Positions 1-64,000 of a stretch of 64,000 nucleotides of DNA are shown here, piece after piece (the first letter of the stretch is position 1; every line of letters starts with the position of its first letter). The position numbers were made by a program, and so were the translations under genes. Location of the stretch: contig JAUSLJ010000008.1 of assembly GCA_030646715.1 (NCBI GenBank), positions 124,001 to 188,000 on the forward strand. The letters run 5' to 3'. The notes under the pieces were generated by a model. The model saw only the letters and a program-made list of their open reading frames with translations. It made no database searches and was not told where the DNA came from. The stretch comes from Agitococcus sp. Lineage in GTDB: Bacteria > Pseudomonadota > Gammaproteobacteria > Pseudomonadales > Moraxellaceae.

Positions 1-14
1 ACGGAGATAGAGAA

Positions 15-200
15 ATGACTGGCATGATTCTGCTATATATTTTTGGAACGTTCTCGGCCATTTTTGCTTTTGCAGGCATTTGTTGGTGGGCTTACACACC
101 TGCCAACAAAAAGCGTTTTGAGCAGGATGCCCAGTTGGCTTTAGATAGCGATCCTCTCTATCAAAAAAACCGTCACTTAGCGGGAGATAAATCAAAATGA
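15..200 (+). CDS. ccoQ: cbb3-type cytochrome c oxidase subunit CcoQ
   Basis: A 61-residue small subunit of the cbb3 terminal oxidase. One membrane segment (about residues 4-27) is followed by a short charged cytoplasmic tail, the usual FixQ/CcoQ shape and length. In this family CcoQ stabilises the interaction of CcoP with the core complex. A GGAG ribosome site lies 8 bases before the ATG. The stop overlaps the ccoP start in an ATGA, so the two are translationally coupled. The core subunits ccoN and ccoO should lie just upstream, outside the window. The assignment rests on shape plus position directly before ccoP. Confidence 0.9.
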   Translation: MTGMILLYIFGTFSAIFAFAGICWWAYTPANKKRFEQDAQLALDSDPLYQKNRHLAGDKSK

Positions 201-1105
201 GCGCGTTCTGGAGTGCTTATATCACTATCCTGTCATTGGGCTGCTTGGCATTTGTTGCAGGCGCAATGATTTTTACAACTCGCCTTGATGTCCATCGAGA
301 AGATGATGGAACAACAGGCCATGATTATGATGGTATCCAAGAATACGACAACCCCATGCCGCGTTGGTGGGTAAAAATGTATTGGATGGGTATCGCCTTT
401 TTCATATTTTATGTCGCAGCATATCCTGCTTTAGGTGCTTACAAAGGCTTTTTAGGCTGGACTTCCTACGGCGAACATGACAAAGACAAAGCCGAATATG
501 ATGCAAAATACGGCCCAATTTTCAAAGCTTATGCAGAAAAGCCCGTTGAAGAATTGGCTCAAGATGTAGCTGCGATGAAAATTGCGGGTCGTCTGTATGC
601 AAATAACTGCGCGGCTTGTCATGGTGCGGATGCTCGTGGTGCTAAAGGTTTTCCGAATTTAACCGATGATGATTGGTTATACGGTGGTGAACCCGATAAG
701 CTAATTGAAACATTAACCAATGGCCGTTTGGCTGTTGTTGGTGGTTCAAAAATGCCAGCATGGGGCGAGACATTAGGTGAGCAAGGTATCAAAGAAGTAG
801 CTGCATACGTCTTAACCTTGTCTGATCGTAAGTTATCTGAAGCTGACAGCAAACTGGCTGAAGCAGGTCAAGCACGTTTTGTCGTTTGTGCTGCATGTCA
901 TGGCGCAGAAGGCAAAGGTAATCAAGCACTAGGCGCACCTAATTTAGCTGATACCATTTGGTTATACGGTGGCAGCAAAGCGACTATCGAAGAAACACTT
1001 CGTAAAGGTCGTAATGGTGCAATGCCTGCTTGGGGTGAAAGCCTAGGTAAAGAAAAAGTACATTTGCTTGCTGCTTATGTATGGTCGCTTTCTCACGGCA
1101 AATAA
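197..1105 (+). CDS. ccoP: cbb3-type cytochrome c oxidase diheme subunit CcoP
   Basis: The 302-residue diheme c subunit passes electrons to the CcoN/CcoO core of the high-affinity oxidase. Two N-terminal membrane segments (about 7-29 and 60-80) flank the conserved DNPMPRWW stretch typical of FixP/CcoP. Two periplasmic cytochrome c domains follow. Heme sites are C138/C141/H142 and C231/C234/H235, each a CAACH, with likely Met ligands in the two MPAWGE motifs (M186, M276). The start overlaps the ccoQ stop by four bases. A strong hairpin follows, separating the oxidase operon from the assembly genes. Confidence 0.96.
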   Translation: MSAFWSAYITILSLGCLAFVAGAMIFTTRLDVHREDDGTTGHDYDGIQEYDNPMPRWWVKMYWMGIAFFIFYVAAYPALGAYKGFLGWTSYGEHDKDKAEYDAKYGPIFKAYAEKPVEELAQDVAAMKIAGRLYANNCAACHGADARGAKGFPNLTDDDWLYGGEPDKLIETLTNGRLAVVGGSKMPAWGETLGEQGIKEVAAYVLTLSDRKLSEADSKLAEAGQARFVVCAACHGAEGKGNQALGAPNLADTIWLYGGSKATIEETLRKGRNGAMPAWGESLGKEKVHLLAAYVWSLSHGK

Positions 1106-1146
1106 TCTATCAGCAAAGTTGATGTCACGGATCAATTTTAACAGTA

Positions 1147-1188
1147 AACCTTATCTACAATAGACGTTATATTGTAGGTAAGGTTTTT
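1147..1188 (+). terminator. Rho-independent terminator after ccoP
   Basis: Two 15-base arms (1147-1161 and 1171-1185) pair completely if one U-G wobble is allowed, around a 9-base loop. A T run follows at 1184-1188. It closes the ccoNOQP operon. The next 150 bases up to ccoG hold no other feature I can support. Confidence 0.8.
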
Positions 1189-1342
1189 AACCACCTCACT
1201 TTTTCCAACATTTATTTTTCATAAGGATATTCTGACGTGCTTAGGCTTTACGCAAAAAGCGCTTTTGCGTAAGTCCTAATTTTTGTGCCTGAACTACTGA
1301 GGCATAAATCCTGTTATCCCATTTATAGGTTGATGACCCGCT

Positions 1343-2767
1343 ATGAGCCAAAAAATCCCTACGCAAGACAACTCGCCTGACCCTGTCAAAATTCACAACC
1401 CTGACCATGATGCCATTGCAAAAAAACGTAAAATTCATCCACGTTCTATTAGTGGTTTTTTCAGCAAAATGCGTCTTTCCAGCATGACTTTTGTCATACT
1501 CATCTACTCGCTGTTGCCGTGGGTGAATTGGGAAGGTCGCCAAGCGCTATTGTTTGATTTACCCCACCGCCAATTTTTTATTTTTGGTTGGACATTTGCG
1601 CCACAAGACTTTTTCTTCTTGTCTTGGCTGTTAATGATTGCCGCTTTTGGCTTATTTGTGGTGACTGTTTTTGCGGGGCGTGTTTTTTGTGGTTATGTTT
1701 GCCCACAGTCCACATGGACGAAAATTTTTATGTGGATTGAACACCTGACTGAAGGTGAACGTAACGCCCGTATCAAACTGGACAAAGCCCCCTTCTCAGG
1801 CGAAAAACTCATACGTAAAAGTGTCAAACATTTTTTATGGTTAGTCGTTGCCTTTGCGACGGGCTTTATTTTTGTTGGTTACTTCACGCCCATTCGTAGC
1901 CTTGCACCTGAGTTTTTCACAGGTACATTAGCTGGCTGGGGATACTTTTTTATTGGCTTGTTTACTGTTTTCACCTACATGAATGCAGGATGGTTACGCG
2001 AGCAAGTCTGCTTTATTATGTGTCCATATGGCCGTTTTCAAAGCGTGATGTTTGATAAAGACACATTGATTGTTTCTTATGATAGCGAACGCGGAGAGCC
2101 CCGTGGCAAACGTAAAAAAGATGTTGACCTCAAGGATGCGGGCTTAGGCTCATGTATAGATTGTCAGCTCTGTGTACAAGTTTGTCCTACAGGCATTGAT
2201 ATTCGTGATGGTTTACAATTTCAGTGTATTCAATGTGCGCTCTGTATTGATGCCTGTGACAGTATCATGGATCAAATGAACTATCCAAGAGGTTTGGTAC
2301 GCTACACAACCGAACACATTCTGAAAGAAAAAACAGGTTATCATTGGTTGCGTCCGCGTTTAATCGGCTTTTTCTCTGTACTCATGATTATGGTCGGACT
2401 ATTTGTTTACTCACTCGCCACACGCGTACCATTAGCGATTGAAGCAATTCGTGACCGCAATCAGTTGTATCGTGAAAACAGTGAGGGCTTAATCGAGAAT
2501 GTTTATACGCTTAAAATCATGAACAAATCTCAGCAAGCGGCAACTTACCATCTGTCAATTGAAGGTGACGAGCATATTACTCTCGTTGATGTACCTGACT
2601 TCGCTTTAGCCGCAGGTGAGATTTCAACCTTGCCCGTCACGCTACAAGCTGATCCTGGTTATTTGAAAAAATCCAACTATGAAGTTGAATTCAAAATCAA
2701 AGCCATCAATGATGAAGAACTAGAGGCAGAAACAGAAAGTCGTTTCTTAGCCCCTGCAAGTCATTAA
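1343..2767 (+). CDS. ccoG: cbb3 oxidase assembly iron-sulfur protein CcoG (FixG/RdxA)
   Basis: A 474-residue membrane ferredoxin-like protein that reduces Cu(II) to Cu(I) during cbb3 oxidase assembly in studied species. About five membrane segments lie in the N-terminal half, including the family stretch CGYVCPQSTW. Two 4Fe-4S clusters follow: C271/C274/C277/C281 and C295/C298/C301/C305. A further membrane segment near 340-360 leads to a C-terminal Ig-like FixG_C domain. The SD before the ATG is weak. It heads the ccoG-fixH-ccoI-ccoS set. Confidence 0.95.
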   Translation: MSQKIPTQDNSPDPVKIHNPDHDAIAKKRKIHPRSISGFFSKMRLSSMTFVILIYSLLPWVNWEGRQALLFDLPHRQFFIFGWTFAPQDFFFLSWLLMIAAFGLFVVTVFAGRVFCGYVCPQSTWTKIFMWIEHLTEGERNARIKLDKAPFSGEKLIRKSVKHFLWLVVAFATGFIFVGYFTPIRSLAPEFFTGTLAGWGYFFIGLFTVFTYMNAGWLREQVCFIMCPYGRFQSVMFDKDTLIVSYDSERGEPRGKRKKDVDLKDAGLGSCIDCQLCVQVCPTGIDIRDGLQFQCIQCALCIDACDSIMDQMNYPRGLVRYTTEHILKEKTGYHWLRPRLIGFFSVLMIMVGLFVYSLATRVPLAIEAIRDRNQLYRENSEGLIENVYTLKIMNKSQQAATYHLSIEGDEHITLVDVPDFALAAGEISTLPVTLQADPGYLKKSNYEVEFKIKAINDEELEAETESRFLAPASH

Positions 2768-2777
2768 TTTCAATCAG

Positions 2778-2807
2778 TTGAAAGTGGATTTAAAAATCCA
2801 CCTTCAA
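2778..2807 (+). other. Intergenic stem-loop between ccoG and fixH
   Basis: Arms of 14 bases (2778-2791 and 2794-2807) pair with one mismatch, and no T run follows. It may stabilise the upstream message or reduce read-through rather than terminate. The function is inferred only. Confidence 0.4.
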
Positions 2808-2827
2808 TCTAGACAAAAGGTATCCTC

Positions 2828-3349
2828 ATGCAAGAATCCTTAAAACCCGATGCCAAACCGTGGTTTCATAATCCGTGGGTATGGTTATTAATTTTGATAC
2901 CACTGACCTCTGTTTGCCTAAGTTTTACCATGCTGTGGGTTGCCGTCACCAATAAAGACCCGGAAGTCCAAGACGATTGGTACAAAGATAAAAAAGCGGT
3001 GCGTCAAGATTTTGCTCGTGACGAATATGCCAGTGCATTAAGCATTCAAGCGCAATATAGCCACACAGGAAAAGCCGTTAAATTTGTCATTAACAGCACT
3101 TACAATCTTGATAGCAATGCTTTACCTGCAACGCTGACCTTGGCTTTTTCGCACCCGACCGACTCCAAGCGTGACCTCTCGACAGTGTTGCAAAAACAAG
3201 CAGATGGTAGTTACGCCACCACACTTGACCGTGAATTAACAGGCCGTTATTACCTGACTCTCAGCAACACCGTGTGGCGTTTAAAAGATATGGTTTTTTT
3301 ACCGCTCATTGAACCTATTACTATTAAGCCAGAACCGATTAAATCGTAA
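2828..3349 (+). CDS. fixH: FixH family cbb3 assembly protein
   Basis: A 173-residue protein with one N-terminal membrane segment (about 18-41) and a periplasmic beta-rich domain. It carries the DWYKDKKAVRQDF stretch characteristic of the FixH/CcoH family. FixH works with the CcoI copper ATPase in maturing cbb3 oxidase. An AAAGG ribosome site precedes the ATG. The stop codon is directly followed by the ccoI ATG, so the two are coupled. Family placement is supported by both the motif and the position between ccoG and ccoI. Confidence 0.88.
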   Translation: MQESLKPDAKPWFHNPWVWLLILIPLTSVCLSFTMLWVAVTNKDPEVQDDWYKDKKAVRQDFARDEYASALSIQAQYSHTGKAVKFVINSTYNLDSNALPATLTLAFSHPTDSKRDLSTVLQKQADGSYATTLDRELTGRYYLTLSNTVWRLKDMVFLPLIEPITIKPEPIKS

Positions 3350-5728
3350 ATGAGTACTTGTTTTCATTGTGGTGAAGCACTCCCAGCAAAATCTTTTCAA
3401 TTTAAAGTGCTGGGAGAAATGCGTGAATTGTGTTGTATGGGCTGTTATGCCGTGACTGAAGCTATCGTCAATGCTGGTCTTGAACATTATTATCAAGAGC
3501 GCGATGTCATCAGTCCAACTGCACCACTGCCAGAATCATTAACCATTTTGCAAGGTTACGATCATCCCAATACCCAACTACAATTTTTGCATCGTGAACA
3601 AGACTTAGCTTGTGCCGAATTAAGTGTTGAAGGGGTGACCTGTGCCGCCTGTGCGTGGTTAATTGAACGGCGATTAGCCCAAGAACCGAGCGTCAAACAA
3701 GCGACTGTTAACCTAAGCAGCCATCGTTTACGGTTGTTATGGGATGATAACCAAGCACCGCTAAGCCAGTTATTGGCTGACTTAGAACAACTGGGCTATC
3801 GTGCGCGGCCTTTTCGTACTGACACTCACGCGCAATTACTCAAACAAGAATCACGCCAATTATTAATGCGTTTAGGGGTTGCCGCGCTTGGCTCTATGCA
3901 AGCGATGATGTACGCAGGCAGCTTATATTTTGCGACGGACATGACCGACACCTACCGTGATTTTTTTCGTTGGACTTCGTTAGTGGTCACCACACCGATC
4001 TTTTTTTACTCAGGTTATCCTTTTTATCGGTCGGCATGGTATGCCTTAAAAGCGCGTACCTTAAATATGGACAGCTCGGTATCCATTGCCCTGATTATTA
4101 GTTTTTTTGCCAGTATTTATGCCATGCTGACAGGCGCACCGCACGTCTATTTTGACTCGGTGAGTATGTTTATCTTTTTTCTGTTAGCAGGTCGTTATTT
4201 AGAAGCACAAGCCCGACAACAAGCGAGCCAAACCGCCAATGATTTAATTCCAATTATGCCGCGTTTAAGTCATCGACTTTTATCGAATGGTGACAGTGAA
4301 GAAGTGCCCGTTAGCGACCTCCACTTAGGCGAACATATTATTGTCAAAGCAGGAGAAATCATTCCTTGTGATGGTCTAGTCTTAGAAGGTCATAGCGCAG
4401 TTTCAGAAGCATTATTAACGGGTGAGCCGTTACCGATTGATAAAAATAAAGGTGATCGTGTCGTCAGTGGCAGTCAAAACCATGACAGCCCTTTAGTGAT
4501 AGAAATACTAAAAACTGCTCAAAGCAGCACACTGGCCACCATCCACCAATTGATGAATCGTGCTTTAGCCGAAAAGCCATTACTCGCTGAACGCGCTGAC
4601 CACATTGCTCACTGGTTTGTGCTGATTATTTTAGTATTGTCTGCCGTCGTTTATGGGGCGTGGTATGTTGTTAATCCTGAATACGCTTTATTAGCAACCA
4701 TAGCAGTTTTAGTTGCCACCTGCCCTTGTGCTTTATCGTTGGCCACACCAGTTGCTTTAACGACTGCCACCAATCAACTAGCACAACAAGGCTTTTTGAT
4801 TACTCGTGGTCATGTCTTAGAAACACTATCGCAAGCAAGCCATATTATTTTTGATAAAACAGGTACATTAACTGAAGGCAAATTAGAATTAGCATCTATC
4901 AAAGTTTTTGCTGAGTTGGATGAATTAGCGGTTAAAACCATAGCAACCGCCTTGGAACAATACTCTGAGCATCCTGTGGCACTGGCGTTCAAGCGACTTA
5001 AACTCGCCGATTTACCTTTAGTCAGCGAAACCACCAATCTTGTGGGTTCAGGTTTAAAAGGCGTTATTGATGGTAAATCTTATCTTATTGGCCATGATTT
5101 ATTTGCCCTAGGACGAGAAGCTGTGGCTCCTGATGAAGGCTTTCTACGCATTTGGTTAAGCCTTGATCAACAACCACTCGCTAGTTTTGACTTGCGCGAC
5201 AAAGTACGCCCCGATGCCGCCAGTTTAATTCAACAATTAAAAGCACAAGGTTTAACCACCGTTTTATTATCAGGCGATAGGTCGCAAGCCCCTCAATTAT
5301 TAGGGCAAGCATTAGCGATTGATGATATTAAAGCTGGATTAAGCCCTACCGAAAAAGCGCAATATGTGCAGAACTTACAAGCACAAGGCGCAATTGTAGT
5401 GATGGTCGGTGACGGTATTAACGATGCGCCCGTATTGGGGCAGTCTCATTTATCGGTGGCCATGTCATCTGGCGCAGATTTAGCTCAAACTACTGCCGAT
5501 GCTATTTTATTAAGCGATAAACTAGCCCCTTTAGTACGTGCAAGACAATTGGCCATTCGCACGCAAGTAATTGTCAAACAAAATCTATACTGGGCTTTTG
5601 TCTACAATTTAGCCATTTTACCGCCTGCGGCACTCGGTTATATTCCCCCTTGGGTCGCCGCAATTGGCATGTCATTAAGCTCTTTATTTGTGGTTTTGAA
5701 TGCGTTAAGGCTAAAACGCACCAACTAA
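3350..5728 (+). CDS. ccoI: Copper-translocating P1B-type ATPase CcoI (FixI)
   Basis: A 792-residue copper exporter that supplies Cu to the cbb3 oxidase rather than acting mainly in resistance. Order: an N-terminal Cys cluster (CFHCG, then CCMGC), a heavy-metal-associated domain with C98/C101 in GVTCAAC, about eight membrane segments, TGEP in the actuator domain, the CPC metal channel (C458, C460), the phosphorylated D502 in DKTGT, an SEHP motif in the nucleotide domain, and GDGIND (687-692). The N-terminal zinc-finger-like cluster is usual for FixI-type enzymes. It starts immediately after fixH and is followed by ccoS after 13 bases. Confidence 0.95.
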   Translation: MSTCFHCGEALPAKSFQFKVLGEMRELCCMGCYAVTEAIVNAGLEHYYQERDVISPTAPLPESLTILQGYDHPNTQLQFLHREQDLACAELSVEGVTCAACAWLIERRLAQEPSVKQATVNLSSHRLRLLWDDNQAPLSQLLADLEQLGYRARPFRTDTHAQLLKQESRQLLMRLGVAALGSMQAMMYAGSLYFATDMTDTYRDFFRWTSLVVTTPIFFYSGYPFYRSAWYALKARTLNMDSSVSIALIISFFASIYAMLTGAPHVYFDSVSMFIFFLLAGRYLEAQARQQASQTANDLIPIMPRLSHRLLSNGDSEEVPVSDLHLGEHIIVKAGEIIPCDGLVLEGHSAVSEALLTGEPLPIDKNKGDRVVSGSQNHDSPLVIEILKTAQSSTLATIHQLMNRALAEKPLLAERADHIAHWFVLIILVLSAVVYGAWYVVNPEYALLATIAVLVATCPCALSLATPVALTTATNQLAQQGFLITRGHVLETLSQASHIIFDKTGTLTEGKLELASIKVFAELDELAVKTIATALEQYSEHPVALAFKRLKLADLPLVSETTNLVGSGLKGVIDGKSYLIGHDLFALGREAVAPDEGFLRIWLSLDQQPLASFDLRDKVRPDAASLIQQLKAQGLTTVLLSGDRSQAPQLLGQALAIDDIKAGLSPTEKAQYVQNLQAQGAIVVMVGDGINDAPVLGQSHLSVAMSSGADLAQTTADAILLSDKLAPLVRARQLAIRTQVIVKQNLYWAFVYNLAILPPAALGYIPPWVAAIGMSLSSLFVVLNALRLKRTN

Positions 5729-5741
5729 CGAGGACATCGTC

Positions 5742-5906
5742 ATGGATGTTGTTTATTTGCTAGTACCGTTGAGCATTCTATTTTTAATTTGTGCTATATG
5801 GGCGTTGTTATGGGCGATTCGAAGTGAACAATTCGATGATTTAGAAGGCCCTGCCAGCCGCATTATCATGGATGACCGAGAAATGAGACGCAAAAAAGAT
5901 GACTGA
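5742..5906 (+). CDS. ccoS: cbb3 oxidase maturation protein CcoS
   Basis: A 54-residue protein: one membrane helix (about residues 4-27), then the family-typical EQFDDLEGPA segment, an IIMDD motif and a lysine-rich end. CcoS is needed for heme and copper insertion into cbb3 oxidase. An ACGAGGA site sits about 8 bases before the ATG. Its end overlaps the start of the next gene by 8 bases. Length, motif and position after ccoI all agree. Confidence 0.92.
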   Translation: MDVVYLLVPLSILFLICAIWALLWAIRSEQFDDLEGPASRIIMDDREMRRKKDD

Positions 5907-6741
5907 TTTTTTGATTATTGGTACTGCCCTCGCTGCGGGTTTTTTTGGCTCTCCGCATTGTTTGGGTATGTGTGGCGGTATCGTCAGTGCCTTAAGTTTT
6001 GCTTTATCCAGCCAGACACCGCAGCGCCGCTTTATGCTGCAAACGCTGTATCATCTTGGCCGTTTAATCTCGTATAGCTTTTTAGGTTTACTGGTTGGGC
6101 TATTGGGTCAAGGTTTATTAGCTCCCCTCGCAAACTCAAAATGGCCTTATATTGCCACGGCCGTAATGATGATTGCCTTTGGTTTGTATTTAACAGGCTG
6201 GTGGCGTGGACTGGATAAACTGGAAGCCTTAGGTGGCCGTTTATGGCAAAAAATGTCGCCCTTGCGTCAGCGTTTTATGCCGATTAATAGTCCACCTCGT
6301 GCCTTGATTGCAGGAATGTTATGGGGATTTTTACCCTGCGGCTTAGTTTATAGTGCCTTAGCTTTAGCCTTAACCAGTGCCAATGCAGTTACATCTAGTA
6401 TGGCTATGTTAGCATTTGGTTTAGGCACTTTACCGATGATGCTGTTAGCAGGCAGTACCGCAGGGGCATTAAAACAAAAACTCCAGCAACATGGATGGCG
6501 CACCGCCAATGGTTTGTTGGTCATTGCATTTGGCGTATGGACATTATTACAAGCGATGATGCATAGCTCAGGTGGTCATCATAATCACGCATCACATCAG
6601 CATCCAATTAGTCCATCTACCACGACAACACCATCATCAAATACCGTTCCCGAACATCATCATGTTGAAGGCATGGATATGTCTAATATGCCTGCTCAGG
6701 AAATGACAACCATGCCAAAACATGAACATCATCACCCGTAA
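5899..6741 (+). CDS. TauE/SafE-like (DsbD_2/UreH-type) membrane transporter, cbb3 cluster
   Basis: A 280-residue membrane protein with about six helices and the signature GSPHCLGMCGG at residues 18-28, typical of the sulfite-exporter-like/UreH family (DsbD transmembrane relatives). Such genes often close ccoGHIS clusters and are thought to move copper or another metal for oxidase assembly. The C-terminal tail from about residue 222 is rich in His and Met, with HHNHASHQH, EHHHVEGMDM and EHHHP ending the protein, which suggests a metal-binding extension. It overlaps ccoS by 8 bases. The substrate is inferred. Confidence 0.85.
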   Translation: MTDFLIIGTALAAGFFGSPHCLGMCGGIVSALSFALSSQTPQRRFMLQTLYHLGRLISYSFLGLLVGLLGQGLLAPLANSKWPYIATAVMMIAFGLYLTGWWRGLDKLEALGGRLWQKMSPLRQRFMPINSPPRALIAGMLWGFLPCGLVYSALALALTSANAVTSSMAMLAFGLGTLPMMLLAGSTAGALKQKLQQHGWRTANGLLVIAFGVWTLLQAMMHSSGGHHNHASHQHPISPSTTTTPSSNTVPEHHHVEGMDMSNMPAQEMTTMPKHEHHHP

Positions 6742-6761
6742 TTTTGATTAGAGTCCGCGCT

Positions 6762-7016
6762 ATGACTGCTCCTGCAAACAACGACCCCTTACATGGCTTG
6801 ACCTTAGAAGCATTACTAACCCGTTTAGTGGCATTGTATGGTTGGGCAGAATTAGCCCGCTTTATTGATATTCGTTGTTTTAGCCATGACCCGAGTATTA
6901 AGTCGAGCTTGACGTTTTTACGCCGGATGCCGTGGGCAAGAAAACAAGTTGAAGATTTTTATATTGCTTATGGCCATGATGAATGGTTGAAAGACCAAGC
7001 GGATAGCAAGCTTTAA
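6762..7016 (+). CDS. VF530 family DNA-binding protein (DUF2132)
   Basis: An 84-residue protein that matches the VF530 family through NDPLHGLTLE near its start and the run of conserved hydrophobics around YGWAEL, the FLRRMPWAR motif and the VEDFY ending. The family has a small helical fold with DNA-binding activity reported for its Vibrio member. I chose the ATG at 6762, which has an AGAG site about 8 bases upstream, rather than an in-frame TTG 18 bases earlier. It lies 20 bases after the transporter gene and may be cotranscribed with it. Its physiological role is unknown. Confidence 0.82.
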   Translation: MTAPANNDPLHGLTLEALLTRLVALYGWAELARFIDIRCFSHDPSIKSSLTFLRRMPWARKQVEDFYIAYGHDEWLKDQADSKL

Positions 7017-7112
7017 AGATTAATAACCCGTACAATATGCAGCACTTTAGAGTTTACGCTGTACAATGCGTGAGTTCTGAATGTTCGCAGCTGATTTATT
7101 TTTGGAAATTTG

Positions 7113-7364
7113 ATGAAAATTATTGCTCGTAACTTATCCCGTGAAACAACGGAAGCGGAATTAACCGCACTTTTTGCAGAGTTTGGTTTGGTTGAATCTT
7201 GTACATTGGTCATGGATAAAGACACTGGAAAATCTAAAGGTTTTGGCTTTATTGAAATGCCTAAACATATTGAAGCCAAACTGGCGATGAAACGCTTAAA
7301 TGCCAAAAAAATTGCAGGTAGCGTGATTCGGGTGAAACTGGCAGACGATGCGGCTAAAAAATAA
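7113..7364 (+). CDS. Single-RRM RNA-binding protein
   Basis: An 83-residue protein made of a single RNA recognition motif. RNP2 is IIARNL (residues 3-8) and RNP1 is KGFGFIEM (about 42-49), with the expected beta-alpha-beta spacing, and it ends in a Lys-rich tail. Proteins of this kind occur singly in many proteobacteria and cyanobacteria, and some are cold-induced. GGAA lies about 5 bases before the ATG. The gene is followed by a near-perfect palindrome facing the convergent fadD gene. The RNA target is unknown. Confidence 0.9.
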   Translation: MKIIARNLSRETTEAELTALFAEFGLVESCTLVMDKDTGKSKGFGFIEMPKHIEAKLAMKRLNAKKIAGSVIRVKLADDAAKK

Positions 7365-7387
7365 CGAATGCTGATTAAATTTTTGTT

Positions 7388-7415
7388 GTAGGGGCGATTC
7401 ACGAATCGCCCCTAC
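7388..7415. repeat. Short palindromic intergenic repeat (GTAGGGGCG family), likely also a terminator
   Basis: Perfect 13-base arms (7388-7400 and 7403-7415) around a 2-base centre, between the convergent RRM and fadD genes. A CCTTTTATTT stretch follows on the plus strand, so it may terminate the RRM transcript. Related palindromes ending in CCCCTAC or CCCTTAC occur near 23727, 27251, 31127 and 61536. Confidence 0.7.
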
Positions 7416-7419
7416 CCTT

Positions 7420-9078
7420 TTATTTATCGCGCAACTCACGCCGCAATATTTTACCGACAGGCGATTTCGGTAACTCATCTTTAAAGACAATGGTACGCGG
7501 TAATTTATAACCCGTTAATCCTGCTTTCAAATGAATCAGCAATGATTCTTCAGTCAGACTTGGGTCTTTTTTCACCACAAACAACTTCACCGCTTCACCT
7601 GATTTTTTGTCGGGAATACCGACAGCCGCACTTTCTAAAACGCCTAAATGCGAAGCGGCAACATCCTCAATCTCATTGGGATAGACATTAAAGCCCGACA
7701 CCAAAATCATATCTTTTTTACGATCCACGATTTTAATATAACCATCAGCTTGAACCGTCGCGATATCGCCTGTTTTTAGCCAACCATCGCTAGTCACCGT
7801 ATCAGCCGTAGCCTCAACTCGCTGCCAATAACCTTTCATTACTTGAGGGCCACGAGCCCATAACTCACCCGCCTCACCTAGTGCAACGTCTTGGCCATCA
7901 TCGTTAACAATACGAATTTCGGTGTTGGGAGTCGGTAAGCCAATAGTACCTATTTGAATCGCTGTCGGTGGATTCATGGTAATCACAGGCGAGGACTCAG
8001 TCATACCATAGCCTTCACAAACCTTACAGCCCGTAATTATCTCCCAATCATGAGCCACTTGATGTTGCATGGCCATACCACCCGCAATGGTCATTTTTAA
8101 CTTAGAAAAATTAATGGTTTTAAAGTCGGGATGATTCATTAAGGCAACAAATAAGGTATTTAAACCCATCATCGCCGTGACATCCCATTTTTTTATTTCG
8201 GCAATAAACGCGCCGACATCACGCGGATTTGTAATCAAAATGGTATGCATCCCCATAATCATGCCAATACACGACACGCCAAATGCAAAGATATGATATA
8301 GCGGCAAAGGACAAACCATCGTCTCACGCCCTGCTTCTAAGGCCGTTGATAAAAAAGCATGGGTTTGCAACATATTACTGGTGATACTACGATGAGTTAG
8401 CATCGCTCCTTTGGATACACCTGTGGTGCCACCAGTATATTGAAGAACGGCAATATCGTCAGGTTTAGGCGTGACTTCTTTGAATTTTGAAGTGTTGGCT
8501 TTCATCACTTGTGTAAATGGAATAGCCGTTGGTAAGTGATAGGATGGAACTAACTTCTTGATATATTTAACGATATTATTAACAACGACGCGTTTAGGAA
8601 ACGGCAGCATATCGGCCAATTCACTAATAATGACGTAACGAATACCCGTTCTTGGTAATACTTCTTGCACCAAACTACCAAAATTCGCCAAAGTCACTAA
8701 TGCTTTACAACCTGCATCTTTAAACTGATGCTCCATTTCCCGTGCTGTATATAAAGGATTAGTATTAACCACCACTAAACCCGCACGCATCGCACCAAAA
8801 ACAACAATGGGATATTGCAATAAATTCGGCATTTGTACGGCAATACGGTCGCCTACTTGTAAATCGGTATTCTGCTGAATCCACGTCGCAAAGGTTGCAC
8901 TATATTTATCGACTTCGGCAAATGTTAATGTTCGACCCATATTAGAAAATGCAGGTTTATTGGCATATTTGCGACAAGACTCTTTAAATAAATCTAAAAT
9001 AGTGGGATAAATATTCGTATCAATTATTCGTGAAATACTTTCAGGATATTTACCTAGCCAAAAATCTTGATGATCCAT
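7420..9078 (-). CDS. fadD: Long-chain fatty-acid--CoA ligase
   Basis: A 552-residue acyl-adenylate enzyme that activates fatty acids to acyl-CoA for beta-oxidation or lipid synthesis. The phosphate-binding loop TGGTTGVSKG is at 215-224. The YGMTESSP motif, the KTGDIA element, and the hinge and C-terminal region VDRKKDMILVSGFNVYPNEIE follow. The catalytic Lys region PKSPVGKILRREL sits near the end. The length is close to FadD (about 560). In a lipolytic organism it would use the products of the lipase and hydrolase genes nearby. Confidence 0.92.
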   Translation of the reverse strand: MDHQDFWLGKYPESISRIIDTNIYPTILDLFKESCRKYANKPAFSNMGRTLTFAEVDKYSATFATWIQQNTDLQVGDRIAVQMPNLLQYPIVVFGAMRAGLVVVNTNPLYTAREMEHQFKDAGCKALVTLANFGSLVQEVLPRTGIRYVIISELADMLPFPKRVVVNNIVKYIKKLVPSYHLPTAIPFTQVMKANTSKFKEVTPKPDDIAVLQYTGGTTGVSKGAMLTHRSITSNMLQTHAFLSTALEAGRETMVCPLPLYHIFAFGVSCIGMIMGMHTILITNPRDVGAFIAEIKKWDVTAMMGLNTLFVALMNHPDFKTINFSKLKMTIAGGMAMQHQVAHDWEIITGCKVCEGYGMTESSPVITMNPPTAIQIGTIGLPTPNTEIRIVNDDGQDVALGEAGELWARGPQVMKGYWQRVEATADTVTSDGWLKTGDIATVQADGYIKIVDRKKDMILVSGFNVYPNEIEDVAASHLGVLESAAVGIPDKKSGEAVKLFVVKKDPSLTEESLLIHLKAGLTGYKLPRTIVFKDELPKSPVGKILRRELRDK

Positions 9079-9187
9079 AATTTACCCCTATAAATGCTAA
9101 AACTCACACCCATTTATTATTATTTGGCAACTATTCAAAGAAATGAATACATTTATCGACAATAAATGGGTAACTTAAAATTAATGA

Positions 9188-10963
9188 TTATTGACCCAAA
9201 ATCCAACGCTCAACACGATGGCGGCGTTCACTCTCTGAGCTAAGTTGTAAGGTGCAGAAATCAGCGATTGACGGCTGTAATACCACCTGACATTGCCTCA
9301 ACTCATCACGTCGAAATAAATGAACACTGAGAGTATCACCTATCGCATAACTGGCCACGGTTTTTTCTAATTGTGCGCTGACTTTTAAACCATCTACCGC
9401 TATTAACACATCACCCGCCGAAACTCCCGCCGCTTGCGCTGCACTACCGCGCCAAACATTTTGCACTTGATACCCACCTTCCGCCATTTGCCCACGAATA
9501 CCTAAACTGGCCATCGGCTGATTTTTGGCATTTTCATATTTAAAATTAACGCTCACTCCTTGAGCCATCAATAACTCAGCAAAAGGCAATTCTTCGGTGC
9601 TATATAAACAGTGTTGCCAAAAATCGGACAAATCATCCTGAACCAAGATTTGTACCAAATTTTGCACGGTATCGTTATCAATACCTAACCCCGTTTTGCC
9701 ATAAGCTTGCCATAGTTGGCGCATTACGGTATCTAAACTAAATTGATTGTCGGTGAGTTGCCGAATTTTTAGATCAATACATAAAGCAATTAGAGAGCCT
9801 TTGACATAATAGCTAACAACACTATTAAGCGTATTTTCGTCTTGTTTATAATATTTTGTCCAAGCATCAAAACTCGAATCGGTTACCGTTTGCTGAAAAC
9901 GTCCTAATGTTCGTAAATGACGAGTAATCGTTTGCGCCAATAAATCCAAATAATCTTGAGTAGAAATAACACTGGCTCTTGCTAATAATAAATCATCATA
10001 ATAAGAAGTGAATCCTTCAAATACCCATAATAATTCGGTGTAATTTTCTTGATGTAAATCGGGATTAACTAAAACCTTAGGTTGAATACGTTTCACTAAC
10101 CACGAATGAAAATACTCATGACTGCATAAACCTAAAAATGCTTTATATTTATCACTGAGTTTATGCTCAGGTTCACTTGTTGATGGTAAATCATCGCGCG
10201 AGCATAATAAACTGGTGGAACTACGGTGTTCTAAACCACCATAACCCGAACCTACCGCCATCACTTGAAATAAATATTGATTAAACGGTGGTGCGTCCTC
10301 CCCCCAAAAATTAATCGCAGCGGCACAAATACGGGTTAAATCGCGACTTAAACGGTTTAAATCCGCACGATGTTGACCTGTCACTACCACTCGGTGTGGT
10401 GTGTTATGCGTGATAAAAGCCACTTCGGAAAAATCACCCATTTCTACAGGATGATCTAGCAAAGTCAAATAATTAGCCGCTTGATAACGATAAACGCCCG
10501 CTTGATGACTTGGTAAAACATCTAAAGTTGTGGCAATACGCCACGATTGATGTTGCGTGGGGAGATGAATTTCTAAAGTTGATAAATTATCTTCTTGGCC
10601 TTCAACCGCCAAAAATAAACACGAGCCATTAAAATAACCATGCGTTTGGTCAAGATGTGCACCGCGTACTGATAAGTCCCAAGCATAAACTTCATAAGAA
10701 ATAATGATTTCTCCTTCATAGGGAGAGACAGACCACTGATTTTTTGCTATTTTTTTGACACTTAATAACAATCCTTCTGTCGTTTTCGCGCTTACACTAA
10801 TGATATGACGCGAAAAGTCACGAATCATGTAGCTCCCGAGAATCCAATTCGGCAACCACAATTTTTGTCCTGAAGGATTGGGCTGCAAAATAGCAAGTGT
10901 GACCTGAAAAAAGTGATGACTCGGATGAAGTGCTGAAACCGTATAATGACACGCTGCGCGCAT
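9188..10963 (-). CDS. M61 family metallopeptidase with C-terminal PDZ domain
   Basis: A 591-residue zinc peptidase of the glycyl aminopeptidase-like M61 family. An N-terminal beta-sandwich domain is followed by the family motif GGLEHR (242-247), the zinc site HEYFH (H282, E283, H286) with the third ligand E316 in FEGFTSYYDD, and a PDZ domain around 490-560. No signal peptide is seen, so the protein is probably cytoplasmic. I start at 10963 because GGAA lies 6 bases before that ATG, while the in-frame ATG 12 bases upstream has no site. It is divergent from the hydrolase gene. The substrate is unknown. Confidence 0.9.
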   Translation of the reverse strand: MRAACHYTVSALHPSHHFFQVTLAILQPNPSGQKLWLPNWILGSYMIRDFSRHIISVSAKTTEGLLLSVKKIAKNQWSVSPYEGEIIISYEVYAWDLSVRGAHLDQTHGYFNGSCLFLAVEGQEDNLSTLEIHLPTQHQSWRIATTLDVLPSHQAGVYRYQAANYLTLLDHPVEMGDFSEVAFITHNTPHRVVVTGQHRADLNRLSRDLTRICAAAINFWGEDAPPFNQYLFQVMAVGSGYGGLEHRSSTSLLCSRDDLPSTSEPEHKLSDKYKAFLGLCSHEYFHSWLVKRIQPKVLVNPDLHQENYTELLWVFEGFTSYYDDLLLARASVISTQDYLDLLAQTITRHLRTLGRFQQTVTDSSFDAWTKYYKQDENTLNSVVSYYVKGSLIALCIDLKIRQLTDNQFSLDTVMRQLWQAYGKTGLGIDNDTVQNLVQILVQDDLSDFWQHCLYSTEELPFAELLMAQGVSVNFKYENAKNQPMASLGIRGQMAEGGYQVQNVWRGSAAQAAGVSAGDVLIAVDGLKVSAQLEKTVASYAIGDTLSVHLFRRDELRQCQVVLQPSIADFCTLQLSSESERRHRVERWILGQ

Positions 10964-11002
10964 AATAAATTCCATGAAATAAATTGTTAGGACTCATATT
11001 TA

Positions 11003-11950
11003 ATGAATAATCCGCACCTCAGCCCTGAAGCGACACTGTTGTATTTACCCACGGCTGATGGCCATAAAATTCCTGTTCGTCATTGGCCTGTTTCGCAACC
11101 ACGCGCCATTATTCATATTGTGCATGGCATGGCTGAGCATAGTGGGAGTTATGATGAGGTAGCGGCTTTTTTAAATCAACAGGGCTTTGCCGTTTTAGCA
11201 CACGATCATCGCTGTCATGGCTTGTCCACCCCTGAAAAACAATTGGGTCATGTCAGTAAACTACAAAACTGGGCAGGCATTCTACAAGATATGCCACTGA
11301 TTCATAATTGGATTAGTGCAACGTATAACAACCTGCCTGTCATTATTTTAGCGCACAGCATGGGGTCCTTTATTAGCCAATGGTTTGTGCAAAACAACCC
11401 CAATCGGATTAAAGCACTTGCCTTAAGTGGTTCTAACTTTACAGCACCGTGGTTTGCTCGTGCCTCCTCGCGGTTAGCGGCATTTGAAATGTGTCGTCAA
11501 GGAGGTAATGGTCACAGTGATCTGATTCATAGTTTAGGGTTTGGCAAGTTTAATAAAGTGTTTGCTCCCAATCGTACTGACTTTGATTGGCTGTCGCGTG
11601 ATACTCACTTTGTGGATAGCTATATTGCTGACCCTTTCTGTGGTTTCCGCATGGCCAACCGTTACTGGCGCGATTTTATGGTGACCTTGGGCGAAATTTA
11701 CCAACCTGCTAATATGAAAAAAATCCCTGAAGGCTTGCCGTTATATATTTTCTCTGGCTCTGAAGATCCTGTGGGTGCTATGGGCAAAGGCGTTAAAAAA
11801 CTGGCGAAAATGCACGCCAAAATCAACAAAGCCAATGTCACCCTCAAAATATACCCTCAAGCGCGTCATGTTGCCTTGCACGAAACTAACGCTACCGAAG
11901 TCCGTCATGACTTAATAGCTTGGTTATTGACCATCGTTCCAGCAGTTTAA
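11003..11950 (+). CDS. Alpha/beta hydrolase, lysophospholipase / monoacylglycerol lipase type
   Basis: A 315-residue serine hydrolase of the PldB/monoglyceride lipase branch. The oxyanion region HGMAEHSGSY is at 41-50, the nucleophile S119 lies in AHSMG, the acid is D255 in SGSEDPVG, and the catalytic His is H289 in QARHVALHE. There is no signal peptide. It should cleave lysophospholipids or monoacylglycerols. It is divergent from the M61 peptidase gene, with only about 40 bases between the starts. Confidence 0.87.
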   Translation: MNNPHLSPEATLLYLPTADGHKIPVRHWPVSQPRAIIHIVHGMAEHSGSYDEVAAFLNQQGFAVLAHDHRCHGLSTPEKQLGHVSKLQNWAGILQDMPLIHNWISATYNNLPVIILAHSMGSFISQWFVQNNPNRIKALALSGSNFTAPWFARASSRLAAFEMCRQGGNGHSDLIHSLGFGKFNKVFAPNRTDFDWLSRDTHFVDSYIADPFCGFRMANRYWRDFMVTLGEIYQPANMKKIPEGLPLYIFSGSEDPVGAMGKGVKKLAKMHAKINKANVTLKIYPQARHVALHETNATEVRHDLIAWLLTIVPAV

Positions 11951-11975
11951 GTTTTAACACTCTAGTAACAATTAA

Positions 11976-12004
11976 CCAAGCAGCGTAGAATCCGCGTTGC
12001 TTGG
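11976..12004 (+). terminator. Possible terminator hairpin after the hydrolase gene
   Basis: Ten-base arms (11976-11985 and 11995-12004) pair fully if one G-U is allowed, around a 9-base loop. There is no clear T run after it, so termination is uncertain. Confidence 0.4.
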
Positions 12005-12186
12005 GTTATCGCGCTTACATCCTGTTTTCATTCTCAAAAACGCACGCCTTTAACCTCTGTATCGTTCTATTTGATGCCACGCATCTGAATTCCATACTAC
12101 ACATAATAAAAACTATCACACCAGCGCAAACGGCCACTCAACATGGTTTGTGTTGCTGTGATTGTTTTTTACTTTTGGGGTTTATC

Positions 12187-13485
12187 ATGAACACAGCACA
12201 TCATATTGTTATTGTGGGTGGCGGCGCAGGCGGTTTAGGCTTGGCAACACAGTTAGGACATAAACTTGGCAAAGCCAAAAAAGCACGTATCACTCTTGTT
12301 GATGCTCACTTGACTCACATTTGGAAACCACTCCTGCACGAAGTCGCCGCAGGTACACTCAACTCATTTGAAGATGAATTAAATTATTTTGCCCATAGCG
12401 TCAAACATCATTTTGAGTTTCAGTTAGGGCGAATGGTTGATATAAATCGCGTCGAAAAACAACTAATGCTTGCTCCACTAATTGCCGAAGATGGTAAAGA
12501 AGTCGCACCCGCCCGCAGCTTACATTACGACACTTTAGTCATTGCCATTGGTTCAACTGCCAATGATTTCGGCACTCAAGGTGCGCGAGACAATTGTATT
12601 TTCTTGGACTCTCGTCCTCAAGCTGATCGTTTTCAGCAACAATTTTTGAATATGTATTTACAGGCTCATGCCCTGCCGAGTCATATTTCACCGCCACCTG
12701 AGCTAAACGTCGCCATCATTGGTGCGGGGGCAACAGGTGTAGAATTAGCCGCAGAACTACATCACGCTTGCCACGAATTTGTACGTTACGGTTTGGATGA
12801 TATTGCACCACAAAACGTCAATATCACGCTCATAGAAGCGGCGGATCGAGTACTTCCCGTTTTACCTGCAGCTACTTCCGCGGCGGCGGAAGCACAGCTG
12901 ACTAAAATGGGTATTACTGTTCGCACTAAAACCAAAGTAGTTGCCATTCATGCCGATGGTATTGAGTGTGAAGGCGGTTTACGCATTCCTGCCAGTTTAC
13001 GTGTTTGGTCGGCGGGTATTAAAGCACCTGACTTTTTGCAAAATATAGCGGGTTTAGAAACGAATCGTATCAATCAATTAGTGGTTAAACCCAGCTTACA
13101 AAGCACGCGAGATGATAATATTTTTGCTTTCGGTGATTGTGCTTCTTGCACCTTACCGAATATGGAACGCCCTGTACCGCCACGCGCACAGTCAGCACAA
13201 CAACAAGCCAACTATTTAGTCAAAGCATTGGCGGCACATATTCAAAACAAGCCGCTGCCTATTTATAAATACAGTGATTTTGGCTCGTTGATTTCGCTCA
13301 GTGAGGGCAATAGCGTCGGTAGCTTAGTCGGCAATATTAACGTCAAAGGTCGTATTGCCCGTTTAATGTATGTCATGCTCTATCGTATGCATCAATATTC
13401 TTTACATGGATTTTTCAAGACGTTGATGCTGTGGAGTAAAGATCAATTGAGTAAATCTTCTAGCCCGACATTAAAGCTGCATTAA
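12187..13485 (+). CDS. ndh: Type II NADH:quinone oxidoreductase (NDH-2)
   Basis: A 432-residue FAD/NAD(P)-dependent oxidoreductase. The FAD motif GGGAGGLG begins at residue 11, and the NADH-binding GAGATGVE is at 179-186. FAFGDCA, the second FAD contact, and the C-terminal region KGRIARLMYVMLYRMHQYSLHG typical of membrane-associated NDH-2 follow. It transfers electrons from NADH to quinone without pumping protons. I start at the ATG at 12187, preceded by GGGG about 6 bases away. In-frame codons extend further upstream but do not match the family N-terminus. A terminator follows. Confidence 0.9.
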   Translation: MNTAHHIVIVGGGAGGLGLATQLGHKLGKAKKARITLVDAHLTHIWKPLLHEVAAGTLNSFEDELNYFAHSVKHHFEFQLGRMVDINRVEKQLMLAPLIAEDGKEVAPARSLHYDTLVIAIGSTANDFGTQGARDNCIFLDSRPQADRFQQQFLNMYLQAHALPSHISPPPELNVAIIGAGATGVELAAELHHACHEFVRYGLDDIAPQNVNITLIEAADRVLPVLPAATSAAAEAQLTKMGITVRTKTKVVAIHADGIECEGGLRIPASLRVWSAGIKAPDFLQNIAGLETNRINQLVVKPSLQSTRDDNIFAFGDCASCTLPNMERPVPPRAQSAQQQANYLVKALAAHIQNKPLPIYKYSDFGSLISLSEGNSVGSLVGNINVKGRIARLMYVMLYRMHQYSLHGFFKTLMLWSKDQLSKSSSPTLKLH

Positions 13486-13543
13486 TATCTGTCAGAAATA
13501 GTATAGATATTTTGCAGCATCGACGACTTTTTACAGCACATTT

Positions 13544-13577
13544 CCGACAATTACAGTATGATTGTCGGCTATTTTTA
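13544..13577 (+). terminator. Terminator after ndh
   Basis: Perfect 8-base arms (13544-13551 and 13561-13568) around a 9-base loop, followed by CTATTTTT. It separates ndh from the FKBP gene. Confidence 0.65.
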
Positions 13578-13606
13578 CGACCGCCGTTTGGCCTATAGGT
13601 TTTATC

Positions 13607-14089
13607 ATGCAAATTTCTACTGACAGCGTTGTTGCTCTTGCTTACACCCTCACCAACGACGAAGGTCAAGTGATTGATACGTCGGCAGGTGGCGAGCCAT
13701 TAGTGTATTTACACGGCGCGCAAAATATTATTCCGGGTTTAGAAAACGCCTTAGTGGGCAAACAAGTTGGCGACAAGTTGACTGTTGATGTTGCTGCTAG
13801 CGAAGGCTACGGCGAATACGATGCCCAAATGGTACAAGTTGTACCTAAGCACATGTTTGCGGGTGTTGAAAACATTGAAGCAGGTATGCAATTTCACGCG
13901 CAAACAGATTATGGTATGCAAGTGGTCACAGTTGCTGCGGTTGAAGGCGACGAAGTCACTGTTGATGGCAACCATCCTTTAGCTGGCCAAAACTTACATT
14001 TTGATGTTGAAATCGTATCTATTCGTGCGGCTACTGCCGAAGAATTAGAACATGGTCATGTTCATGGTGCAGGTGGTCATCACCACTAA
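13607..14089 (+). CDS. slyD: FKBP-type peptidyl-prolyl isomerase, SlyD-like
   Basis: A 160-residue cytoplasmic cis/trans prolyl isomerase and chaperone. The FKBP half-domain (DEGQVIDTS, then EPLVYLHGAQNIIPGLENALVG) is split by an insert-in-flap segment around residues 70-130, the SlyD arrangement. The short C-terminal His-rich tail (HGHVHGAGGHHH) could bind nickel as in SlyD, but it is much shorter than in E. coli. I start at 13607, with a TAGG site about 7 bases before the ATG. Confidence 0.88.
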   Translation: MQISTDSVVALAYTLTNDEGQVIDTSAGGEPLVYLHGAQNIIPGLENALVGKQVGDKLTVDVAASEGYGEYDAQMVQVVPKHMFAGVENIEAGMQFHAQTDYGMQVVTVAAVEGDEVTVDGNHPLAGQNLHFDVEIVSIRAATAEELEHGHVHGAGGHHH

Positions 14090-14113
14090 TCTGAATTTAT
14101 TCGGTTAGTTGTC

Positions 14114-14144
14114 AAAAAGCCCTGTCGAATGATGGGGCTTTTTT
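14114..14144 (+). terminator. Terminator after the slyD-like gene
   Basis: An AAAAAGCCC arm (14114-14122) pairs with GGGCTTTTT (14135-14143) and runs into a T tract, the textbook shape. Confidence 0.85.
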
Positions 14145-14161
14145 ATTTACCCGCGACACAA

Positions 14162-14194
14162 CAAAAAATTAAGGCCTCAAAAGAGACCTTAATT
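14162..14194 (-). terminator. Terminator after ppsA
   Basis: On the minus strand, 12-base arms (14183-14194 and 14167-14178) pair with one U-G wobble, followed by a TTTTTT run. It lies 25 bases beyond the ppsA stop and faces the slyD terminator. Confidence 0.8.
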
Positions 14195-14218
14195 TACAGC
14201 ATACATCAACCGTAAAAA

Positions 14219-16594
14219 TTACTTACCGTGATTTTCCGCTAAGAAGAACCACGTCTGTAACACAGAATCAGGATTCAACGACACCGAATCAATGCCTTCA
14301 TCCATCAACCATTTCGCGAGGTCTGGGTGGTCGCTAGGGCCTTGACCGCAGATACCGACATACTTACCTGCTTTTTTACACGCTTGAATCGCACGTGATA
14401 ACAAGAACTTCACCGCAGGGTCACGCTCATCAAACAAGTGCGAAACAATGCCTGAGTCACGGTCTAATCCAAGTGTTAACTGGGTTAAATCGTTAGAGCC
14501 AATGGAAAAGCCATCAAAATGCTGTAAGAAATCTTCGGCTAACAAGGCGTTAGTCGGTAATTCACACATCATAATAACTTTTAAGCCATTCTCACCGCGA
14601 CGCAAACCTTTCTCAGCCAACAACTCAATTACACGTTGCGCTTCACCTGTAGTACGGACAAACGGAATCATGATTTCAACATTGGTTAAACCCATTTCAT
14701 CACGCACTTTTTTCAGCGCACGGCATTCAAGGTCAAAACAATCACGGAAGTTATCGGAGATATAACGTGAAGCACCACGGAAACCCAACATCGGATTTTC
14801 TTCGGTTGGCTCATACAACTTGCCACCAATTAAATTGGCATATTCGTTCGATTTAAAATCGGACATCCGCACAATAACGCGTTGCGGATGGAAAGCTGCT
14901 GCCAAAGTCGAAATACCTTCAACCAACTTTTCCACATAAAAATCAACGGGTGAAGCATAGCCTGCTGCACGAGTCGTTACCGCATTACGAATATCACGTG
15001 GCAAAGTATCGTAGTTCAACAAGGCTTTAGGATGCACGCCAATCATACGATTGATAATAAATTCTAAACGCGCCAAGCCAATACCTTGGTTCGGAATTTG
15101 AGAGAAGTCAAAAGCACGGTCAGGATTACCGACGTTCATCATAATTTTGAACGGTAATTTTGGCATCGAAGCAATAGAGTTCTTTTGAATTTCAAAGTCC
15201 AACATACCTTCGTAAATAAAACCTGTATCCCCTTCAGCGCACGATACGGTCACTTCCATACCGTCTTGCAATAATTCGGTGGCGTTACCACAACCAACAA
15301 TCGCAGGGACACCTAATTCACGAGCGATAATCGCCGCATGACAAGTACGACCACCACGATTCGTGACAATCGCCGAGGCACGCTTCATCACGGGTTCCCA
15401 ATCGGGATCGGTCATATCGGAAACTAAAACATCGCCGTCTTGCACTTTGTCCATTTCACGAATGGAATTAACCACACGCACACGACCTGCACCAATACGT
15501 TGACCAATCGAACGGCCTTCACATAAAACAACTGTGCCTTTTTGCTTGAGCAAATAACGTTCCATCGTGCCGACATTTTGGCGGCTTTTTACCGTTTCTG
15601 GACGCGCTTGCACAATGTACAACTGGCCATCATCGCCATCTTTTGCCCACTCAATATCCATCGGTGAACCATAATGTTTTTCGATGATTAATGCTTGTTC
15701 AGACAAAGACGTTATTTCGGCATCGCTAATGGAAAACTTCAAACGCTCAGGCTTATCAACATCCACAACAATGGTTGATTTACCCGTCACACCTGTTTCG
15801 CCATAAATCATTTTTTGCGCTTTGCTGCCTAAGTTACGGCGTAAAATCGCAGGACGTTTGGCTTCAAGTGTATGTTTATGCACATAAAACTCGTCAGGGT
15901 TGACTGCACCCTGCACCACCATTTCACCCAAACCATAGGAACTGGTGATAAAGACGACATCACGGAAACCAGACTCTGTATCTAAGGTAAACAATACCCC
16001 TGCCGCACCCGTTTCTGAACGCACCATGCGTTGAATGCCTGCGGACAACGCCACGCCTTTATGCTCGTAACCTTGATGAACACGGTAAGCAATGGCACGG
16101 TCATTAAATAATGACGCAAATACTTCTTTCACGGCGGTTAAAACGTTATCAACACCACGAATGTTTAAGAATGTTTCTTGTTGACCCGCAAACGAAGCAT
16201 CGGGTAAATCTTCTGCCGTTGCTGAAGAACGTACCGCTACAGAAATATGGTCATTGCCATTGGCTAACTGAGCAAAATTATCACGAATCGCTTGTTCTAA
16301 AGCGGGTTGCAATGGTGTTTCGACAATCCACTCACGGATTTGCTTGCCCACTTCAGCAAGACGGACGACATCATCGACATTCAAAGTATCTAAGACATCA
16401 TGAATACGTTTATTAAGGCCGCTTTGCTCTAAAAAGTCACGGTACGCTTGTGCGGTTGTGGCAAATCCACCTGGGACAGACACGCCCATACTGGATAAAT
16501 TGCTAATCATTTCACCTAAAGAGGCATTTTTACCACCGACTATTTCAACATCATTTTTACCGAGTTGTTGAAACCACAGGACTAATGCTTCCAA
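14219..16594 (-). CDS. ppsA: Phosphoenolpyruvate synthase
   Basis: A 791-residue enzyme converting pyruvate and ATP to PEP, AMP and phosphate for gluconeogenesis. The N-terminal ATP-grasp domain has [11 protein letters not shown] near its start. The swivelling phosphohistidine domain carries H419 in [13 protein letters not shown]. The C-terminal PEP-binding barrel carries C749 in CGQGPSD. The best start is a TTG at 16594, preceded by AGGGAG with about 7 bases between. The protein then opens [12 protein letters not shown], matching the family. Longer in-frame starts add residues with no family match. It is divergent from its regulator. Confidence 0.95.
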
Positions 16595-16773
16595 AATAAA
16601 GCTCCCTACTACAGTATTAAAATTTACAAGCATGGATTGCACACTTGCAGGTATTATTGCCCATGCGGATGTGGCACGAGGCAGATATTCGGATTTACAC
16701 TGGCCGACGTTGGCAACTACCCTCTAATATAAAGTCTCTAGTCGCTTGGCACAAACAATAAAGGCGTAAAAAC

Positions 16774-17586
16774 ATGAATCGTAGCGTATTTTTTATTTCT
16801 GATGGCACAGGTATCACTGCGGAAACATTAGGCCACAGTTTATTGGCACAATTTGGCAGCTTAAAGTTTGAACAATTCACTTTACCTTACATTGACAGCC
16901 CTGAACGCGCTCATGATGCGGTCAAAAAAATCAATGCTGTCGCCGCTGAAGACGGTGTGCAACCAATTATTATTGATACGATTGTTGATAAAACGGTGCG
17001 TAAAATTATAGCTAACGCTAATGGCTGTATGTTTGATGTTTTTGAAACCTTTGTTGGTAAATTAGAAGAAGAATTGGGCGTAAAACCCAATAATACCGTC
17101 GGTAAACATACTGTTGATACCCTCGCCTATAAAACGCGTATTGATGCCGTTCATTTTGCTCTTGATAACGACGATGGTGCGCGAACCCGTCAATACGACT
17201 CGGCGGATATTATCTTAATTGGCGTTTCACGCTCAGGTAAAACACCCACTTGTATTTATTTAGCGATGCAATTTGGGATTCGTGCGGCCAACTACCCGTT
17301 AACCGAAGATGATTTAGACGGCGAACATTTGCCTAAATCGTTAAAAGAGCATAAATCAAAACTATTTGGTTTGATGATTGATGCTGACCGTTTAATTGCC
17401 ATTCGTAATGAACGTAAAGCTAATAGTCGTTATGCTAGCCCGCAACAATGCCAACAAGAAATTCGCGCCATTGAAGGTATTTACATTAAAGAAGGCGTCC
17501 CCTTTTTGAATGTCTCGGAAATGTCGGTGGAAGAAATTGCCACACGAATTATTCAAGAAACTGGTTTAAAACGACGGATTAATTAA
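16774..17586 (+). CDS. ppsR: PEP synthase regulatory protein (bifunctional kinase/pyrophosphorylase)
   Basis: A 270-residue DUF299 protein that inactivates PpsA by ADP-dependent threonine phosphorylation and reactivates it by phosphorolysis. The P-loop GVSRSGKT is at 150-157, and the N-terminal FISDGTGITAETLGHS signature is intact. The gene is divergent from ppsA across about 180 bases that must hold both promoters, and this neighbourhood supports the assignment. The downstream DUF2939 gene starts 4 bases after the stop. Confidence 0.95.
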   Translation: MNRSVFFISDGTGITAETLGHSLLAQFGSLKFEQFTLPYIDSPERAHDAVKKINAVAAEDGVQPIIIDTIVDKTVRKIIANANGCMFDVFETFVGKLEEELGVKPNNTVGKHTVDTLAYKTRIDAVHFALDNDDGARTRQYDSADIILIGVSRSGKTPTCIYLAMQFGIRAANYPLTEDDLDGEHLPKSLKEHKSKLFGLMIDADRLIAIRNERKANSRYASPQQCQQEIRAIEGIYIKEGVPFLNVSEMSVEEIATRIIQETGLKRRIN

Positions 17587-17589
17587 GTG

Positions 17590-18129
17590 ATGAAAAAAGT
17601 AGTAGCCTTAGTTTTAGTGTTGGTTGGCGGTGGTTTTTATGCCACGCCTTATATTGCTGTACATAATATGCAACAAGCGGCTCAAGCTCGTGATTCTGCG
17701 GCGTTAAATCAATATATTGATTATCCTGCCGTTAAAGAAAGCTTAAAGCTGTCGATGAATAGTGAGATGAATAAAGTCTTATTAAAAAACAAAACGGATA
17801 GTGGCATGAATGCTTTTGCAACGATGTTTGCCTCCGCTTTTGTTAATCCGATGATTGATATTATTGTTACCCCCGAAAATATGGCGATGATGTTACAAGC
17901 CAATACGCCTAAAGCCATTGATACCGATGATAAAAGTACGCCTAATCAAGCGGACAAAGCTGTAGATAATGATGTTATCAGTCATAAATCCTATCAAGAC
18001 TTTAATCATTTTGTGGTGACACTTGCTAAAGCAGATCATCCTAACTCAGCATTTACTTTCACTTTTGAGCGTAATGGATTGATTAATTGGAAGTTAAAGG
18101 GGTTGGCGATTCCTTCGATGGTAAAGTGA
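17590..18129 (+). CDS. DUF2939 family exported protein
   Basis: A 179-residue protein with an N-terminal hydrophobic export or anchor segment (residues 3-22, ending GGGFYATPYIAVHNMQQAA). A single domain follows with the DUF2939 pattern of a tail-anchored helix, YIDYPAVKESLK and a C-terminal W-containing strand. I chose the ATG at 17590 rather than the GTG three bases earlier. It is closely spaced after ppsR and likely cotranscribed. No function is established for the family, and nothing links it to PEP synthase. Confidence 0.72.
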   Translation: MKKVVALVLVLVGGGFYATPYIAVHNMQQAAQARDSAALNQYIDYPAVKESLKLSMNSEMNKVLLKNKTDSGMNAFATMFASAFVNPMIDIIVTPENMAMMLQANTPKAIDTDDKSTPNQADKAVDNDVISHKSYQDFNHFVVTLAKADHPNSAFTFTFERNGLINWKLKGLAIPSMVK

Positions 18130-18167
18130 TTTTTTAGGGTGGGTAGAGGGAGAGAAGTCGCCGTTTA

Positions 18168-18189
18168 GCCTTTGATTAGAATCAAAGGC
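18168..18189 (+). terminator. Hairpin after ppsR-DUF2939
   Basis: Perfect 10-base arms (18168-18177 and 18180-18189) with a 2-base centre, followed by the loosely T-rich TTATTATGTATTTTT. Probably ends this two-gene transcript. Confidence 0.6.
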
Positions 18190-18246
18190 TTATTATGTAT
18201 TTTTAATAACCTATTGATTTTTATTACTTTAGAGCTTTTATCCATC

Positions 18247-18462
18247 CTACACATCATCACTCGTGGGACAACATAAAAAGTCAATAAAGCCTAAGCTATA
18301 AGCCAAGTCTTGTATTTTCTCTTTATCTTGCTGCCTTACAATGAAAAAATAATCGCCTCTGACACCTAACTCCCAGTAATTAAAGCCATATTGCTTGAGT
18401 AATTTACTCATATCATCACTAAAACCTAAAATATCCGACGCATCTAAATCTTGTTCACACAA
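18247..18462 (-). CDS. Hypothetical protein, 71 residues, unusual start
   Basis: I do not recognise this protein. The frame begins at a TTG with no clear ribosome site and has no ATG before residue 19. It encodes a mixed charged/aromatic small protein (YGFNYWELGVRGDYFFIV in the middle, LCCPTSDDV at the end). Just upstream an ATG frame reading MIEMVFL stops, and a one-base shift would join it to the codons preceding this frame. The gene may therefore be a frameshifted remnant or use the TTG. It sits between a terminator and the SpoU methyltransferase gene. The codons look like ordinary coding sequence for this genome. Confidence 0.4.
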   Translation of the reverse strand: MCEQDLDASDILGFSDDMSKLLKQYGFNYWELGVRGDYFFIVRQQDKEKIQDLAYSLGFIDFLCCPTSDDV

Positions 18463-18505
18463 ATTCAGAGGAATACCATTTCAATCATAAATTGACCGAA
18501 TCCCT

Positions 18506-18535
18506 GAAAAAATAGAAATTTTTAAACTAATTTCT
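18506..18535 (-). terminator. Terminator overlapping the 3' end of the SpoU methyltransferase gene
   Basis: On the minus strand, 7-base arms (18529-18535 and 18514-18520) are followed by ATTTTTTC. The upstream arm lies inside the last codons of the gene. Confidence 0.5.
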
Positions 18536-19304
18536 GTCTTCTTTCTTCAAACAGACACACCGCCACCGCCGCCGCCACATTCAGCGACTCCACACCTTTC
18601 GCCATTGGAATCATTACTTTTTGCCGCGCCAAGGCCATTGTGTCAGCAGACAAGCCCTGTCCTTCACTGCCGAATAACCACGCAATCGGTTGGCACAAAT
18701 TCATCTCGTATAAATTACGCGCACCGTCTAAACTGGTTGCTACACTCACACCTTGATAGTCCGCTAGTAACTCGGCAATATTCACTTTCTCATAAATTGA
18801 CAACAAAAAATGTGCGCCCATTGCTGCGCGTAATACCCGTGGTGACCATGCTTGCGCACAACCTTCACTCAAAAAAACCGTTTCAATACCTGCGGCGGCG
18901 GCTGTACGTAAAATAGTGCCTAAATTACCTACATCTTGAACACATTCTAATACAACACAGGATGAGGTCACTGGCTCTACCGTCATTTCCGTCGGCAGCT
19001 TGATAACTGCCAAAATCCCTGCGGGTGTATCCGTGGGACTAATATGATTAAACAAGGCATCAGGAACATATATACACGAAGTCACAGGTGCTAAAACATC
19101 TATTAACGCCGCAATCTCTGCCGATTGATAACCACGCTCACTGACACACACTAAGTCTAAAGAAACGCCGTGTGCGATGGCTGCTTGCACTAAATGCACA
19201 CCATCCAATAAAGTTTTTGCTTGTTGACGACGTTCAGAGGCAGAGGTAGCCAGTAAATGTAAATCTTTAATCAGCGGATTTTGGCGCGAGCTAATGGTTT
19301 TCAT
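18522..19304 (-). CDS. TrmH/SpoU family RNA 2'-O-methyltransferase
   Basis: A 260-residue SPOUT methyltransferase acting on rRNA or tRNA. An N-terminal substrate-binding domain (ISSRQNPLIKDL, with a GVHLVQAA helix) is followed by the three SpoU motifs: GNLGTILRTAAAAG, LFGSEGQGLS and IPMAKGVESLNVAAAVAVCLFE. The knot fold uses S-adenosylmethionine. The exact target nucleotide cannot be told from sequence. It is monocistronic between terminators. Confidence 0.88.
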   Translation of the reverse strand: MKTISSRQNPLIKDLHLLATSASERRQQAKTLLDGVHLVQAAIAHGVSLDLVCVSERGYQSAEIAALIDVLAPVTSCIYVPDALFNHISPTDTPAGILAVIKLPTEMTVEPVTSSCVVLECVQDVGNLGTILRTAAAAGIETVFLSEGCAQAWSPRVLRAAMGAHFLLSIYEKVNIAELLADYQGVSVATSLDGARNLYEMNLCQPIAWLFGSEGQGLSADTMALARQKVMIPMAKGVESLNVAAAVAVCLFEERRQKLV

Positions 19305-19350
19305 GGCACTAACGATAAAAAAACAGGGGTGAATGATACGCTAAAATGAC

Positions 19351-19380
19351 AAAAGGCAGATACCAAAGTATCTGCCTTTT
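19351..19380 (-). terminator. Terminator after ppiD
   Basis: Perfect 13-base arms (19351-19363 and 19368-19380) around a 4-base loop. On the minus strand a TTTT ends the second arm and TCATTTT follows. It lies 24 bases past the ppiD stop. Confidence 0.8.
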
Positions 19381-19403
19381 GTTTTAGAAGACAGTAGCGA
19401 AAA

Positions 19404-21293
19404 TTATTTTTTCTCTACCTCTTCTTTGATTTTTGCGGTGGAGCGTAAATAGGTCACATAGTCTTGTAACTCTTGCTGACCGCGCGAAGTGGCTAAAGAA
19501 GTCATAAACTGTTTCTTTTGCTCTGCGGTTAATGTCGATGTACCTGCGTCAATTTTGCTTAAAGCAACAACGGCATAATCTTTAGCAACGCTCGTTGCTT
19601 CTGCTGTCCATGTATTTGCTTTGGGATTTGGTAAACGAAATGCCACTTTTAACAAATCCGCTGTCGGTGCATTGGCTGTACGTGCAGTAGCAACAAAATC
19701 CAACCATTGAATTTTATGATTCGCCGCAACTTCAGTACTTGATTTACCACTATTCACTTCTTTGGTAATCGCATCGGCTTCTGCTTTTGCTAAAGCACTG
19801 GCTTTTTCTAGCTGCAACGTGGATTTAATCTCAGTTGCTACTTCTGCCAAGGGTTTGACGCGTGCAGGCTCATGTTTATTGAGATGAATCCAAACACTGT
19901 GTTTGTCATCTAATGCCAATGCGGAAGAGTTTTTACCCTCTTTCAACACGTCGTCGCTAAATGCCGCTTGCACCACTTTACGATTAGCTGCTAGACCTTC
20001 TCCCCCTTGTTTCGAAAATAAAGGCGAAGTTTGTAAAGTCATGACGTATTGTTTAGCCCCTTCTTTTAAATCGGAGGATTCATAAGCCAAGGCATCCATT
20101 TTTTCGACGGCTTCGGCATATAACTCTTCAGATTTTGCTGTACGCACTTCTGCCTCTAAAGAGGGACGCAACTCTGCCATCGTCGGCACAGGTGCTTTCT
20201 GAACTTCTATTAACTTGATGATGTGATAACCAAACTGTGTTTTCACAGGGGCAGACACTTCATTCACTTTTAAAGCGTATAACGACTTTTCAAACTCAGG
20301 AACAAACATACCTTTGCCAGCAAAGCCTAAATCACCATTATTAGTGGCCGAACCTTGGTCTTGGGAAAACTCTTTAGCGAGTGCACCAAAATCTTCACCT
20401 GCTTGAATACGCTTTTCTAAGCCTTTAATTTTGGCTAAAGCATCGGCCTCTTTCGTTTTATCATCAATATTAATCAGAATATGCGAGGCGCGACGTTGCT
20501 CATTACTTTCTAAAGCTTTAAGTTTTTCGGCATAACGTGCTTCAACATCGGCATCTGTTAGTAACACTTTATCGGTAAATAACTCCGCACCTAAGACCAT
20601 ATAATCAACACTGACTTTTTCTTCAGTGGTGTATTTTGCACTGTTGGCTTTGTAGTATTTATTAACTTCTTCATCTAACACTTTAACGGAGGCCAAATAC
20701 GGAGCTGCATTAATCACCACCAAATGAATATCACGCTTTTGATTATCTAGAGCGGACAAGGCATCTAACTCTTTCGCTGAAACAAAAGCGGTTTGATTAA
20801 TGCCAGATGCGAGTTGTGATACGGCAATCTCTTTTTTTGCTTTAGCAGGAAAATTTGCAGCATCTTCACCCATATTTCTCAGCACTTGCTGATAACGAGT
20901 TTCAGAAAAAACACCATTTTCTTGAAAAGCAGGCGTTTCTTGAATCAAACGAGAAATCGTTACATCATCTATCAAAAAACCGACTTTTTTGGCTTGTTGA
21001 CTCAACAACGCTCGATCAATCAACCCTTTTAAGACTTCTTGACGCAAGATAACGAGATCTAAACGTGATGCATCTGGTTGCTCACCCATACTGGCAAGAA
21101 TCCGCTGACGTTGTTGGTCAACACTACGATCAAGATCATTTTGACTAATTTCTTCATCGTTAATGGTCGCCGCAGGAGCTGCTTTGCCACCAACAAAATA
21201 AGACTCAATGCCGACAATAGCAAAGGGGATCATCAATAATCCGAGCAAGAATTTACCCAACCAACCACGCACTAAATCACGAAAGGCCTGCAT
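19404..21293 (-). CDS. ppiD: Periplasmic folding chaperone / peptidyl-prolyl isomerase PpiD
   Basis: A 629-residue inner-membrane-anchored SurA-like chaperone that helps newly exported proteins fold. A single membrane segment (about 12-32), a SurA_N-type helical region, one parvulin domain (about 265-360, with RRASHILI, GDLGF and FGYHIIKL) and a second helical region follow in order. I start at 21293, where GGTGGA lies 5 bases before the ATG. A TTG 15 bases upstream is less likely. It follows hupB in the order familiar from Pseudomonas and enteric bacteria, though a hairpin lies between them. Confidence 0.92.
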   Translation of the reverse strand: MQAFRDLVRGWLGKFLLGLLMIPFAIVGIESYFVGGKAAPAATINDEEISQNDLDRSVDQQRQRILASMGEQPDASRLDLVILRQEVLKGLIDRALLSQQAKKVGFLIDDVTISRLIQETPAFQENGVFSETRYQQVLRNMGEDAANFPAKAKKEIAVSQLASGINQTAFVSAKELDALSALDNQKRDIHLVVINAAPYLASVKVLDEEVNKYYKANSAKYTTEEKVSVDYMVLGAELFTDKVLLTDADVEARYAEKLKALESNEQRRASHILINIDDKTKEADALAKIKGLEKRIQAGEDFGALAKEFSQDQGSATNNGDLGFAGKGMFVPEFEKSLYALKVNEVSAPVKTQFGYHIIKLIEVQKAPVPTMAELRPSLEAEVRTAKSEELYAEAVEKMDALAYESSDLKEGAKQYVMTLQTSPLFSKQGGEGLAANRKVVQAAFSDDVLKEGKNSSALALDDKHSVWIHLNKHEPARVKPLAEVATEIKSTLQLEKASALAKAEADAITKEVNSGKSSTEVAANHKIQWLDFVATARTANAPTADLLKVAFRLPNPKANTWTAEATSVAKDYAVVALSKIDAGTSTLTAEQKKQFMTSLATSRGQQELQDYVTYLRSTAKIKEEVEKK

Positions 21294-21313
21294 GAACGTC
21301 CACCACAAACAAG

Positions 21314-21344
21314 ATAAAAATAAAACGCGCCCAATACGGACGCG
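21314..21344 (-). terminator. Terminator or attenuator between hupB and ppiD
   Basis: On the minus strand, 7-base GC-rich arms (21338-21344 and 21326-21332, one wobble) are followed by TTTTATTTTTATC. It probably sets ppiD expression below that of hupB. Confidence 0.7.
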
Positions 21345-21371
21345 TTGAGAGCCAAAAGAGCTGCTTTAAAC

Positions 21372-21644
21372 TTAGGCAACAGCGTCTTTTAAGCTTTTAC
21401 CCGCTTTAAAGTCAGGAACTTTGCTAGCGGCAATATCAATAGCTTCACCCGTTTTTGGGTTGCGACCTTTACGAGCGGCGCGCTCTTTGACACTAAAAGT
21501 ACCAAAGCCAACTAAAGCCACCGCATCACCCGCTGCTAATGACGCAGTAATGGCAGCAATTGTCGCATCTAAGGCACGGCCAGCATCGGCTTTAGTCAAT
21601 TCGGCTGAGCTAGCAATAGCATCAATCAATTCGGACTTGTTCAT
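21372..21644 (-). CDS. hupB: HU DNA-binding protein beta
   Basis: A 90-residue histone-like protein. It opens with [11 protein letters not shown], carries the GFGTFSV turn, the DNA-arm motif [12 protein letters not shown], and ends [16 protein letters not shown], exactly the HU length and pattern. It bends and packages DNA. AAGGGGAAG precedes the ATG. A strong sigma-70 promoter can be placed about 75 bases upstream. It precedes ppiD on the same strand. Confidence 0.96.
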
Positions 21645-21719
21645 TTCTTCCCCTTATTATTGGTCTGATTTTCAAGACGTGAGATACGCGGCATAAAAGG
21701 CTTGGCGCAACGTGTGCGA

Positions 21720-21749
21720 TTTATAACAATCCCGCCCCGTTAGGGTCAA
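21720..21749 (-). promoter_or_regulatory. Sigma-70 type promoter for hupB
   Basis: On the minus strand, TTGACC (21749-21744) and TATAAA (21725-21720) each match the consensus at five of six positions, with an 18-base spacer. Transcription would start about 70 bases before the hupB ATG. The rest of the 300-base gap to the divergent acyltransferase gene shows nothing else I can support. Confidence 0.6.
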
Positions 21750-21949
21750 GTGAAACAAGGTAGATGTATTGTATTTAGTGACTAAAAGTCGTTTTTGTAC
21801 TCTACCCAAGCTTTAATTTGAACGTATCAGATGAAGCGTGAGTTTAGCATGTTGATTCCTTCATGGCTCACATTCACCAACGAAAACTCTGTTTCGTGAC
21901 GGTGTTATTATTGCTAGGATAGTCACAATCTTAAATGGAGGCATGGTTA

Positions 21950-22753
21950 ATGCTTTTCGACAAAGTCCAACATTGGTTTTTACCCGCTGAACTGAAACAA
22001 AAAATAGATGAAGCCCCAAAACCCTTAGGCAGTTTGGAATATGACCGTTGGGGTTATCACAAAGAAACCGCTTACAAAGCGGCTGCCTTGACGCGCTTGC
22101 TGTACGAGAAGTACTTTCGTGTCGAAGCTTATGGTCGTGAACATATTCCCGCCCAAGGCCGTGTTTTGATAATTGCTAATCATTCGGGTCATCTGCCACT
22201 TGATGGCACACTCATTGGCTATAGTTTACTGACTAACCCCTATGCCCCACGTGTACCCCGCGCCATGATTGAACGCTTTTTTACTGGAATACCCTATATT
22301 GGTAACTGGATGAATAATCTAGGCGCAGTGACGGGTGAAGTACATAATTGCTATGACATGCTCAAACAAAATGAAGCCGTCATTGTTTTCCCCGAGGGAG
22401 TACGCGGCACAGGTAAAGGCTTTGCCAAGCGTTACCAGTTACAACGCTTTGGCAGTGGTTTTATGCAAATTGCGATAGAAACCAATACACCGATTATTCC
22501 TGTTGGGGTCGTCGGCTGCGAAGAGGCATTACCGATGTTTGGTAATGCCAAAGGTTTAGCCAAACGTTTTGGCTTGCCTTACGTGCCTATCGCCCCCCCT
22601 TTTGCTATTCCCGCCAAAGTCACGCTTACCTTTGGTGAGCCGATGTATTTTGAAGGGCCTATTCATTGTGAAGAAGATTTAGAAGCCAAAGTAAATGTAG
22701 TAAAAGCCAAAATTAGACAGCTCATACAAGAAGGCCAAGCTAAACGCAGTTAG
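21950..22753 (+). CDS. Lysophospholipid acyltransferase family protein
   Basis: A 267-residue acyltransferase of the PlsC superfamily. The catalytic motif reads NHSGHLPLD (H78 to D85), with six residues between His and Asp as in the MGAT/DGAT2-like subfamily, not the four of PlsC. VFPEGVRGTGKG is the acyl-acceptor phosphate motif. It may make a glycerolipid or storage lipid. I start at the ATG at 21950, with GGAG 9 bases before it. The ATG 15 bases upstream lacks a site. The following SDR gene is 16 bases away and likely cotranscribed. Confidence 0.85.
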   Translation: MLFDKVQHWFLPAELKQKIDEAPKPLGSLEYDRWGYHKETAYKAAALTRLLYEKYFRVEAYGREHIPAQGRVLIIANHSGHLPLDGTLIGYSLLTNPYAPRVPRAMIERFFTGIPYIGNWMNNLGAVTGEVHNCYDMLKQNEAVIVFPEGVRGTGKGFAKRYQLQRFGSGFMQIAIETNTPIIPVGVVGCEEALPMFGNAKGLAKRFGLPYVPIAPPFAIPAKVTLTFGEPMYFEGPIHCEEDLEAKVNVVKAKIRQLIQEGQAKRS

Positions 22754-22769
22754 TTTAAGGATAACAATT

Positions 22770-23714
22770 ATGACAAAAAACCCTCATCTTCCCTGTATTT
22801 TAGTCACTGGCGCAGCTGGTGCATTGGCTCAACAAGTCGTTGCCCGCTTACAGGGGAAATTCCGCATTGTTGTTTGTGACACCCGCCGTGAAGTCAGTAT
22901 GCCTGAGCATATTCCAAGCTATCATGTTGATTTTAATAAACGTCGTTTTGAAGACTTGTTCAAAGAATATAACTTCGCAGGGATTATTCATTTGGGTCGT
23001 ATTGGCTCTAATGAGTTTAGCCGCGAAGGACGTTATGCCGCCAATGTTATTGGTAGCCAGCGTTTGCTGGATTTAGCGCGTAAATATCACGTTAAACAAA
23101 CACTGATTCTTTCGACCTATTTTGTTTATGGCGCACATCCACTTAATCCTGCTTATTTAGCAGAAAGCTCGCCATTAAAAGCGGCGGGAATTACCATGGA
23201 TTTAGTGGACTCAGTGGAGTTAGAAAACTTAGCAACGATTTACTTATGGAAATATCCTGAGCTCAACATCACCATTTTGCGGCCTTGTAACATTGTTGGC
23301 CCAGGGGTGAATAACACACTCAGTCAATCATTAATGCAAGAGCGTGTGCCTGTATTAATGGGCTTTTCGCCGATGATGCAGTTTATTCATTTAGAAGATA
23401 TGGCTGATGCCATTGTTGTTGCCTTTGAACAGAACCATCCCGGCATTTATAATGTCGCACCTGATGATTGTGTGCCCTATCAAACAGCGATTGAATTATG
23501 TGGTTGTAAAAAACTATCCATTCCTTCGATTCCACCCAATATGCCAATCATATTAGGTAAATTAGCGAAAAAAGAGTTTTTCCCGCCACATTTACTCAAC
23601 TACTTTAAATATGCCGCAACGATTGATGGTGGTTTATTTAGCCACACCTTCGGTTTTACGCCACGTTATGGCTTAAAAGAAATTTTTGCCCATTATCGGA
23701 ACTTAAAAACCTAA
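22770..23714 (+). CDS. NAD-dependent epimerase/dehydratase-like protein (extended SDR)
   Basis: A 314-residue Rossmann-fold protein. TGAAGALAQ at 13-21 is the dinucleotide-binding motif, and STYFVYG follows the usual serine strand. The normal YxxxK catalytic pair is not visible: the aligned positions in DLVDSVELEN look like D144 and S148. It may therefore bind NAD(P) without ordinary SDR catalysis. It is paired with the acyltransferase gene upstream and has an AAGGA ribosome site. The substrate is unknown. Confidence 0.78.
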   Translation: MTKNPHLPCILVTGAAGALAQQVVARLQGKFRIVVCDTRREVSMPEHIPSYHVDFNKRRFEDLFKEYNFAGIIHLGRIGSNEFSREGRYAANVIGSQRLLDLARKYHVKQTLILSTYFVYGAHPLNPAYLAESSPLKAAGITMDLVDSVELENLATIYLWKYPELNITILRPCNIVGPGVNNTLSQSLMQERVPVLMGFSPMMQFIHLEDMADAIVVAFEQNHPGIYNVAPDDCVPYQTAIELCGCKKLSIPSIPPNMPIILGKLAKKEFFPPHLLNYFKYAATIDGGLFSHTFGFTPRYGLKEIFAHYRNLKT

Positions 23715-23720
23715 GGAGCA

Positions 23721-23752
23721 AAAAAAGGGCGATGTCACTATCGCCCCCTACT
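23721..23752 (-). terminator. Terminator between convergent SDR and lapA genes; GTAGGGGGCG-type palindrome
   Basis: Seven-base arms (23727-23733 and 23740-23746) with a 6-base loop. On the minus strand a run of seven Ts follows, so it serves lapA. The CGCCCCCTAC end resembles the other short palindromic repeats in this window. Confidence 0.7.
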
Positions 23753-23769
23753 CTCTCATTTTATGATTT

Positions 23770-24072
23770 CTATAAACTCAATGGCGGTTTAGCGTTTTGT
23801 TTTCTTAGCTCAGCAATTTGTTGTTGAGATTGTCGTAATTGCCAGCGTAAAGGCAAGATTTTAAAAATCACCACTGCCGCAGCCAAACCGACGACGCAGC
23901 CGAAAACAAAAGTCAGCAAAATGACTAACCCACTGTTAATGGCAGGGATTTGGAGCAACAGCAAATTCAAATGGATAGGCTGAGGATTGGTGACAACCAA
24001 CCAAATACCGCAGAAGCTCACAAAAATCAGCATAATAGCCAGCAACATGCGCTTTACAAAGTTAAAGCTCAT
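23770..24072 (-). CDS. lapA: LapA domain-containing membrane protein (DUF1049)
   Basis: A 100-residue protein with two membrane helices (about 8-28 and 44-70) and a basic, glutamine-rich cytoplasmic tail, as in LapA/YciS. With LapB, LapA controls lipopolysaccharide synthesis by adjusting LpxC breakdown in E. coli. It begins 2 bases after the ihfB stop, the usual ihfB-lapA order. lapB itself is not present beside it here. Confidence 0.85.
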   Translation of the reverse strand: MSFNFVKRMLLAIMLIFVSFCGIWLVVTNPQPIHLNLLLLQIPAINSGLVILLTFVFGCVVGLAAAVVIFKILPLRWQLRQSQQQIAELRKQNAKPPLSL

Positions 24073-24074
24073 GA

Positions 24075-24377
24075 TTAGCCTTCTTGAGCTGCTGCTTCAT
24101 CGACACGGTCTTTCAATTCTTTACCAGGTTTAAAATGAGGCACATATTTTGAGCCGACTTCAACTTTTTCACCCGTTTTAGGATTACGACCTAAACGCGG
24201 AGGTCGATGATGCAAACTAAAACTGCCAAAACCACGAATTTCAACACGTTGGCCCGCCGCTAAGGCATCAACCATTTGATCTAATAACGCTTTCACTGCC
24301 AGTTCGACATCTTTTTCGGTTAATAATTGCTGTCTGGAGGCAATGCGTGTGATGAGCGCAGATTTTGTTAGTGGCAT
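24075..24377 (-). CDS. ihfB: Integration host factor subunit beta
   Basis: A 100-residue DNA-bending protein that pairs with IhfA. It opens [13 protein letters not shown] and has the HU/IHF core with [20 protein letters not shown], the beta-arm characteristic of IhfB. I start at 24377 because AGGAG lies 8 bases before that ATG. An in-frame extension upstream would run into the rpsA terminator. Standard position between rpsA and lapA. Confidence 0.94.
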
Positions 24378-24416
24378 GTTACCGCTCCTAGTTTTTCTAG
24401 GCTTATGATTTAACAT

Positions 24417-24446
24417 AAAAAAACGGGGGTAGCAAACCCCCGTTTT
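24417..24446 (-). terminator. Terminator between rpsA and ihfB
   Basis: Perfect 11-base GC-rich arms (24420-24430 and 24436-24446) around a 5-base loop, with seven Ts following on the minus strand. Confidence 0.88.
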
Positions 24447-24470
24447 AATTTACATCACAAATCTGACCAA

Positions 24471-26147
24471 TTACTTCATTTGTGCCTTAATCAAGTCACC
24501 AATGGTTTTTGGACCAGCTGCAGAAGTCGTTACTTCTGCTTGTGTGTTGCGAACAGCGGTCATTGCTTCACGCTCTTCTGCTTCATCTTTCGCTTTAATC
24601 GACAAGTTGATGACACGCGCTTTGCGGTCAACACCAATGATTTTCGCTTCGATTTCTTGACCAACTGTCAAATGCTTAGAAGCATCTTCCACACGGTCGC
24701 GAATGATTTCAGACGCTTTCAATGTTGCTTCAACGCCATCAGTCAATTCAACTGTTGCGCCTTTAGCATCAACGGCTTTAATCACACCTTTAACAATTGC
24801 ACCCTTCTCGTGAGAAGAAGTGAAATCGCTGAACGGGTCTTTTTGCAGTTGTTTTACACCGAGGGAGATACGGTTGCCTTCGGCATCAACAGCAAGGATA
24901 ACGGCTTCAACCAAGTCACCTTTACGGAATTTGCGGATAGCTTCTTCGCCTGCTTCATTCCAAGAAATGTCAGACAAGTGAACCAAACCGTCAATACCAC
25001 CTGGTAAACCAATGAAGATACCAAAGTCAGTAATGGATTTGATGTTGCCAGAAACTTTTTGGCCTTTTTCATGGGTCTTAGCAAACTCATCCCAAGGATT
25101 AGCTTTACATTGTTTGATACCCAAGGAAATACGACGACGTTCTTCGTCGATTTCAAGAACCATGACATCCACTTCATCGCCAATTTGTACAACTTTGGAT
25201 GGATGAATGTTTTTGTTGGTGTGATCCATTTCAGATACGTGCACCAAACCTTCAACGCCTTCAGCGATTTCAGCGAAACAGCCGTAGTCAGTCAGGTTAG
25301 TGACTTTAGCGCGAGTCACTGTACCTTTTGGATACTTGCTCATCAACGCCAACCATGGATCTTGACCCAATTGCTTCAAGCCCAAGGATACGCGATTACG
25401 CTCGCGGTCAAACTTGAGGACTTTAACTTCCATTTCTTGGCCAACTTCAACCACTTCGCTTGGGTGTTTAACACGCTTCCAAGCCATGTCAGTGATGTGC
25501 AACAAGCCGTCGATGCCACCGAGGTCAACGAATGCGCCGTAGTCAGTGAGGTTTTTGATAACACCTTTAACAGTTTGGCCTTCTTGCAATTGACCTAACA
25601 ATACTTCACGTTCAGCAGAGGATTCAGCTTCCATAACCGCACGACGAGAAACAACAACGTTGTTACGTTTTTGGTCAAGCTTGATAACTTTGAATTCAAG
25701 CTCTTTGCCTTCCAAGTGAGTGGTATCACGGATAGGACGCGTATCAACCAACGAACCCGGTAAGAACGCACGGATTGGGCCGATATCGACGGTGAAACCG
25801 CCTTTGACTTTGCCAGAGATAAGACCACGAACGATTTCTTGATCGTTGAAAATCTTGTCCAAACGCGTCCATGTTTCAGCACGTTTTGCTTTTTCACGCG
25901 ACAATACGGTTTGACCCATACCGTTATCAAACGCATCGACAACCACTTCAACAGTGTCGCCTACGTTGACTTCTAATTCGCGCATGTCATTTAAGAATTC
26001 TTCGCGAGGTACAACACCTTCAGACTTTAAGCCTGTATCAACAGTGACCCAGTCGCTGTCAATCGCTACAACTACGCCTTTAATGACTGCGCCTTGAGTA
26101 AATTGCAGTTCACTTTCTGCAAAAAGTTCGGCAAATGATTCGAACAT
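24471..26147 (-). CDS. rpsA: 30S ribosomal protein S1
   Basis: A 558-residue protein with six S1 RNA-binding repeats, each showing the G-x-V/I-x-GxV-K pattern (for example [19 protein letters not shown] and [20 protein letters not shown]). It opens [13 protein letters not shown] as in other S1 proteins. S1 unfolds mRNA leaders during initiation. Only a weak AGG-containing leader precedes the ATG, consistent with the known lack of a strong SD and autoregulation of rpsA. It follows cmk and ends at a strong terminator before ihfB. Confidence 0.97.
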
Positions 26148-26327
26148 ATATTAAGAACCTATGGATGCTAACGCATCAGTGTGTTTGGCCGTACATTACC
26201 AGCTAATGACGGGCTGCTTTATTTAGACAATCGTTAATGCCTTACTGGTCGTGCATTAACGCCATCTTCCCAAATAACAAAGAAACAAATTCTGTGCTAT
26301 TAAAGTCTTTCAAAATCGTATGTAGCG

Positions 26328-27065
26328 TTATACGCTCAAAATCTCAGCAAAACTGTGTAAGTGTTGCGTTCTTTTCGCCGCTTCCGTCACTGCTTTTAAC
26401 ACCGCTTCTATGCCTAATGCCGTACTGTCTAAGACAATCGCATCAGCAGCAGGTTTGAGCGGTGCAACAGCACGTTCACTATCGCGCAAATCGCGGGCGC
26501 GTATGTCGCTTAAAATGGCGGCTAAACTAGCATTAAAGCCCTTTTCAAGCAACTGTTTATAACGTCTTTCGGCGCGCGCTTCGGCACTGGCGGTAAGAAA
26601 TATTTTCAGACAGGCATCGGGGAAGACAATTGTGCCCATATCTCGGCCATCTGCGACTAAACCAGGGCTTTCTCTAAAGGCATATTGACGTTGTAATAAC
26701 GCGGCTCTGACCGCAGGTAAAGCAGCGACTTTTGAAGCAGCTGCGCCTATTTCTTCGGTGCGAATGCTGTGCGTCACATCTTCACCTTCTAAAATCAACA
26801 TCGCTTCGCCATTATTATCTTGGAATTGTGCATCCAAATGCGCGGCTAATACTTGTAGGGCGGCTTCATTGTCGGTTTGCACGCCGTGTTGTTGCGCTGC
26901 TAAAGCCAACAGACGATATAACGCGCCTGAATCTAAAACATGAAAACCTAGTTTTAGGGCTAAACGATGGGCGATAGTGCCTTTCCCTGAACCGCTTGGT
27001 CCGTCAATGGTAATGACAGGCGGAATAATCACAGGTTTAACCATCGGTTCTAGTTCTGCACTCAT
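26328..27065 (-). CDS. cmk: Cytidylate kinase
   Basis: A 245-residue nucleoside monophosphate kinase phosphorylating CMP and dCMP. P-loop GPSGSGKG near residue 22, the DGRDMGT and [17 protein letters not shown] motifs, and the LRDSER lid. I start at 27065 where GGAGG sits 5 bases before ATG. The first 15-18 residues are an extension beyond the usual [13 protein letters not shown] start, and an alternative ATG (MVKPVI) lies seven codons further in. It precedes rpsA, the standard order. The 180 bases before rpsA hold its leader. Confidence 0.94.
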
Positions 27066-27246
27066 GCGTGCCTCCAGCAATATTGCTTAAAAAAACTACC
27101 GTGTATTTTTTCGGTATAGACGGCGTAAGGCGCGTGCGCTTTTTATAGAATTATGGGGATAATTGCAACTCAAAGGGGTAACAAAAGATATAAATTGGTT
27201 ATAAAATGGGCTTTTTGCTATTTATTCAAAAGAATAGAAGCACAAA

Positions 27247-27274
27247 TGAAAAGGGCGAATGATTATTCGCCCTT
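27247..27274 (-). repeat. Palindromic repeat/terminator after tyrA-aroA
   Basis: Ten-base perfect arms (27251-27260 and 27265-27274) around GATT. On the minus strand CCCTTTTCATTT follows, so it likely terminates the aromatic operon. The sequence belongs to the same short palindrome family as 7388 and 61536. The remaining gap up to cmk (27081-27246) shows nothing I can support. Confidence 0.65.
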
Positions 27275-27293
27275 ACAACTCAATAAAGCAATA

Positions 27294-29501
27294 TCAAACT
27301 TCCAACACTTTAATCTTCAAGCCCGCACCACGCGCCAACTCAACAAACAATGGGAAACTGGTGGCGACATTGGCACAATCTTCAATTTCAATCGTGCCAT
27401 TGGCGCGTAAAGCCGCAATCGCAAACGACATAGCAATACGATGATCGCCATGACTGATAACTTTACCACCACCCAATTGGCCACCTTGAATAATCATACC
27501 GTCAGGTGTGGGTTGGGCATCAATACCCAAGGTGATTAAACCATCGGCCATCACTTGAATACGGTCAGATTCTTTGACGCGTAACTCTTCCGCGCCCGTT
27601 AATACCGTTGTGCCTTCGGCACAGGCCGCCGCAATAAACAACGATGGAAATTCATCAATCGCTAAGGGCACATCGGCTTCGTTAATTTGAATGCCTTTGA
27701 GTTTAGCACTACGAACTCGAATATCGGCGACAGGCTCGCCACCGACTTCACGCTCGTTTAAGAGTGTTAAATCGCCGCCCATTGCGCGTAGAATGTTAAT
27801 GACACCAATACGTGTTGGGTTAATGCCAACGTGTTCTAAAATCACATCGGCATTGGGGGCAATACTTGCACCAACCATAAAAAACGCTGCCGAAGAAATA
27901 TCCGCAGGTACGTCAATTTTAGTGGCTGTTAATTTACCGCCACCTTGGATACGAATGGTTGAGCCTTCGGTTTTCACCTCATAGCCAAAACCACGTAACA
28001 TCCGCTCGCTGTGATCGCGTGTAGGTGCTGGCTCGGTAATCACCGTTTCGCCTTCTGCCCATAAACCTGCCAATAACACGCCAGACTTCACTTGCGCACT
28101 GGCGACGGGCATATCATAGCTAATGCCTTTTAGAGCTTGATTCCCTTTGATGCTAACAGGTGGCGTGCCTTTTTCACCTGTTGTTTGAATCATTGCACCC
28201 ATTTGACGTAACGGTTTAGCAATACGCTCCATTGGCCGTTTGGATAACGACGCATCACCTGTCATCACAGTATCAAACTTTTGCGCTGACAAAATACCCG
28301 ACAATAAACGCATCGATGTACCCGAGTTGCCGACATACAAGGCATTCGGTGGTGCTTGCAAACCATACAAACCGACACCATGAATGCGTACTTCACCGTT
28401 TTTTGGCCCTTCGATCACAACACCCATATCACGGAACGCTTGCAGCGTCGCTAAGGCATCTTCACCTTCTAAAAAGCCTGTTACTTCGGTAACACCTTCG
28501 GCTAATGAACCCAACATAATAGAACGGTGCGAAATGGATTTATCCCCCGGAACGCGTAAATTTCCTTGGAGAGTACCGCCTGCTTCAACGACAAATTGCA
28601 AATTTTTAGTGTTCATAGTCTTTTGGTATGCTGTTCCAGCTAACATGTGAGTAAAGTGATGACGTGCCACTTGGGCGCGAGTCAGTATGCCTAAAATGGC
28701 ATCGCTATCGTGGGCAACAATCGCCGATTTCAAGCGTTCAACCCCTTGGCTAAAGCTATCTAAAGCCGACAAAATGCCCTGTTCATTGGCGAGAAAAATA
28801 TCATGCCACATCGATGGGTCACTGCCTGCAATACGGGTAAAATCCCGAAACCCGCCTGCGGCAAACCGAAAAATATCTAAATTTTGTGATTCCCGCGCTA
28901 AAGTATCAACTAAAGAAAACGCCAATAAATGGGGTAAATGGCTCGTTTTAGCTAAAACTTCGTCGTGACGTTGTACCGTCATCGTTAGCACTTCTGCGCC
29001 TGCGGCTTGCCACATTTGTTGTATCAATAAACAGGCTTCGGCATCGGTATGAGGCAAAGGTGTGATTATTACTTTATGGCGATCAAATAAATCGACTTTT
29101 CCTGCCAAGACACCGCTTTGCTCTGAACCTGCAATCGGATGTGCAGGAATAAAACGCGCTGGCACAGCACCAAACACCGTCTCAGCAGCGGCAACGACAT
29201 TACCCTTAGTGCTTCCGACATCCGTAATAATCACTGATGCTTTAAGGCTGTCTTTGATAGCAGCTAAAACGTTTTGTGTAGCACATACAGGCATGGCGAG
29301 GACAACAAGATCAGCATCTTGTACTGCTTCGGCAGCATCAGCATAACCTGCGTCAATCAAACCGATATCTAAGGCTAAACTTAATGTGCGAGGGCTACGG
29401 CTACTAGCAACAATGGTTTGTGCGAGATGATTGGCGCGTAATACCCGTGCCAAACTCGAACCGATCAGACCTAAACCAATAAAAGCGACTTTGTTAAACA
29501 T
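27294..29501 (-). CDS. tyrA-aroA: Bifunctional prephenate dehydrogenase / 3-phosphoshikimate 1-carboxyvinyltransferase
   Basis: A 735-residue fusion serving tyrosine and general aromatic synthesis. Residues 1 to about 290 are prephenate dehydrogenase, with GLGLIGSSLAR for NAD binding and the HPIAGSEQSG motif. From M296 (MNTKNLQF) onward is EPSP synthase, with VPGDKSISHRS, GNSGTSMRL and LFIAAACAEG. The same fusion is known in Pseudomonas and Acinetobacter. An internal ATG at the junction might also yield free AroA. Its ATG directly follows the stop of the DUF2442 gene. Confidence 0.95.
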   Translation of the reverse strand: MFNKVAFIGLGLIGSSLARVLRANHLAQTIVASSRSPRTLSLALDIGLIDAGYADAAEAVQDADLVVLAMPVCATQNVLAAIKDSLKASVIITDVGSTKGNVVAAAETVFGAVPARFIPAHPIAGSEQSGVLAGKVDLFDRHKVIITPLPHTDAEACLLIQQMWQAAGAEVLTMTVQRHDEVLAKTSHLPHLLAFSLVDTLARESQNLDIFRFAAGGFRDFTRIAGSDPSMWHDIFLANEQGILSALDSFSQGVERLKSAIVAHDSDAILGILTRAQVARHHFTHMLAGTAYQKTMNTKNLQFVVEAGGTLQGNLRVPGDKSISHRSIMLGSLAEGVTEVTGFLEGEDALATLQAFRDMGVVIEGPKNGEVRIHGVGLYGLQAPPNALYVGNSGTSMRLLSGILSAQKFDTVMTGDASLSKRPMERIAKPLRQMGAMIQTTGEKGTPPVSIKGNQALKGISYDMPVASAQVKSGVLLAGLWAEGETVITEPAPTRDHSERMLRGFGYEVKTEGSTIRIQGGGKLTATKIDVPADISSAAFFMVGASIAPNADVILEHVGINPTRIGVINILRAMGGDLTLLNEREVGGEPVADIRVRSAKLKGIQINEADVPLAIDEFPSLFIAAACAEGTTVLTGAEELRVKESDRIQVMADGLITLGIDAQPTPDGMIIQGGQLGGGKVISHGDHRIAMSFAIAALRANGTIEIEDCANVATSFPLFVELARGAGLKIKVLEV

Positions 29502-29747
29502 TTAAGCCGCCTGTTGTTGCGTATGACCAGACAACATACTGTCGATACTTAATTGATAATCCAATTCTGGCCATTCAATGCCTGTTGCTCGACAAATAAA
29601 AACATAATGGGCAAGCTGTTTTAAACTGGCTTCTTGCAACTCTTTGTACCAAGACATAGGGGTTAAAATGATGCGGCCATCTTCTAACTCGACATGAAGA
29701 TGGCGATCATCAAAATGTACAGACTTACCTTTGACTAAAGTATTCAT
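29502..29747 (-). CDS. DUF2442 domain protein, likely partner of DUF4160
   Basis: An 81-residue protein of the DUF2442 type: VHFDDRHLHVELEDGRIILTPMSWYKEL near the start and IEWPELDYQLSIDSML near the end. DUF2442 and DUF4160 proteins are frequent neighbours and have been proposed as toxin-antitoxin-like pairs; no biochemical role is certain. I start at 29747 with GAGAGG 7 bases before ATG, so it overlaps the DUF4160 gene by 23 bases. Its TAA abuts the tyrA-aroA ATG. It therefore sits inside the hisC-tyrA operon. Confidence 0.85.
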   Translation of the reverse strand: MNTLVKGKSVHFDDRHLHVELEDGRIILTPMSWYKELQEASLKQLAHYVFICRATGIEWPELDYQLSIDSMLSGHTQQQAA

Positions 29748-29958
29748 CCCATTGCCTCTCAAATTGTGTCCGATGTACTTCTACCAAGCCCAACGCCTGC
29801 TTTAAGTCTTTTGGCTTCATATAGTTTTGGCTTACTTTCAAACTTGCCAATTCAATTTTAACAAAATCATCGCCTTTAACGACATGAACGTGCTTGGGTT
29901 CATGCTCATTAGCATAGAAGAAAAAACGAAAGCCGTCTGCTATCAACAATGTCGGCAT
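29725..29958 (-). CDS. DUF4160 domain protein
   Basis: A 77-residue protein with the family pattern MPTLLIADGFRFFFYANEH, EPKHVHVVKGDDFVKIEL, and a basic C-terminal helix ending FERQWDEYFSQR. The EPKHVHV motif with closely spaced His is the DUF4160 hallmark. Its ATG shares one base with the hisC stop (TAATG), giving tight coupling, and its end overlaps the DUF2442 gene. The family function is unproven, and a TA-like or nucleic-acid-linked role has been suggested. Confidence 0.86.
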   Translation of the reverse strand: MPTLLIADGFRFFFYANEHEPKHVHVVKGDDFVKIELASLKVSQNYMKPKDLKQALGLVEVHRTQFERQWDEYFSQR

Positions 29959-31064
29959 TATGAGTCCTTTAACACCTGCTCTAACACCGCCAAAAAGCGC
30001 GCATTTTCACTGGCCAAACCAATACTGACACGCAAATACGTCGGCATACCATAGTTAGCAATGGGGCGAACAATCACGCCCTGCTGTAATAATGCTTGAA
30101 AAACAGGCAGGCACGGGCGTTTAACATCAAAAGCAATAAAATTGGCTTTCGAAGGAATAAAAGACAAACCTAATGCCGTTAAACCTTGCTCTAACTGCTT
30201 CATGCCTGTGCTGTTTAAATCACAACTTTGCGCGACAAAATCATCATCTTGCAAAGCAGCCGTTGCGGCCGCCAAAGCAAAACTATTGACGTTAAATGGC
30301 TGACGTACCCGATTGATAATATTGGTAATATCAGGATGAGCAATCGCATAGCCAACCCGCAACGAAGCCAAACCATAGGCTTTAGAAAACGTTCGACTGA
30401 CTAATAAGTTAGGATATTGATTGACATAATCAAAGCCATTCATAAAGCCACTATCGGTGACAAACTCAACATAGGCTTCGTCTAAAACCACAATAACGTG
30501 CTCAGGTACTTGCGCCATAAACTGTTCAAACTCAGCACGACTAAACCATGTTCCTGTTGGATTATTGGGGTTAGCAATAAACACGACTTTGGTATTAGCG
30601 GTGATTGCTTGCGCCATCGCTTGCAAATCGTGACCATAGCTTTTGGCAGGGACTTCAATACCGACACCACCAACCGCTTGCACCGCTAAAGGATAGACAG
30701 CGAAGGCATGTTGACTATAAACAGCCGATTGACCTTCGGCGATGAACGCACGTGCAACTAACTCTAAAATATCATTAGAACCATTACCCAACGTAATGCG
30801 GTTTAAATCAAAACCAAACTTTTGCAGAATAGCGTATTTTAAATTAAAGCCATTTCCATCAGGATAACGACCAATTTGAGTTAATTCTGACTTAATGGCT
30901 TCAACCGCTAATGGCGAACAACCGAGTGGATTTTCATTACTGGCAAGTTTAACAATATCGTCTAAACCTAGCTCGCGTTTGAGCTCATCTATCGGCTTAC
31001 CCGTTTGATACGGCGATAATTTTTGTACGCCATTATTGGCGAGAGAGAGAAAATCGCAGGACAT
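29958..31064 (-). CDS. hisC: Histidinol-phosphate aminotransferase
   Basis: A 368-residue fold-type I PLP enzyme that transfers an amino group to imidazole-acetol phosphate, and in this operon probably also serves aromatic aminotransfer. Motifs: ASNENPLGCSP, PNNPTGTWF, LDEAYVEF and SRTFSKAYGLASLRVGY with the PLP lysine K228. I start at 31064 (MSCDFLSL) with AGGA 8 bases before ATG. An upstream in-frame stretch is not family-like. It lies between pheA and the tyrA-aroA fusion as in Pseudomonas. Confidence 0.93.
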   Translation of the reverse strand: MSCDFLSLANNGVQKLSPYQTGKPIDELKRELGLDDIVKLASNENPLGCSPLAVEAIKSELTQIGRYPDGNGFNLKYAILQKFGFDLNRITLGNGSNDILELVARAFIAEGQSAVYSQHAFAVYPLAVQAVGGVGIEVPAKSYGHDLQAMAQAITANTKVVFIANPNNPTGTWFSRAEFEQFMAQVPEHVIVVLDEAYVEFVTDSGFMNGFDYVNQYPNLLVSRTFSKAYGLASLRVGYAIAHPDITNIINRVRQPFNVNSFALAAATAALQDDDFVAQSCDLNSTGMKQLEQGLTALGLSFIPSKANFIAFDVKRPCLPVFQALLQQGVIVRPIANYGMPTYLRVSIGLASENARFLAVLEQVLKDS

Positions 31065-31084
31065 TTTTATATTCCTAAATGATG

Positions 31085-31147
31085 TTGGGGCGAGTTTATT
31101 CGCCAACAAAAATCCTAATATCATTTGGCGGTTAAAACCGCCCCTAC
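31085..31147. repeat. Paired short palindromes between pheA and hisC
   Basis: Two inverted repeats lie side by side: GTTGGGGCGA / TCGCCAAC (31084-31107, imperfect) and GGCGGTT / AACCGCC (31127-31133, 31136-31142), followed by CCTAC. They belong to the GTAGGGGCG-type family found elsewhere in the window. Confidence 0.55.
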
Positions 31148-32262
31148 AATACCGCTTTTGGATATGAGCCTAAAATACGCAACTCACGGACACGCCCTTG
31201 AATTTCAGCCAGTACAGTTTTAACAGCAGGGTCTTGTTGATGGCCTTCAAAATCAATAAAAAACACGTACGACCAAATATCATTTTGTGATGGTCGAGTT
31301 TCAATACGGGTTAACGAGATATTATGACGATAAAAAGGCTCTAAGATATGATACAACGCGCCTGCTTCATTGTGAGCAGCCACAATCAATGACGTTTTAT
31401 CATCACCGCTAGGTGTCACGTCTTCGGTACCAATAATTAAAAAGCGTGTCGTGTTATTGGGATTATCTTCAATATTTTCATGCAGTTTCTTTAAACCATA
31501 CAACTCAGCCGCTGTTTCGCCTGCGATGGCGGCGGAATGCCACTCCCCTTTGACTAAGCGCGCGGCTTCCGCATTACTCGACACCGCAACACGCTCAACT
31601 TTAGGGAAATGCGCATCAATCCATTTACGGCATTGCGCTAACGATTGTTGATGAGAGTAAATACGCGAAATATTTTTGATTTGTGTGCCTTCTGCCACCA
31701 ATAAATTTTGGTGAATACGCAACTCCACTTCCCCAATAATTTTTAACGACGAACCCATAAAACAATCGAGCGTATGGTTAACAACACCTTCAGAAGAATT
31801 TTCAACGGGGACAACGCCGTAATTAACACTTTGTGCTTCGACTTCACGAAACACTTCGTCAATAGTTGCCAACGGTTGGGTTAATGCGGCATGACCAAAA
31901 TGCTTCAGTGCGGCAGCATGAGTAAAAGTGCCATTAGGCCCTAAAAAAGCGATATTTAAGGGTGACTCTAGCGCTAAACAAGCAGACATGATTTCACGAA
32001 ACAAACGTGCAACCGTTTCACCTGCCAAGCCGTCATGCTGGCCATCTTTGGCCGCCTTTTGCCGTTCCATGACCATTTGCAGCACTTGTGCTTCACGTTC
32101 TGGACGATAAAAACTTTTAATGCTAGGGTCTTCAGCGCGTTTAATGAGCGCAACTTGTTTAGCGCATTCCGCTCGTTGATTGATAAGCTGTTGAATTTGC
32201 TCATCTATAGAATCTATTTGTTGGCGAATACTAGGTAATGTAGGTAAATTAGGAAGTGTCAT
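31144..32262 (-). CDS. pheA: Bifunctional chorismate mutase / prephenate dehydratase
   Basis: A 372-residue P-protein for phenylalanine synthesis. A chorismate mutase domain (about 10-95, IRQQIDSIDEQIQQLINQRAE) is followed by prephenate dehydratase (about 105-285, with NTTRFLIIG) and a regulatory ACT domain (about 295-370, GALYHILEPF and ISLTRIETRP) that binds phenylalanine. Order and spacing match the serC-pheA-hisC block of Pseudomonas. The start follows a GCAC-rich stretch with no strong SD visible. Confidence 0.95.
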   Translation of the reverse strand: MTLPNLPTLPSIRQQIDSIDEQIQQLINQRAECAKQVALIKRAEDPSIKSFYRPEREAQVLQMVMERQKAAKDGQHDGLAGETVARLFREIMSACLALESPLNIAFLGPNGTFTHAAALKHFGHAALTQPLATIDEVFREVEAQSVNYGVVPVENSSEGVVNHTLDCFMGSSLKIIGEVELRIHQNLLVAEGTQIKNISRIYSHQQSLAQCRKWIDAHFPKVERVAVSSNAEAARLVKGEWHSAAIAGETAAELYGLKKLHENIEDNPNNTTRFLIIGTEDVTPSGDDKTSLIVAAHNEAGALYHILEPFYRHNISLTRIETRPSQNDIWSYVFFIDFEGHQQDPAVKTVLAEIQGRVRELRILGSYPKAVL

Positions 32263-32420
32263 GGCACAGTGCTTAAAAGCTAAAAAATTGGCACTATTCT
32301 ACACTGTCCAATCTTGTACGTCTAAGAGGGGTTGAAGTTTAAAAAAGGTTTGGTCGTTGGTAATTTTTGGCTAATCACATTAGTGATAAGCATTTCATTC
32401 GTACTTTTACCACTTCACAA

Positions 32421-32443
32421 AAGGCGCACAGAAAGTACGCCTT
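32421..32443 (-). terminator. Possible attenuating hairpin after serC
   Basis: On the minus strand AAGGCG (32443-32438) pairs with CGCCTT (32426-32421), followed by TTG. The stem is short and the loop large, so it is weak. The rest of the 190-base serC-pheA gap shows no feature. Confidence 0.35.
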
Positions 32444-32451
32444 GCAACAGC

Positions 32452-33528
32452 TTAACCATTACGCTTAGCAAAATCACTCATAAACGCCACTAAAGCATCG
32501 ACCGCTGCTTCGGGCACCGCATTATATAAACTGGCGCGCATCCCACCAACAGAGCGATGTCCCGCCAAGTTTAGCAAGCCTTGTGCATCTGCTTCTTTAA
32601 GGAAAGTCTTTTCTAAAGCAGGATTGGCCAAAGTAAAGGGTACGTTCATCATCGAGCGATTGGCAACGGCAACAGGATTACCATAAAATTCAATGGTATC
32701 AATCGCCGAATACAACTTGGCAGCTTTACGCTTGTTTATTTCAGCCATTTTTTCCAGGCCGCCCTGTGCTTTTAACCATTGGAAGACTAAGCCCGACAAA
32801 TACCATGCGTAAGTTGAAGGCGTGTTATACATCGACGCATTATCGGCATGAATTTTATAATCCAACATGGTCGGGGTGCCTTTGATGACATCACCTAATA
32901 AATCTTCACGAACAATAACGACAACCAAACCTGCTGGGCCGATATTTTTTTGCGCGCCAGCATAAATCAAACCAAATTTCGATACATCTAAAGGTTCGGC
33001 CAAAATAATGGACGAATAATCGGCGACTAAAGGCACATTGCTGTCTGGGATAAAATCAAATTGCACACCATGAATAGTTTCATTTGGCGTGTAATGTAAA
33101 TAAGCTGCTTCTGCGTTAGTTTGCCAAGTATCGAAGGCAGGAACTGCGCGAAAGTGATTAGCTTCATCGCTGGCAACAACATTGACGTTGCAGAATTTCT
33201 TCGCTTCTTTGATGGCTTTGTCCGACCACATGCCTGTATTGACATAATCAGCCGTGGCTTTGCCACGCAATAGATTCATAGGAATCATTGAGAACTGTTG
33301 CGATGCGCCGCCTTGCAAAAACAATACTTTGTAATTGCTGGGAATGTTCATTAAATCACGTAAGTCTTGCTCGGCTTGTTCAGCAATCGCCACATAATCA
33401 GCACTACGGTGACTCATTTCCATCACCGATAAACCTTTACCGTGATAGTCCAACATTTCTTGTTGAGCTTGCACTAATACCGATTCAGGCAAAGCTGCTG
33501 GACCTGCACAAAAGTTATAAACACGCAT
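32452..33528 (-). CDS. serC: Phosphoserine aminotransferase
   Basis: A 358-residue PLP enzyme making phosphoserine (and 4-phosphohydroxythreonine for pyridoxal phosphate). MRVYNFCAGPAALPESV at the start, GGASQQFSMIPMNLL, and AGAQKNIGPAG with the PLP lysine K194. I prefer the ATG at 33528 over an in-frame TTG just before it. It sits between gyrA and pheA, the classical Pseudomonas order. Confidence 0.95.
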   Translation of the reverse strand: MRVYNFCAGPAALPESVLVQAQQEMLDYHGKGLSVMEMSHRSADYVAIAEQAEQDLRDLMNIPSNYKVLFLQGGASQQFSMIPMNLLRGKATADYVNTGMWSDKAIKEAKKFCNVNVVASDEANHFRAVPAFDTWQTNAEAAYLHYTPNETIHGVQFDFIPDSNVPLVADYSSIILAEPLDVSKFGLIYAGAQKNIGPAGLVVVIVREDLLGDVIKGTPTMLDYKIHADNASMYNTPSTYAWYLSGLVFQWLKAQGGLEKMAEINKRKAAKLYSAIDTIEFYGNPVAVANRSMMNVPFTLANPALEKTFLKEADAQGLLNLAGHRSVGGMRASLYNAVPEAAVDALVAFMSDFAKRNG

Positions 33529-33568
33529 CAATAACTACCTTTTCAATTAATCAATTCATTCAAGTGGA

Positions 33569-33639
33569 CGTTTACCGCTCACCCTGAGCTTGTCGAAGGG
33601 TTTACCGTTCATGGTTCGACAAGCTCACCACAAACGGAA
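33569..33639. repeat. REP-like repeat with TGAGCTTGTCGAA core
   Basis: Two inverted copies of the core CTGAGCTTGTCGAA / TTCGACAAGCTCA flank a CCGTTCATGGT segment and end in CAAACGG. A second copy of the unit lies at 38046. Cores of this kind are common intergenic repeats in proteobacteria. Confidence 0.75.
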
Positions 33640-33666
33640 GTATCATACAGATTCAGCACAATTAGT

Positions 33667-33688
33667 AAGGGCGCAATCATGCGCCCTT
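33667..33688 (-). terminator. Terminator after gyrA
   Basis: Perfect 9-base arms (33667-33675 and 33680-33688) around ATCA. On the minus strand the following TTACTAATT is only moderately T-rich. Confidence 0.55.
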
Positions 33689-33694
33689 CCGTTG

Positions 33695-36490
33695 TTACTC
33701 TTCGCTGGCGTTGGGAGTGTTTTCATCTTCCGCAGGTGCATCGTCAATGACGACTTCTGCATCTACAGGCGTTTCTGCAACTAACTCGGCTTCACCTTCG
33801 AAAACTTCTTCCTCGGGTACATCTAAACAGACAATACCGACGAGCTGTTCATCGTCACTCAGACGAATCAAGGTCACGCCTTGGCTATTACGGCCTTGAA
33901 CTGACACTTCGCCAATACGCGTTCTGACTAGTGTTCCCATATCAGAAATCAATAGTAACTCGTTGGTTTTGTTCACCAGAACAGCTGAAACTAACTCACC
34001 GTTACGCTCACTGGCTTGTATCGCAATCACGCCTTGACCGCCACGTTTACGCAATGGATATTTGCTGACGGGCGTACGTTTACCATAACCATTGGCGCAA
34101 GCAGTCAGAATTTGTGACTCTTCAGCGGAAACCATAATGACTTCATCATCGCTATCTGTAGTCGTTGCGCTAACTTCTGACTCTTCTATGGTCTCTAATG
34201 CTTCAACCGCATTTTCGTCGTCTTCGCTCGCCGCCATGGCGACGATTTCTGCCGCTTCTGCTAATTCAGAGGTAGCGACCATAGACACAATCCGTGCGCC
34301 TGCTGGTAATCTCATGCCGCGAACGCCCATCGCTTGACGACTCACCACACGCACATCCGACTCACGGAAACGAATAGCTTTGCCTTCATTACTAAACAGC
34401 ATAATGTCTTGGCTACCATCGGTAATAGACACGCCGATCAGGGCGTTATCACCCTCTAAGTTGATAGCGATTAAACCGTTAGCGCGTGGACGAGAAAACG
34501 CTGATAACTCGACACGTTTGACTGTACCATCTGCCGTCGCCATAAAAATAAAATGACCTTCGGCATAAGCGCGCAATGGTAAAATGGTGGTGACTTTTTC
34601 ACCTTCATCTAACTGCATTAAATTGACTAAAGGCTTACCTTTAGCACCACGACCCGCTTGCGGTAAATCGTAAACTTTAATCCAGTAAACTTTACCCATT
34701 GTCGTAAAACACAATACCGTATCATGGGTGCTGGCGACTAACAGATGCTCGATATAATCTTCTTCTTTAATAGCAGTTGCCGACTTACCACGACCACCAC
34801 GTTTTTGCGCACGATAATCACTTAACGGTTGCACTTTGGCGTAACCTGTATGGGAAATCGTTAAGACCACTTGTTCGTCGGGGGTTAAATCTTCACGGCT
34901 TAAATCTAAACGTGAGGCAATGATGACGGTTTTACGAACATCGCCATAGGTATCTAAAATTTGTTTGAGTTCGCCACGAATCACGTCCATCAACAATTTA
35001 GAATCAGCCAAAATCGCTAATAAGCCACTGATTTTTCCTAATAATTCTTCATATTCGGCCAGTAACTTATCTTGTTCTAAACCTGTTAAACGGTGCAGAC
35101 GCAAATCTAAAATCGCTTGAGCTTGTTCTGGCGAAAGTTTGTAGCCACTTTCCAATAAACCTAAATAATCAGGTAAGTTTTCTGGCCTACAGGCGTTTTT
35201 ATCGCTGGCTGTCCGTTCTAATAACGCTAAAACACCACCTTCAGACCACAACTTATCTAATAGACGTTCTTTGGCTTCTGCACCTGTGGTAGATGTTTTA
35301 ATCAGTTGAATAACTTCATCAATATTAGCCAAAGCAACCGCTAAACCTTCAACAATATGACCACGTTCACGCGCTTTGCGTAGTTCAAACACTGTACGAC
35401 GCGTCACCACTTCTTGACGATGACGAACAAAGGCGGCGATTAAATCACGCAGATTCATTAGCTTGGGTTGACCATCTTGCAAGGCCAACATATTGAAACT
35501 AAACGAGCTTTCTAAAGGCGTTTGTGCAAACAAATTATTAACAACGACTTCAGGAATTTCGTTACGTTTTAATTCTAAAACAATGCGCATCCCGTCTTTA
35601 TCGGACTCGTCACGTAGCTCACTAATGCCTTCCAGTTTTTTATCTTTTACCAGCTCGGCAATTTTTTCGATAACCCGTGCTTTGTTTAACTGATAGGGAA
35701 TTTCAGTAAAAACAATAGTATGACGACCCGTTTTATTATCGGTTTCAATATGATGTTTCGCGCGTAAATGAATACGGCCACGACCTGTTCGGTAACCTTC
35801 AACAATACCACTACGGCCATTAATGATAGCGCCTGTAGGAAAGTCAGGGCCTGTGACGTACTGCATTAAACCATCAACGGTAATGCTATTATCATCGACA
35901 TACGCTAAACAGGCATTTAATACTTCGGTGAGATTATGTGGCGGAATATTCGTCGCCATACCCACCGCAATACCGCTACTGCCGTTAATAAGCAAATTAG
36001 GAATCCGAGTCGGCATCACCGCAGGAATCATTTCTGTACCGTCGTAGTTGGGCACCCAATCAACGGTTTCTTTTTCTAAATCGGCAATTAAATCATGGGC
36101 AATCCGCGTCATCCGAACTTCGGTATAACGCATCGCGGCGGGCGCGTCACCATCAACCGAACCAAAGTTACCCTGACCATCCACCAGTAAATAACGCAAG
36201 CTAAACGGCTGAGCCATCCGCACAATGGTGTCATACACCGCTGTATCACCGTGTGGGTGATATTTACCGATAACATCACCAACCACACGAGCCGACTTTT
36301 TATAGGGTTTATTCCAGTCGTTGCTTAATTCGTGCATAGCAAATAAGGAACGACGATGCACAGGCTTTAAACCGTCGCGCACATCGGGCAACGCACGCCC
36401 CACAATCACACTCATGGCATAGTCTAAATACGATTGACGCAATTCGTCTTCAATATTGACGGGGACGATTTCGGATACAAAGTCTGTCAT
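33695..36490 (-). CDS. gyrA: DNA gyrase subunit A
   Basis: A 931-residue topoisomerase subunit. Catalytic Tyr Y122 is in AAMRYTEVR. The quinolone region reads [12 protein letters not shown] with T83 and D87, the same pair as in wild-type Pseudomonas aeruginosa. The gyrase-specific box QKRGGRGKS is present in the C-terminal pinwheel, and a second basic motif RKRGGQG follows. Between the two lies an acidic insert of about 50 residues. The acidic C-terminal tail is also long. I start at 36490 ([12 protein letters not shown]), with GAGAA as a weak ribosome site. It is divergent from ubiG. Confidence 0.97.
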
Positions 36491-36643
36491 GCGTATTCTC
36501 AAATGGGCAATAGGTTGGCAATATTTGGTTTTTTAGCTGAATATCAAGCCGCGCAATATAACATAAATCGAAGTTTTTCGCAGCTTTCTCTGGGCGATGT
36601 CATTATACTGCACCACGTATTTTTTCGCTTTGGAGTAGCCCAC

Positions 36644-37357
36644 ATGAGCCACATCCCGTTGAATGTTGACCCTGCCGAAATTGCCAAATTTGAAGCCCTT
36701 GCCGCCAAGTGGTGGGATATGGAGTCTGAGTTCAAACCTTTACATCAAATCAATCCCTTACGTTTAAATTGGATTGATGAACGTGTGAGTTTGGCGGGCA
36801 AACGGGTCTTAGATGTTGGCTGTGGTGGTGGCATTTTAAGCGAGTCAATGGCGCGTCGTGGTGCCAGCGTTTTAGGCATTGATATGGGTGCAGCACCCCT
36901 AGCCGTTGGCCGTTTACATGCCGAAAAAACAGGCGTTCAAGCACTAGAGTATCAACAAATCACCGTTGAGCAATTAGCGGCCGAACAACCGCACAGTTTT
37001 GATGTCGTTACCTGCATGGAAATGCTCGAACACGTCCCTGACCCTTCGGCTATTATTAAAGCCTGCCAACAGTTAGTAAAACCCGATGGCCATGTCTTTT
37101 TTTCGACGATTAACCGTAACCCTAAATCCTATGTCTTTGCAATTCTCGGTGCGGAGTATATTTTAAGATTATTACCCAAAGGTACTCACGACTATAATAA
37201 ATTTATTCGACCTTCGGAATTAGCGGCGTGGATTCGTTCTGCTCATTTAAATCTGAAAGAAAGTACAGGCTTACATTATAATCCTGTGACTAAATATTAT
37301 TGGTTAGCACCGAATGTTGATGTTAATTACATGGTTTATACGAGGGCTGAAGCGTGA
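36644..37357 (+). CDS. ubiG: Ubiquinone biosynthesis O-methyltransferase
   Basis: A 237-residue SAM-dependent enzyme doing both O-methylations in ubiquinone synthesis. [19 protein letters not shown] is the family N-terminus, VLDVGCGGG (55-63) binds SAM, and [10 protein letters not shown] and [12 protein letters not shown] follow. The ATG at 36644 has GGAG 8 bases upstream. A much longer frame that extends back into gyrA lacks family similarity. It overlaps the next gene by four bases (GTGA), so a ubiG-mupP unit is likely. Confidence 0.95.
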
Positions 37358-38025
37358 GTTTATTTCCTGCAGCAGTATTATTTGATTTAGATGGCACTTT
37401 AGTCGATACCGCCCCTGATTTTGTGCGCGTGTTGAATGATTTACGACTAAAATATGACCGCCCTGCTTTAGCTTACGATGAGATTCGTGTCGCTGTTTCT
37501 GCGGGAGCTAGAGCAATGATTCAAGTGGGTTTTCCTGAATACGCTATAGACTCGCCAGAGTTTGCCGCCTTACGCCAAGAGTTTTTGGATAACTATAGCC
37601 AAGGCTTAGCGCAAGAAAGCCGTTTATTTTCAGGGATGGAAGACCTATTAACCGCTCTCGAAAGCCGCAATATTCCGTGGGGCATTGTCACCAATAAACC
37701 CCGCATTTATAGCGTGCCATTGTTAGCAGGTTTAGCATTAAATGAGCGCTGTCAGGTTTTAGTTTGTCCTGATGATGTTAGCCAAACCAAACCTCATCCT
37801 GAACCAATGTATTTAGCTTGTAATACCTTAAGTGTTTTACCTGAACACACCATTTATGTCGGTGACCATATTCGCGATATTCAAGCAGGTAATAATGCAG
37901 GCATGAAAACAATTGCTGTTGGTTTTGGTTATATCCCATCACACGAAAATATTAATGACTGGCAAGCGGATTATTGTGTTGATAATGTCGCCGAGCTTGT
38001 TCAACATTTTAGATTTTTATTATAA
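37354..38025 (+). CDS. mupP: HAD phosphatase, probably MupP (MurNAc-6-phosphate phosphatase)
   Basis: A 223-residue haloacid dehalogenase-type phosphatase: D11 and D13 in [17 protein letters not shown], and [12 protein letters not shown]. Databases often name such proteins phosphoglycolate phosphatase (Gph). In Pseudomonas putida, as I recall, the gene directly after ubiG and before a YciK-type SDR encodes MupP of the cell-wall recycling route, and this order is the same here. It starts with GTG inside the end of ubiG. The MupP name is therefore inferred from position, with Gph as the alternative. Confidence 0.75.
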
Positions 38026-38045
38026 GTAGCCACGCAAAAGTTTCA

Positions 38046-38097
38046 CCGTTCATGGTGATCCTGTCGAACCACCCTTCGACAAGCTCAGGGCAAACGG
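38046..38097. repeat. REP-like repeat, second copy
   Basis: CCGTTCATGGT, then CCTGTCGAACC and TTCGACAAGCTCAGGG as inverted cores, ending CAAACGG. It shares these blocks with 33569-33639. It lies between mupP and the YciK-like gene. Confidence 0.75.
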
Positions 38098-38156
38098 AAT
38101 ATATAAATAAACTTTTGTATAAGTACTTAAGTCTTTTATCATAAGAGAGCTATTTT

Positions 38157-38918
38157 ATGAATACCCCCGATATTCGCGCTTATCAAGCACCTGCCGACTT
38201 ATTAAACGGCAAAGTTATTTTAATTACTGGCGCTAGCGAAGGCATTGGTCGTGTCGCCGCCAAAACCTACGCTCAATATGGCGCAACGGTTATTTTGCAT
38301 GGCCGAGACCTAAAAAAACTCGAAGCCGTTTATGATGAAATTGAAGCCGCTGCTTATGCTCAACCCGCCATTATTCCTCTAAACTTTAGCGTTGCCAAAC
38401 CTGCCGACTTTGAACAAGTTGCCATGAGTATTGAACAAGAATTTGGCCGTTTAGATGGTATCTTACATAGTGCAGGCGTTTTAGGAGACATCACTCCTCT
38501 AGAAATGTACGATCCTGATACATGGGATGAAGTGATGAAAATTAACTTGCGTGCGCCCTACTTGCTCACGCAAAGTTTAATGCCGTTGTTGAAACAATCC
38601 GCCGATGCGTCCATCATCTTTATGGGCAGCAGCGTTGGCCGTAAAGCACGGCCTTTTTGGGGCGCGTATGCCGTTTCTAAATATGGCGTAGAAGGTCTAA
38701 GTTTATTGCTGGCCGAAGAATTGGCCAACACCTCGAATATTCGGGTTAATTGTGTCAATCCCGGTGCCACACGAACCATGATGCGTGCCAAAGCTTATCC
38801 AGCGGAAGATCCAGTCAACGTCAAGCCACCCCAAGCGTTAATGCCTTTATTTTTATTCTTGATGGGTTATGACAGTAAAGGCATGACTGGCCAATCTATT
38901 GATGCTCAGCCAAAATAA
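38157..38918 (+). CDS. yciK: YciK family SDR oxidoreductase
   Basis: A 253-residue short-chain dehydrogenase. TGASEGIG (24-31) binds the dinucleotide; the catalytic pair is Y171/K175 in YAVSK, with the serine in MGSSVG. It opens YQAPADLLNGKVILITGA as in YciK of enteric bacteria and Pseudomonas. The physiological substrate is not known. It is third in the ubiG-mupP-yciK run and ends at a strong terminator. Confidence 0.88.
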   Translation: MNTPDIRAYQAPADLLNGKVILITGASEGIGRVAAKTYAQYGATVILHGRDLKKLEAVYDEIEAAAYAQPAIIPLNFSVAKPADFEQVAMSIEQEFGRLDGILHSAGVLGDITPLEMYDPDTWDEVMKINLRAPYLLTQSLMPLLKQSADASIIFMGSSVGRKARPFWGAYAVSKYGVEGLSLLLAEELANTSNIRVNCVNPGATRTMMRAKAYPAEDPVNVKPPQALMPLFLFLMGYDSKGMTGQSIDAQPK

Positions 38919-38927
38919 ATTACTAAT

Positions 38928-38958
38928 AAAAAAAGCCCTGCAAATTTGCAGGGCTTTC
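38928..38958. terminator. Bidirectional terminator between yciK and the cytochrome c5 gene
   Basis: Perfect 13-base arms (38932-38944 and 38945-38957), with T runs on both strands. It serves both convergent genes. Confidence 0.85.
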
Positions 38959-38987
38959 TCAACTTATAACAATAAGAAGCAAAATTC

Positions 38988-39401
38988 TTATTTAATCATA
39001 TAGTCAACAGCAGATTTAATCTCTTCGTCAGCACAGGCAGCACAACCACCTTTTGCGGGCATGGCATTAAAACCACCAAGCGCATGGGTATATAACATTG
39101 GCTTGCCTTTGGCCTTACGAGGGGCCCAATCAGCCGTGCCATATTTAGGCGCACCCATAACTCCCGCACCATGACAACCCGCACAAACCGCCGTATAAAC
39201 CTGCTCACCTGTCCGTGGTGCAGCACCAGGAGCAGGGGCACTTGCGACAGCAGGAGCTTTAACCGCACAAGGTTTACCCGTCACACAAACGCTACCAAAC
39301 GCTTTAATACGTTCAATAACAACGGACTCATCTTCTTTGGCAAAGGAATTAAACGACAAACCTAAACCAACAACCGCAGCAAGCAGAGCTAATTTTTTCA
39401 C
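38988..39401 (-). CDS. Cytochrome c5-like periplasmic protein
   Basis: A 137-residue monoheme c-type cytochrome. It has a signal peptide (residues 1 to about 21, KKLALLAAVVGLGLSFNSFAKE), a linker with two extra Cys (C39, C45), a Pro/Ala-rich stretch, and a heme site CAGCH (C73, C76, H77). It ends with GGCAACADEEIKSAVDYM, whose extra Cys pair is typical of cytochrome c5. The start is GTG, with GAGG 6-7 bases upstream; a longer in-frame extension has no signal peptide logic. The 240 bases upstream hold no gene. Confidence 0.88.
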   Translation of the reverse strand: MKKLALLAAVVGLGLSFNSFAKEDESVVIERIKAFGSVCVTGKPCAVKAPAVASAPAPGAAPRTGEQVYTAVCAGCHGAGVMGAPKYGTADWAPRKAKGKPMLYTHALGGFNAMPAKGGCAACADEEIKSAVDYMIK

Positions 39402-39643
39402 AGAAAGCCTCACAAACCAAATCAACCTAAAATTAGGGCAAAAAATTCTTGGACAAGAGTATAACCGCAAACGGCGTAAGGACAAAGTACAGGACTTAGG
39501 CAAAATCACTTTCATCTCTTTTTTAAAAGCCACTGAACTACAAAATGATTAAAATACACACAAATTGTAAACATGCAGCGGCATCACCTTGTTAATTAGA
39601 TAATGCTGATTGAGTCACGGATGACCGTAGAGGCAGATTCACA

Positions 39644-40957
39644 TTATTTTTCATGACGATGCACAGGCTCAGCAGGCTCATCTTCAACCAAACGCGCAAC
39701 TGTACCCTTTGGATGTTGATACCAACCGGGGTCTTGATAATTGCCCGCCGCTTGCCCTGCTCGCACTTTTAGCACGGTAAACATACCGCCCATTTCCAAT
39801 GAGCCAAAAGGCCCTGTACCCGTCATCATTGGCAAGGTATTTGCGGGTAGTGGCATATTCATGTCACTCATGTCCGCCATTCCTGTTTCCCCCATGGGCA
39901 TATAACCCTGAGCTACTTGTTTAATTTTAGCGGTTAAATCACGTGTATTTGCGCCGATTAGTGTAGGTACGGCATGACCCATCGCATTCATGGTGTGATG
40001 TGATTTATGACAATGAAACGCCCAATCACCCGCCGCATCCGCATGAAATTCAATTGCGCGCATTTGCCCTACTGCAACATCGGTGGTGACTTCTGGCCAA
40101 CGCGCGGTTTTTGGCACCCATCCCCCATCTGTGCCTGTAACTTCAAAGGTATGGCCATGAAGATGAATGGGATGATTGGTCATGGTCAAATTGCCAACAC
40201 GAATCCGTACTTTGTCGCCTAGAGCAACGACCATAGGGTCAATCGCTGGAAAAACGCGGCTATTAAATGTCCACATATTAAATTCGGTCATGGTGTTAAC
40301 ACGGGGTGTATAAGTACCTGGATCAATATCATAAGCGGCAATCAAAAATGCAAAATCACGATCTACGGCCATAAAACGTGGATTTTTAGGGTGAACAATA
40401 AATAAACCCATCATGCCCATCGCCATTTGTACCATTTCATCGGCATGAGGGTGATACATAAAAGTGCCAGATTTTTTTAATTCAAACTCATAAACAAAAG
40501 TTTGACCAGGTTTAATTTGTGGCTGAGTTAAGCCGCCAACACCATCCATGCCACAGGGCAATAACATGCCATGCCAATGGACAGCCGTATGCTCTGGTAA
40601 TTTATTGGTAACAAAAATACGCACTTTATCGCCTTCCACTGCCTCAATCGTTGGCCCGGGAGTTTGACCGTTATAGCCCCACAAATGGCCTACCATACCC
40701 GCGGCAAATTCTCGTTCTACAGGCTCGGAAACTAAATGAAATTCTTTCCAGCCGTTTTTCATTCGCCACGGTAATGTCCAACCATTTAAGGTGACTACAG
40801 GCTGATAAGGACGGCCACTCGCGGGAAATATGGGCGTATGTGTGCGTGAGGAATCCATGACTGCGGCTTCGGGAATACTGGCCGCTTCCACTTTACTTAC
40901 TAAGGCTGCCCCAAGCATCAAACTGCTATTTTGTAAAAAATGACGACGTGAAACCAT
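39644..40957 (-). CDS. Multicopper oxidase, Tat-exported
   Basis: A 437-residue periplasmic multicopper oxidase. The twin-arginine signal SRRHFLQ is at the N-terminus. Copper ligands: HWHG (127-130), HPH (169-171), HPIHLHG (H262, H265, H267) and HCHKSHHTMNAM (H315, C316, H317, H321, M326). A Met/Asp-rich insertion follows near residue 350-370. It probably oxidises Cu(I) in copper tolerance. It is the last gene of the CusF-TolC-MCO operon, 50 bases after the TolC-like gene. Confidence 0.92.
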   Translation of the reverse strand: MVSRRHFLQNSSLMLGAALVSKVEAASIPEAAVMDSSRTHTPIFPASGRPYQPVVTLNGWTLPWRMKNGWKEFHLVSEPVEREFAAGMVGHLWGYNGQTPGPTIEAVEGDKVRIFVTNKLPEHTAVHWHGMLLPCGMDGVGGLTQPQIKPGQTFVYEFELKKSGTFMYHPHADEMVQMAMGMMGLFIVHPKNPRFMAVDRDFAFLIAAYDIDPGTYTPRVNTMTEFNMWTFNSRVFPAIDPMVVALGDKVRIRVGNLTMTNHPIHLHGHTFEVTGTDGGWVPKTARWPEVTTDVAVGQMRAIEFHADAAGDWAFHCHKSHHTMNAMGHAVPTLIGANTRDLTAKIKQVAQGYMPMGETGMADMSDMNMPLPANTLPMMTGTGPFGSLEMGGMFTVLKVRAGQAAGNYQDPGWYQHPKGTVARLVEDEPAEPVHRHEK

Positions 40958-41009
40958 GATAATGCTCTCCTTTAGGACTTACGTGGAGCGATGCATAAGT
41001 CCTGTCTAA

Positions 41010-42392
41010 TTATTCGGGAGTTGTCGTGAGATATGACGACGTTGAGCCATTCATCGCCGCTTCTAAGGTGCTATCCGCTAACCAAAAATTGCGTTTAGCG
41101 GCAATAGCTGCTCGTTGTGCTTGCGCTTGGTCACGGGCATTTGCAATCACGTCCAATACCGACAACAACATACCGTTATAACGGAGCATTATTTCTTCAG
41201 CAATTTGCGCACGTACGGGCAATACCTGTTGTTGATAATGTCTTGATGTGTCATAAGCCAAACGATAACTGGCGTAACTGGCACGGACTTCAGCGCGCGC
41301 CCGAATCGCGGTATCGGCGGCTTGGTCTAGGCTTTGTTGATAGAGAAATTGCGCTTTTGCTTGGCGCGTACCCCCTGTAAATAACGGCACACGGACGCTT
41401 ATGTCATAGCCCTTTTGCATCGCTTGACCAGTGACGCTATTACGTTGATAGCCCAAATCTAAGACATCAATAAAGCGATTTGTCCGAGTCATTCCTAAAG
41501 ATTGTGCTAAGCGTTGGCTGGCTTGATTAGCGGCTAAAACATCCAGCCGTTGTTGCAGTGCTGTGCTTTCGGTGGCGTTATCGGCACGAGGGCTATCAGG
41601 CAATGACGCTAAAGTTGAAGGCAAACTATACTGACTATCTTCGCCCCATAAACCGAGCAACACCGTTAATTGCGCCTGACGCAAAATAACTTGTTGTTGA
41701 GCATTGGCTAACTCAGCTTGCGTATCAGCATACAATGCCTGTTCGCGCAATAAATCTAAACGACTGAGGTTTCCAACTTGCAGCAACCGTTCGACTACAT
41801 CTCTTGCCACTTGTGCTGTTTGATTGGTCTGCTTTGCGCTTGCTTCTAATTCTTTAGCTGCAACAACCTCTATCCATGCTCGACGTGTTGCTGTTGCTAG
41901 ATTGAGCATATCCGTCATCACACTGAGTCGAACGTGTTGTACATTCTGCTGTTCAAGACGACGTGCGGCTGGGCGTGTGAGCAAATTCAATAGGTCAAAA
42001 GAAATCGCTCTATCTACTGCCAAACTATCCCCTTCACGCAAATGCGCCAAGCTCAAAGTGATATCAGGTAAGCGACTAACCGCTTGTAAATCGCTGACGG
42101 CGATACCTAACTGCGCATATTTCGCCTGCAAACCCCGATTGTTTAACAAGGCAATCTGTACCGCATCATCAATCGTTAAAGGCTGGGACAATTTGGCATT
42201 AATGACTTGCCTAAGCTCTTGCCGTTCTTTATCTGATTGAAGCCAACGCGTTTCCTTACCCGCCAAACGGCTTTTTGCCATTTCAGCGACAGAGCTAAAA
42301 CTGTCCTGCGCTGAGGGTGTTGCACAGCCTGCCAGCATCAATACTGACAATACACTGGCACTCAGTCGAAAGTAGCTATATCGGTTGATCAT
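41010..42392 (-). CDS. TolC/CusC-like outer membrane efflux lipoprotein
   Basis: A 460-residue outer-membrane channel family protein. The lipobox LMLAGC ends the signal peptide near residue 23. Two TolC (OEP) repeats follow, with long alpha-helical stretches such as SKAKQTNQTAQVARDVVERLLQ-like segments and QALYADTQAELANAQQQVILRQAQ. It lies 2 bases after the CusF-like gene and before the multicopper oxidase. No inner-membrane RND pump or adaptor is present in the window, so its partner must be elsewhere. Confidence 0.86.
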   Translation of the reverse strand: MINRYSYFRLSASVLSVLMLAGCATPSAQDSFSSVAEMAKSRLAGKETRWLQSDKERQELRQVINAKLSQPLTIDDAVQIALLNNRGLQAKYAQLGIAVSDLQAVSRLPDITLSLAHLREGDSLAVDRAISFDLLNLLTRPAARRLEQQNVQHVRLSVMTDMLNLATATRRAWIEVVAAKELEASAKQTNQTAQVARDVVERLLQVGNLSRLDLLREQALYADTQAELANAQQQVILRQAQLTVLLGLWGEDSQYSLPSTLASLPDSPRADNATESTALQQRLDVLAANQASQRLAQSLGMTRTNRFIDVLDLGYQRNSVTGQAMQKGYDISVRVPLFTGGTRQAKAQFLYQQSLDQAADTAIRARAEVRASYASYRLAYDTSRHYQQQVLPVRAQIAEEIMLRYNGMLLSVLDVIANARDQAQAQRAAIAAKRNFWLADSTLEAAMNGSTSSYLTTTPE

Positions 42393-42394
42393 AT

Positions 42395-42883
42395 TTATGG
42401 CTCCTTACGAATGGCCATCACCACATAATCACTACCCTGCTCTTGAACATCAAAACCTACATTATCGCCAACACGCAATCCCTGTAATACATCAGAGTTC
42501 GCAACTTTATAAGTCATAGTCATCGCTGACATATCCAGTTTTTTAATTTCACCATGTTTGATTTTTATTGTGCCGTTTTCTGGCTGAATAGCGATAATCG
42601 TGCCTTTGGCATCAGTATTATCAAGCGTCTGAGCCGTTTTAATCGGGTTAACTGGCTCTTGATTGTTGGATTTATCCGCCACGTTAAACAGTTTTTTCCA
42701 TTCTTTTGGCGTTTCATTTACGGCACGAAAATCATCATAAGGATTGCTGTAGATAATAACAGGCACGGGCGCTTGCGGGTCTTTGGGGTCTGCTGTGTCA
42801 CTGGCGACGCTAGCTACAACCATAATCAAACTGGTAGTCATCAATATCAAACGCGGTAAAACATTTTGAACAGAAAATGTCAT
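42395..42883 (-). CDS. CusF-like periplasmic copper-binding protein
   Basis: A 162-residue exported protein: signal peptide to about residue 28, a spacer, then a CusF-type OB-fold (about 92-160). The copper residues are H110, M121 and M123 in KHGEIKKLDMSAMTM. The CusF tryptophan that stacks on Cu(I) aligns with M118 here. It likely captures Cu(I) in the periplasm for the TolC-like exit route and the multicopper oxidase. It is the first gene of the operon. Confidence 0.87.
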   Translation of the reverse strand: MTFSVQNVLPRLILMTTSLIMVVASVASDTADPKDPQAPVPVIIYSNPYDDFRAVNETPKEWKKLFNVADKSNNQEPVNPIKTAQTLDNTDAKGTIIAIQPENGTIKIKHGEIKKLDMSAMTMTYKVANSDVLQGLRVGDNVGFDVQEQGSDYVVMAIRKEP

Positions 42884-42965
42884 TTTGACGCTCCTGATAA
42901 GTCGTCTTAAAAAACCATTGATGACTTACACTGTTATCGCTGATTAAATGCAAATGCCCCTAACC

Positions 42966-45170
42966 TTACTTTGCCAAAGCTACCCCGTTGGCACGCGCCA
43001 TGTGTAGTTTTTTGTAGTTGTCGATTAGGCGTAGATGCCTGTCAAGCCCTTCTAGCTTCATACTCGTGGGCGTTAAACCATAAAAACGCACGCTACCATC
43101 CACTGAGCCAAGCACTGCATCCATCCGTTCGTTGCCAAACATCCGACGGAAATTGAACGCGTAATCGTCCAGCGCAAATTCGTCGTCCAGTATTACCTCT
43201 AGCACCACATTCATGCACTGATAAAACAATCTACGCTCAACGGTGTTGGTATTGTATTGCAGAAAGGTTTCTACCTGTTCTTTCGCCTGTGCAAATTGCT
43301 TTAAGGCGAGATGAATCAACAGTTTCAACTCCAAAATCGTTAACTGCCCCCAGACGGTATTGTCGTCAAATTCAATGCCAATGAGCGTAACGATGTCAGT
43401 ATAATTATCTAAATCACTCTCATCTAAACGTTCTATCAGAGCCTCAAGACCCGCATCATCCAAGCGATGCAAATTCAAAATATCGGCGCGGAACAACAGG
43501 GCTTTGTTGGTGTTATCCCAAATCAAATCTTCAATGGGATAAATTTCCGAATAATTGGGCACTAGAATGCGGCAAGCGGCTGCACCTAAATGCGTATATT
43601 CAGCCATGTACACTTCTTTGCCCATGTCTTTAAGAATGCCGAAAAGTGTCGCGGCCTCCTCGGCATTGGCGTTGTCACCTTGACTAGAAAAATCCCACTC
43701 GACAAAATCAAAATTCGCTTTGGCACTAAAAAAACGCCACGACACTACACCGCTAGAGTCAATAAAGTGCTCAACAAAGTTATTTGGCTCAGTCACGGCG
43801 TTACTTTGAAAAGTCGGCTGCGGTAAATCGTTCAAACCTTCAAAACTGCGCCCTTGCAGCAACTCCGTCAGACTGCGTTCCAATGCCACCTCCAAGCTGG
43901 GATGCGCGCCGAATGAGGCAAAAACACCGCCCGTACGCGGGTTCATCAAGGTCACGCACATAACGGGAAACTTCCCCCCCATGGAGGCATCTTTGACTAA
44001 AACGGGAAAGCCCTGTTCCTCTAAGCCTTTGATACCCGCCACAATGCTGGGGTATTTCGCCAATACGGCTTCTGGTACGTCGGGTAAAGCCATCTCGCCT
44101 TCAAGAATCTCGCGCTTTACTGCCCGCTCAAAAATTTCCGACAGGCATTGCACCTGCGCTTCGACCAAGGTATTGCCCGCGCTCATGCCGTTACTTAAAA
44201 AAAGGTTTTCAATTAAATTGGAGGGAAAATAAACCACTTCGCCATCGGATTGACGGATAAAGGGCAGCGAACAAATGCCGCGTTTGACGTTACCTGAGTT
44301 AGTGTCGTACAAATGTGAGCCACGCAGTTCACCGTCTGGGTTGTAAATCTCGCGGCAGTATGGATCAAGAATTTCTTTGGGCAGTCTGTTTCTGAGGGCT
44401 GGCTTGAACCATTTTTCATCGGGATAATGGACAAATTCAGCATTGGCGATGTCTTCACCCCAAAACTGACCGTGATAGAAGAAGTTACAGTTTAAACGCT
44501 CAATAAACTCACCCAGTGCCGAAGCAAGCGCGCTTTCTTTGGTTGAGCCTTTGCCATTGGTAAAACACATCGGCGAATGAGCGTCACGGATATGTAAAGA
44601 CCAAACATTTGGCACAATATTACGCCACGAGGCAATTTCAATCTTCATGCCTAATCTGGCCATAATGCCCGACATATTGGCGATGGTTTCTTCTAACGGC
44701 AGGTCTTTACCTAGAATATAGGTACTACTGTCTGAGGCAATGCTTGGCATCAACAACGCTTGTGCGTCAGCATCAATGTTTTCAACGTATTCAATGACAA
44801 ATTCGGGACCTGTTTGCACCACTTTTTTGACGGTGCAACGGTCAATCGAACGCAAAATACCTTGTCGGTCTTTGTCCGAAATATCAGCAGGTAGTTCTAC
44901 TTGAATTTTAAAAATTTGGTTATAACGATTTTCTGGGTCAACAATATTGTTCTGTGATAGGCGAATGTTATCGGTGGGAATATTGCGCGTTTGGCAGTAC
45001 AGTTTCACAAAATAAGCTGCACATAACGCCGACGAAGCGAGAAAATAGTCGAATGGTCCTGGTGCTGAACCATCGCCTTTGTAACGGATGGGTTGATCGG
45101 CCACCACCGTAAAGTCATCAAACTTAGCTTCAAGCCGAAGGTTGTCGAGAAAATTGACTTTGATTTCCAT
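42966..45170 (-). CDS. OsmC-YcaO fusion protein
   Basis: A 734-residue two-domain protein. Residues 1 to about 140 are an OsmC/Ohr-type domain (PIRYKGDGSAPGPFDYFLASSALCAAYF). From about residue 155 on, it is colinear with E. coli YcaO: CFTNGKGSTKESALASALGEFIERLN, SNGMSAGNT, FASFGAHPSLEVALERSLTELLQGR, and a C-terminal helical domain ending FYGLTP. YcaO proteins use ATP to activate amides; E. coli YcaO is linked to RimO methylthiolation of S12. Redox sensing by the OsmC part is inferred. It sits upstream of the copper operon with 80 bases between. Confidence 0.9.
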   Translation of the reverse strand: MEIKVNFLDNLRLEAKFDDFTVVADQPIRYKGDGSAPGPFDYFLASSALCAAYFVKLYCQTRNIPTDNIRLSQNNIVDPENRYNQIFKIQVELPADISDKDRQGILRSIDRCTVKKVVQTGPEFVIEYVENIDADAQALLMPSIASDSSTYILGKDLPLEETIANMSGIMARLGMKIEIASWRNIVPNVWSLHIRDAHSPMCFTNGKGSTKESALASALGEFIERLNCNFFYHGQFWGEDIANAEFVHYPDEKWFKPALRNRLPKEILDPYCREIYNPDGELRGSHLYDTNSGNVKRGICSLPFIRQSDGEVVYFPSNLIENLFLSNGMSAGNTLVEAQVQCLSEIFERAVKREILEGEMALPDVPEAVLAKYPSIVAGIKGLEEQGFPVLVKDASMGGKFPVMCVTLMNPRTGGVFASFGAHPSLEVALERSLTELLQGRSFEGLNDLPQPTFQSNAVTEPNNFVEHFIDSSGVVSWRFFSAKANFDFVEWDFSSQGDNANAEEAATLFGILKDMGKEVYMAEYTHLGAAACRILVPNYSEIYPIEDLIWDNTNKALLFRADILNLHRLDDAGLEALIERLDESDLDNYTDIVTLIGIEFDDNTVWGQLTILELKLLIHLALKQFAQAKEQVETFLQYNTNTVERRLFYQCMNVVLEVILDDEFALDDYAFNFRRMFGNERMDAVLGSVDGSVRFYGLTPTSMKLEGLDRHLRLIDNYKKLHMARANGVALAK

Positions 45171-45377
45171 GCTGGCACCTGACGACGGCTAGGGGTTACG
45201 CCCCAGCAAAATAAAAAGCGGAGACTACCTTAGAAGCATAAAAATGTGAATCATAATAGGGCGAGGAGCTAGTGCAATCGCACTTAAATTTTCATTATGG
45301 AGATTAGATATTTTTCATTCCACAAAATGTGTCGTATGAAAGAACACCATTAGGTAACTCTAAAAAGTAGAAACCCA

Positions 45378-45597
45378 TCATAACCACCCTTTACGCTGTA
45401 ACATTTTATCGAGTAGCCAAGCACATAACACCAAGGGGATTAAGGTGGAAATCACCATCACCGCAATAATCTGTAAGCCTTCTTGCTTGAGCAATGGCCA
45501 CAAGGTGACAACACCCACTGACACAGGCAAAAAATAGAGTGCCAGATGTTGTAAAAGTTTTGAGGAAAAAAAGCCAAACTTTCAGGTACTCGGCCAT
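45378..45597 (-). pseudogene. Remnant of a CidA/LrgA holin-like membrane gene
   Basis: On the minus strand one frame ending at 45378 reads a membrane segment typical of the C-terminal half of CidA/LrgA proteins (SSKLLQHLALYFLPVSVG, then VISTLIPLVLCAWLLDKM). It has no start codon in its frame. A second frame with ATG at 45597 (MAEYLKVWLFF) enters it across a run of seven Ts, so one base lost would join them. About 60 residues of the normal N-terminal half are missing. It is therefore truncated and probably non-functional. The surrounding 45171-45683 gap holds no intact gene. Confidence 0.6.
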
Positions 45598-45610
45598 GAA
45601 TCAGTATCGT

Positions 45611-45631
45611 AGCCCGTGTGGCAACACGGGA
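45611..45631. repeat. Short inverted repeat in the gap next to the Hint gene
   Basis: CCCGTGT and ACACGGG pair around GGCA. No T run follows. It may be a repeat remnant and marks no gene boundary I can support. Confidence 0.35.
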
Positions 45632-45683
45632 ATGGACAATTTGAGACTAACATCTTTGTTTTAGCAGGTTTTTCCAACAATCA

Positions 45684-46457
45684 TTACGGGCTTCGCTTGC
45701 TTGCTGTGTTATGCACCCAAATACCAGCCTCACTGACAAAATAAGTATGAAACTCTTCTACTTCAATGTTATAGACATAGTCATAAAAGATATCGCTTTT
45801 TCGCCGCTCTACTAGTTCCAACATCTCTGGCAGCATTTCCATATCATAAGCAGACTTTGCTTCGCTTGGATGTAAACATTCATAAGTGTTTCCGCCTATA
45901 CAGACAGGCTGACCTCTACGAAAATCATACATACCCCGAGGATCATCACTGTGGCCGTATAAAAAAACTATTTTAGAGCTATCTTCTTCATAGATCACAT
46001 TTTCCCAACCTTGTTCAGATGTAATGATAGATATTTTATTGTGATATGTTTTTATTACATGGCACTCTAGCATTGCTAAGGCTTGTGCTGGTTGCCAACC
46101 TAATGCATGCACATCTTCCTCACCTTCATATACCATCGTCCAAAAAGCATGCTCTTCAGTGCAAAATAAATATCTATTTCCAGTTCCTGCACCCTCTTCG
46201 ATAACATCATAACTAAAATAAGTAATCCTCTTCTTTTCCGCCGAATTAAAGGTACTTAACACCCGTTTATACTCATTAGGCGCATCAGGGTCATTTTCGG
46301 GGCGACTCAGCACCAAGTCCCCCACTTTCAACTTATCAATCGGCACTAAGCCCATATCGGTATGCACCAACGTCCCTGCCACAAAACAATCACCATCAAA
46401 CTTACAATCGCGCTCAAAGCCATGCTGGGACTTACCCTCTATCACCACACGTTTCAT
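45684..46457 (-). CDS. Orphan Hint (hedgehog/intein) domain protein
   Basis: A 257-residue protein that is almost entirely a Hint domain of the polymorphic-toxin type. The autoprocessing Cys C24 begins CFVAGTLVHTDMGLVPID, followed by LKVGDLVLS; the B-block His lies in CTEEHAFW. The C-terminal block ends YNIEVEEFHTYFV, then WVHNT (H249, N250). Only seven residues follow the Asn, and no toxin domain or N-terminal delivery domain is attached. AAAGGA precedes the ATG, so the start looks genuine. It lies downstream of the VapC gene on the same strand. Its role is unknown. Confidence 0.82.
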   Translation of the reverse strand: MKRVVIEGKSQHGFERDCKFDGDCFVAGTLVHTDMGLVPIDKLKVGDLVLSRPENDPDAPNEYKRVLSTFNSAEKKRITYFSYDVIEEGAGTGNRYLFCTEEHAFWTMVYEGEEDVHALGWQPAQALAMLECHVIKTYHNKISIITSEQGWENVIYEEDSSKIVFLYGHSDDPRGMYDFRRGQPVCIGGNTYECLHPSEAKSAYDMEMLPEMLELVERRKSDIFYDYVYNIEVEEFHTYFVSEAGIWVHNTASKRSP

Positions 46458-46539
46458 ATCAACATCCTTTTGGTTTTAATTCACCAGCTAATCCGCGTAA
46501 TAATAAGGGGGAAAGTTGCCCAAACAAAAGACCACAAAA

Positions 46540-46905
46540 CTAATTACTTAAACTTAATGCTTCAAGCCTTTGGTCTAAAGTGAGTAGAGTTAATCCATGT
46601 ACTTTTGCAGTCGCCAAAATCAACGCATCGGGTAATTTGACTTTTTTGCTACGCCTCACCCTGATCGTGTATTCCTCGACATTCTGTGATAATGGCAAGC
46701 ACGTCATTTGTCCAAGCATCGCCCTGATGGTATTTTCATCGGTGGCAGTAAGATTTGGATAACTCAAAAGCTCAATTCGACTAATCACACTAAACGCACA
46801 ATCTCGCAACGCTAATTGCTTGGCTTGCACAATGGCGATGGCATCAGGATAACGCTGTTGTAGGCCAATTAAAAAGCAGGTATCCAGCAAATAACTACCA
46901 CTCAT
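46540..46905 (-). CDS. vapC: VapC-type PIN domain toxin
   Basis: A 121-residue PIN ribonuclease. The four acidic residues of the active site are visible: D8 (LLDTCFLIG), E45, D93 (KLPDALILATA) and D111 (TLDQR). VapC toxins cut tRNA or rRNA when the antitoxin is lost. Its start overlaps the end of the Phd-type antitoxin by 11 bases, the usual order for such a pair. Nothing in the sequence identifies the RNA target. Confidence 0.9.
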   Translation of the reverse strand: MSGSYLLDTCFLIGLQQRYPDAIAIVQAKQLALRDCAFSVISRIELLSYPNLTATDENTIRAMLGQMTCLPLSQNVEEYTIRVRRSKKVKLPDALILATAKVHGLTLLTLDQRLEALSLSN

Positions 46906-47170
46906 TACGCATTGCCTGTTGTAACGCGACAGGGTCGCCCTGAATGCTAGTCACTGGCGGTAAATGATTTAATAAATCCGCTAATAACATCGGGCTTTGT
47001 TGGCTGGCTTGAGTCATCGCCTCAAAAGTGGCGGCAGGAACTAAGTAGGCGGTAGGTCGATTGTGATTAAGAATGGCAATCGCTTGGCCGTGCGCCATAT
47101 CAATCACTGCACTTGGATTCTTTTTTAATTCAGTAATGCTTACCGAAAGTCTAGCCTGTAAAACATCCAT
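46895..47170 (-). CDS. Phd/YefM family antitoxin
   Basis: A 91-residue antitoxin with the Phd/YefM N-terminal DNA-binding fold: SITELKKNPSAVIDMA, AIAILNHNRPTAYLVPAATFEAM. The C-terminal part presumably neutralises the PIN protein. AGGG lies about 8 bases before the ATG at 47170; a start 9 bases earlier is possible. By analogy it should repress its own promoter in the 90 bases upstream, though I see no convincing operator palindrome there. Confidence 0.88.
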   Translation of the reverse strand: MDVLQARLSVSITELKKNPSAVIDMAHGQAIAILNHNRPTAYLVPAATFEAMTQASQQSPMLLADLLNHLPPVTSIQGDPVALQQAMRNEW

Positions 47171-47262
47171 AAAAAGCACCCTATTTAGGTTTTAATTATG
47201 GACATTTTAGACTTATACATCACTCACAACAAGCGACAATAGGGAAAAAATGGCTTGCCTGA

Positions 47263-47613
47263 TTACAGTAAATCCACACCAAAACGTTTCATCACAAGCG
47301 CAAAAACCGCAAAAGTTATCATCATCGAGACCACAAACACCGCCAATGCCGACCAAAAACCTAGCTTTTCTAACAACAGCGGAAAGAAGAAAAACATCGG
47401 CAATGTAGGTATCACATACCAAAAAGTATAATAAGCATGATTGGCTATTTTACTGTTTGGTTGATTATCTAAATGTAACCATATCAGTGTTAGTACGGTC
47501 ACTAACGGCAAGGAGGCCACTAATGCGCCTATTTTATCGCTACGTTTGGCCAATTCTGAAACCAGCACAATCACAGCAGCGGTCAGTAAATACTTGGTAA
47601 TGATAAAGGGCAT
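47263..47613 (-). CDS. DUF3147 family membrane protein
   Basis: A 116-residue protein with about four membrane helices, opening MPFIITKYLLTAAVIVLVSELAKRSD, a central LPLVTVLTLIWLH helix, then NHAYYTFWYVIPTLPMF and a final helix ending RFGVDLL. This is the DUF3147 pattern, with no known function. GGAG lies 5 bases before the ATG at 47613; a longer in-frame start 21 bases earlier is less likely. Confidence 0.75.
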   Translation of the reverse strand: MPFIITKYLLTAAVIVLVSELAKRSDKIGALVASLPLVTVLTLIWLHLDNQPNSKIANHAYYTFWYVIPTLPMFFFFPLLLEKLGFWSALAVFVVSMMITFAVFALVMKRFGVDLL

Positions 47614-47643
47614 ATTTTCTCCACAAGACGACAATTACACCAT

Positions 47644-47670
47644 AAAAAAAGGCGCAACAACTGCGCCTTT
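47644..47670 (-). terminator. Terminator after hflC
   Basis: Nine-base arms (47648-47656 and 47662-47670) around ACAAC, with seven Ts following on the minus strand. Confidence 0.85.
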
Positions 47671-47686
47671 CTTATCAAGAAAAAAA

Positions 47687-48556
47687 CTATTTATTCGGCT
47701 GACGCATATAACGCAGAAACTCACTATCGCCTTTTAACACCATGATATCATTAGGCTTATTAAAGCTATGGCGATAAGCTTGCATGGAGCGATAAAAGCG
47801 ATAAAACTCGGCATCTTTGCTAAACGAAGCCGCGGCAATCGCAGCAGCCGTTGCATCACCTTCACCACGTAATGTTTCTGCTTGGCGATAGGCATCAGCT
47901 AATAACACTTTCTGCTCACGATCCGCATTAGCCTTGATGGTTTCTGCCAATTCATTACCTTGTGAACGATGTTCACGCGCTTCACGCTCACGCTCGGTTC
48001 GCATCCGATTGTAAATAGATTCCGAAATAGTTTCAGGGAAATCAACTCGTTTGACGCGCACATCTACGACCTGAATACCAAACTCTTTACGAGCAATCGC
48101 GTTTGCTTCTTGTGTCAGTTGCACCATCATTTGGTCACGTTGACCTGCAACCACTTCATGAACTGTACGCTCTGACACCTTGTTTTTTAAGCTATCTTTG
48201 ACTCGCGCCAATAACAAAATTTCGGCTTTGGCAGAGTCGCCGCTGGTGACGGTGAAATACTTTTTCACATCCGCCACTTTCCATAACACATAAGAATCAA
48301 CAATCAAAAACTTGTTTTCTTGCGTTAAATACTCGGTACGTTCGGAGTCTGTCACTTGCGTACGGGCATCAAACTTACGAATTTCGTGCATAAATGGCAA
48401 TTTGAAACCCAATCCCGGCTTGAGGTCGGCATCAATAATTTCACCAAACTGAATCAACACACCACGCTGTGTTTCACGAATGGTATATGCGGTACTGGAT
48501 AAAACGGTGATAAACAATAAAGTCAGGGTAAGTGCCTGCATCATTCTTGGATTCAT
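47687..48556 (-). CDS. hflC: Protease modulator HflC
   Basis: A 289-residue SPFH/prohibitin-family protein that forms with HflK the periplasmic cage regulating FtsH. One N-terminal membrane helix (MMQALTLTLLFITVLSSTAYTI) is followed by the SPFH domain (RGVLIQFGEI, FPETISESIYNRMRTERERE). The C-terminal helical stretch carries YRQAETLRGEGDATAAAIAAASF. It starts 2 bases after hflK and the transcript ends at a strong terminator. Confidence 0.94.
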   Translation of the reverse strand: MNPRMMQALTLTLLFITVLSSTAYTIRETQRGVLIQFGEIIDADLKPGLGFKLPFMHEIRKFDARTQVTDSERTEYLTQENKFLIVDSYVLWKVADVKKYFTVTSGDSAKAEILLLARVKDSLKNKVSERTVHEVVAGQRDQMMVQLTQEANAIARKEFGIQVVDVRVKRVDFPETISESIYNRMRTEREREAREHRSQGNELAETIKANADREQKVLLADAYRQAETLRGEGDATAAAIAAASFSKDAEFYRFYRSMQAYRHSFNKPNDIMVLKGDSEFLRYMRQPNK

Positions 48557-48558
48557 GA

Positions 48559-49683
48559 TTAACGCCCCTCCCCACGCCCTTGGCGGATACTTGGTCTAGT
48601 CGTTGGTTCGGAATCGGCAGCCGAAGAAGGGACAGCGGCTGGACTTGCCGCATTCATCATTTTATCTAACGGTAAGTACAGCATATTGTTACCTGTTGGC
48701 TCAATGACCACTTTATTGGTTTTAGCTAACACCGACTCCATCGTTTCCAAATACAAACGCTGACGAATCACTTGCGGGGATTTTTTATATTCCACCACCA
48801 ATTGGTCAAAACGGGCGGCATCACCTTTGGCTCTATCCACCACTTCTAATTTATAACCATTAGCTTCAGCTAATAAACGTGCGGCTTGGCCACGCGCTTC
48901 AGGGACGATACCGTTAGAATAAGTTTGTGCTTGGTTTTGTAGCCGTTCTTTGTCTTCTTTGGCGCGAATAACATCATCAAAAGAGGCTTTAACTTCTTTG
49001 GGCGGTAAGGCTTCTAAAATATTGATACCCGAAACTTGTATGCCAGTTTGATAGGTTTTCAAATACTGTTGTAACCGCGGTTGAATATCACGCGCTAAAG
49101 TCGCCCGACCTTCATTGAGAATATGGGTCATTTTTGAACCACCCACCACATGGCGCAAGGCACTTTCGGTAGCGTGTAATAAGCTGGCTTCGGGGTCATT
49201 TACTTTCAGTAAATAATTCACTGGCTCTAAAATTCGGTATTGTACCGTTAAGCTAATTTCAACTATGTTGGTATCTTCGGTAATCATGCGGGCATTAAGC
49301 GGAATTTGCTCAATACGTTGAATATTCACTTTTTTGACTTCATCCACCAACGGCATTGCCCAATGCAAACCCGCGGTTTGGGTACTATTATATTTACCAA
49401 AACGTAAAACGACGGCTTCTTCCGCTTGTTCAACCCGATAAAAACCCGCGACAATGGTTAAAGCGACGATTACGGCACCTGCAATTTTAAGTGCTGTGGT
49501 ATCCGAATTGCCATTATTGCCGCCAAACCAACGCTCAAAGTTTTGGTTGATTTTTTTTAACATCTCGTCGATGTCGGGCGGCCGTTGGCCATTATTTGGC
49601 GGCGGTGGTGTATTACCTGAAGGGGGGGGTGTGTTGTTTCCACCGCCGTTATTTTGGCCATTAGTAGGCTGATTCCACGCCAT
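48559..49683 (-). CDS. hflK: Protease modulator HflK
   Basis: A 374-residue partner of HflC. It has a disordered N-terminal stretch rich in Asn, Gly and Pro (to about 45), one membrane helix near 67-82, the SPFH domain (EEAVVLRFGKY, LTVQYRILEPVNYLL, LPPKEVKASFDDVIRAKEDKER) and a C-terminal tail of low complexity. It follows hflX closely and is coupled with hflC. Confidence 0.94.
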   Translation of the reverse strand: MAWNQPTNGQNNGGGNNTPPPSGNTPPPPNNGQRPPDIDEMLKKINQNFERWFGGNNGNSDTTALKIAGAVIVALTIVAGFYRVEQAEEAVVLRFGKYNSTQTAGLHWAMPLVDEVKKVNIQRIEQIPLNARMITEDTNIVEISLTVQYRILEPVNYLLKVNDPEASLLHATESALRHVVGGSKMTHILNEGRATLARDIQPRLQQYLKTYQTGIQVSGINILEALPPKEVKASFDDVIRAKEDKERLQNQAQTYSNGIVPEARGQAARLLAEANGYKLEVVDRAKGDAARFDQLVVEYKKSPQVIRQRLYLETMESVLAKTNKVVIEPTGNNMLYLPLDKMMNAASPAAVPSSAADSEPTTRPSIRQGRGEGR

Positions 49684-49702
49684 AGATTTATACCTTTACC
49701 TT

Positions 49703-51019
49703 TTACCAGTCTATGCTATTTTTTGGTGTCAATTGCACACCCACATCTTGTGCCTGTAAATCGACACGCCGTAATACGCTTGCTAACTCATCTTCGGATA
49801 GGCGCACCGTCAAGGCGAAACCACCATCCTCTTGAATCACTTCTGCTTTCACCGCATTAAGTGCAAATAATTGGGCGCGAAGTTTGGCATATTGTGGCTG
49901 TAATTGCAGGTGATAAGTGCGAATATCACCGACTAATAACTGTGCCAATGCTGCTTTTAATTCAGCCATACCCATACCATCACGGGCAGAAAGCCATACT
50001 TCGGCGGGTACTCCTTCATCATTTAAGACGATACGTGGCTCATGGCTTTCTAAACAATCAATTTTGTTATACACCATCAATACGGGCGTTTTATTACCGA
50101 TTTCCGCCAATACTTCGTTAACGGCATTAATTTGAATATCACGATCTTCACTGACGGTATCAACAACGTGCAACAATAAATCCGCCTCTAAAGTTTCTTC
50201 TAAAGTTGCTCGGAAGGCTTTGACTAGTTGATGTGGTAAATGGCGAATAAACCCAACGGTATCCGCCAACACCACTGTGCCAATGCTTTCGATGTCAACA
50301 CGACGCAAGGTCGGATCAAGAGTAGCAAACAATTGGTCTGCGACATAAACATCGGATTCGGTGAGACGATTAAATAAAGTGGATTTTCCCGCGTTGGTAT
50401 AACCCACTAAAGAAATTGTTGGGATAGCAGCTTTTTGCCGCGCTGCTCGACCTTGTTGACGAGTTTGACGTACTTTTTCGAGCTTTTCAGTCAACATCAC
50501 CACGCGATTTTTTAATAAGCGACGATCCGTTTCAAGCTGTGTTTCACCCGGCCCACGTAAACCGATACCGCCACCTTGACGCTCTAAGTGTGTCCAACCG
50601 CGAATTAAACGTGAACTCAAATGTTTTAGTTGCGCGAGTTCAACCTGTAAATTACCTTCAAAGGTACGCGCACGTTGAGCAAAAATATCTAAAATCAAAC
50701 CTGTACGATCTAAAACGCGGCACTGTAAAACAGTTTCTAAATTACGCTCTTGCGCAGGGCTAAGGGCATGATTAAACAGCACTAAATCTGCACCTGTAGC
50801 TTTGACCAACTCTGCTATTTCTTGTGCTTTGCCTGAACCCGCATACAATTTGGCATCGGGTTTTTGCCGACTACCTGTGACCACACCGAGAATTTGCGCG
50901 CCTGCGGAAGTGGCTAATAATTGAAACTCACTTAAATCTTCATCTTGCGAATATTGTCTTAATTCTAAATGCACTAGAATGGCTTTTTCACCACCTTCGT
51001 GTCGTTCAAAAAATTCCAT
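49703..51019 (-). CDS. hflX: GTPase HflX
   Basis: A 438-residue ribosome-splitting GTPase used in heat and antibiotic stress. An N-terminal HflX domain (about 1-150), coiled region (RLLKNRVVMLTEKLEKVRQTR), then G1 GYTNAGKST, G3 DTVGF and G4 NKID. I start at 51019 with GAGAG about 8 bases upstream. It precedes hflK and hflC. Unlike the usual order, hfq is not next to it here. Confidence 0.94.
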   Translation of the reverse strand: MEFFERHEGGEKAILVHLELRQYSQDEDLSEFQLLATSAGAQILGVVTGSRQKPDAKLYAGSGKAQEIAELVKATGADLVLFNHALSPAQERNLETVLQCRVLDRTGLILDIFAQRARTFEGNLQVELAQLKHLSSRLIRGWTHLERQGGGIGLRGPGETQLETDRRLLKNRVVMLTEKLEKVRQTRQQGRAARQKAAIPTISLVGYTNAGKSTLFNRLTESDVYVADQLFATLDPTLRRVDIESIGTVVLADTVGFIRHLPHQLVKAFRATLEETLEADLLLHVVDTVSEDRDIQINAVNEVLAEIGNKTPVLMVYNKIDCLESHEPRIVLNDEGVPAEVWLSARDGMGMAELKAALAQLLVGDIRTYHLQLQPQYAKLRAQLFALNAVKAEVIQEDGGFALTVRLSEDELASVLRRVDLQAQDVGVQLTPKNSIDW

Positions 51020-51177
51020 TAAGTTGCTCTCTGGCGACGAAAAAAGATAAATCAGCAAGATAATGAATTAGCATTTAATAAAGCATAACTTGCTAATGAT
51101 TAATGAGGTCGTAACAACGATATTTCAACTAATATCGTGTGATTTGAGAGAGATAAAACAAGGTGGACATTTTCTGT

Positions 51178-51648
51178 TTACAGTACATTCAACACGCGCA
51201 ACAACTCATTATCTAAATTCATCAGTCGCTCGTCTAAATATCGTAATCGGCGACTCACTTCGCGTAATAAATTCATTTGAATCAATGCAAATTGTTGAAG
51301 ATGCGCTTCATACAAGGCAAATAAAGTCTGATTATTCAACTCTAAGGCTAAACTGGGTTCTAATGCTTGTACCGACGCGCTGCGAGGATTGAGATCAATC
51401 AAGGTCATTTCACCAAAACAATCACCTCGCGCCAATTGCCGTAACTGCAAATTTTGGCCTTTAACCACCAACGCCGAACCACTTTCTAAAATAAATAACG
51501 AATCGCCTTCGTCACCTTCTTTAAAAAAATACTCACCTTCATCAATCGCCACTTCGGGGCAATGTTCTACTAAAAAAGTCAACGCCTGTTCATTCATGCC
51601 ACCAAAAATCGGCATTGCTTGCAACCACGCAAGATAACGGTGATCCAT
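51178..51648 (-). CDS. Cyclic-nucleotide-binding domain protein without DNA-binding domain
   Basis: A 156-residue protein with one Crp-like cNMP-binding fold (about 12-125: MPIFGGMNEQALTFLVEHC, FFKEGDEGDSLFILESGSA, GDCFGEMTLIDLNPRSASV) and a C-terminal helix VSRRLRYLDERLMNLDNEL. No HTH domain follows, so it is not a regulator of Crp type; it may act as a ligand-binding partner. The start at 51648 has GGAG about 8 bases before it. It lies upstream of hflX on the same strand, with 158 bases between. Confidence 0.8.
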   Translation of the reverse strand: MDHRYLAWLQAMPIFGGMNEQALTFLVEHCPEVAIDEGEYFFKEGDEGDSLFILESGSALVVKGQNLQLRQLARGDCFGEMTLIDLNPRSASVQALEPSLALELNNQTLFALYEAHLQQFALIQMNLLREVSRRLRYLDERLMNLDNELLRVLNVL

Positions 51649-51741
51649 GATTTTGCTCCAACCACTATTATCAAATAATAATAGCTTAGTCACAGCCAGC
51701 AATAAGTACATGATTTTTAGTATTTATAGCCTGAGGAGAAC

Positions 51742-52347
51742 TTAACCCCTATCCCCTGCCGATTCCAATAACATGACTTTTTCACGTGCTTTATCGGCGG
51801 TTTCTTTTTTACCTTGACGGTCTGCTGCTATTGCCACCAAACGCCAAAGTGCCGCTTGTTGACTATTGTTATGGGCATAAGCGACACCTTTACGCGCCAA
51901 CTGCTCGGCTTCAACCGCACGATTTTGTTGCAAGCGTACTTCTGCTAATTTTTGATAAACCGCCGCTGATTGTGGAGCTAAACGCTGAGCGCGCTCTAAA
52001 CTGCTGGCGGCATCTTCGGGTCTGCCTTGCTGCAAACTATTTTGTGCGCTGGCTAAGAGATTTTGTACCGCAGGCATATCACGCCCATCTGCTAATTGGC
52101 GAATAGGTTGAGCAACCACGGGCGGCGTAGGTTTTACAGGGGTTAAAATAGGTGTTGGAATTGGTGCACTCGGCACATCGCTATTTACCGTTGGTTCAAC
52201 AAATACGGGTGTCGCAGGCTTAACTACGTTAGGTGATTTTTTAGGATAAGTCGCCGTTTGACTGTTTGGCCAACTATAACTGGGTAAGTTTTGGCAACCC
52301 GACAACATTAACGTACAGGTCATGGCGACTGCTGCAATATGACGCAT
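51742..52347 (-). CDS. TPR-containing outer-membrane lipoprotein next to PBP1b
   Basis: A 201-residue exported lipoprotein: lipobox LMLSGC (Cys about 18), a Pro-rich spacer with VPSAPIPTPILTPVKPTPPVV (about 55-75), then tetratricopeptide repeats (about 85-195; LASAQNSLQQGRPEDAASSLERA, AEVRLQQNRAVEAEQLARKG). It starts 18 bases after mrcB on the same strand. By location it could be a PBP1b cofactor (compare LpoB/LpoP, also lipoproteins), and the TPR part points to LpoP rather than LpoB. This is inferred from context. Confidence 0.75.
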   Translation of the reverse strand: MRHIAAVAMTCTLMLSGCQNLPSYSWPNSQTATYPKKSPNVVKPATPVFVEPTVNSDVPSAPIPTPILTPVKPTPPVVAQPIRQLADGRDMPAVQNLLASAQNSLQQGRPEDAASSLERAQRLAPQSAAVYQKLAEVRLQQNRAVEAEQLARKGVAYAHNNSQQAALWRLVAIAADRQGKKETADKAREKVMLLESAGDRG

Positions 52348-52365
52348 AATTCCATCCCTAACTAA

Positions 52366-54702
52366 CTATCGGAATATATCTAATACTTTGTTGACCGCAC
52401 CATTGACAATGGTATTAATCGGGTCATTCAGCACATCTTTTTCGGCAGCACAAGGGACTTTATCAACAGGGATACTACTGGTGAGATACGGCACATACAT
52501 CGCTCCATCACAACCTTCCGCGCTTAATTGCCCTGACATTTTATCAATCCATTGCCATTGCACATTATCAGGCTGCACGGGCTCTAAAGAAGTCGGTTTT
52601 AATCGGCTCATTAAATCCACCCATATAGGCAATGCGCCTGATGCGCCCGATAAACCTGTCGCTTTATTGTCATCATTCCCTAACCAAACAACCGCCAAAT
52701 AATTACCTGTATAACCTGCAAACCACGCATCACGCATATCATTGGTGGTGCCTGTTTTACCTGCCATGACTAAATCTTGCGGTAAACGTGCATACGCGGC
52801 GGCTCCTGTACCATTACGCATGGTTTGTTGCATGGCGTAGTTAATTAAATATAAAGGCGCAGGGTCATACACTTGTTTCACTTCTAAACCATAACGCGTC
52901 AGACGATTACCCTTTGAGTCCACCACTTCACGAATAGAACGCGGTGAGGTTTGAAAACCATTGGTAGCAAAAGGTTGATATAGCCGCAACACTTCCATTG
53001 GCGACATATTAATTGTCCCCAACAACAACGAAGGATAATTGGGCATATCTTGCGTGACACCTAATTTTTTGAGCGTGTCGATGACTTCTGGCACACCCAC
53101 CGTCATGCCTAAACGAATCGTCGCTTGATTATAAGAATGCGCCAAGGCGTCGTACAACGGCACTAAACCATGATCTTGATGGTCGTAGTTTTCGGGTGTC
53201 CAAACATCACCACCTTGACTCGCTACTTGTACGGCACTGTCATCTATTGGCGTCAATAAACTGTATTGACCTGTCGTTAACGCCGTTAAATAAACTGCGG
53301 GCTTTAATAAAGAACCCACTTGCCGTGACGCATCTAAAGCACGATTAAAGCCCGTAAAATTACCATAACCGCCAATCACCGCTAACAATTCGCCATTTTC
53401 AGGATTCGCCACCACCACTGAACCTTGTAAATTGGCTAAACGGCTGCCGTTACGAGCTTTTAACTGAGTCACTTGATTATTGAACGATAATTGCGCCGAA
53501 TTTTGCACTCTCGGGTCTAAAGTGGTAAAAATTCGCAAACCTGACGAACTCAAATCATCCTCTTTATATTCTTGTTTTAATTGCCGACGTACGACATCCA
53601 AAAAGGCAGGGTAAATACTCAATCCTGCGGTAGGTGTTTTTAGTATGCCCAATGGTTTGGCTTTCGCTTTATCAAACTGCGCTTGAGTAATATGACCATC
53701 ATTCATTAAATTTGCTAAGACGACATCACGACGCGCTAAAGCACGTTCAGGATTGCGCCACGGATTATAAAACGAAGGGCCTTTGACTAAACCCACTAAT
53801 AACGCCACTTGATGCAAGGATAATTCGCTAATCGGCTGACCAAAATAAAACTGCGCCGCCAAACCAAAACCGTTAATCGAACGATTACCATTTTGGCCGA
53901 TATTCACTTCATTTAAGTAGGTTTCTAAAATTTCTTTCTTTTCATAATGCCATTCTAATAACAATGCCATTAACGCTTCATTGACTTTCCGTTTAATTGA
54001 ACGCTCGTCTGTTAAATAGAAGTTTTTCACTAATTGTTGCGTTAACGTACTGCCACCTTGACGCAACTCGCCACTGGTCAAATTCACAAAAATCGCGCGT
54101 AACGTACCGCGAATAGAAACGCCAAAATGATGATAGAAATTCTTATCTTCGGTCGCTAATAAAGCCTGCTCTAAATATTTTGGGGCTTCTTTGAGTTGCA
54201 TTAATACACGGTCTTCGTTTTGTTTGGGATAAATCCCACCTACGACTAACGGCTCTAAACGGACAATTCCTTTATTATTTTGTTGGGTACTGGCTAAGTC
54301 GGTTAAGACGTTACCTTGAAATTGCAGTTTTAAAACTTGAGATTTTTCGGTGTCATCACTAAAAACAAAACCACGGGTGTAAATATATAATTCATTATTT
54401 TTTTCGCTATAGACACCGGGGCTGTCGTAACTGCTTTGTGCACGATAATGTAATAATTTTAATTCAGCGAGTACGTCAGATTTACTAACGGCTGCGCCTG
54501 TATAAAGTTCTAAAGGTCTGCTATACACTTTCGCGGGAATCGCCCAGCGTTTGCCTTCAAATTTTTCGCGCACTGTGCCATCGAGTGATAAGGCATAAAT
54601 ACCTAAACCGACGGCAAACAACAGGCCGAGCATCATCAATAAAACAATAATGGTGAGAATAAAACCTTGAGCGGGCTTTTGAGGAGGATTGACGCGCATC
54701 AT
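52366..54702 (-). CDS. mrcB: Penicillin-binding protein 1B
   Basis: A 778-residue bifunctional peptidoglycan synthase. One membrane helix (about 15-38), a UB2H domain (about 55-140), the glycosyltransferase domain with the catalytic E185 in ATEDKNFYHHFG and RQGGSTLTQQLVKN, and the transpeptidase with S464 in GSLLKPA, SYNQ and KTGTTND. Two ATG codons lie in a row at the start; the ribosome site is weak and overlaps an AACTTGT/ACAAGTT palindrome (54703-54717). The TPR lipoprotein gene follows. Confidence 0.95.
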   Translation of the reverse strand: MMRVNPPQKPAQGFILTIIVLLMMLGLLFAVGLGIYALSLDGTVREKFEGKRWAIPAKVYSRPLELYTGAAVSKSDVLAELKLLHYRAQSSYDSPGVYSEKNNELYIYTRGFVFSDDTEKSQVLKLQFQGNVLTDLASTQQNNKGIVRLEPLVVGGIYPKQNEDRVLMQLKEAPKYLEQALLATEDKNFYHHFGVSIRGTLRAIFVNLTSGELRQGGSTLTQQLVKNFYLTDERSIKRKVNEALMALLLEWHYEKKEILETYLNEVNIGQNGNRSINGFGLAAQFYFGQPISELSLHQVALLVGLVKGPSFYNPWRNPERALARRDVVLANLMNDGHITQAQFDKAKAKPLGILKTPTAGLSIYPAFLDVVRRQLKQEYKEDDLSSSGLRIFTTLDPRVQNSAQLSFNNQVTQLKARNGSRLANLQGSVVVANPENGELLAVIGGYGNFTGFNRALDASRQVGSLLKPAVYLTALTTGQYSLLTPIDDSAVQVASQGGDVWTPENYDHQDHGLVPLYDALAHSYNQATIRLGMTVGVPEVIDTLKKLGVTQDMPNYPSLLLGTINMSPMEVLRLYQPFATNGFQTSPRSIREVVDSKGNRLTRYGLEVKQVYDPAPLYLINYAMQQTMRNGTGAAAYARLPQDLVMAGKTGTTNDMRDAWFAGYTGNYLAVVWLGNDDNKATGLSGASGALPIWVDLMSRLKPTSLEPVQPDNVQWQWIDKMSGQLSAEGCDGAMYVPYLTSSIPVDKVPCAAEKDVLNDPINTIVNGAVNKVLDIFR

Positions 54703-54928
54703 AACTTGTTACAAGTTAGAAAAGTTGCGCCATTGTAACGCGTGATAACGGTGAGTGCGATGTTCTTTTGTGAAGTTCGCGTGAAGGCTGGGCGAAGTAT
54801 TGGCTGTTTTCATCATCTCGCCAATTTCTTAATTCCCACAAACATTGATAAGAAATATTTACCCCCTCGTATTATCATACCAACTACCAATTTTTATTGC
54901 CGTTGAACACTCCGCCACAGGAATGGAT

Positions 54929-57900
54929 ATGCCCACCGCCTCACCACAACACCCGCTCATTCAATTATTTCAATTTTTAACCGCCTTTGCCGCCAGTCAT
55001 CAGCCACTTCCTCGTCAACTCAATCAACAACCCTTAGCTGACTCCGCACGTTTTTGGGATGAATTGCCGCAAAGCAATGATTATGTGCAAATCACAAATC
55101 ACCCCGAAGATGAGCGCGAATGGTTGTTGCAAGTCTCGTTACCGCCACAACATCCCTGCCCTCAGCCACCTTCTATTATTGAAGATTGGTTAGCGAAAGC
55201 TTGGCAAGATTGGCGTACCGTTGAAGTCAGCTATCATCAACAAAAAAACCATAAGCCTTTTTTAGCCAAAACCGAAATCGAACAATTTAGTGATAACGAA
55301 CAGCGTGTGACGGCATGGCAAACATGGTTATTAGCGCGTGAGCAATGGTGTGAAGTACAACAGCGTTACCAAGCCATTCGTGATTTATTCGCCAAACTAC
55401 AAATGATTTACACCGAACTACAAAAACAAAGTGGCGACCTTGAATTAGTCTTAGCTTGCGCCATGTTGCAAAAAGAACCGACTTACCAACATCCTTTATT
55501 AATCAAACCCGTACAACTGCATTTTGATGGTCTGAAAAATCGTTTTACTCTGGAAGATAGTGAACGTAATACTGAACTCTATTTACCGTTACTGACAGAA
55601 ATCACTGAAAACGCCAATTTAATTAGCCAGACATGGCAAACCCAAATCGAAAGCCTGCATCCTTTAGACGAAGCGGCGCGTGTCCATACTCAAGCGATGC
55701 AAGATTGGTTAAGCAATCAACCCGATTGTGCCGACGTAAAAATTGATTATCGGCCTGTGTTGTTTATTCGTTCGCGCGGCGGCTGGACGGCACAAGTTGC
55801 CACAGACATCGTTAAACAATTAGAAAACCGTCATTTAGGCGATATCCCCTTATATTTACGACGCTTAGCAGGAATCAGCGCGGAACAAACACAGCAAAAT
55901 CAGGCGACCGCGTATACTTCGCCCGAAAATATTTTATTTGCCCTACCCGCCAATCCTGAACAATATCAATTAGCGCAACAGCTAGAAACGCACGATATAG
56001 TTTTGGTGCAAGGGCCACCCGGAACAGGAAAAACACATACTATCGCCAATCTGATTGGTCATTTATTAGCACAAAAGAAACGTATTTTAATTACCAGTCA
56101 CAGCTCCAAAGCCCTACGCGTATTGCGTGAAAAAGTGCCTGAAAACATTCGTAGTTTGTGTGTTAGCGTCTTGGATGATGATAAAAAAAGCAAATTAGAG
56201 TTAGGCGAAGCGGTTGCCGCACTCAGTCAAAAAATGGCGCAAGGCGGACAACTGCAAATAGCGGCTAATCAATTACAACAGCAACGCGCACAACTGCTCA
56301 GCGCACAAAAGCAGCAATTACATGGCCAACAACTGTGTTTACGCTGTGAATACGAGCCAATTATTATCGGTGGCGCAGAAACTCCGCCTAGCGAGGCGGC
56401 AAGAATCGTCAGTGATGGTGTCGGTAAACACGATTGGCTACCCCCGTTATTAGAGCAAGAGCGCGGTAAACTTTGCCCATTATCGCCGACCGAATTACAA
56501 TGGTTATATGCCAGCCAAGCGTTGATTCCTTTCGCTGCCGAACAAGAATTAGCCGCAGGGTTGCCTGCACTCAACGACTTGCCCTCGCCCGATGACTGGC
56601 AACAGACCATCACCTCCTTACAACAGCATCAACAAGCGGCGAATAGTCGTCAACATTGGTTATGGCCACGCTTAGAAACGGTACATATTAGTCGCTTATC
56701 TGATTCATTAACGACGCTGGAAAACTTATCGCTAGAGCTAAAAAACCTACGTCAGCAAGGATTATGGTTAGACCATCTTGTTGAAGCAGGTTTAGACAGT
56801 CCACTGAGCCATGAAGCATGGCTCGACTTTTTCAAACTCATCGAACAAAGCCATCAACAAACGCAACAAGCACAAAGTCTGCTATTAGAATACGCGCCTA
56901 GCCTCAGCCCTGAATTGTGCGCGAATGCTGAAACCTTAACGACACTCAACGAAATTCACACCTATTTAAGTGCGGGTGGAAGTTTTAGTTGGTGGAAAAT
57001 GTTGGTCAATCCTGCATGGAAAACCATTCTTCAAGCCGCACGTTGTAACGATGCCAACGTCAACCAACAAGTGCATATTGAAGCCTTGATTGCTTATGTC
57101 AGCCACCAACAAAGCCAACAACGGTTAATCCGCCGTTGGCAACGACAAATTTTGGTTATCAACGGTGCAGAGTTAAATCCTCAACAACCGAGCAAATCGG
57201 CGATAGACTGGTTACCGCATTTGCAGCAAGCGTTTTTATGGGGACAACAACGTTGGCAATTATTTGTTAGCCAACATATTCAGCCTTTGGGGTTGACGCT
57301 GACACAACTAGAACTACACATCACTCCCGATTTACACGCGCAAACGCCACGTTTAACGCGCACACAACAACTGATTCAGCAAGAGCTAATTCCCGAATGG
57401 CAAGCGCATTTAGCGCGTCATAGTGCCGAACAAGTCGCCACCACCATTCATCACAGTCAACAAAAACTACAACCATTTTTGCCACATCGACCCAGTACCA
57501 GCGTGATTCACACACTGTTACAGGCATTACAACAACAAAACATCACCGCTTATCGTGAGGCGTATCAACAGCTACAATCCTTGCTGAGTTTAAGTAAAGA
57601 CTATCAACAACGGCTTAACTTGCTAAATAAGCTACATCAAGGCGCACAACAATGGGCGCAAGCCTTACGTTTACGGCAACCGCCCCACCATACGCCACTT
57701 TCAACCGATAAAGACATCACGCTGGCATGGCAATGGCGGCAACTACACGACGAATTACACTATCGTCAACAGCTCGATCTAGACCGTATCAGCCGTCAAC
57801 TACAACAAACAACCGATGACTTGCAGCGTGTCACTGCCGAATTGATTAGCCAACAAACATGGGCGCATCAAGTGGTGGCGGCTGAACCGTATCGTCAACA

Positions 57901-59464
57901 TTTAATTGGCTGGCAACAAACACAAACAAAAATTGGCAAAGGCACAGGCAAACAAGCGCAACGCTTTCGGCAACTGGCACAACAGCAACTGAAACAAGCA
58001 CAATATGCCGTGCCTGTGTGGATTATGCCCTTAGCGGAAGTATTTAGAAGTTTTCAGGTGGATAGCCAATTTGATGTGGTGATTGTTGATGAAGCCAGTC
58101 AAGTTGATATCAGCGGCCTACTCGCCACTTATTTAGGCAAAAAAGTGGTGATTGTCGGCGATGATGAACAAGTCAGCCCCGATGCCGTGGGTACAGATTC
58201 AGGCATTGCCCAACGTCTACAACAACAGTATTTACAAGATATTCCTAACGCGCATTTATACGACGGTCAAACCTCGCTTTATGATTTAAGCAAACAAGTC
58301 GCCAAAGGCCAATTATGTTTATTAGAACATTTTCGTTGTGTACCTGCGATTATTGGTTTTAGTAATCAACTCAGTTATCAAGGCCGTATTAAAGCCTTGC
58401 GTGAACCTGCTTCTAGTCAATTACAGGCTCATGTGGTGCCTTATCGCGTACAAGGTGAACGCATTGGTAAAGCAAAAATCAATCATGGCGAAGCAAATGC
58501 GATTGTTAAATTGATTCAAGCGATGTGTAATCACCCTGCTTATATCGGCAAAACCTTGGGTGTCATTTCGTTATTAGGCAATGAACAAGCGACACTCATT
58601 GAACTACAACTACGCGCCGTATTACCGATGTCGGTGATTGAAGAACGTCGTTTATTGTGTGGCAATTCGGCACAGTTTCAAGGTGATGAACGCGATGTCA
58701 TTTTGCTGTCGATGGTTGATAGCAACGAAGGTGATGGTGTCATGCGTTTACAGGGCGATGGCGCACGCGATATGTACAAAAAACGCTACAACGTCGCCGT
58801 CAGTCGTGCCCGTGACCAGTTATGGATAGTGCATTCAGTCAATTATCAAACCGACTTAAAACCCTCCGATTTACGCCGCCAATTATTAGAATATGCCCAC
58901 GAGCAAGCCAACGCGCACAGCAACACCGAAACGCAACAAACAGAATCGGTCTTTGAAGAATTAGTGCTGAAACAATTATTGGCGCACGGATATCAAGTGC
59001 AAACGCAATATCCCGTTGGTTATTACCGTATTGATTTAGTGGTGATGGGTGAAAATAGCCGTTTAGCGGTCGAGTGTGATGGCGACAAATATCACAGTGG
59101 CAGCGAAAAAATTGCTGAAGACCTCGCCCGACAAGCCATATTAGAACGTTTAGGCTGGCAATTTTATCGGATTCGCGGCAGTGTCTTTTTTAGAGAGCCT
59201 GAACAGGCATTAGCAGGTTTATGGCAACGCTTGGCCGATTTAGGCATTCAACCCAAAACGATTGAAAGCTCAGAAACTCCGAGCAATGAAATGCTACATC
59301 TTGAAATTATTTGCTTAGCCGAACAAATGGAAACTGTTATTGAGCCTGAAACTGTAGTTGAAGAAATCGCTTCAACACCAGCAATTGAAGAACTACCTAA
59401 TCATCAATCTATTAATGATATGTTTAGGCAACGGTCGGAGGCTAGACGAAAAGGATTGCTTTAG
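54929..59464 (+). CDS. SF1 (UPF1-like) helicase with C-terminal VSR/MTES_1575-like nuclease domain
   Basis: A 1511-residue protein. Walker A GPPGTGKTHT begins at G362, followed by a long Gln-rich helical insert (about 480-1000). Walker B is VVIVDEASQ (D1054, E1055), then GDDEQVSP, FQGDERDVILLS and the RYNVAVSRARDQLW motif VI. The C-terminal region (about 1340-1460) reads like a PD-(D/E)xK nuclease of the MTES_1575/DUF559 type: D1369 in YRIDLVV and E1382/D1384 in AVECDGDKYHS. I start at 54929 with AGGA 6 bases before it. It stands alone between mrcB and the lipase. An anti-phage or DNA/RNA quality role is inferred; see findings. Confidence 0.85.
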   Translation: MPTASPQHPLIQLFQFLTAFAASHQPLPRQLNQQPLADSARFWDELPQSNDYVQITNHPEDEREWLLQVSLPPQHPCPQPPSIIEDWLAKAWQDWRTVEVSYHQQKNHKPFLAKTEIEQFSDNEQRVTAWQTWLLAREQWCEVQQRYQAIRDLFAKLQMIYTELQKQSGDLELVLACAMLQKEPTYQHPLLIKPVQLHFDGLKNRFTLEDSERNTELYLPLLTEITENANLISQTWQTQIESLHPLDEAARVHTQAMQDWLSNQPDCADVKIDYRPVLFIRSRGGWTAQVATDIVKQLENRHLGDIPLYLRRLAGISAEQTQQNQATAYTSPENILFALPANPEQYQLAQQLETHDIVLVQGPPGTGKTHTIANLIGHLLAQKKRILITSHSSKALRVLREKVPENIRSLCVSVLDDDKKSKLELGEAVAALSQKMAQGGQLQIAANQLQQQRAQLLSAQKQQLHGQQLCLRCEYEPIIIGGAETPPSEAARIVSDGVGKHDWLPPLLEQERGKLCPLSPTELQWLYASQALIPFAAEQELAAGLPALNDLPSPDDWQQTITSLQQHQQAANSRQHWLWPRLETVHISRLSDSLTTLENLSLELKNLRQQGLWLDHLVEAGLDSPLSHEAWLDFFKLIEQSHQQTQQAQSLLLEYAPSLSPELCANAETLTTLNEIHTYLSAGGSFSWWKMLVNPAWKTILQAARCNDANVNQQVHIEALIAYVSHQQSQQRLIRRWQRQILVINGAELNPQQPSKSAIDWLPHLQQAFLWGQQRWQLFVSQHIQPLGLTLTQLELHITPDLHAQTPRLTRTQQLIQQELIPEWQAHLARHSAEQVATTIHHSQQKLQPFLPHRPSTSVIHTLLQALQQQNITAYREAYQQLQSLLSLSKDYQQRLNLLNKLHQGAQQWAQALRLRQPPHHTPLSTDKDITLAWQWRQLHDELHYRQQLDLDRISRQLQQTTDDLQRVTAELISQQTWAHQVVAAEPYRQHLIGWQQTQTKIGKGTGKQAQRFRQLAQQQLKQAQYAVPVWIMPLAEVFRSFQVDSQFDVVIVDEASQVDISGLLATYLGKKVVIVGDDEQVSPDAVGTDSGIAQRLQQQYLQDIPNAHLYDGQTSLYDLSKQVAKGQLCLLEHFRCVPAIIGFSNQLSYQGRIKALREPASSQLQAHVVPYRVQGERIGKAKINHGEANAIVKLIQAMCNHPAYIGKTLGVISLLGNEQATLIELQLRAVLPMSVIEERRLLCGNSAQFQGDERDVILLSMVDSNEGDGVMRLQGDGARDMYKKRYNVAVSRARDQLWIVHSVNYQTDLKPSDLRRQLLEYAHEQANAHSNTETQQTESVFEELVLKQLLAHGYQVQTQYPVGYYRIDLVVMGENSRLAVECDGDKYHSGSEKIAEDLARQAILERLGWQFYRIRGSVFFREPEQALAGLWQRLADLGIQPKTIESSETPSNEMLHLEIICLAEQMETVIEPETVVEEIASTPAIEELPNHQSINDMFRQRSEARRKGLL

Positions 59465-59470
59465 GCAATA

Positions 59471-59501
59471 AAAAACGGCCACCGAAGTGGCCTATTTTTT
59501 T
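59471..59501. terminator. Terminator between the helicase and lipase genes
   Basis: Six-base arms (59477-59482 and 59487-59492) with CGAA loop, seven Ts on the plus side, and an A run (Ts on the minus strand) on the left. Likely serves both convergent genes. Confidence 0.8.
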
Positions 59502-59516
59502 AGCTCAAACAGTCGA

Positions 59517-60509
59517 TTAATACCCTGCTGTTTTTAAACGATTTGCTTGTTGACGATACACCGACACAGGATTGGTTGTAAAAATGCTGACTAAACCAAA
59601 CAACTGATTAACTTCATCCAAATGGTTCATCGCATAGTTATCACGAATCACTTGCCCTAAATGGCTGGCACAACGACCGACTAAACCATCATTCGCTTCG
59701 GGAATCACTAAGCCCGAAGCCGCTAAAGCCACATCAGAAATATCTAAAAGATTGGTTAAATGACCTGTACCGCTCCAAGAGTAATAACGCACACCATTGA
59801 CGTTATAAGCACCTTCGGCACATTTGGTGGTTGGCATGGCTTGTGGGTATTTGGCATTAAACGCGGCAGAGCCTTTAGTGGTTAACGAATCCATACCCGC
59901 TAAGGCATCTTGACGATAACCTTGACCAGAAATCGCATCAATCATTAAAAAGAAACCATTAATCGCACCCGATAATACGGTTGCCGTAACTGGGCCTAAA
60001 CCTGGAACTGTTGTTACACCTTTAATGACATCAGCAACTGGTGAACCTGTTTGTGGACCACCAACACCTGTTACTGAAGAAATCTTGCTAGGAATCGCTG
60101 CGGCCACATAACGAATGGAGTGATTACCATGACTATGGCCAATCAAATTGATTTTGGCCGCACCGCTAATCGCCAGAATATTTTGTGCTTGGGCTAATAA
60201 TTGCTCACCCCGCACTTCTGATGATTGGAAAGAAGCCACCTGCGTGACATACACCGAAGAACCACCAGCCACTAAATCTTTAGGAATGCCATACCAATAA
60301 TCAACAGGCCCTACTTTAGAAAAACCCGCCATGCCATGAGCAAAAACTAAGGGATATTTAGTTTTCGTATAAGTGGAACTGACACTAACACTCCCTGTTG
60401 CCTTACATCCACCAGCTACAGAGCATAAGTTATAAGAAGCTGCTTGAGCTGTTACAGCAGTTGCTAATAAAGATAGGGTTAATGCAGTTGTGGAAAATAC
60501 GTTATTCAT
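59517..60509 (-). CDS. Secreted triacylglycerol lipase, family I.1
   Basis: A 330-residue extracellular lipase. Signal peptide to about residue 24 (NNVFSTTALTLSLLATAVTAQA). Oxyanion loop LVFAHGMAGF; the triad by analogy to Pseudomonas LipA is S126 (GHSHG), D274 (NDGLVG) and H296 (MNHLD), with D298 as a calcium ligand and C230/C280 as a disulfide. The C-terminal HLDEVNQLFGL and YRQQANRLK match family I.1 closely. AGGA lies 8 bases before the ATG at 60509. Family I.1 enzymes normally need a foldase (lif), whose gene is not adjacent here. Confidence 0.93.
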   Translation of the reverse strand: MNNVFSTTALTLSLLATAVTAQAASYNLCSVAGGCKATGSVSVSSTYTKTKYPLVFAHGMAGFSKVGPVDYWYGIPKDLVAGGSSVYVTQVASFQSSEVRGEQLLAQAQNILAISGAAKINLIGHSHGNHSIRYVAAAIPSKISSVTGVGGPQTGSPVADVIKGVTTVPGLGPVTATVLSGAINGFFLMIDAISGQGYRQDALAGMDSLTTKGSAAFNAKYPQAMPTTKCAEGAYNVNGVRYYSWSGTGHLTNLLDISDVALAASGLVIPEANDGLVGRCASHLGQVIRDNYAMNHLDEVNQLFGLVSIFTTNPVSVYRQQANRLKTAGY

Positions 60510-60682
60510 GGATGTCATCCTGATTTATTGTTGGCTAATTGTTGTTTTTGGTAGCAGTCTTTGTTTGTAACTGCCTATGGGAGCGGATGCTAATCGCAGT
60601 GAAATTACGATGCAATGGCTAATAATCATCAAGACATGACGTGAATTGACAATGGAATTTAAAAAAGACTTGTATTTCAATC

Positions 60683-60712
60683 AATTAAATTAACTAATGC
60701 GTTAATTTAATT
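60683..60712. promoter_or_regulatory. 30-base AT-rich palindrome between lipase and TetR genes
   Basis: Perfect 12-base arms (60683-60694 and 60701-60712) around a 6-base centre, 133 bases before the TetR gene and 174 before the lipase. It is a plausible operator for the TetR protein or a site for another regulator, since no T run follows. The remaining 300-base intergenic sequence shows nothing else I can support. Confidence 0.5.
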
Positions 60713-60844
60713 ATCGATAATATTTACATTTGGTAACATATTGGTGACAGACGGTATTTTTTGACTTACTAAATCTATTGCCAAGTACGGTAACTTATCA
60801 ACTTTACTATTTTTAGAATATTAGATCGATTTAAGGTACCAAAC

Positions 60845-61504
60845 ATGACGCAAGTAAGTTCGGAAACCGCTTTACGAAGTCGGGGACGACCACCCAAAAG
60901 CAAAGCGGATGAAGAAACCATGAAAGCCAATATCGTGACGGCGACGATACGGGCATTTGCTGAACACGGTTATCACAACATGACGGTTGATCATGTCTTA
61001 GCTAACGCCAACATATCTCGCCCTACTTTTTATAAGTATTTTCGCCAGTTAGAAGAACCACTCTCTATCGCCGCACATCGCATACACATTGGTTTGATTG
61101 AGCGGATTAAAACGGCTCTGCAAGCCGATGGTGATGCTATTTTAAATGCCGCAGCGGCATTTGATGCCTATGTTGATTGGGGCAAAAGCTTAGGTGAAGT
61201 TTTACGGCCTTTGTATGCCGAGTTTTATCAAACGACATCGCCGATTTCCGTTTTTCGCTTAAAAACGATAGATGCTATTCAGAAGCTAATTATTGAAACT
61301 GTGGTTAAATCTGGCCGACCTAAACCTACCCCACTTATCATTGGTCTATATACCACTGGTGTAGAATTTATCGCTTTTCAATATCTTTTACACAGCGACT
61401 TAAGTGAAGACGCTTACGCTGAAACGCGTTTGACGATGTTCCGTTTATTGTTAGCGACACTGGGAACAAATCAAGACTATCAATTAGTTATGGGTTTATC
61501 TTAA
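60845..61504 (+). CDS. TetR/AcrR family regulator divergent from the lipase
   Basis: A 219-residue regulator. The N-terminal part is basic (RSRGRPPKSKADEE); the TetR HTH covers about 25-75 (IVTATIRAFAEHGYHNMTVDHVLANANISRPTFYKYF). The ligand-binding domain is divergent and unidentified. AAGG lies about 8 bases before the ATG. It is divergent from the lipase across a 335-base gap with a long palindrome, so it may control the lipase and itself. Confidence 0.85.
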   Translation: MTQVSSETALRSRGRPPKSKADEETMKANIVTATIRAFAEHGYHNMTVDHVLANANISRPTFYKYFRQLEEPLSIAAHRIHIGLIERIKTALQADGDAILNAAAAFDAYVDWGKSLGEVLRPLYAEFYQTTSPISVFRLKTIDAIQKLIIETVVKSGRPKPTPLIIGLYTTGVEFIAFQYLLHSDLSEDAYAETRLTMFRLLLATLGTNQDYQLVMGLS

Positions 61505-61535
61505 AGTAATATATCATTTTATATGAATATGAATT

Positions 61536-61557
61536 GGGGTAAATGATTATTTACCCC
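61536..61557. repeat. Short palindromic repeat / terminator between TetR and DUF4442 genes
   Basis: Nine-base perfect arms (61536-61544 and 61549-61557) around GATT, then CCCCTACAGG. It is one of the family also seen at 7388 and 27251, and lies between convergent genes. Confidence 0.6.
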
Positions 61558-61587
61558 TACAGGTTCATCTACTTCTTTAGGGCAAAT

Positions 61588-62028
61588 TTATGCGGCTTTG
61601 ATATTCATCGTAATGCGAGCGCTAAATACTTTGATATTGTTGGTATCAAATATTTCTACAGGCACAATCACATCACCCGCACCACTCCAATCTAACTGAC
61701 TACCATCAGCAACGGCACGTAAATCCGTTTTCGCTTTTGCTAAATACTCCACCGACATCGCTTTAGGAATCCACCGATAGCCCGCAGGAATAGAAGCATC
61801 AGTCATTGTTCCTGCTACCAATTCAGCCGCATTACACATGGCAATCGCATGGACAGTACCTAAATGATTCGTAATTTCACGACGAAACTTGACTGACGCC
61901 TCGCAATAACTCGGTCTTAGCGTCGTAAACTCAGGTGTAATCGTGCTGAAAAAAGGCGCGACCTGACAAACCATTTGACTAAATTGGTCATTACCGACGT
62001 TATTGTACAAGGCTAAGAGTTGACTCAT
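61588..62028 (-). CDS. DUF4442 hotdog-fold protein (thioesterase-like)
   Basis: A 146-residue protein with a single hotdog domain: FTTLRPSYCEASVKFRREITNHLGTVHAIAMCNAAELVAG carries the HLGTVHA and N-x-A-E-L pattern of DUF4442/YiiD-C. It likely acts on or binds an acyl-thioester. It is divergent from a TetR gene over 98 bases that contain tandem operator-like repeats, as expected for a fatty-acid or acyl-CoA-responsive regulator. The substrate is unknown. Confidence 0.8.
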   Translation of the reverse strand: MSQLLALYNNVGNDQFSQMVCQVAPFFSTITPEFTTLRPSYCEASVKFRREITNHLGTVHAIAMCNAAELVAGTMTDASIPAGYRWIPKAMSVEYLAKAKTDLRAVADGSQLDWSGAGDVIVPVEIFDTNNIKVFSARITMNIKAA

Positions 62029-62088
62029 GATGATATGCTTCCAAAAATAGAACCTAGCAATAGTGCTGGATTAACGACAACCAACACA

Positions 62089-62127
62089 CTAGAATATTAC
62101 TCTAGAACATTATTCTGGAATTAACAA
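62089..62127. promoter_or_regulatory. Three 13-base tandem repeats, probable TetR operator
   Basis: CTAGAA, CTAGAA and CTGGAA begin at 62089, 62102 and 62115, exactly 13 bases apart; the first two 13-mers differ at only two positions. TCTAGAA and TTCTGGA also face each other across 5 bases. They end next to the TetR start codon, fitting autoregulation and control of the divergent hotdog gene. Confidence 0.55.
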
Positions 62128-62714
62128 TGGCACTTGCTGAAAAAAATCAACGAAGAAGAGAAATACTCGAAGCAGCACTACTTTGTTTTAGTGAGTCAGG
62201 TATAGAAAGTACAACGATTGAGATGATTAAAACGCAATCAGGCGCAAGTGTTGGCAGCATTTACCATCACTTTAGTAATAAAGAAGGTGTTGCAACGGCA
62301 CTGTATATTGCCGCTTTAGAAGATCATGCCAATCAACAGTTTGCCCTGTTAGAACAAGCCAACTCCACCGAGAGCACTATTAAAGCGTTAGTTTATGCCT
62401 ATTTAGATTGGGTCACTGCTAACCCAGAACTTGCTCTTTTTGTTCAGCAAGCACGCGGCTATGTCTTAAATAGCGCACATGCTGACCTACTCATTAGCCG
62501 TAATCGCGAACGATTTGCACAATTGTTATCTTATTTGAATCGTTATAGTGAAGATGGCTCATTGCGGATCTTCCCTAAAGAGCTATATACGGCATTAGTA
62601 TTAGGCGCGACCAAAGACTATTGTCGTAATTGGCTATCGGGCAGAATCAAAACGCCGCCCGCTGATTATCGTGACATATTGGCTGAAGCTGCTTGGCGAA
62701 CAGTGTCTGTTTAA
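62127..62714 (+). CDS. TetR/AcrR family regulator
   Basis: A 195-residue regulator with an N-terminal TetR HTH (about 10-56: RREILEAALLCFSESGIESTTIEMIKTQSGASVGSIYHHF) and a C-terminal ligand domain. GGAA lies 6 bases before the ATG, overlapping the operator-like repeats. It is divergent from the hotdog-fold gene and convergent with an SDR, whose stop is only 2 bases away. A fatty-acyl-type inducer would fit the neighbourhood but is not shown. Confidence 0.88.
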   Translation: MALAEKNQRRREILEAALLCFSESGIESTTIEMIKTQSGASVGSIYHHFSNKEGVATALYIAALEDHANQQFALLEQANSTESTIKALVYAYLDWVTANPELALFVQQARGYVLNSAHADLLISRNRERFAQLLSYLNRYSEDGSLRIFPKELYTALVLGATKDYCRNWLSGRIKTPPADYRDILAEAAWRTVSV

Positions 62715-62716
62715 GC

Positions 62717-63511
62717 TCAAACCACTTTCACCCGTCGCATTAACCAATGACGTAAATCGGGTGACAGTCGGTCAACATAAACCGCTAATTTTTCTTTTAC
62801 CCCACCAATGACAATATGGTCTTGGCCTTTTGCCAATGCTTTGACGGTTTGTTTGGCGAACTCTTCAGCTGACATCCCTGCATCTTGAGCATCGTCCATT
62901 TTATTTTGTGTAGTACCATCACCTACTAATGCTGAAAGTGAAATTGCCGTTTTGACAAAACCGGGATAAACCACACTGACACGCACACCACTATCATGAA
63001 TTTCAGCACGCATTGAATCATAAAACGCACGTAAGGCATGTTTAGCTGCTGCATAGCTAGAACGATAGGGAGTAGCGACTAAACCCGCAATACTCGACAC
63101 CGCCACCAAGCGACCGCTATTACGCGCCAACATATAGGGCAATAGTGTTTTCGTCAGCGCAACAGGGCCAAAATAATCAACTTCCATTAATGCTCTATCA
63201 ACACTTAATATCGTGTCTTTCACTAGAGCACGTTGGCTAACACCCGCGTTATTGATGAGCATATCTACTGCGCCAAAATGACTCTCGACCTGTAAGACTA
63301 ACTCGGCAAAACGGCTGCTATCGGTCATATCCATAGGCAACACTAAATGCTGCGACGGATTCTTACATTTGGCTTTGACCTGTTCTAAAAAATCCGCACG
63401 GCGTGCTGACAACACTAAACGCGCCCCTTGCTGAGCAAACTCATAGGCCAATGCTTCGCCAATACCACTGGAAGCACCTGTAATCCAAATCACTTTGTTG
63501 TTAAAGCACAT
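62717..63511 (-). CDS. SDR family NAD(P)-dependent oxidoreductase
   Basis: A 264-residue classical short-chain dehydrogenase. TGASSGIG (11-18) binds NAD(P), NNAG is at 87-90, S139 and S140 lie in the serine region, and the Y153/K157 pair is in SSYAAAKHAL. The C-terminal extension is typical of the DHRS7-like subgroup. I start at the ATG at 63511; a GTG just upstream is an alternative. The substrate is unknown. Confidence 0.87.
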   Translation of the reverse strand: MCFNNKVIWITGASSGIGEALAYEFAQQGARLVLSARRADFLEQVKAKCKNPSQHLVLPMDMTDSSRFAELVLQVESHFGAVDMLINNAGVSQRALVKDTILSVDRALMEVDYFGPVALTKTLLPYMLARNSGRLVAVSSIAGLVATPYRSSYAAAKHALRAFYDSMRAEIHDSGVRVSVVYPGFVKTAISLSALVGDGTTQNKMDDAQDAGMSAEEFAKQTVKALAKGQDHIVIGGVKEKLAVYVDRLSPDLRHWLMRRVKVV

Positions 63512-63731
63512 CACAAATTCTCAATAAATATTTAGCTATTTGCCCGTAAGCGTGACTTAATCCCTGCACTAATATCTTCCGCAGTCTACAATTTTCTATA
63601 CTAAACTCATGTTCGTTGTTGACAGCGGCTACTTCACTTATAGATTTCAAAATGACGTTCAGTGAGTGCATCTTAAGAAGACTTTAATACCTTAGTCTCA
63701 TTAAAATACCTTGACTGACTAAGGACAAGTC

Positions 63732-64000
63732 ATGAAAGTAAAGCAAGTTGTGTTAACCGCGTTGAATATCACGCCTGAGTCTATCCTCCAGCTTCAGGAC
63801 ATTCAACCACAACTCATTTTAGTCTTTGCTTCGATGGCACATTTTAATGCCAATTTTTTTTCTAACACCTTATTAAACAGCATGCCTCATGCTCAATGGC
63901 TTGGTTGTTCAACCGCAGGCGAAATTTCCGCCTCAGGGGTAACGGACAATACTGCCATATTTACTGCTATCCATTTTGAACATCCTGATTTCAAAATCGC
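63732..64000 (+). CDS. FIST domain signal-transduction protein, 3' end outside the window
   Basis: The first 89 residues only. The frame opens MKVKQVVLTALNITPES and has the FIST N-terminal signature: a stretch like LILVFASMAHFNANFFSN, then LGCSTAGEISASG. FIST domains bind small ligands and often sit beside or are fused to methyl-accepting or GGDEF signalling genes. AAGGA lies 6 bases before the ATG. The remainder, and any partner gene, is past the window edge. Confidence 0.8.
   Translation, partial: MKVKQVVLTALNITPESILQLQDIQPQLILVFASMAHFNANFFSNTLLNSMPHAQWLGCSTAGEISASGVTDNTAIFTAIHFEHPDFKI

Follow-up and report, generated by a model that had tools for sequence, protein, structure and literature searches.

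The gene at 54929..59464 of the window (the whole 64,000-nucleotide stretch that was analysed) is best read as a mobile, self-contained defence effector in which a translocase and a nuclease are united in a single protein, a reading to which we assign a probability of roughly two in three. Helicase-Vsr nucleases of this kind rank with the largest proteins proposed as single-gene defences, and little is known of their mechanism. The open reading frame runs from an ATG at 54929 to a stop codon ending at 59464 and encodes 1511 residues (protein P0001), in agreement with the first-pass annotation; a second in-frame ATG at 54923, two codons further 5', is an equally plausible start. The gene and the parts of its product are as follows:

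54929..59464, + strand: helicase-Vsr nuclease coding sequence (P0001), 1511 residues, UPF1-like
54929..55948, + strand: N-terminal region, residues 1-340, from the structure model (mean pLDDT 67)
56009..56035, + strand: Walker A, residues 361-369 (QGPPGTGKT), invariant in 11 aligned proteins
56186..57958, + strand: all-helical insertion, residues ~420-1010, between motif Ia and motif II, from the structure model
58088..58102, + strand: motif II, residues 1054-1058 (DEASQ), from the aligned proteins
58196..58843, + strand: second RecA-like domain (AAA_12), residues ~1090-1305, holding motif VI (RYNVAVSRAR, 1286-1295)
58952..59233, + strand: MTES_1575 Vsr-type PD-(D/E)xK nuclease domain, residues 1342-1435, from Pfam, alignment and model
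59033-59035, 59072-59074 and 59078-59080, + strand: nuclease residues D1369, E1382 and D1384, from the alignment

The helicase core is predicted from its sequence to be intact and UPF1-like. Motifs I, II and VI of this SF1 group are all present, Pfam AAA_11 matches residues 349-456 and a second piece, and AAA_12 matches residues 1121-1302. The residues by which the helicase had initially been recognized, namely the Walker A glycine G362, the acidic pair D1054/E1055 and the motif VI arginines R1286/R1293, do not vary across the 11 aligned proteins, and by sequence the nearest helicases of solved structure are Sen1, UPF1 and senataxin (SETX). In the structure model, which is of middling quality (pLDDT 69, pTM 0.39), the core is split by an all-helical insertion of roughly 590 residues, and the spacing from Walker A to the DEAS of motif II is 674-698 residues throughout the family. 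The N-terminal region is modelled with a long helix (124-166), strands (171-210 and 271-282) and a further helix (285-299), all before the P-loop, and no PDB fold match was found for it. Residues 1-340 may correspond to the stalk and domain 1B (OB) of UPF1-like helicases, an assignment that is tentative because the mean pLDDT of this part of the model is 67.

The C-terminus had been described as a PD-(D/E)xK-like domain with D1369, E1382 and D1384 as its nuclease residues, and the HMM search proposed as a check bears this out: MTES_1575 matches residues 1342-1435 over the whole model (E=3e-31, 107.9 bits against a cut-off of 38.2), with DUF559 as a second, weaker Pfam match. All 11 aligned proteins keep E1382 and D1384, and D1369 is missing only from L031. 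The modelled nuclease (1341-1416) has the order alpha-beta-beta-beta-alpha-beta, in which the second strand carries D1369 and the third E1382/D1384. It superimposes on the catalytic domain of I-Bth0305I (3r3p; Z 12.8, 2.1 A over 96 residues) and on the DUF559 protein NGO0050 (3hrl; Z 12.0, 2.1 A over 91 residues, 30% identity). Domain, residues and predicted fold together point to an MTES_1575/Vsr-type PD-(D/E)xK nuclease.

The gene is accessory. It is present in a single copy in its own genome, between conserved neighbours that stand together without it in two congeners, G001 and G003, one of which is 99% complete:

52366..54702, - strand: left flank, penicillin-binding protein 1B (PBP1B)-like gene, conserved, divergent from the P0001 gene
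54787..59469, no strand: accessory segment without counterpart in G003
59477..59492, no strand: symmetric terminator-like stem-loop, common to the P0001 gene and the convergent lipase gene
59517..60518, - strand: right flank, secreted lipase-like gene, conserved, convergent with the P0001 gene

In G001 only ~115 bp separate the aligned flanks, and no remnants of the helicase gene were found at the empty sites of either congener. The stem-loop was at first taken for the gene's own terminator, a view that has to be given up because both G001 and G003, which lack the helicase gene, keep the same palindrome next to the lipase gene. The third congener, G002, carries a partial homologue at a different locus (aceA), where no empty site could be defined, as G000 and G001 have different flanks past the LysR gene. 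Across the order, a search at E<=1e-40 found a homologue in 2 of 391 genomes, its own included. The first-pass annotation would have been refuted by a gene kept at this locus in all related genomes and unconnected with defence, and this is not what is seen: the gene is absent from this locus in two congeners and elsewhere in the third.

Codon use of the P0001 gene is indistinguishable from that of core genes, its GC3 is ordinary, and its synonymous divergence from the G002 copy is that of a core gene; recent import, considered on grounds of composition, is rejected for these reasons. The two copies give a dN/dS of 0.12-0.21 (0.10 for PBP1B), so that the gene is under purifying selection and its function has been kept. 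Because the copy is solitary and the empty sites in congeners are clean, a knock-out or transfer experiment would be simple.

Full-length relatives are rare and patchily spread across phyla (Fusobacteriota, Verrucomicrobiota, Actinomycetota, Pseudomonadota and others), plasmids and prophages. Viral contigs yielded nothing when searched with P0001 alone and five relatives when searched with the family alignment. Within the 64-kb window the P0001 gene has no defence neighbour and adjoins the PBP1B-like and lipase-like genes. Among 20 examined loci of relatives, 11 have defence neighbours (BREX, Wadjet, type I/ISP restriction, McrBC, AbiE, DNA methylases), and at the other nine none was seen. The neighbours include:

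L072: HsdR/McrBC
L073: HsdM
L075: cytosine methylase, in a prophage
L077: type I RM
L079: DUF4194/Wadjet-like
L080 and L140: BREX, with the relative placed after brxL, on Acinetobacter plasmids
L112: type ISP RM and an integrase
L138: AbiE
L141: Wadjet TIGR02678/TIGR02680/DUF2397
L143: methyltransferase and endonuclease

Defence neighbours occur at 7/9 plasmid loci compared to 1/9 control windows taken half a plasmid away on the same plasmids (Fisher p 0.015), in a control that is small (n=9) and keyword-based, with incomplete annotation and with two related Acinetobacter BREX loci. When an orphan methylase is counted, the controls rise to 2/9 (Fisher p 0.057). The family is associated with known defence genes and enriched beside them over controls, in a small sample.

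A gene serving mobile elements by interference (anti-plasmid or prophage exclusion) instead of host anti-phage defence would account for the relatives found on plasmids, in a prophage or beside recombinases (L030, L073, L074, L075, L077, L112, L144). We consider this unlikely, since many relatives are chromosomal or lie in operons with host defence systems, and the line between such a role and defence is in part a matter of words. A helicase-nuclease resembling Dna2, with a housekeeping-like role in DNA repair or at replication forks and accessory by chance, is more improbable still. Dna2 is among the structural matches to P0001, purifying selection and long residence would suit such a role, and L030, L067, L113 and L142 are among the relatives without a defence neighbour. 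However, the gene is missing in nearly all relatives and sits at different loci in congeners, and its homologues occur on plasmids and viral contigs and adjoin restriction and BREX genes. Furthermore, the Dna2 nuclease is N-terminal and of the RecB type, unlike the C-terminal, Vsr-type nuclease of P0001. The first proposal of a helicase joined to a nuclease is borne out, and the putative role in single-gene defence is better supported than before because congener sites are empty, the spread is patchy and mobile, and 11 of 20 loci have defence neighbours.

As a defence effector, the UPF1-like SF1 motor (stalk/1B and two RecA domains) would bind single-stranded nucleic acid and translocate with ATP, while the long helical arm inserted in RecA1 could act as a substrate sensor or as a scaffold for a complex. 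Translocation or remodelling would then deliver or unleash the C-terminal nuclease, probably on the replicating or broken DNA of the invader and less likely on RNA. What we infer here extends to direction of travel, substrate, role of the arm, coupling of motor and nuclease, self/non-self discrimination and defence itself. The odds appear even that these proteins form an unnamed one-polypeptide family, with sensing motor, ~590-residue helical arm and Vsr-type nuclease, that spreads alone through several phyla and has repeatedly been taken up as a second line of attack, either at the end of BREX operons or beside Wadjet and restriction systems. The relatives directly after brxL suggest that the protein may supply BREX, in which the restriction step is poorly understood, with a nuclease.

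Among published proteins, P0001 is closest in architecture to CnuH of type III-B CoCoNuT (eLife 2024, PMC11090510). CnuH is a UPF1-like helicase whose Walker A is followed by a large helical, coiled-coil insertion; it also has an OB/stalk region, to which the counterpart in P0001 is tentative, and a Vsr-like nuclease joined straight to the helicase. The likeness is one of architecture only. P0001 could be a mobile solo relative of this protein that binds and cleaves aberrant or viral RNA, possibly suicidally, as the kinship of its core with Sen1, UPF1 and senataxin might also suggest. This is doubtful, since P0001 is solitary whereas type III-B CoCoNuT is an operon with NxD-type CnuB, CnuC, coiled-coil CnuA and Hsp70-like CnuD, and neither McrB/McrC-type CnuB/CnuC nor CnuA or CnuD was found beside the P0001 gene. 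In addition, the McrB beside L072 has MNDIDRS, in which the spacing is NxxD instead of NxD, the nuclease most resembles a DNA endonuclease fold and DUF559, and a PC4-like ssDNA-binding gene lies directly 5' of the Fusobacteria relative. Hachiman HamAB offers a comparison of working only, as its helicase detects damaged or aberrant DNA and then sets a nuclease free (PMC12278908); it consists of two proteins from other helicase and nuclease families, and no homology is claimed.

Named single-protein systems share parts of this design. Mokosh type II, the analogy first drawn, is likewise a single-gene SF1 helicase with a nuclease, but the analogy is loose: its nuclease is a PLD, which Pfam did not find in P0001, compared to PD-(D/E)xK, and the PADLOC Mokosh models match the shared helicase core alone (best MkoC stretch 811-1347). 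Hhe (NF042953/PDLC02194) is a DUF4011 anti-phage protein with a helicase core and MTES_1575-type nuclease as in P0001. P0001 scores 139 bits with NF042953, for which the cut-off is 2000 and true members reach 2096-2597, and Pfam found no DUF4011 in P0001. The best PADLOC match is PDC-S37 (PDLC05009), a single-gene candidate defence family of similar length and core, at 187 bits over part of the model compared to 1118-1678 over the whole model in true members, and with a Walker A-to-DEAS spacing of 617-618 instead of 674-698. ProA (NF058533) has the same helicase-Vsr core and is the best NCBIfam match, at 206 bits against a cut-off of 1500 and 1828-2032 in true members, with the N-terminal part of the model unmatched. 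A literature search found no paper naming PDC-S37 or describing ProA. P0001 is assigned to none of Mokosh, Hhe, ProA and PDC-S37, because it falls below the level of their models and its helicase core belongs, with full support, to a clade apart from theirs. ProA, Hhe, PDC-S37 and the Vsr-fused CnuH are nearer to P0001 than Mokosh type II is, and its family, with neither DUF4011 nor partner genes, represents the compact end of the helicase-Vsr group.

The open reading frame proposed by the first-pass annotation was borne out: it is intact, encodes 1511 residues and occurs as a single copy in its own 4.2-Mb genome. The features discussed here are as follows:

54929-59464 (+), gene for a UPF1-like SF1 helicase with a C-terminal Vsr-type nuclease
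52366-54702 (-), PBP1B-like gene, left flank
59517-60518 (-), lipase-like gene, right flank
45684-46457 (-), Hint-domain-like ORF, 257 aa, CFVAGTLVHTDMGLVPIDKLKVGDLV...VHN (by eye)
42966-45170, YcaO-like gene adjoining the Hint-domain-like ORF

Pfam assigns AAA_11 (split) and AAA_12 to the protein, together with an MTES_1575 nuclease domain that is complete (residues 1342-1435, E=2.9e-31, 107.9 bits against a cut-off of 38.2); DUF559 gives a second, weaker match. MTES_1575 has been reported as a Vsr-fold endonuclease domain, in a protein that also bears an SF1 helicase (PMC3710099). When the protein is aligned with ten relatives, all full-length or nearly so, the helicase residues of Walker A, DEASQ and motif VI are invariant, as are E1382 and D1384 of the nuclease; D1369 is altered in one relative only (L031), whose nuclease may be inactive because of this change.

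A structure model of residues 300-1470 (mean pLDDT 69, pTM 0.39) gives the nuclease the element order alpha-beta-beta-beta-alpha-beta, which is expected for PD-(D/E)xK folds. With VIA-align, the modelled nuclease superposes on the catalytic domain of I-Bth0305I (3r3p; Z 12.8, 2.1 A over 96 residues) and on the DUF559 protein 3hrl (Z 12.0, 2.1 A over 91 residues, 30% identity). Matches to the helicase core are UPF1, senataxin, Sen1 and Dna2. Motifs Ia and II are separated by an insertion of ~590 residues, all helix in the model; since the spacing from Walker A to DEAS is 674-698 residues in every family member measured, this helical arm is a feature of the family. Residues 1-345, at the N-terminus (mean pLDDT 67), were modelled as a long helix, then beta strands and another helix; as their comparison with the PDB gave no match, they are read only tentatively as a UPF1-like stalk and domain 1B.

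The gene is accessory within the genus. The PBP1B-like and lipase-like flanks lie only ~115 bp apart between aligned ends in G001, a 99% complete congener lacking the helicase gene, and ~450 bp apart in the congener G003 (L071 3320-3772), where the spacer is unaligned, unrelated sequence. The stem-loop 3' of the gene, earlier taken for its own terminator, is kept in both of these genomes, which lack the helicase gene, and thus is not a terminator of its own. A third congener, G002, holds a helicase fragment with 68-79% protein identity, adjoined by LysR and isocitrate-lyase-like genes rather than PBP1B, a placement to be read with caution as the contig is short and contains runs of N. At E<=1e-40, a search of 391 genomes of the order gave a match in one genome other than its own. 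Codon use is ordinary, synonymous divergence between the G000 (source genome) and G002 copies is saturated, as it is for PBP1B, and dN/dS for the helicase copies is 0.12-0.21. The gene is thus a long-standing one in the genus, either mobile or frequently lost, and purifying selection still acts on it.

The PBP1B-lipase intergenic spot itself varies between species, with the ~450 bp of other sequence in G003; in G002, a CotH-like ORF follows PBP1B (L069 5639-7111). The lipase-like family has about 7-9 matches per genome in G000, G001, G002 and G003, some in tandem clusters (G000 C23); in G001, stop codons interrupt the one at this locus. Judged by eye, the Hint-domain-like ORF may be what is left of a larger protein with a Hint domain.

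MAGs (one Vampirovibrio, one Phragmitibacter), IMG/VR contigs and a small number of further genomes contain full-length relatives, as do plasmids from Fusobacteriota, Deinococcota, Actinomycetota and Pseudomonadota. The Vampirovibrio protein (L030 292-5370) carries C-terminal pentapeptide repeats, possibly a DNA-mimic or regulatory element, and a Sphingobium member of 1937 aa (L143 6584-12397) is annotated as a DUF3320 protein. Among 20 loci of relatives surveyed, 11 have a gene for defence, restriction or DNA methylation no more than ~8 kb away:

L072, HsdR, McrB-like and McrC immediately upstream
L073, HsdM
L075, cytosine methylase in a prophage (the weakest case)
L077, type I RM
L079, DUF4194, Wadjet-like
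L080 (8699-13429) and L140 (6920-11650), BREX, the relative starting 63 bp past brxL on two different Acinetobacter plasmids, as if the last gene of the operon
L112, type ISP RM and integrase
L138, AbiE
L141, Wadjet
L143, methyltransferase and restriction endonuclease genes ahead of the relative

No recognised defence neighbour was seen within this radius at the other nine (L030, L031, L067, L068, L074, L078, L113, L142, L144). A recombinase or integrase lies close to the relative at L030, L073, L074, L077, L112 and L144. Control windows half a plasmid distant, on the nine annotated plasmids, contained a restriction system in one case, where the plasmid measures 50 kb and the RM cluster is the same one, and an orphan methylase in one further case. 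In this small, keyword-based control, in which the two Acinetobacter loci are not independent of each other, seven of nine family loci compare with one of nine control windows (Fisher p 0.015; 0.057 counting the orphan methylase).

The helicase-nuclease observation of the first-pass annotation stands, and its defence reading, now strengthened, has partial support; its terminator remark and Mokosh comparison need correcting. Mokosh models match the helicase part only, and a PLD domain is absent. Beyond the observed parts, conservation, distribution and neighbours, we infer a mechanism in which an ATP-driven translocase would move on single strands and feed nucleic acid, DNA more probably than RNA, to the nuclease tethered to it; the helical arm would serve as sensor or scaffold. 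Single-gene defence along this outline has a probability of roughly two in three; the substrate is its least certain step, with DNA somewhat favoured. At L077 (7540-7767), a gene for a PC4/YdbC-type ssDNA-binding protein lies 14 bp ahead of the Fusobacteria relative, a possible hint of an ssDNA substrate.

Scores of the protein against known families were 206 bits for ProA (cut-off 1500; true members 1828-2032), 139 bits for Hhe (cut-off 2000; true members 2096-2597) and 187 bits for PDC-S37 (1118-1678 in its best members); on sequence, it falls outside every named family tested. A shared-core model (residues 1015-1440), built from the protein's own family and scoring its members high by construction, gave 380-700 on them versus 173-191 for members of ProA, Hhe and PDC-S37, and the gap stays wide for the left-out members L112, L113, L138 and L141-L144. 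In a maximum-likelihood tree, read as unrooted, a branch with support 100/99 separates the 16 family rows from ProA, Hhe and PDC-S37.

Hachiman, whose nuclease is activated by helicase action on aberrant DNA (PMC12278908), offers a works-like precedent for the proposed helicase-to-nuclease coupling. Among published proteins, CnuH of type III-B CoCoNuT comes closest in architecture: this UPF1-like helicase carries a large helical insertion following Walker A and is fused directly to a Vsr-like nuclease (PMC11090510). The CoCoNuT partner genes are absent beside the gene described here, and its product represents an unnamed, rare, partner-less branch of helicase-Vsr defence-associated proteins.
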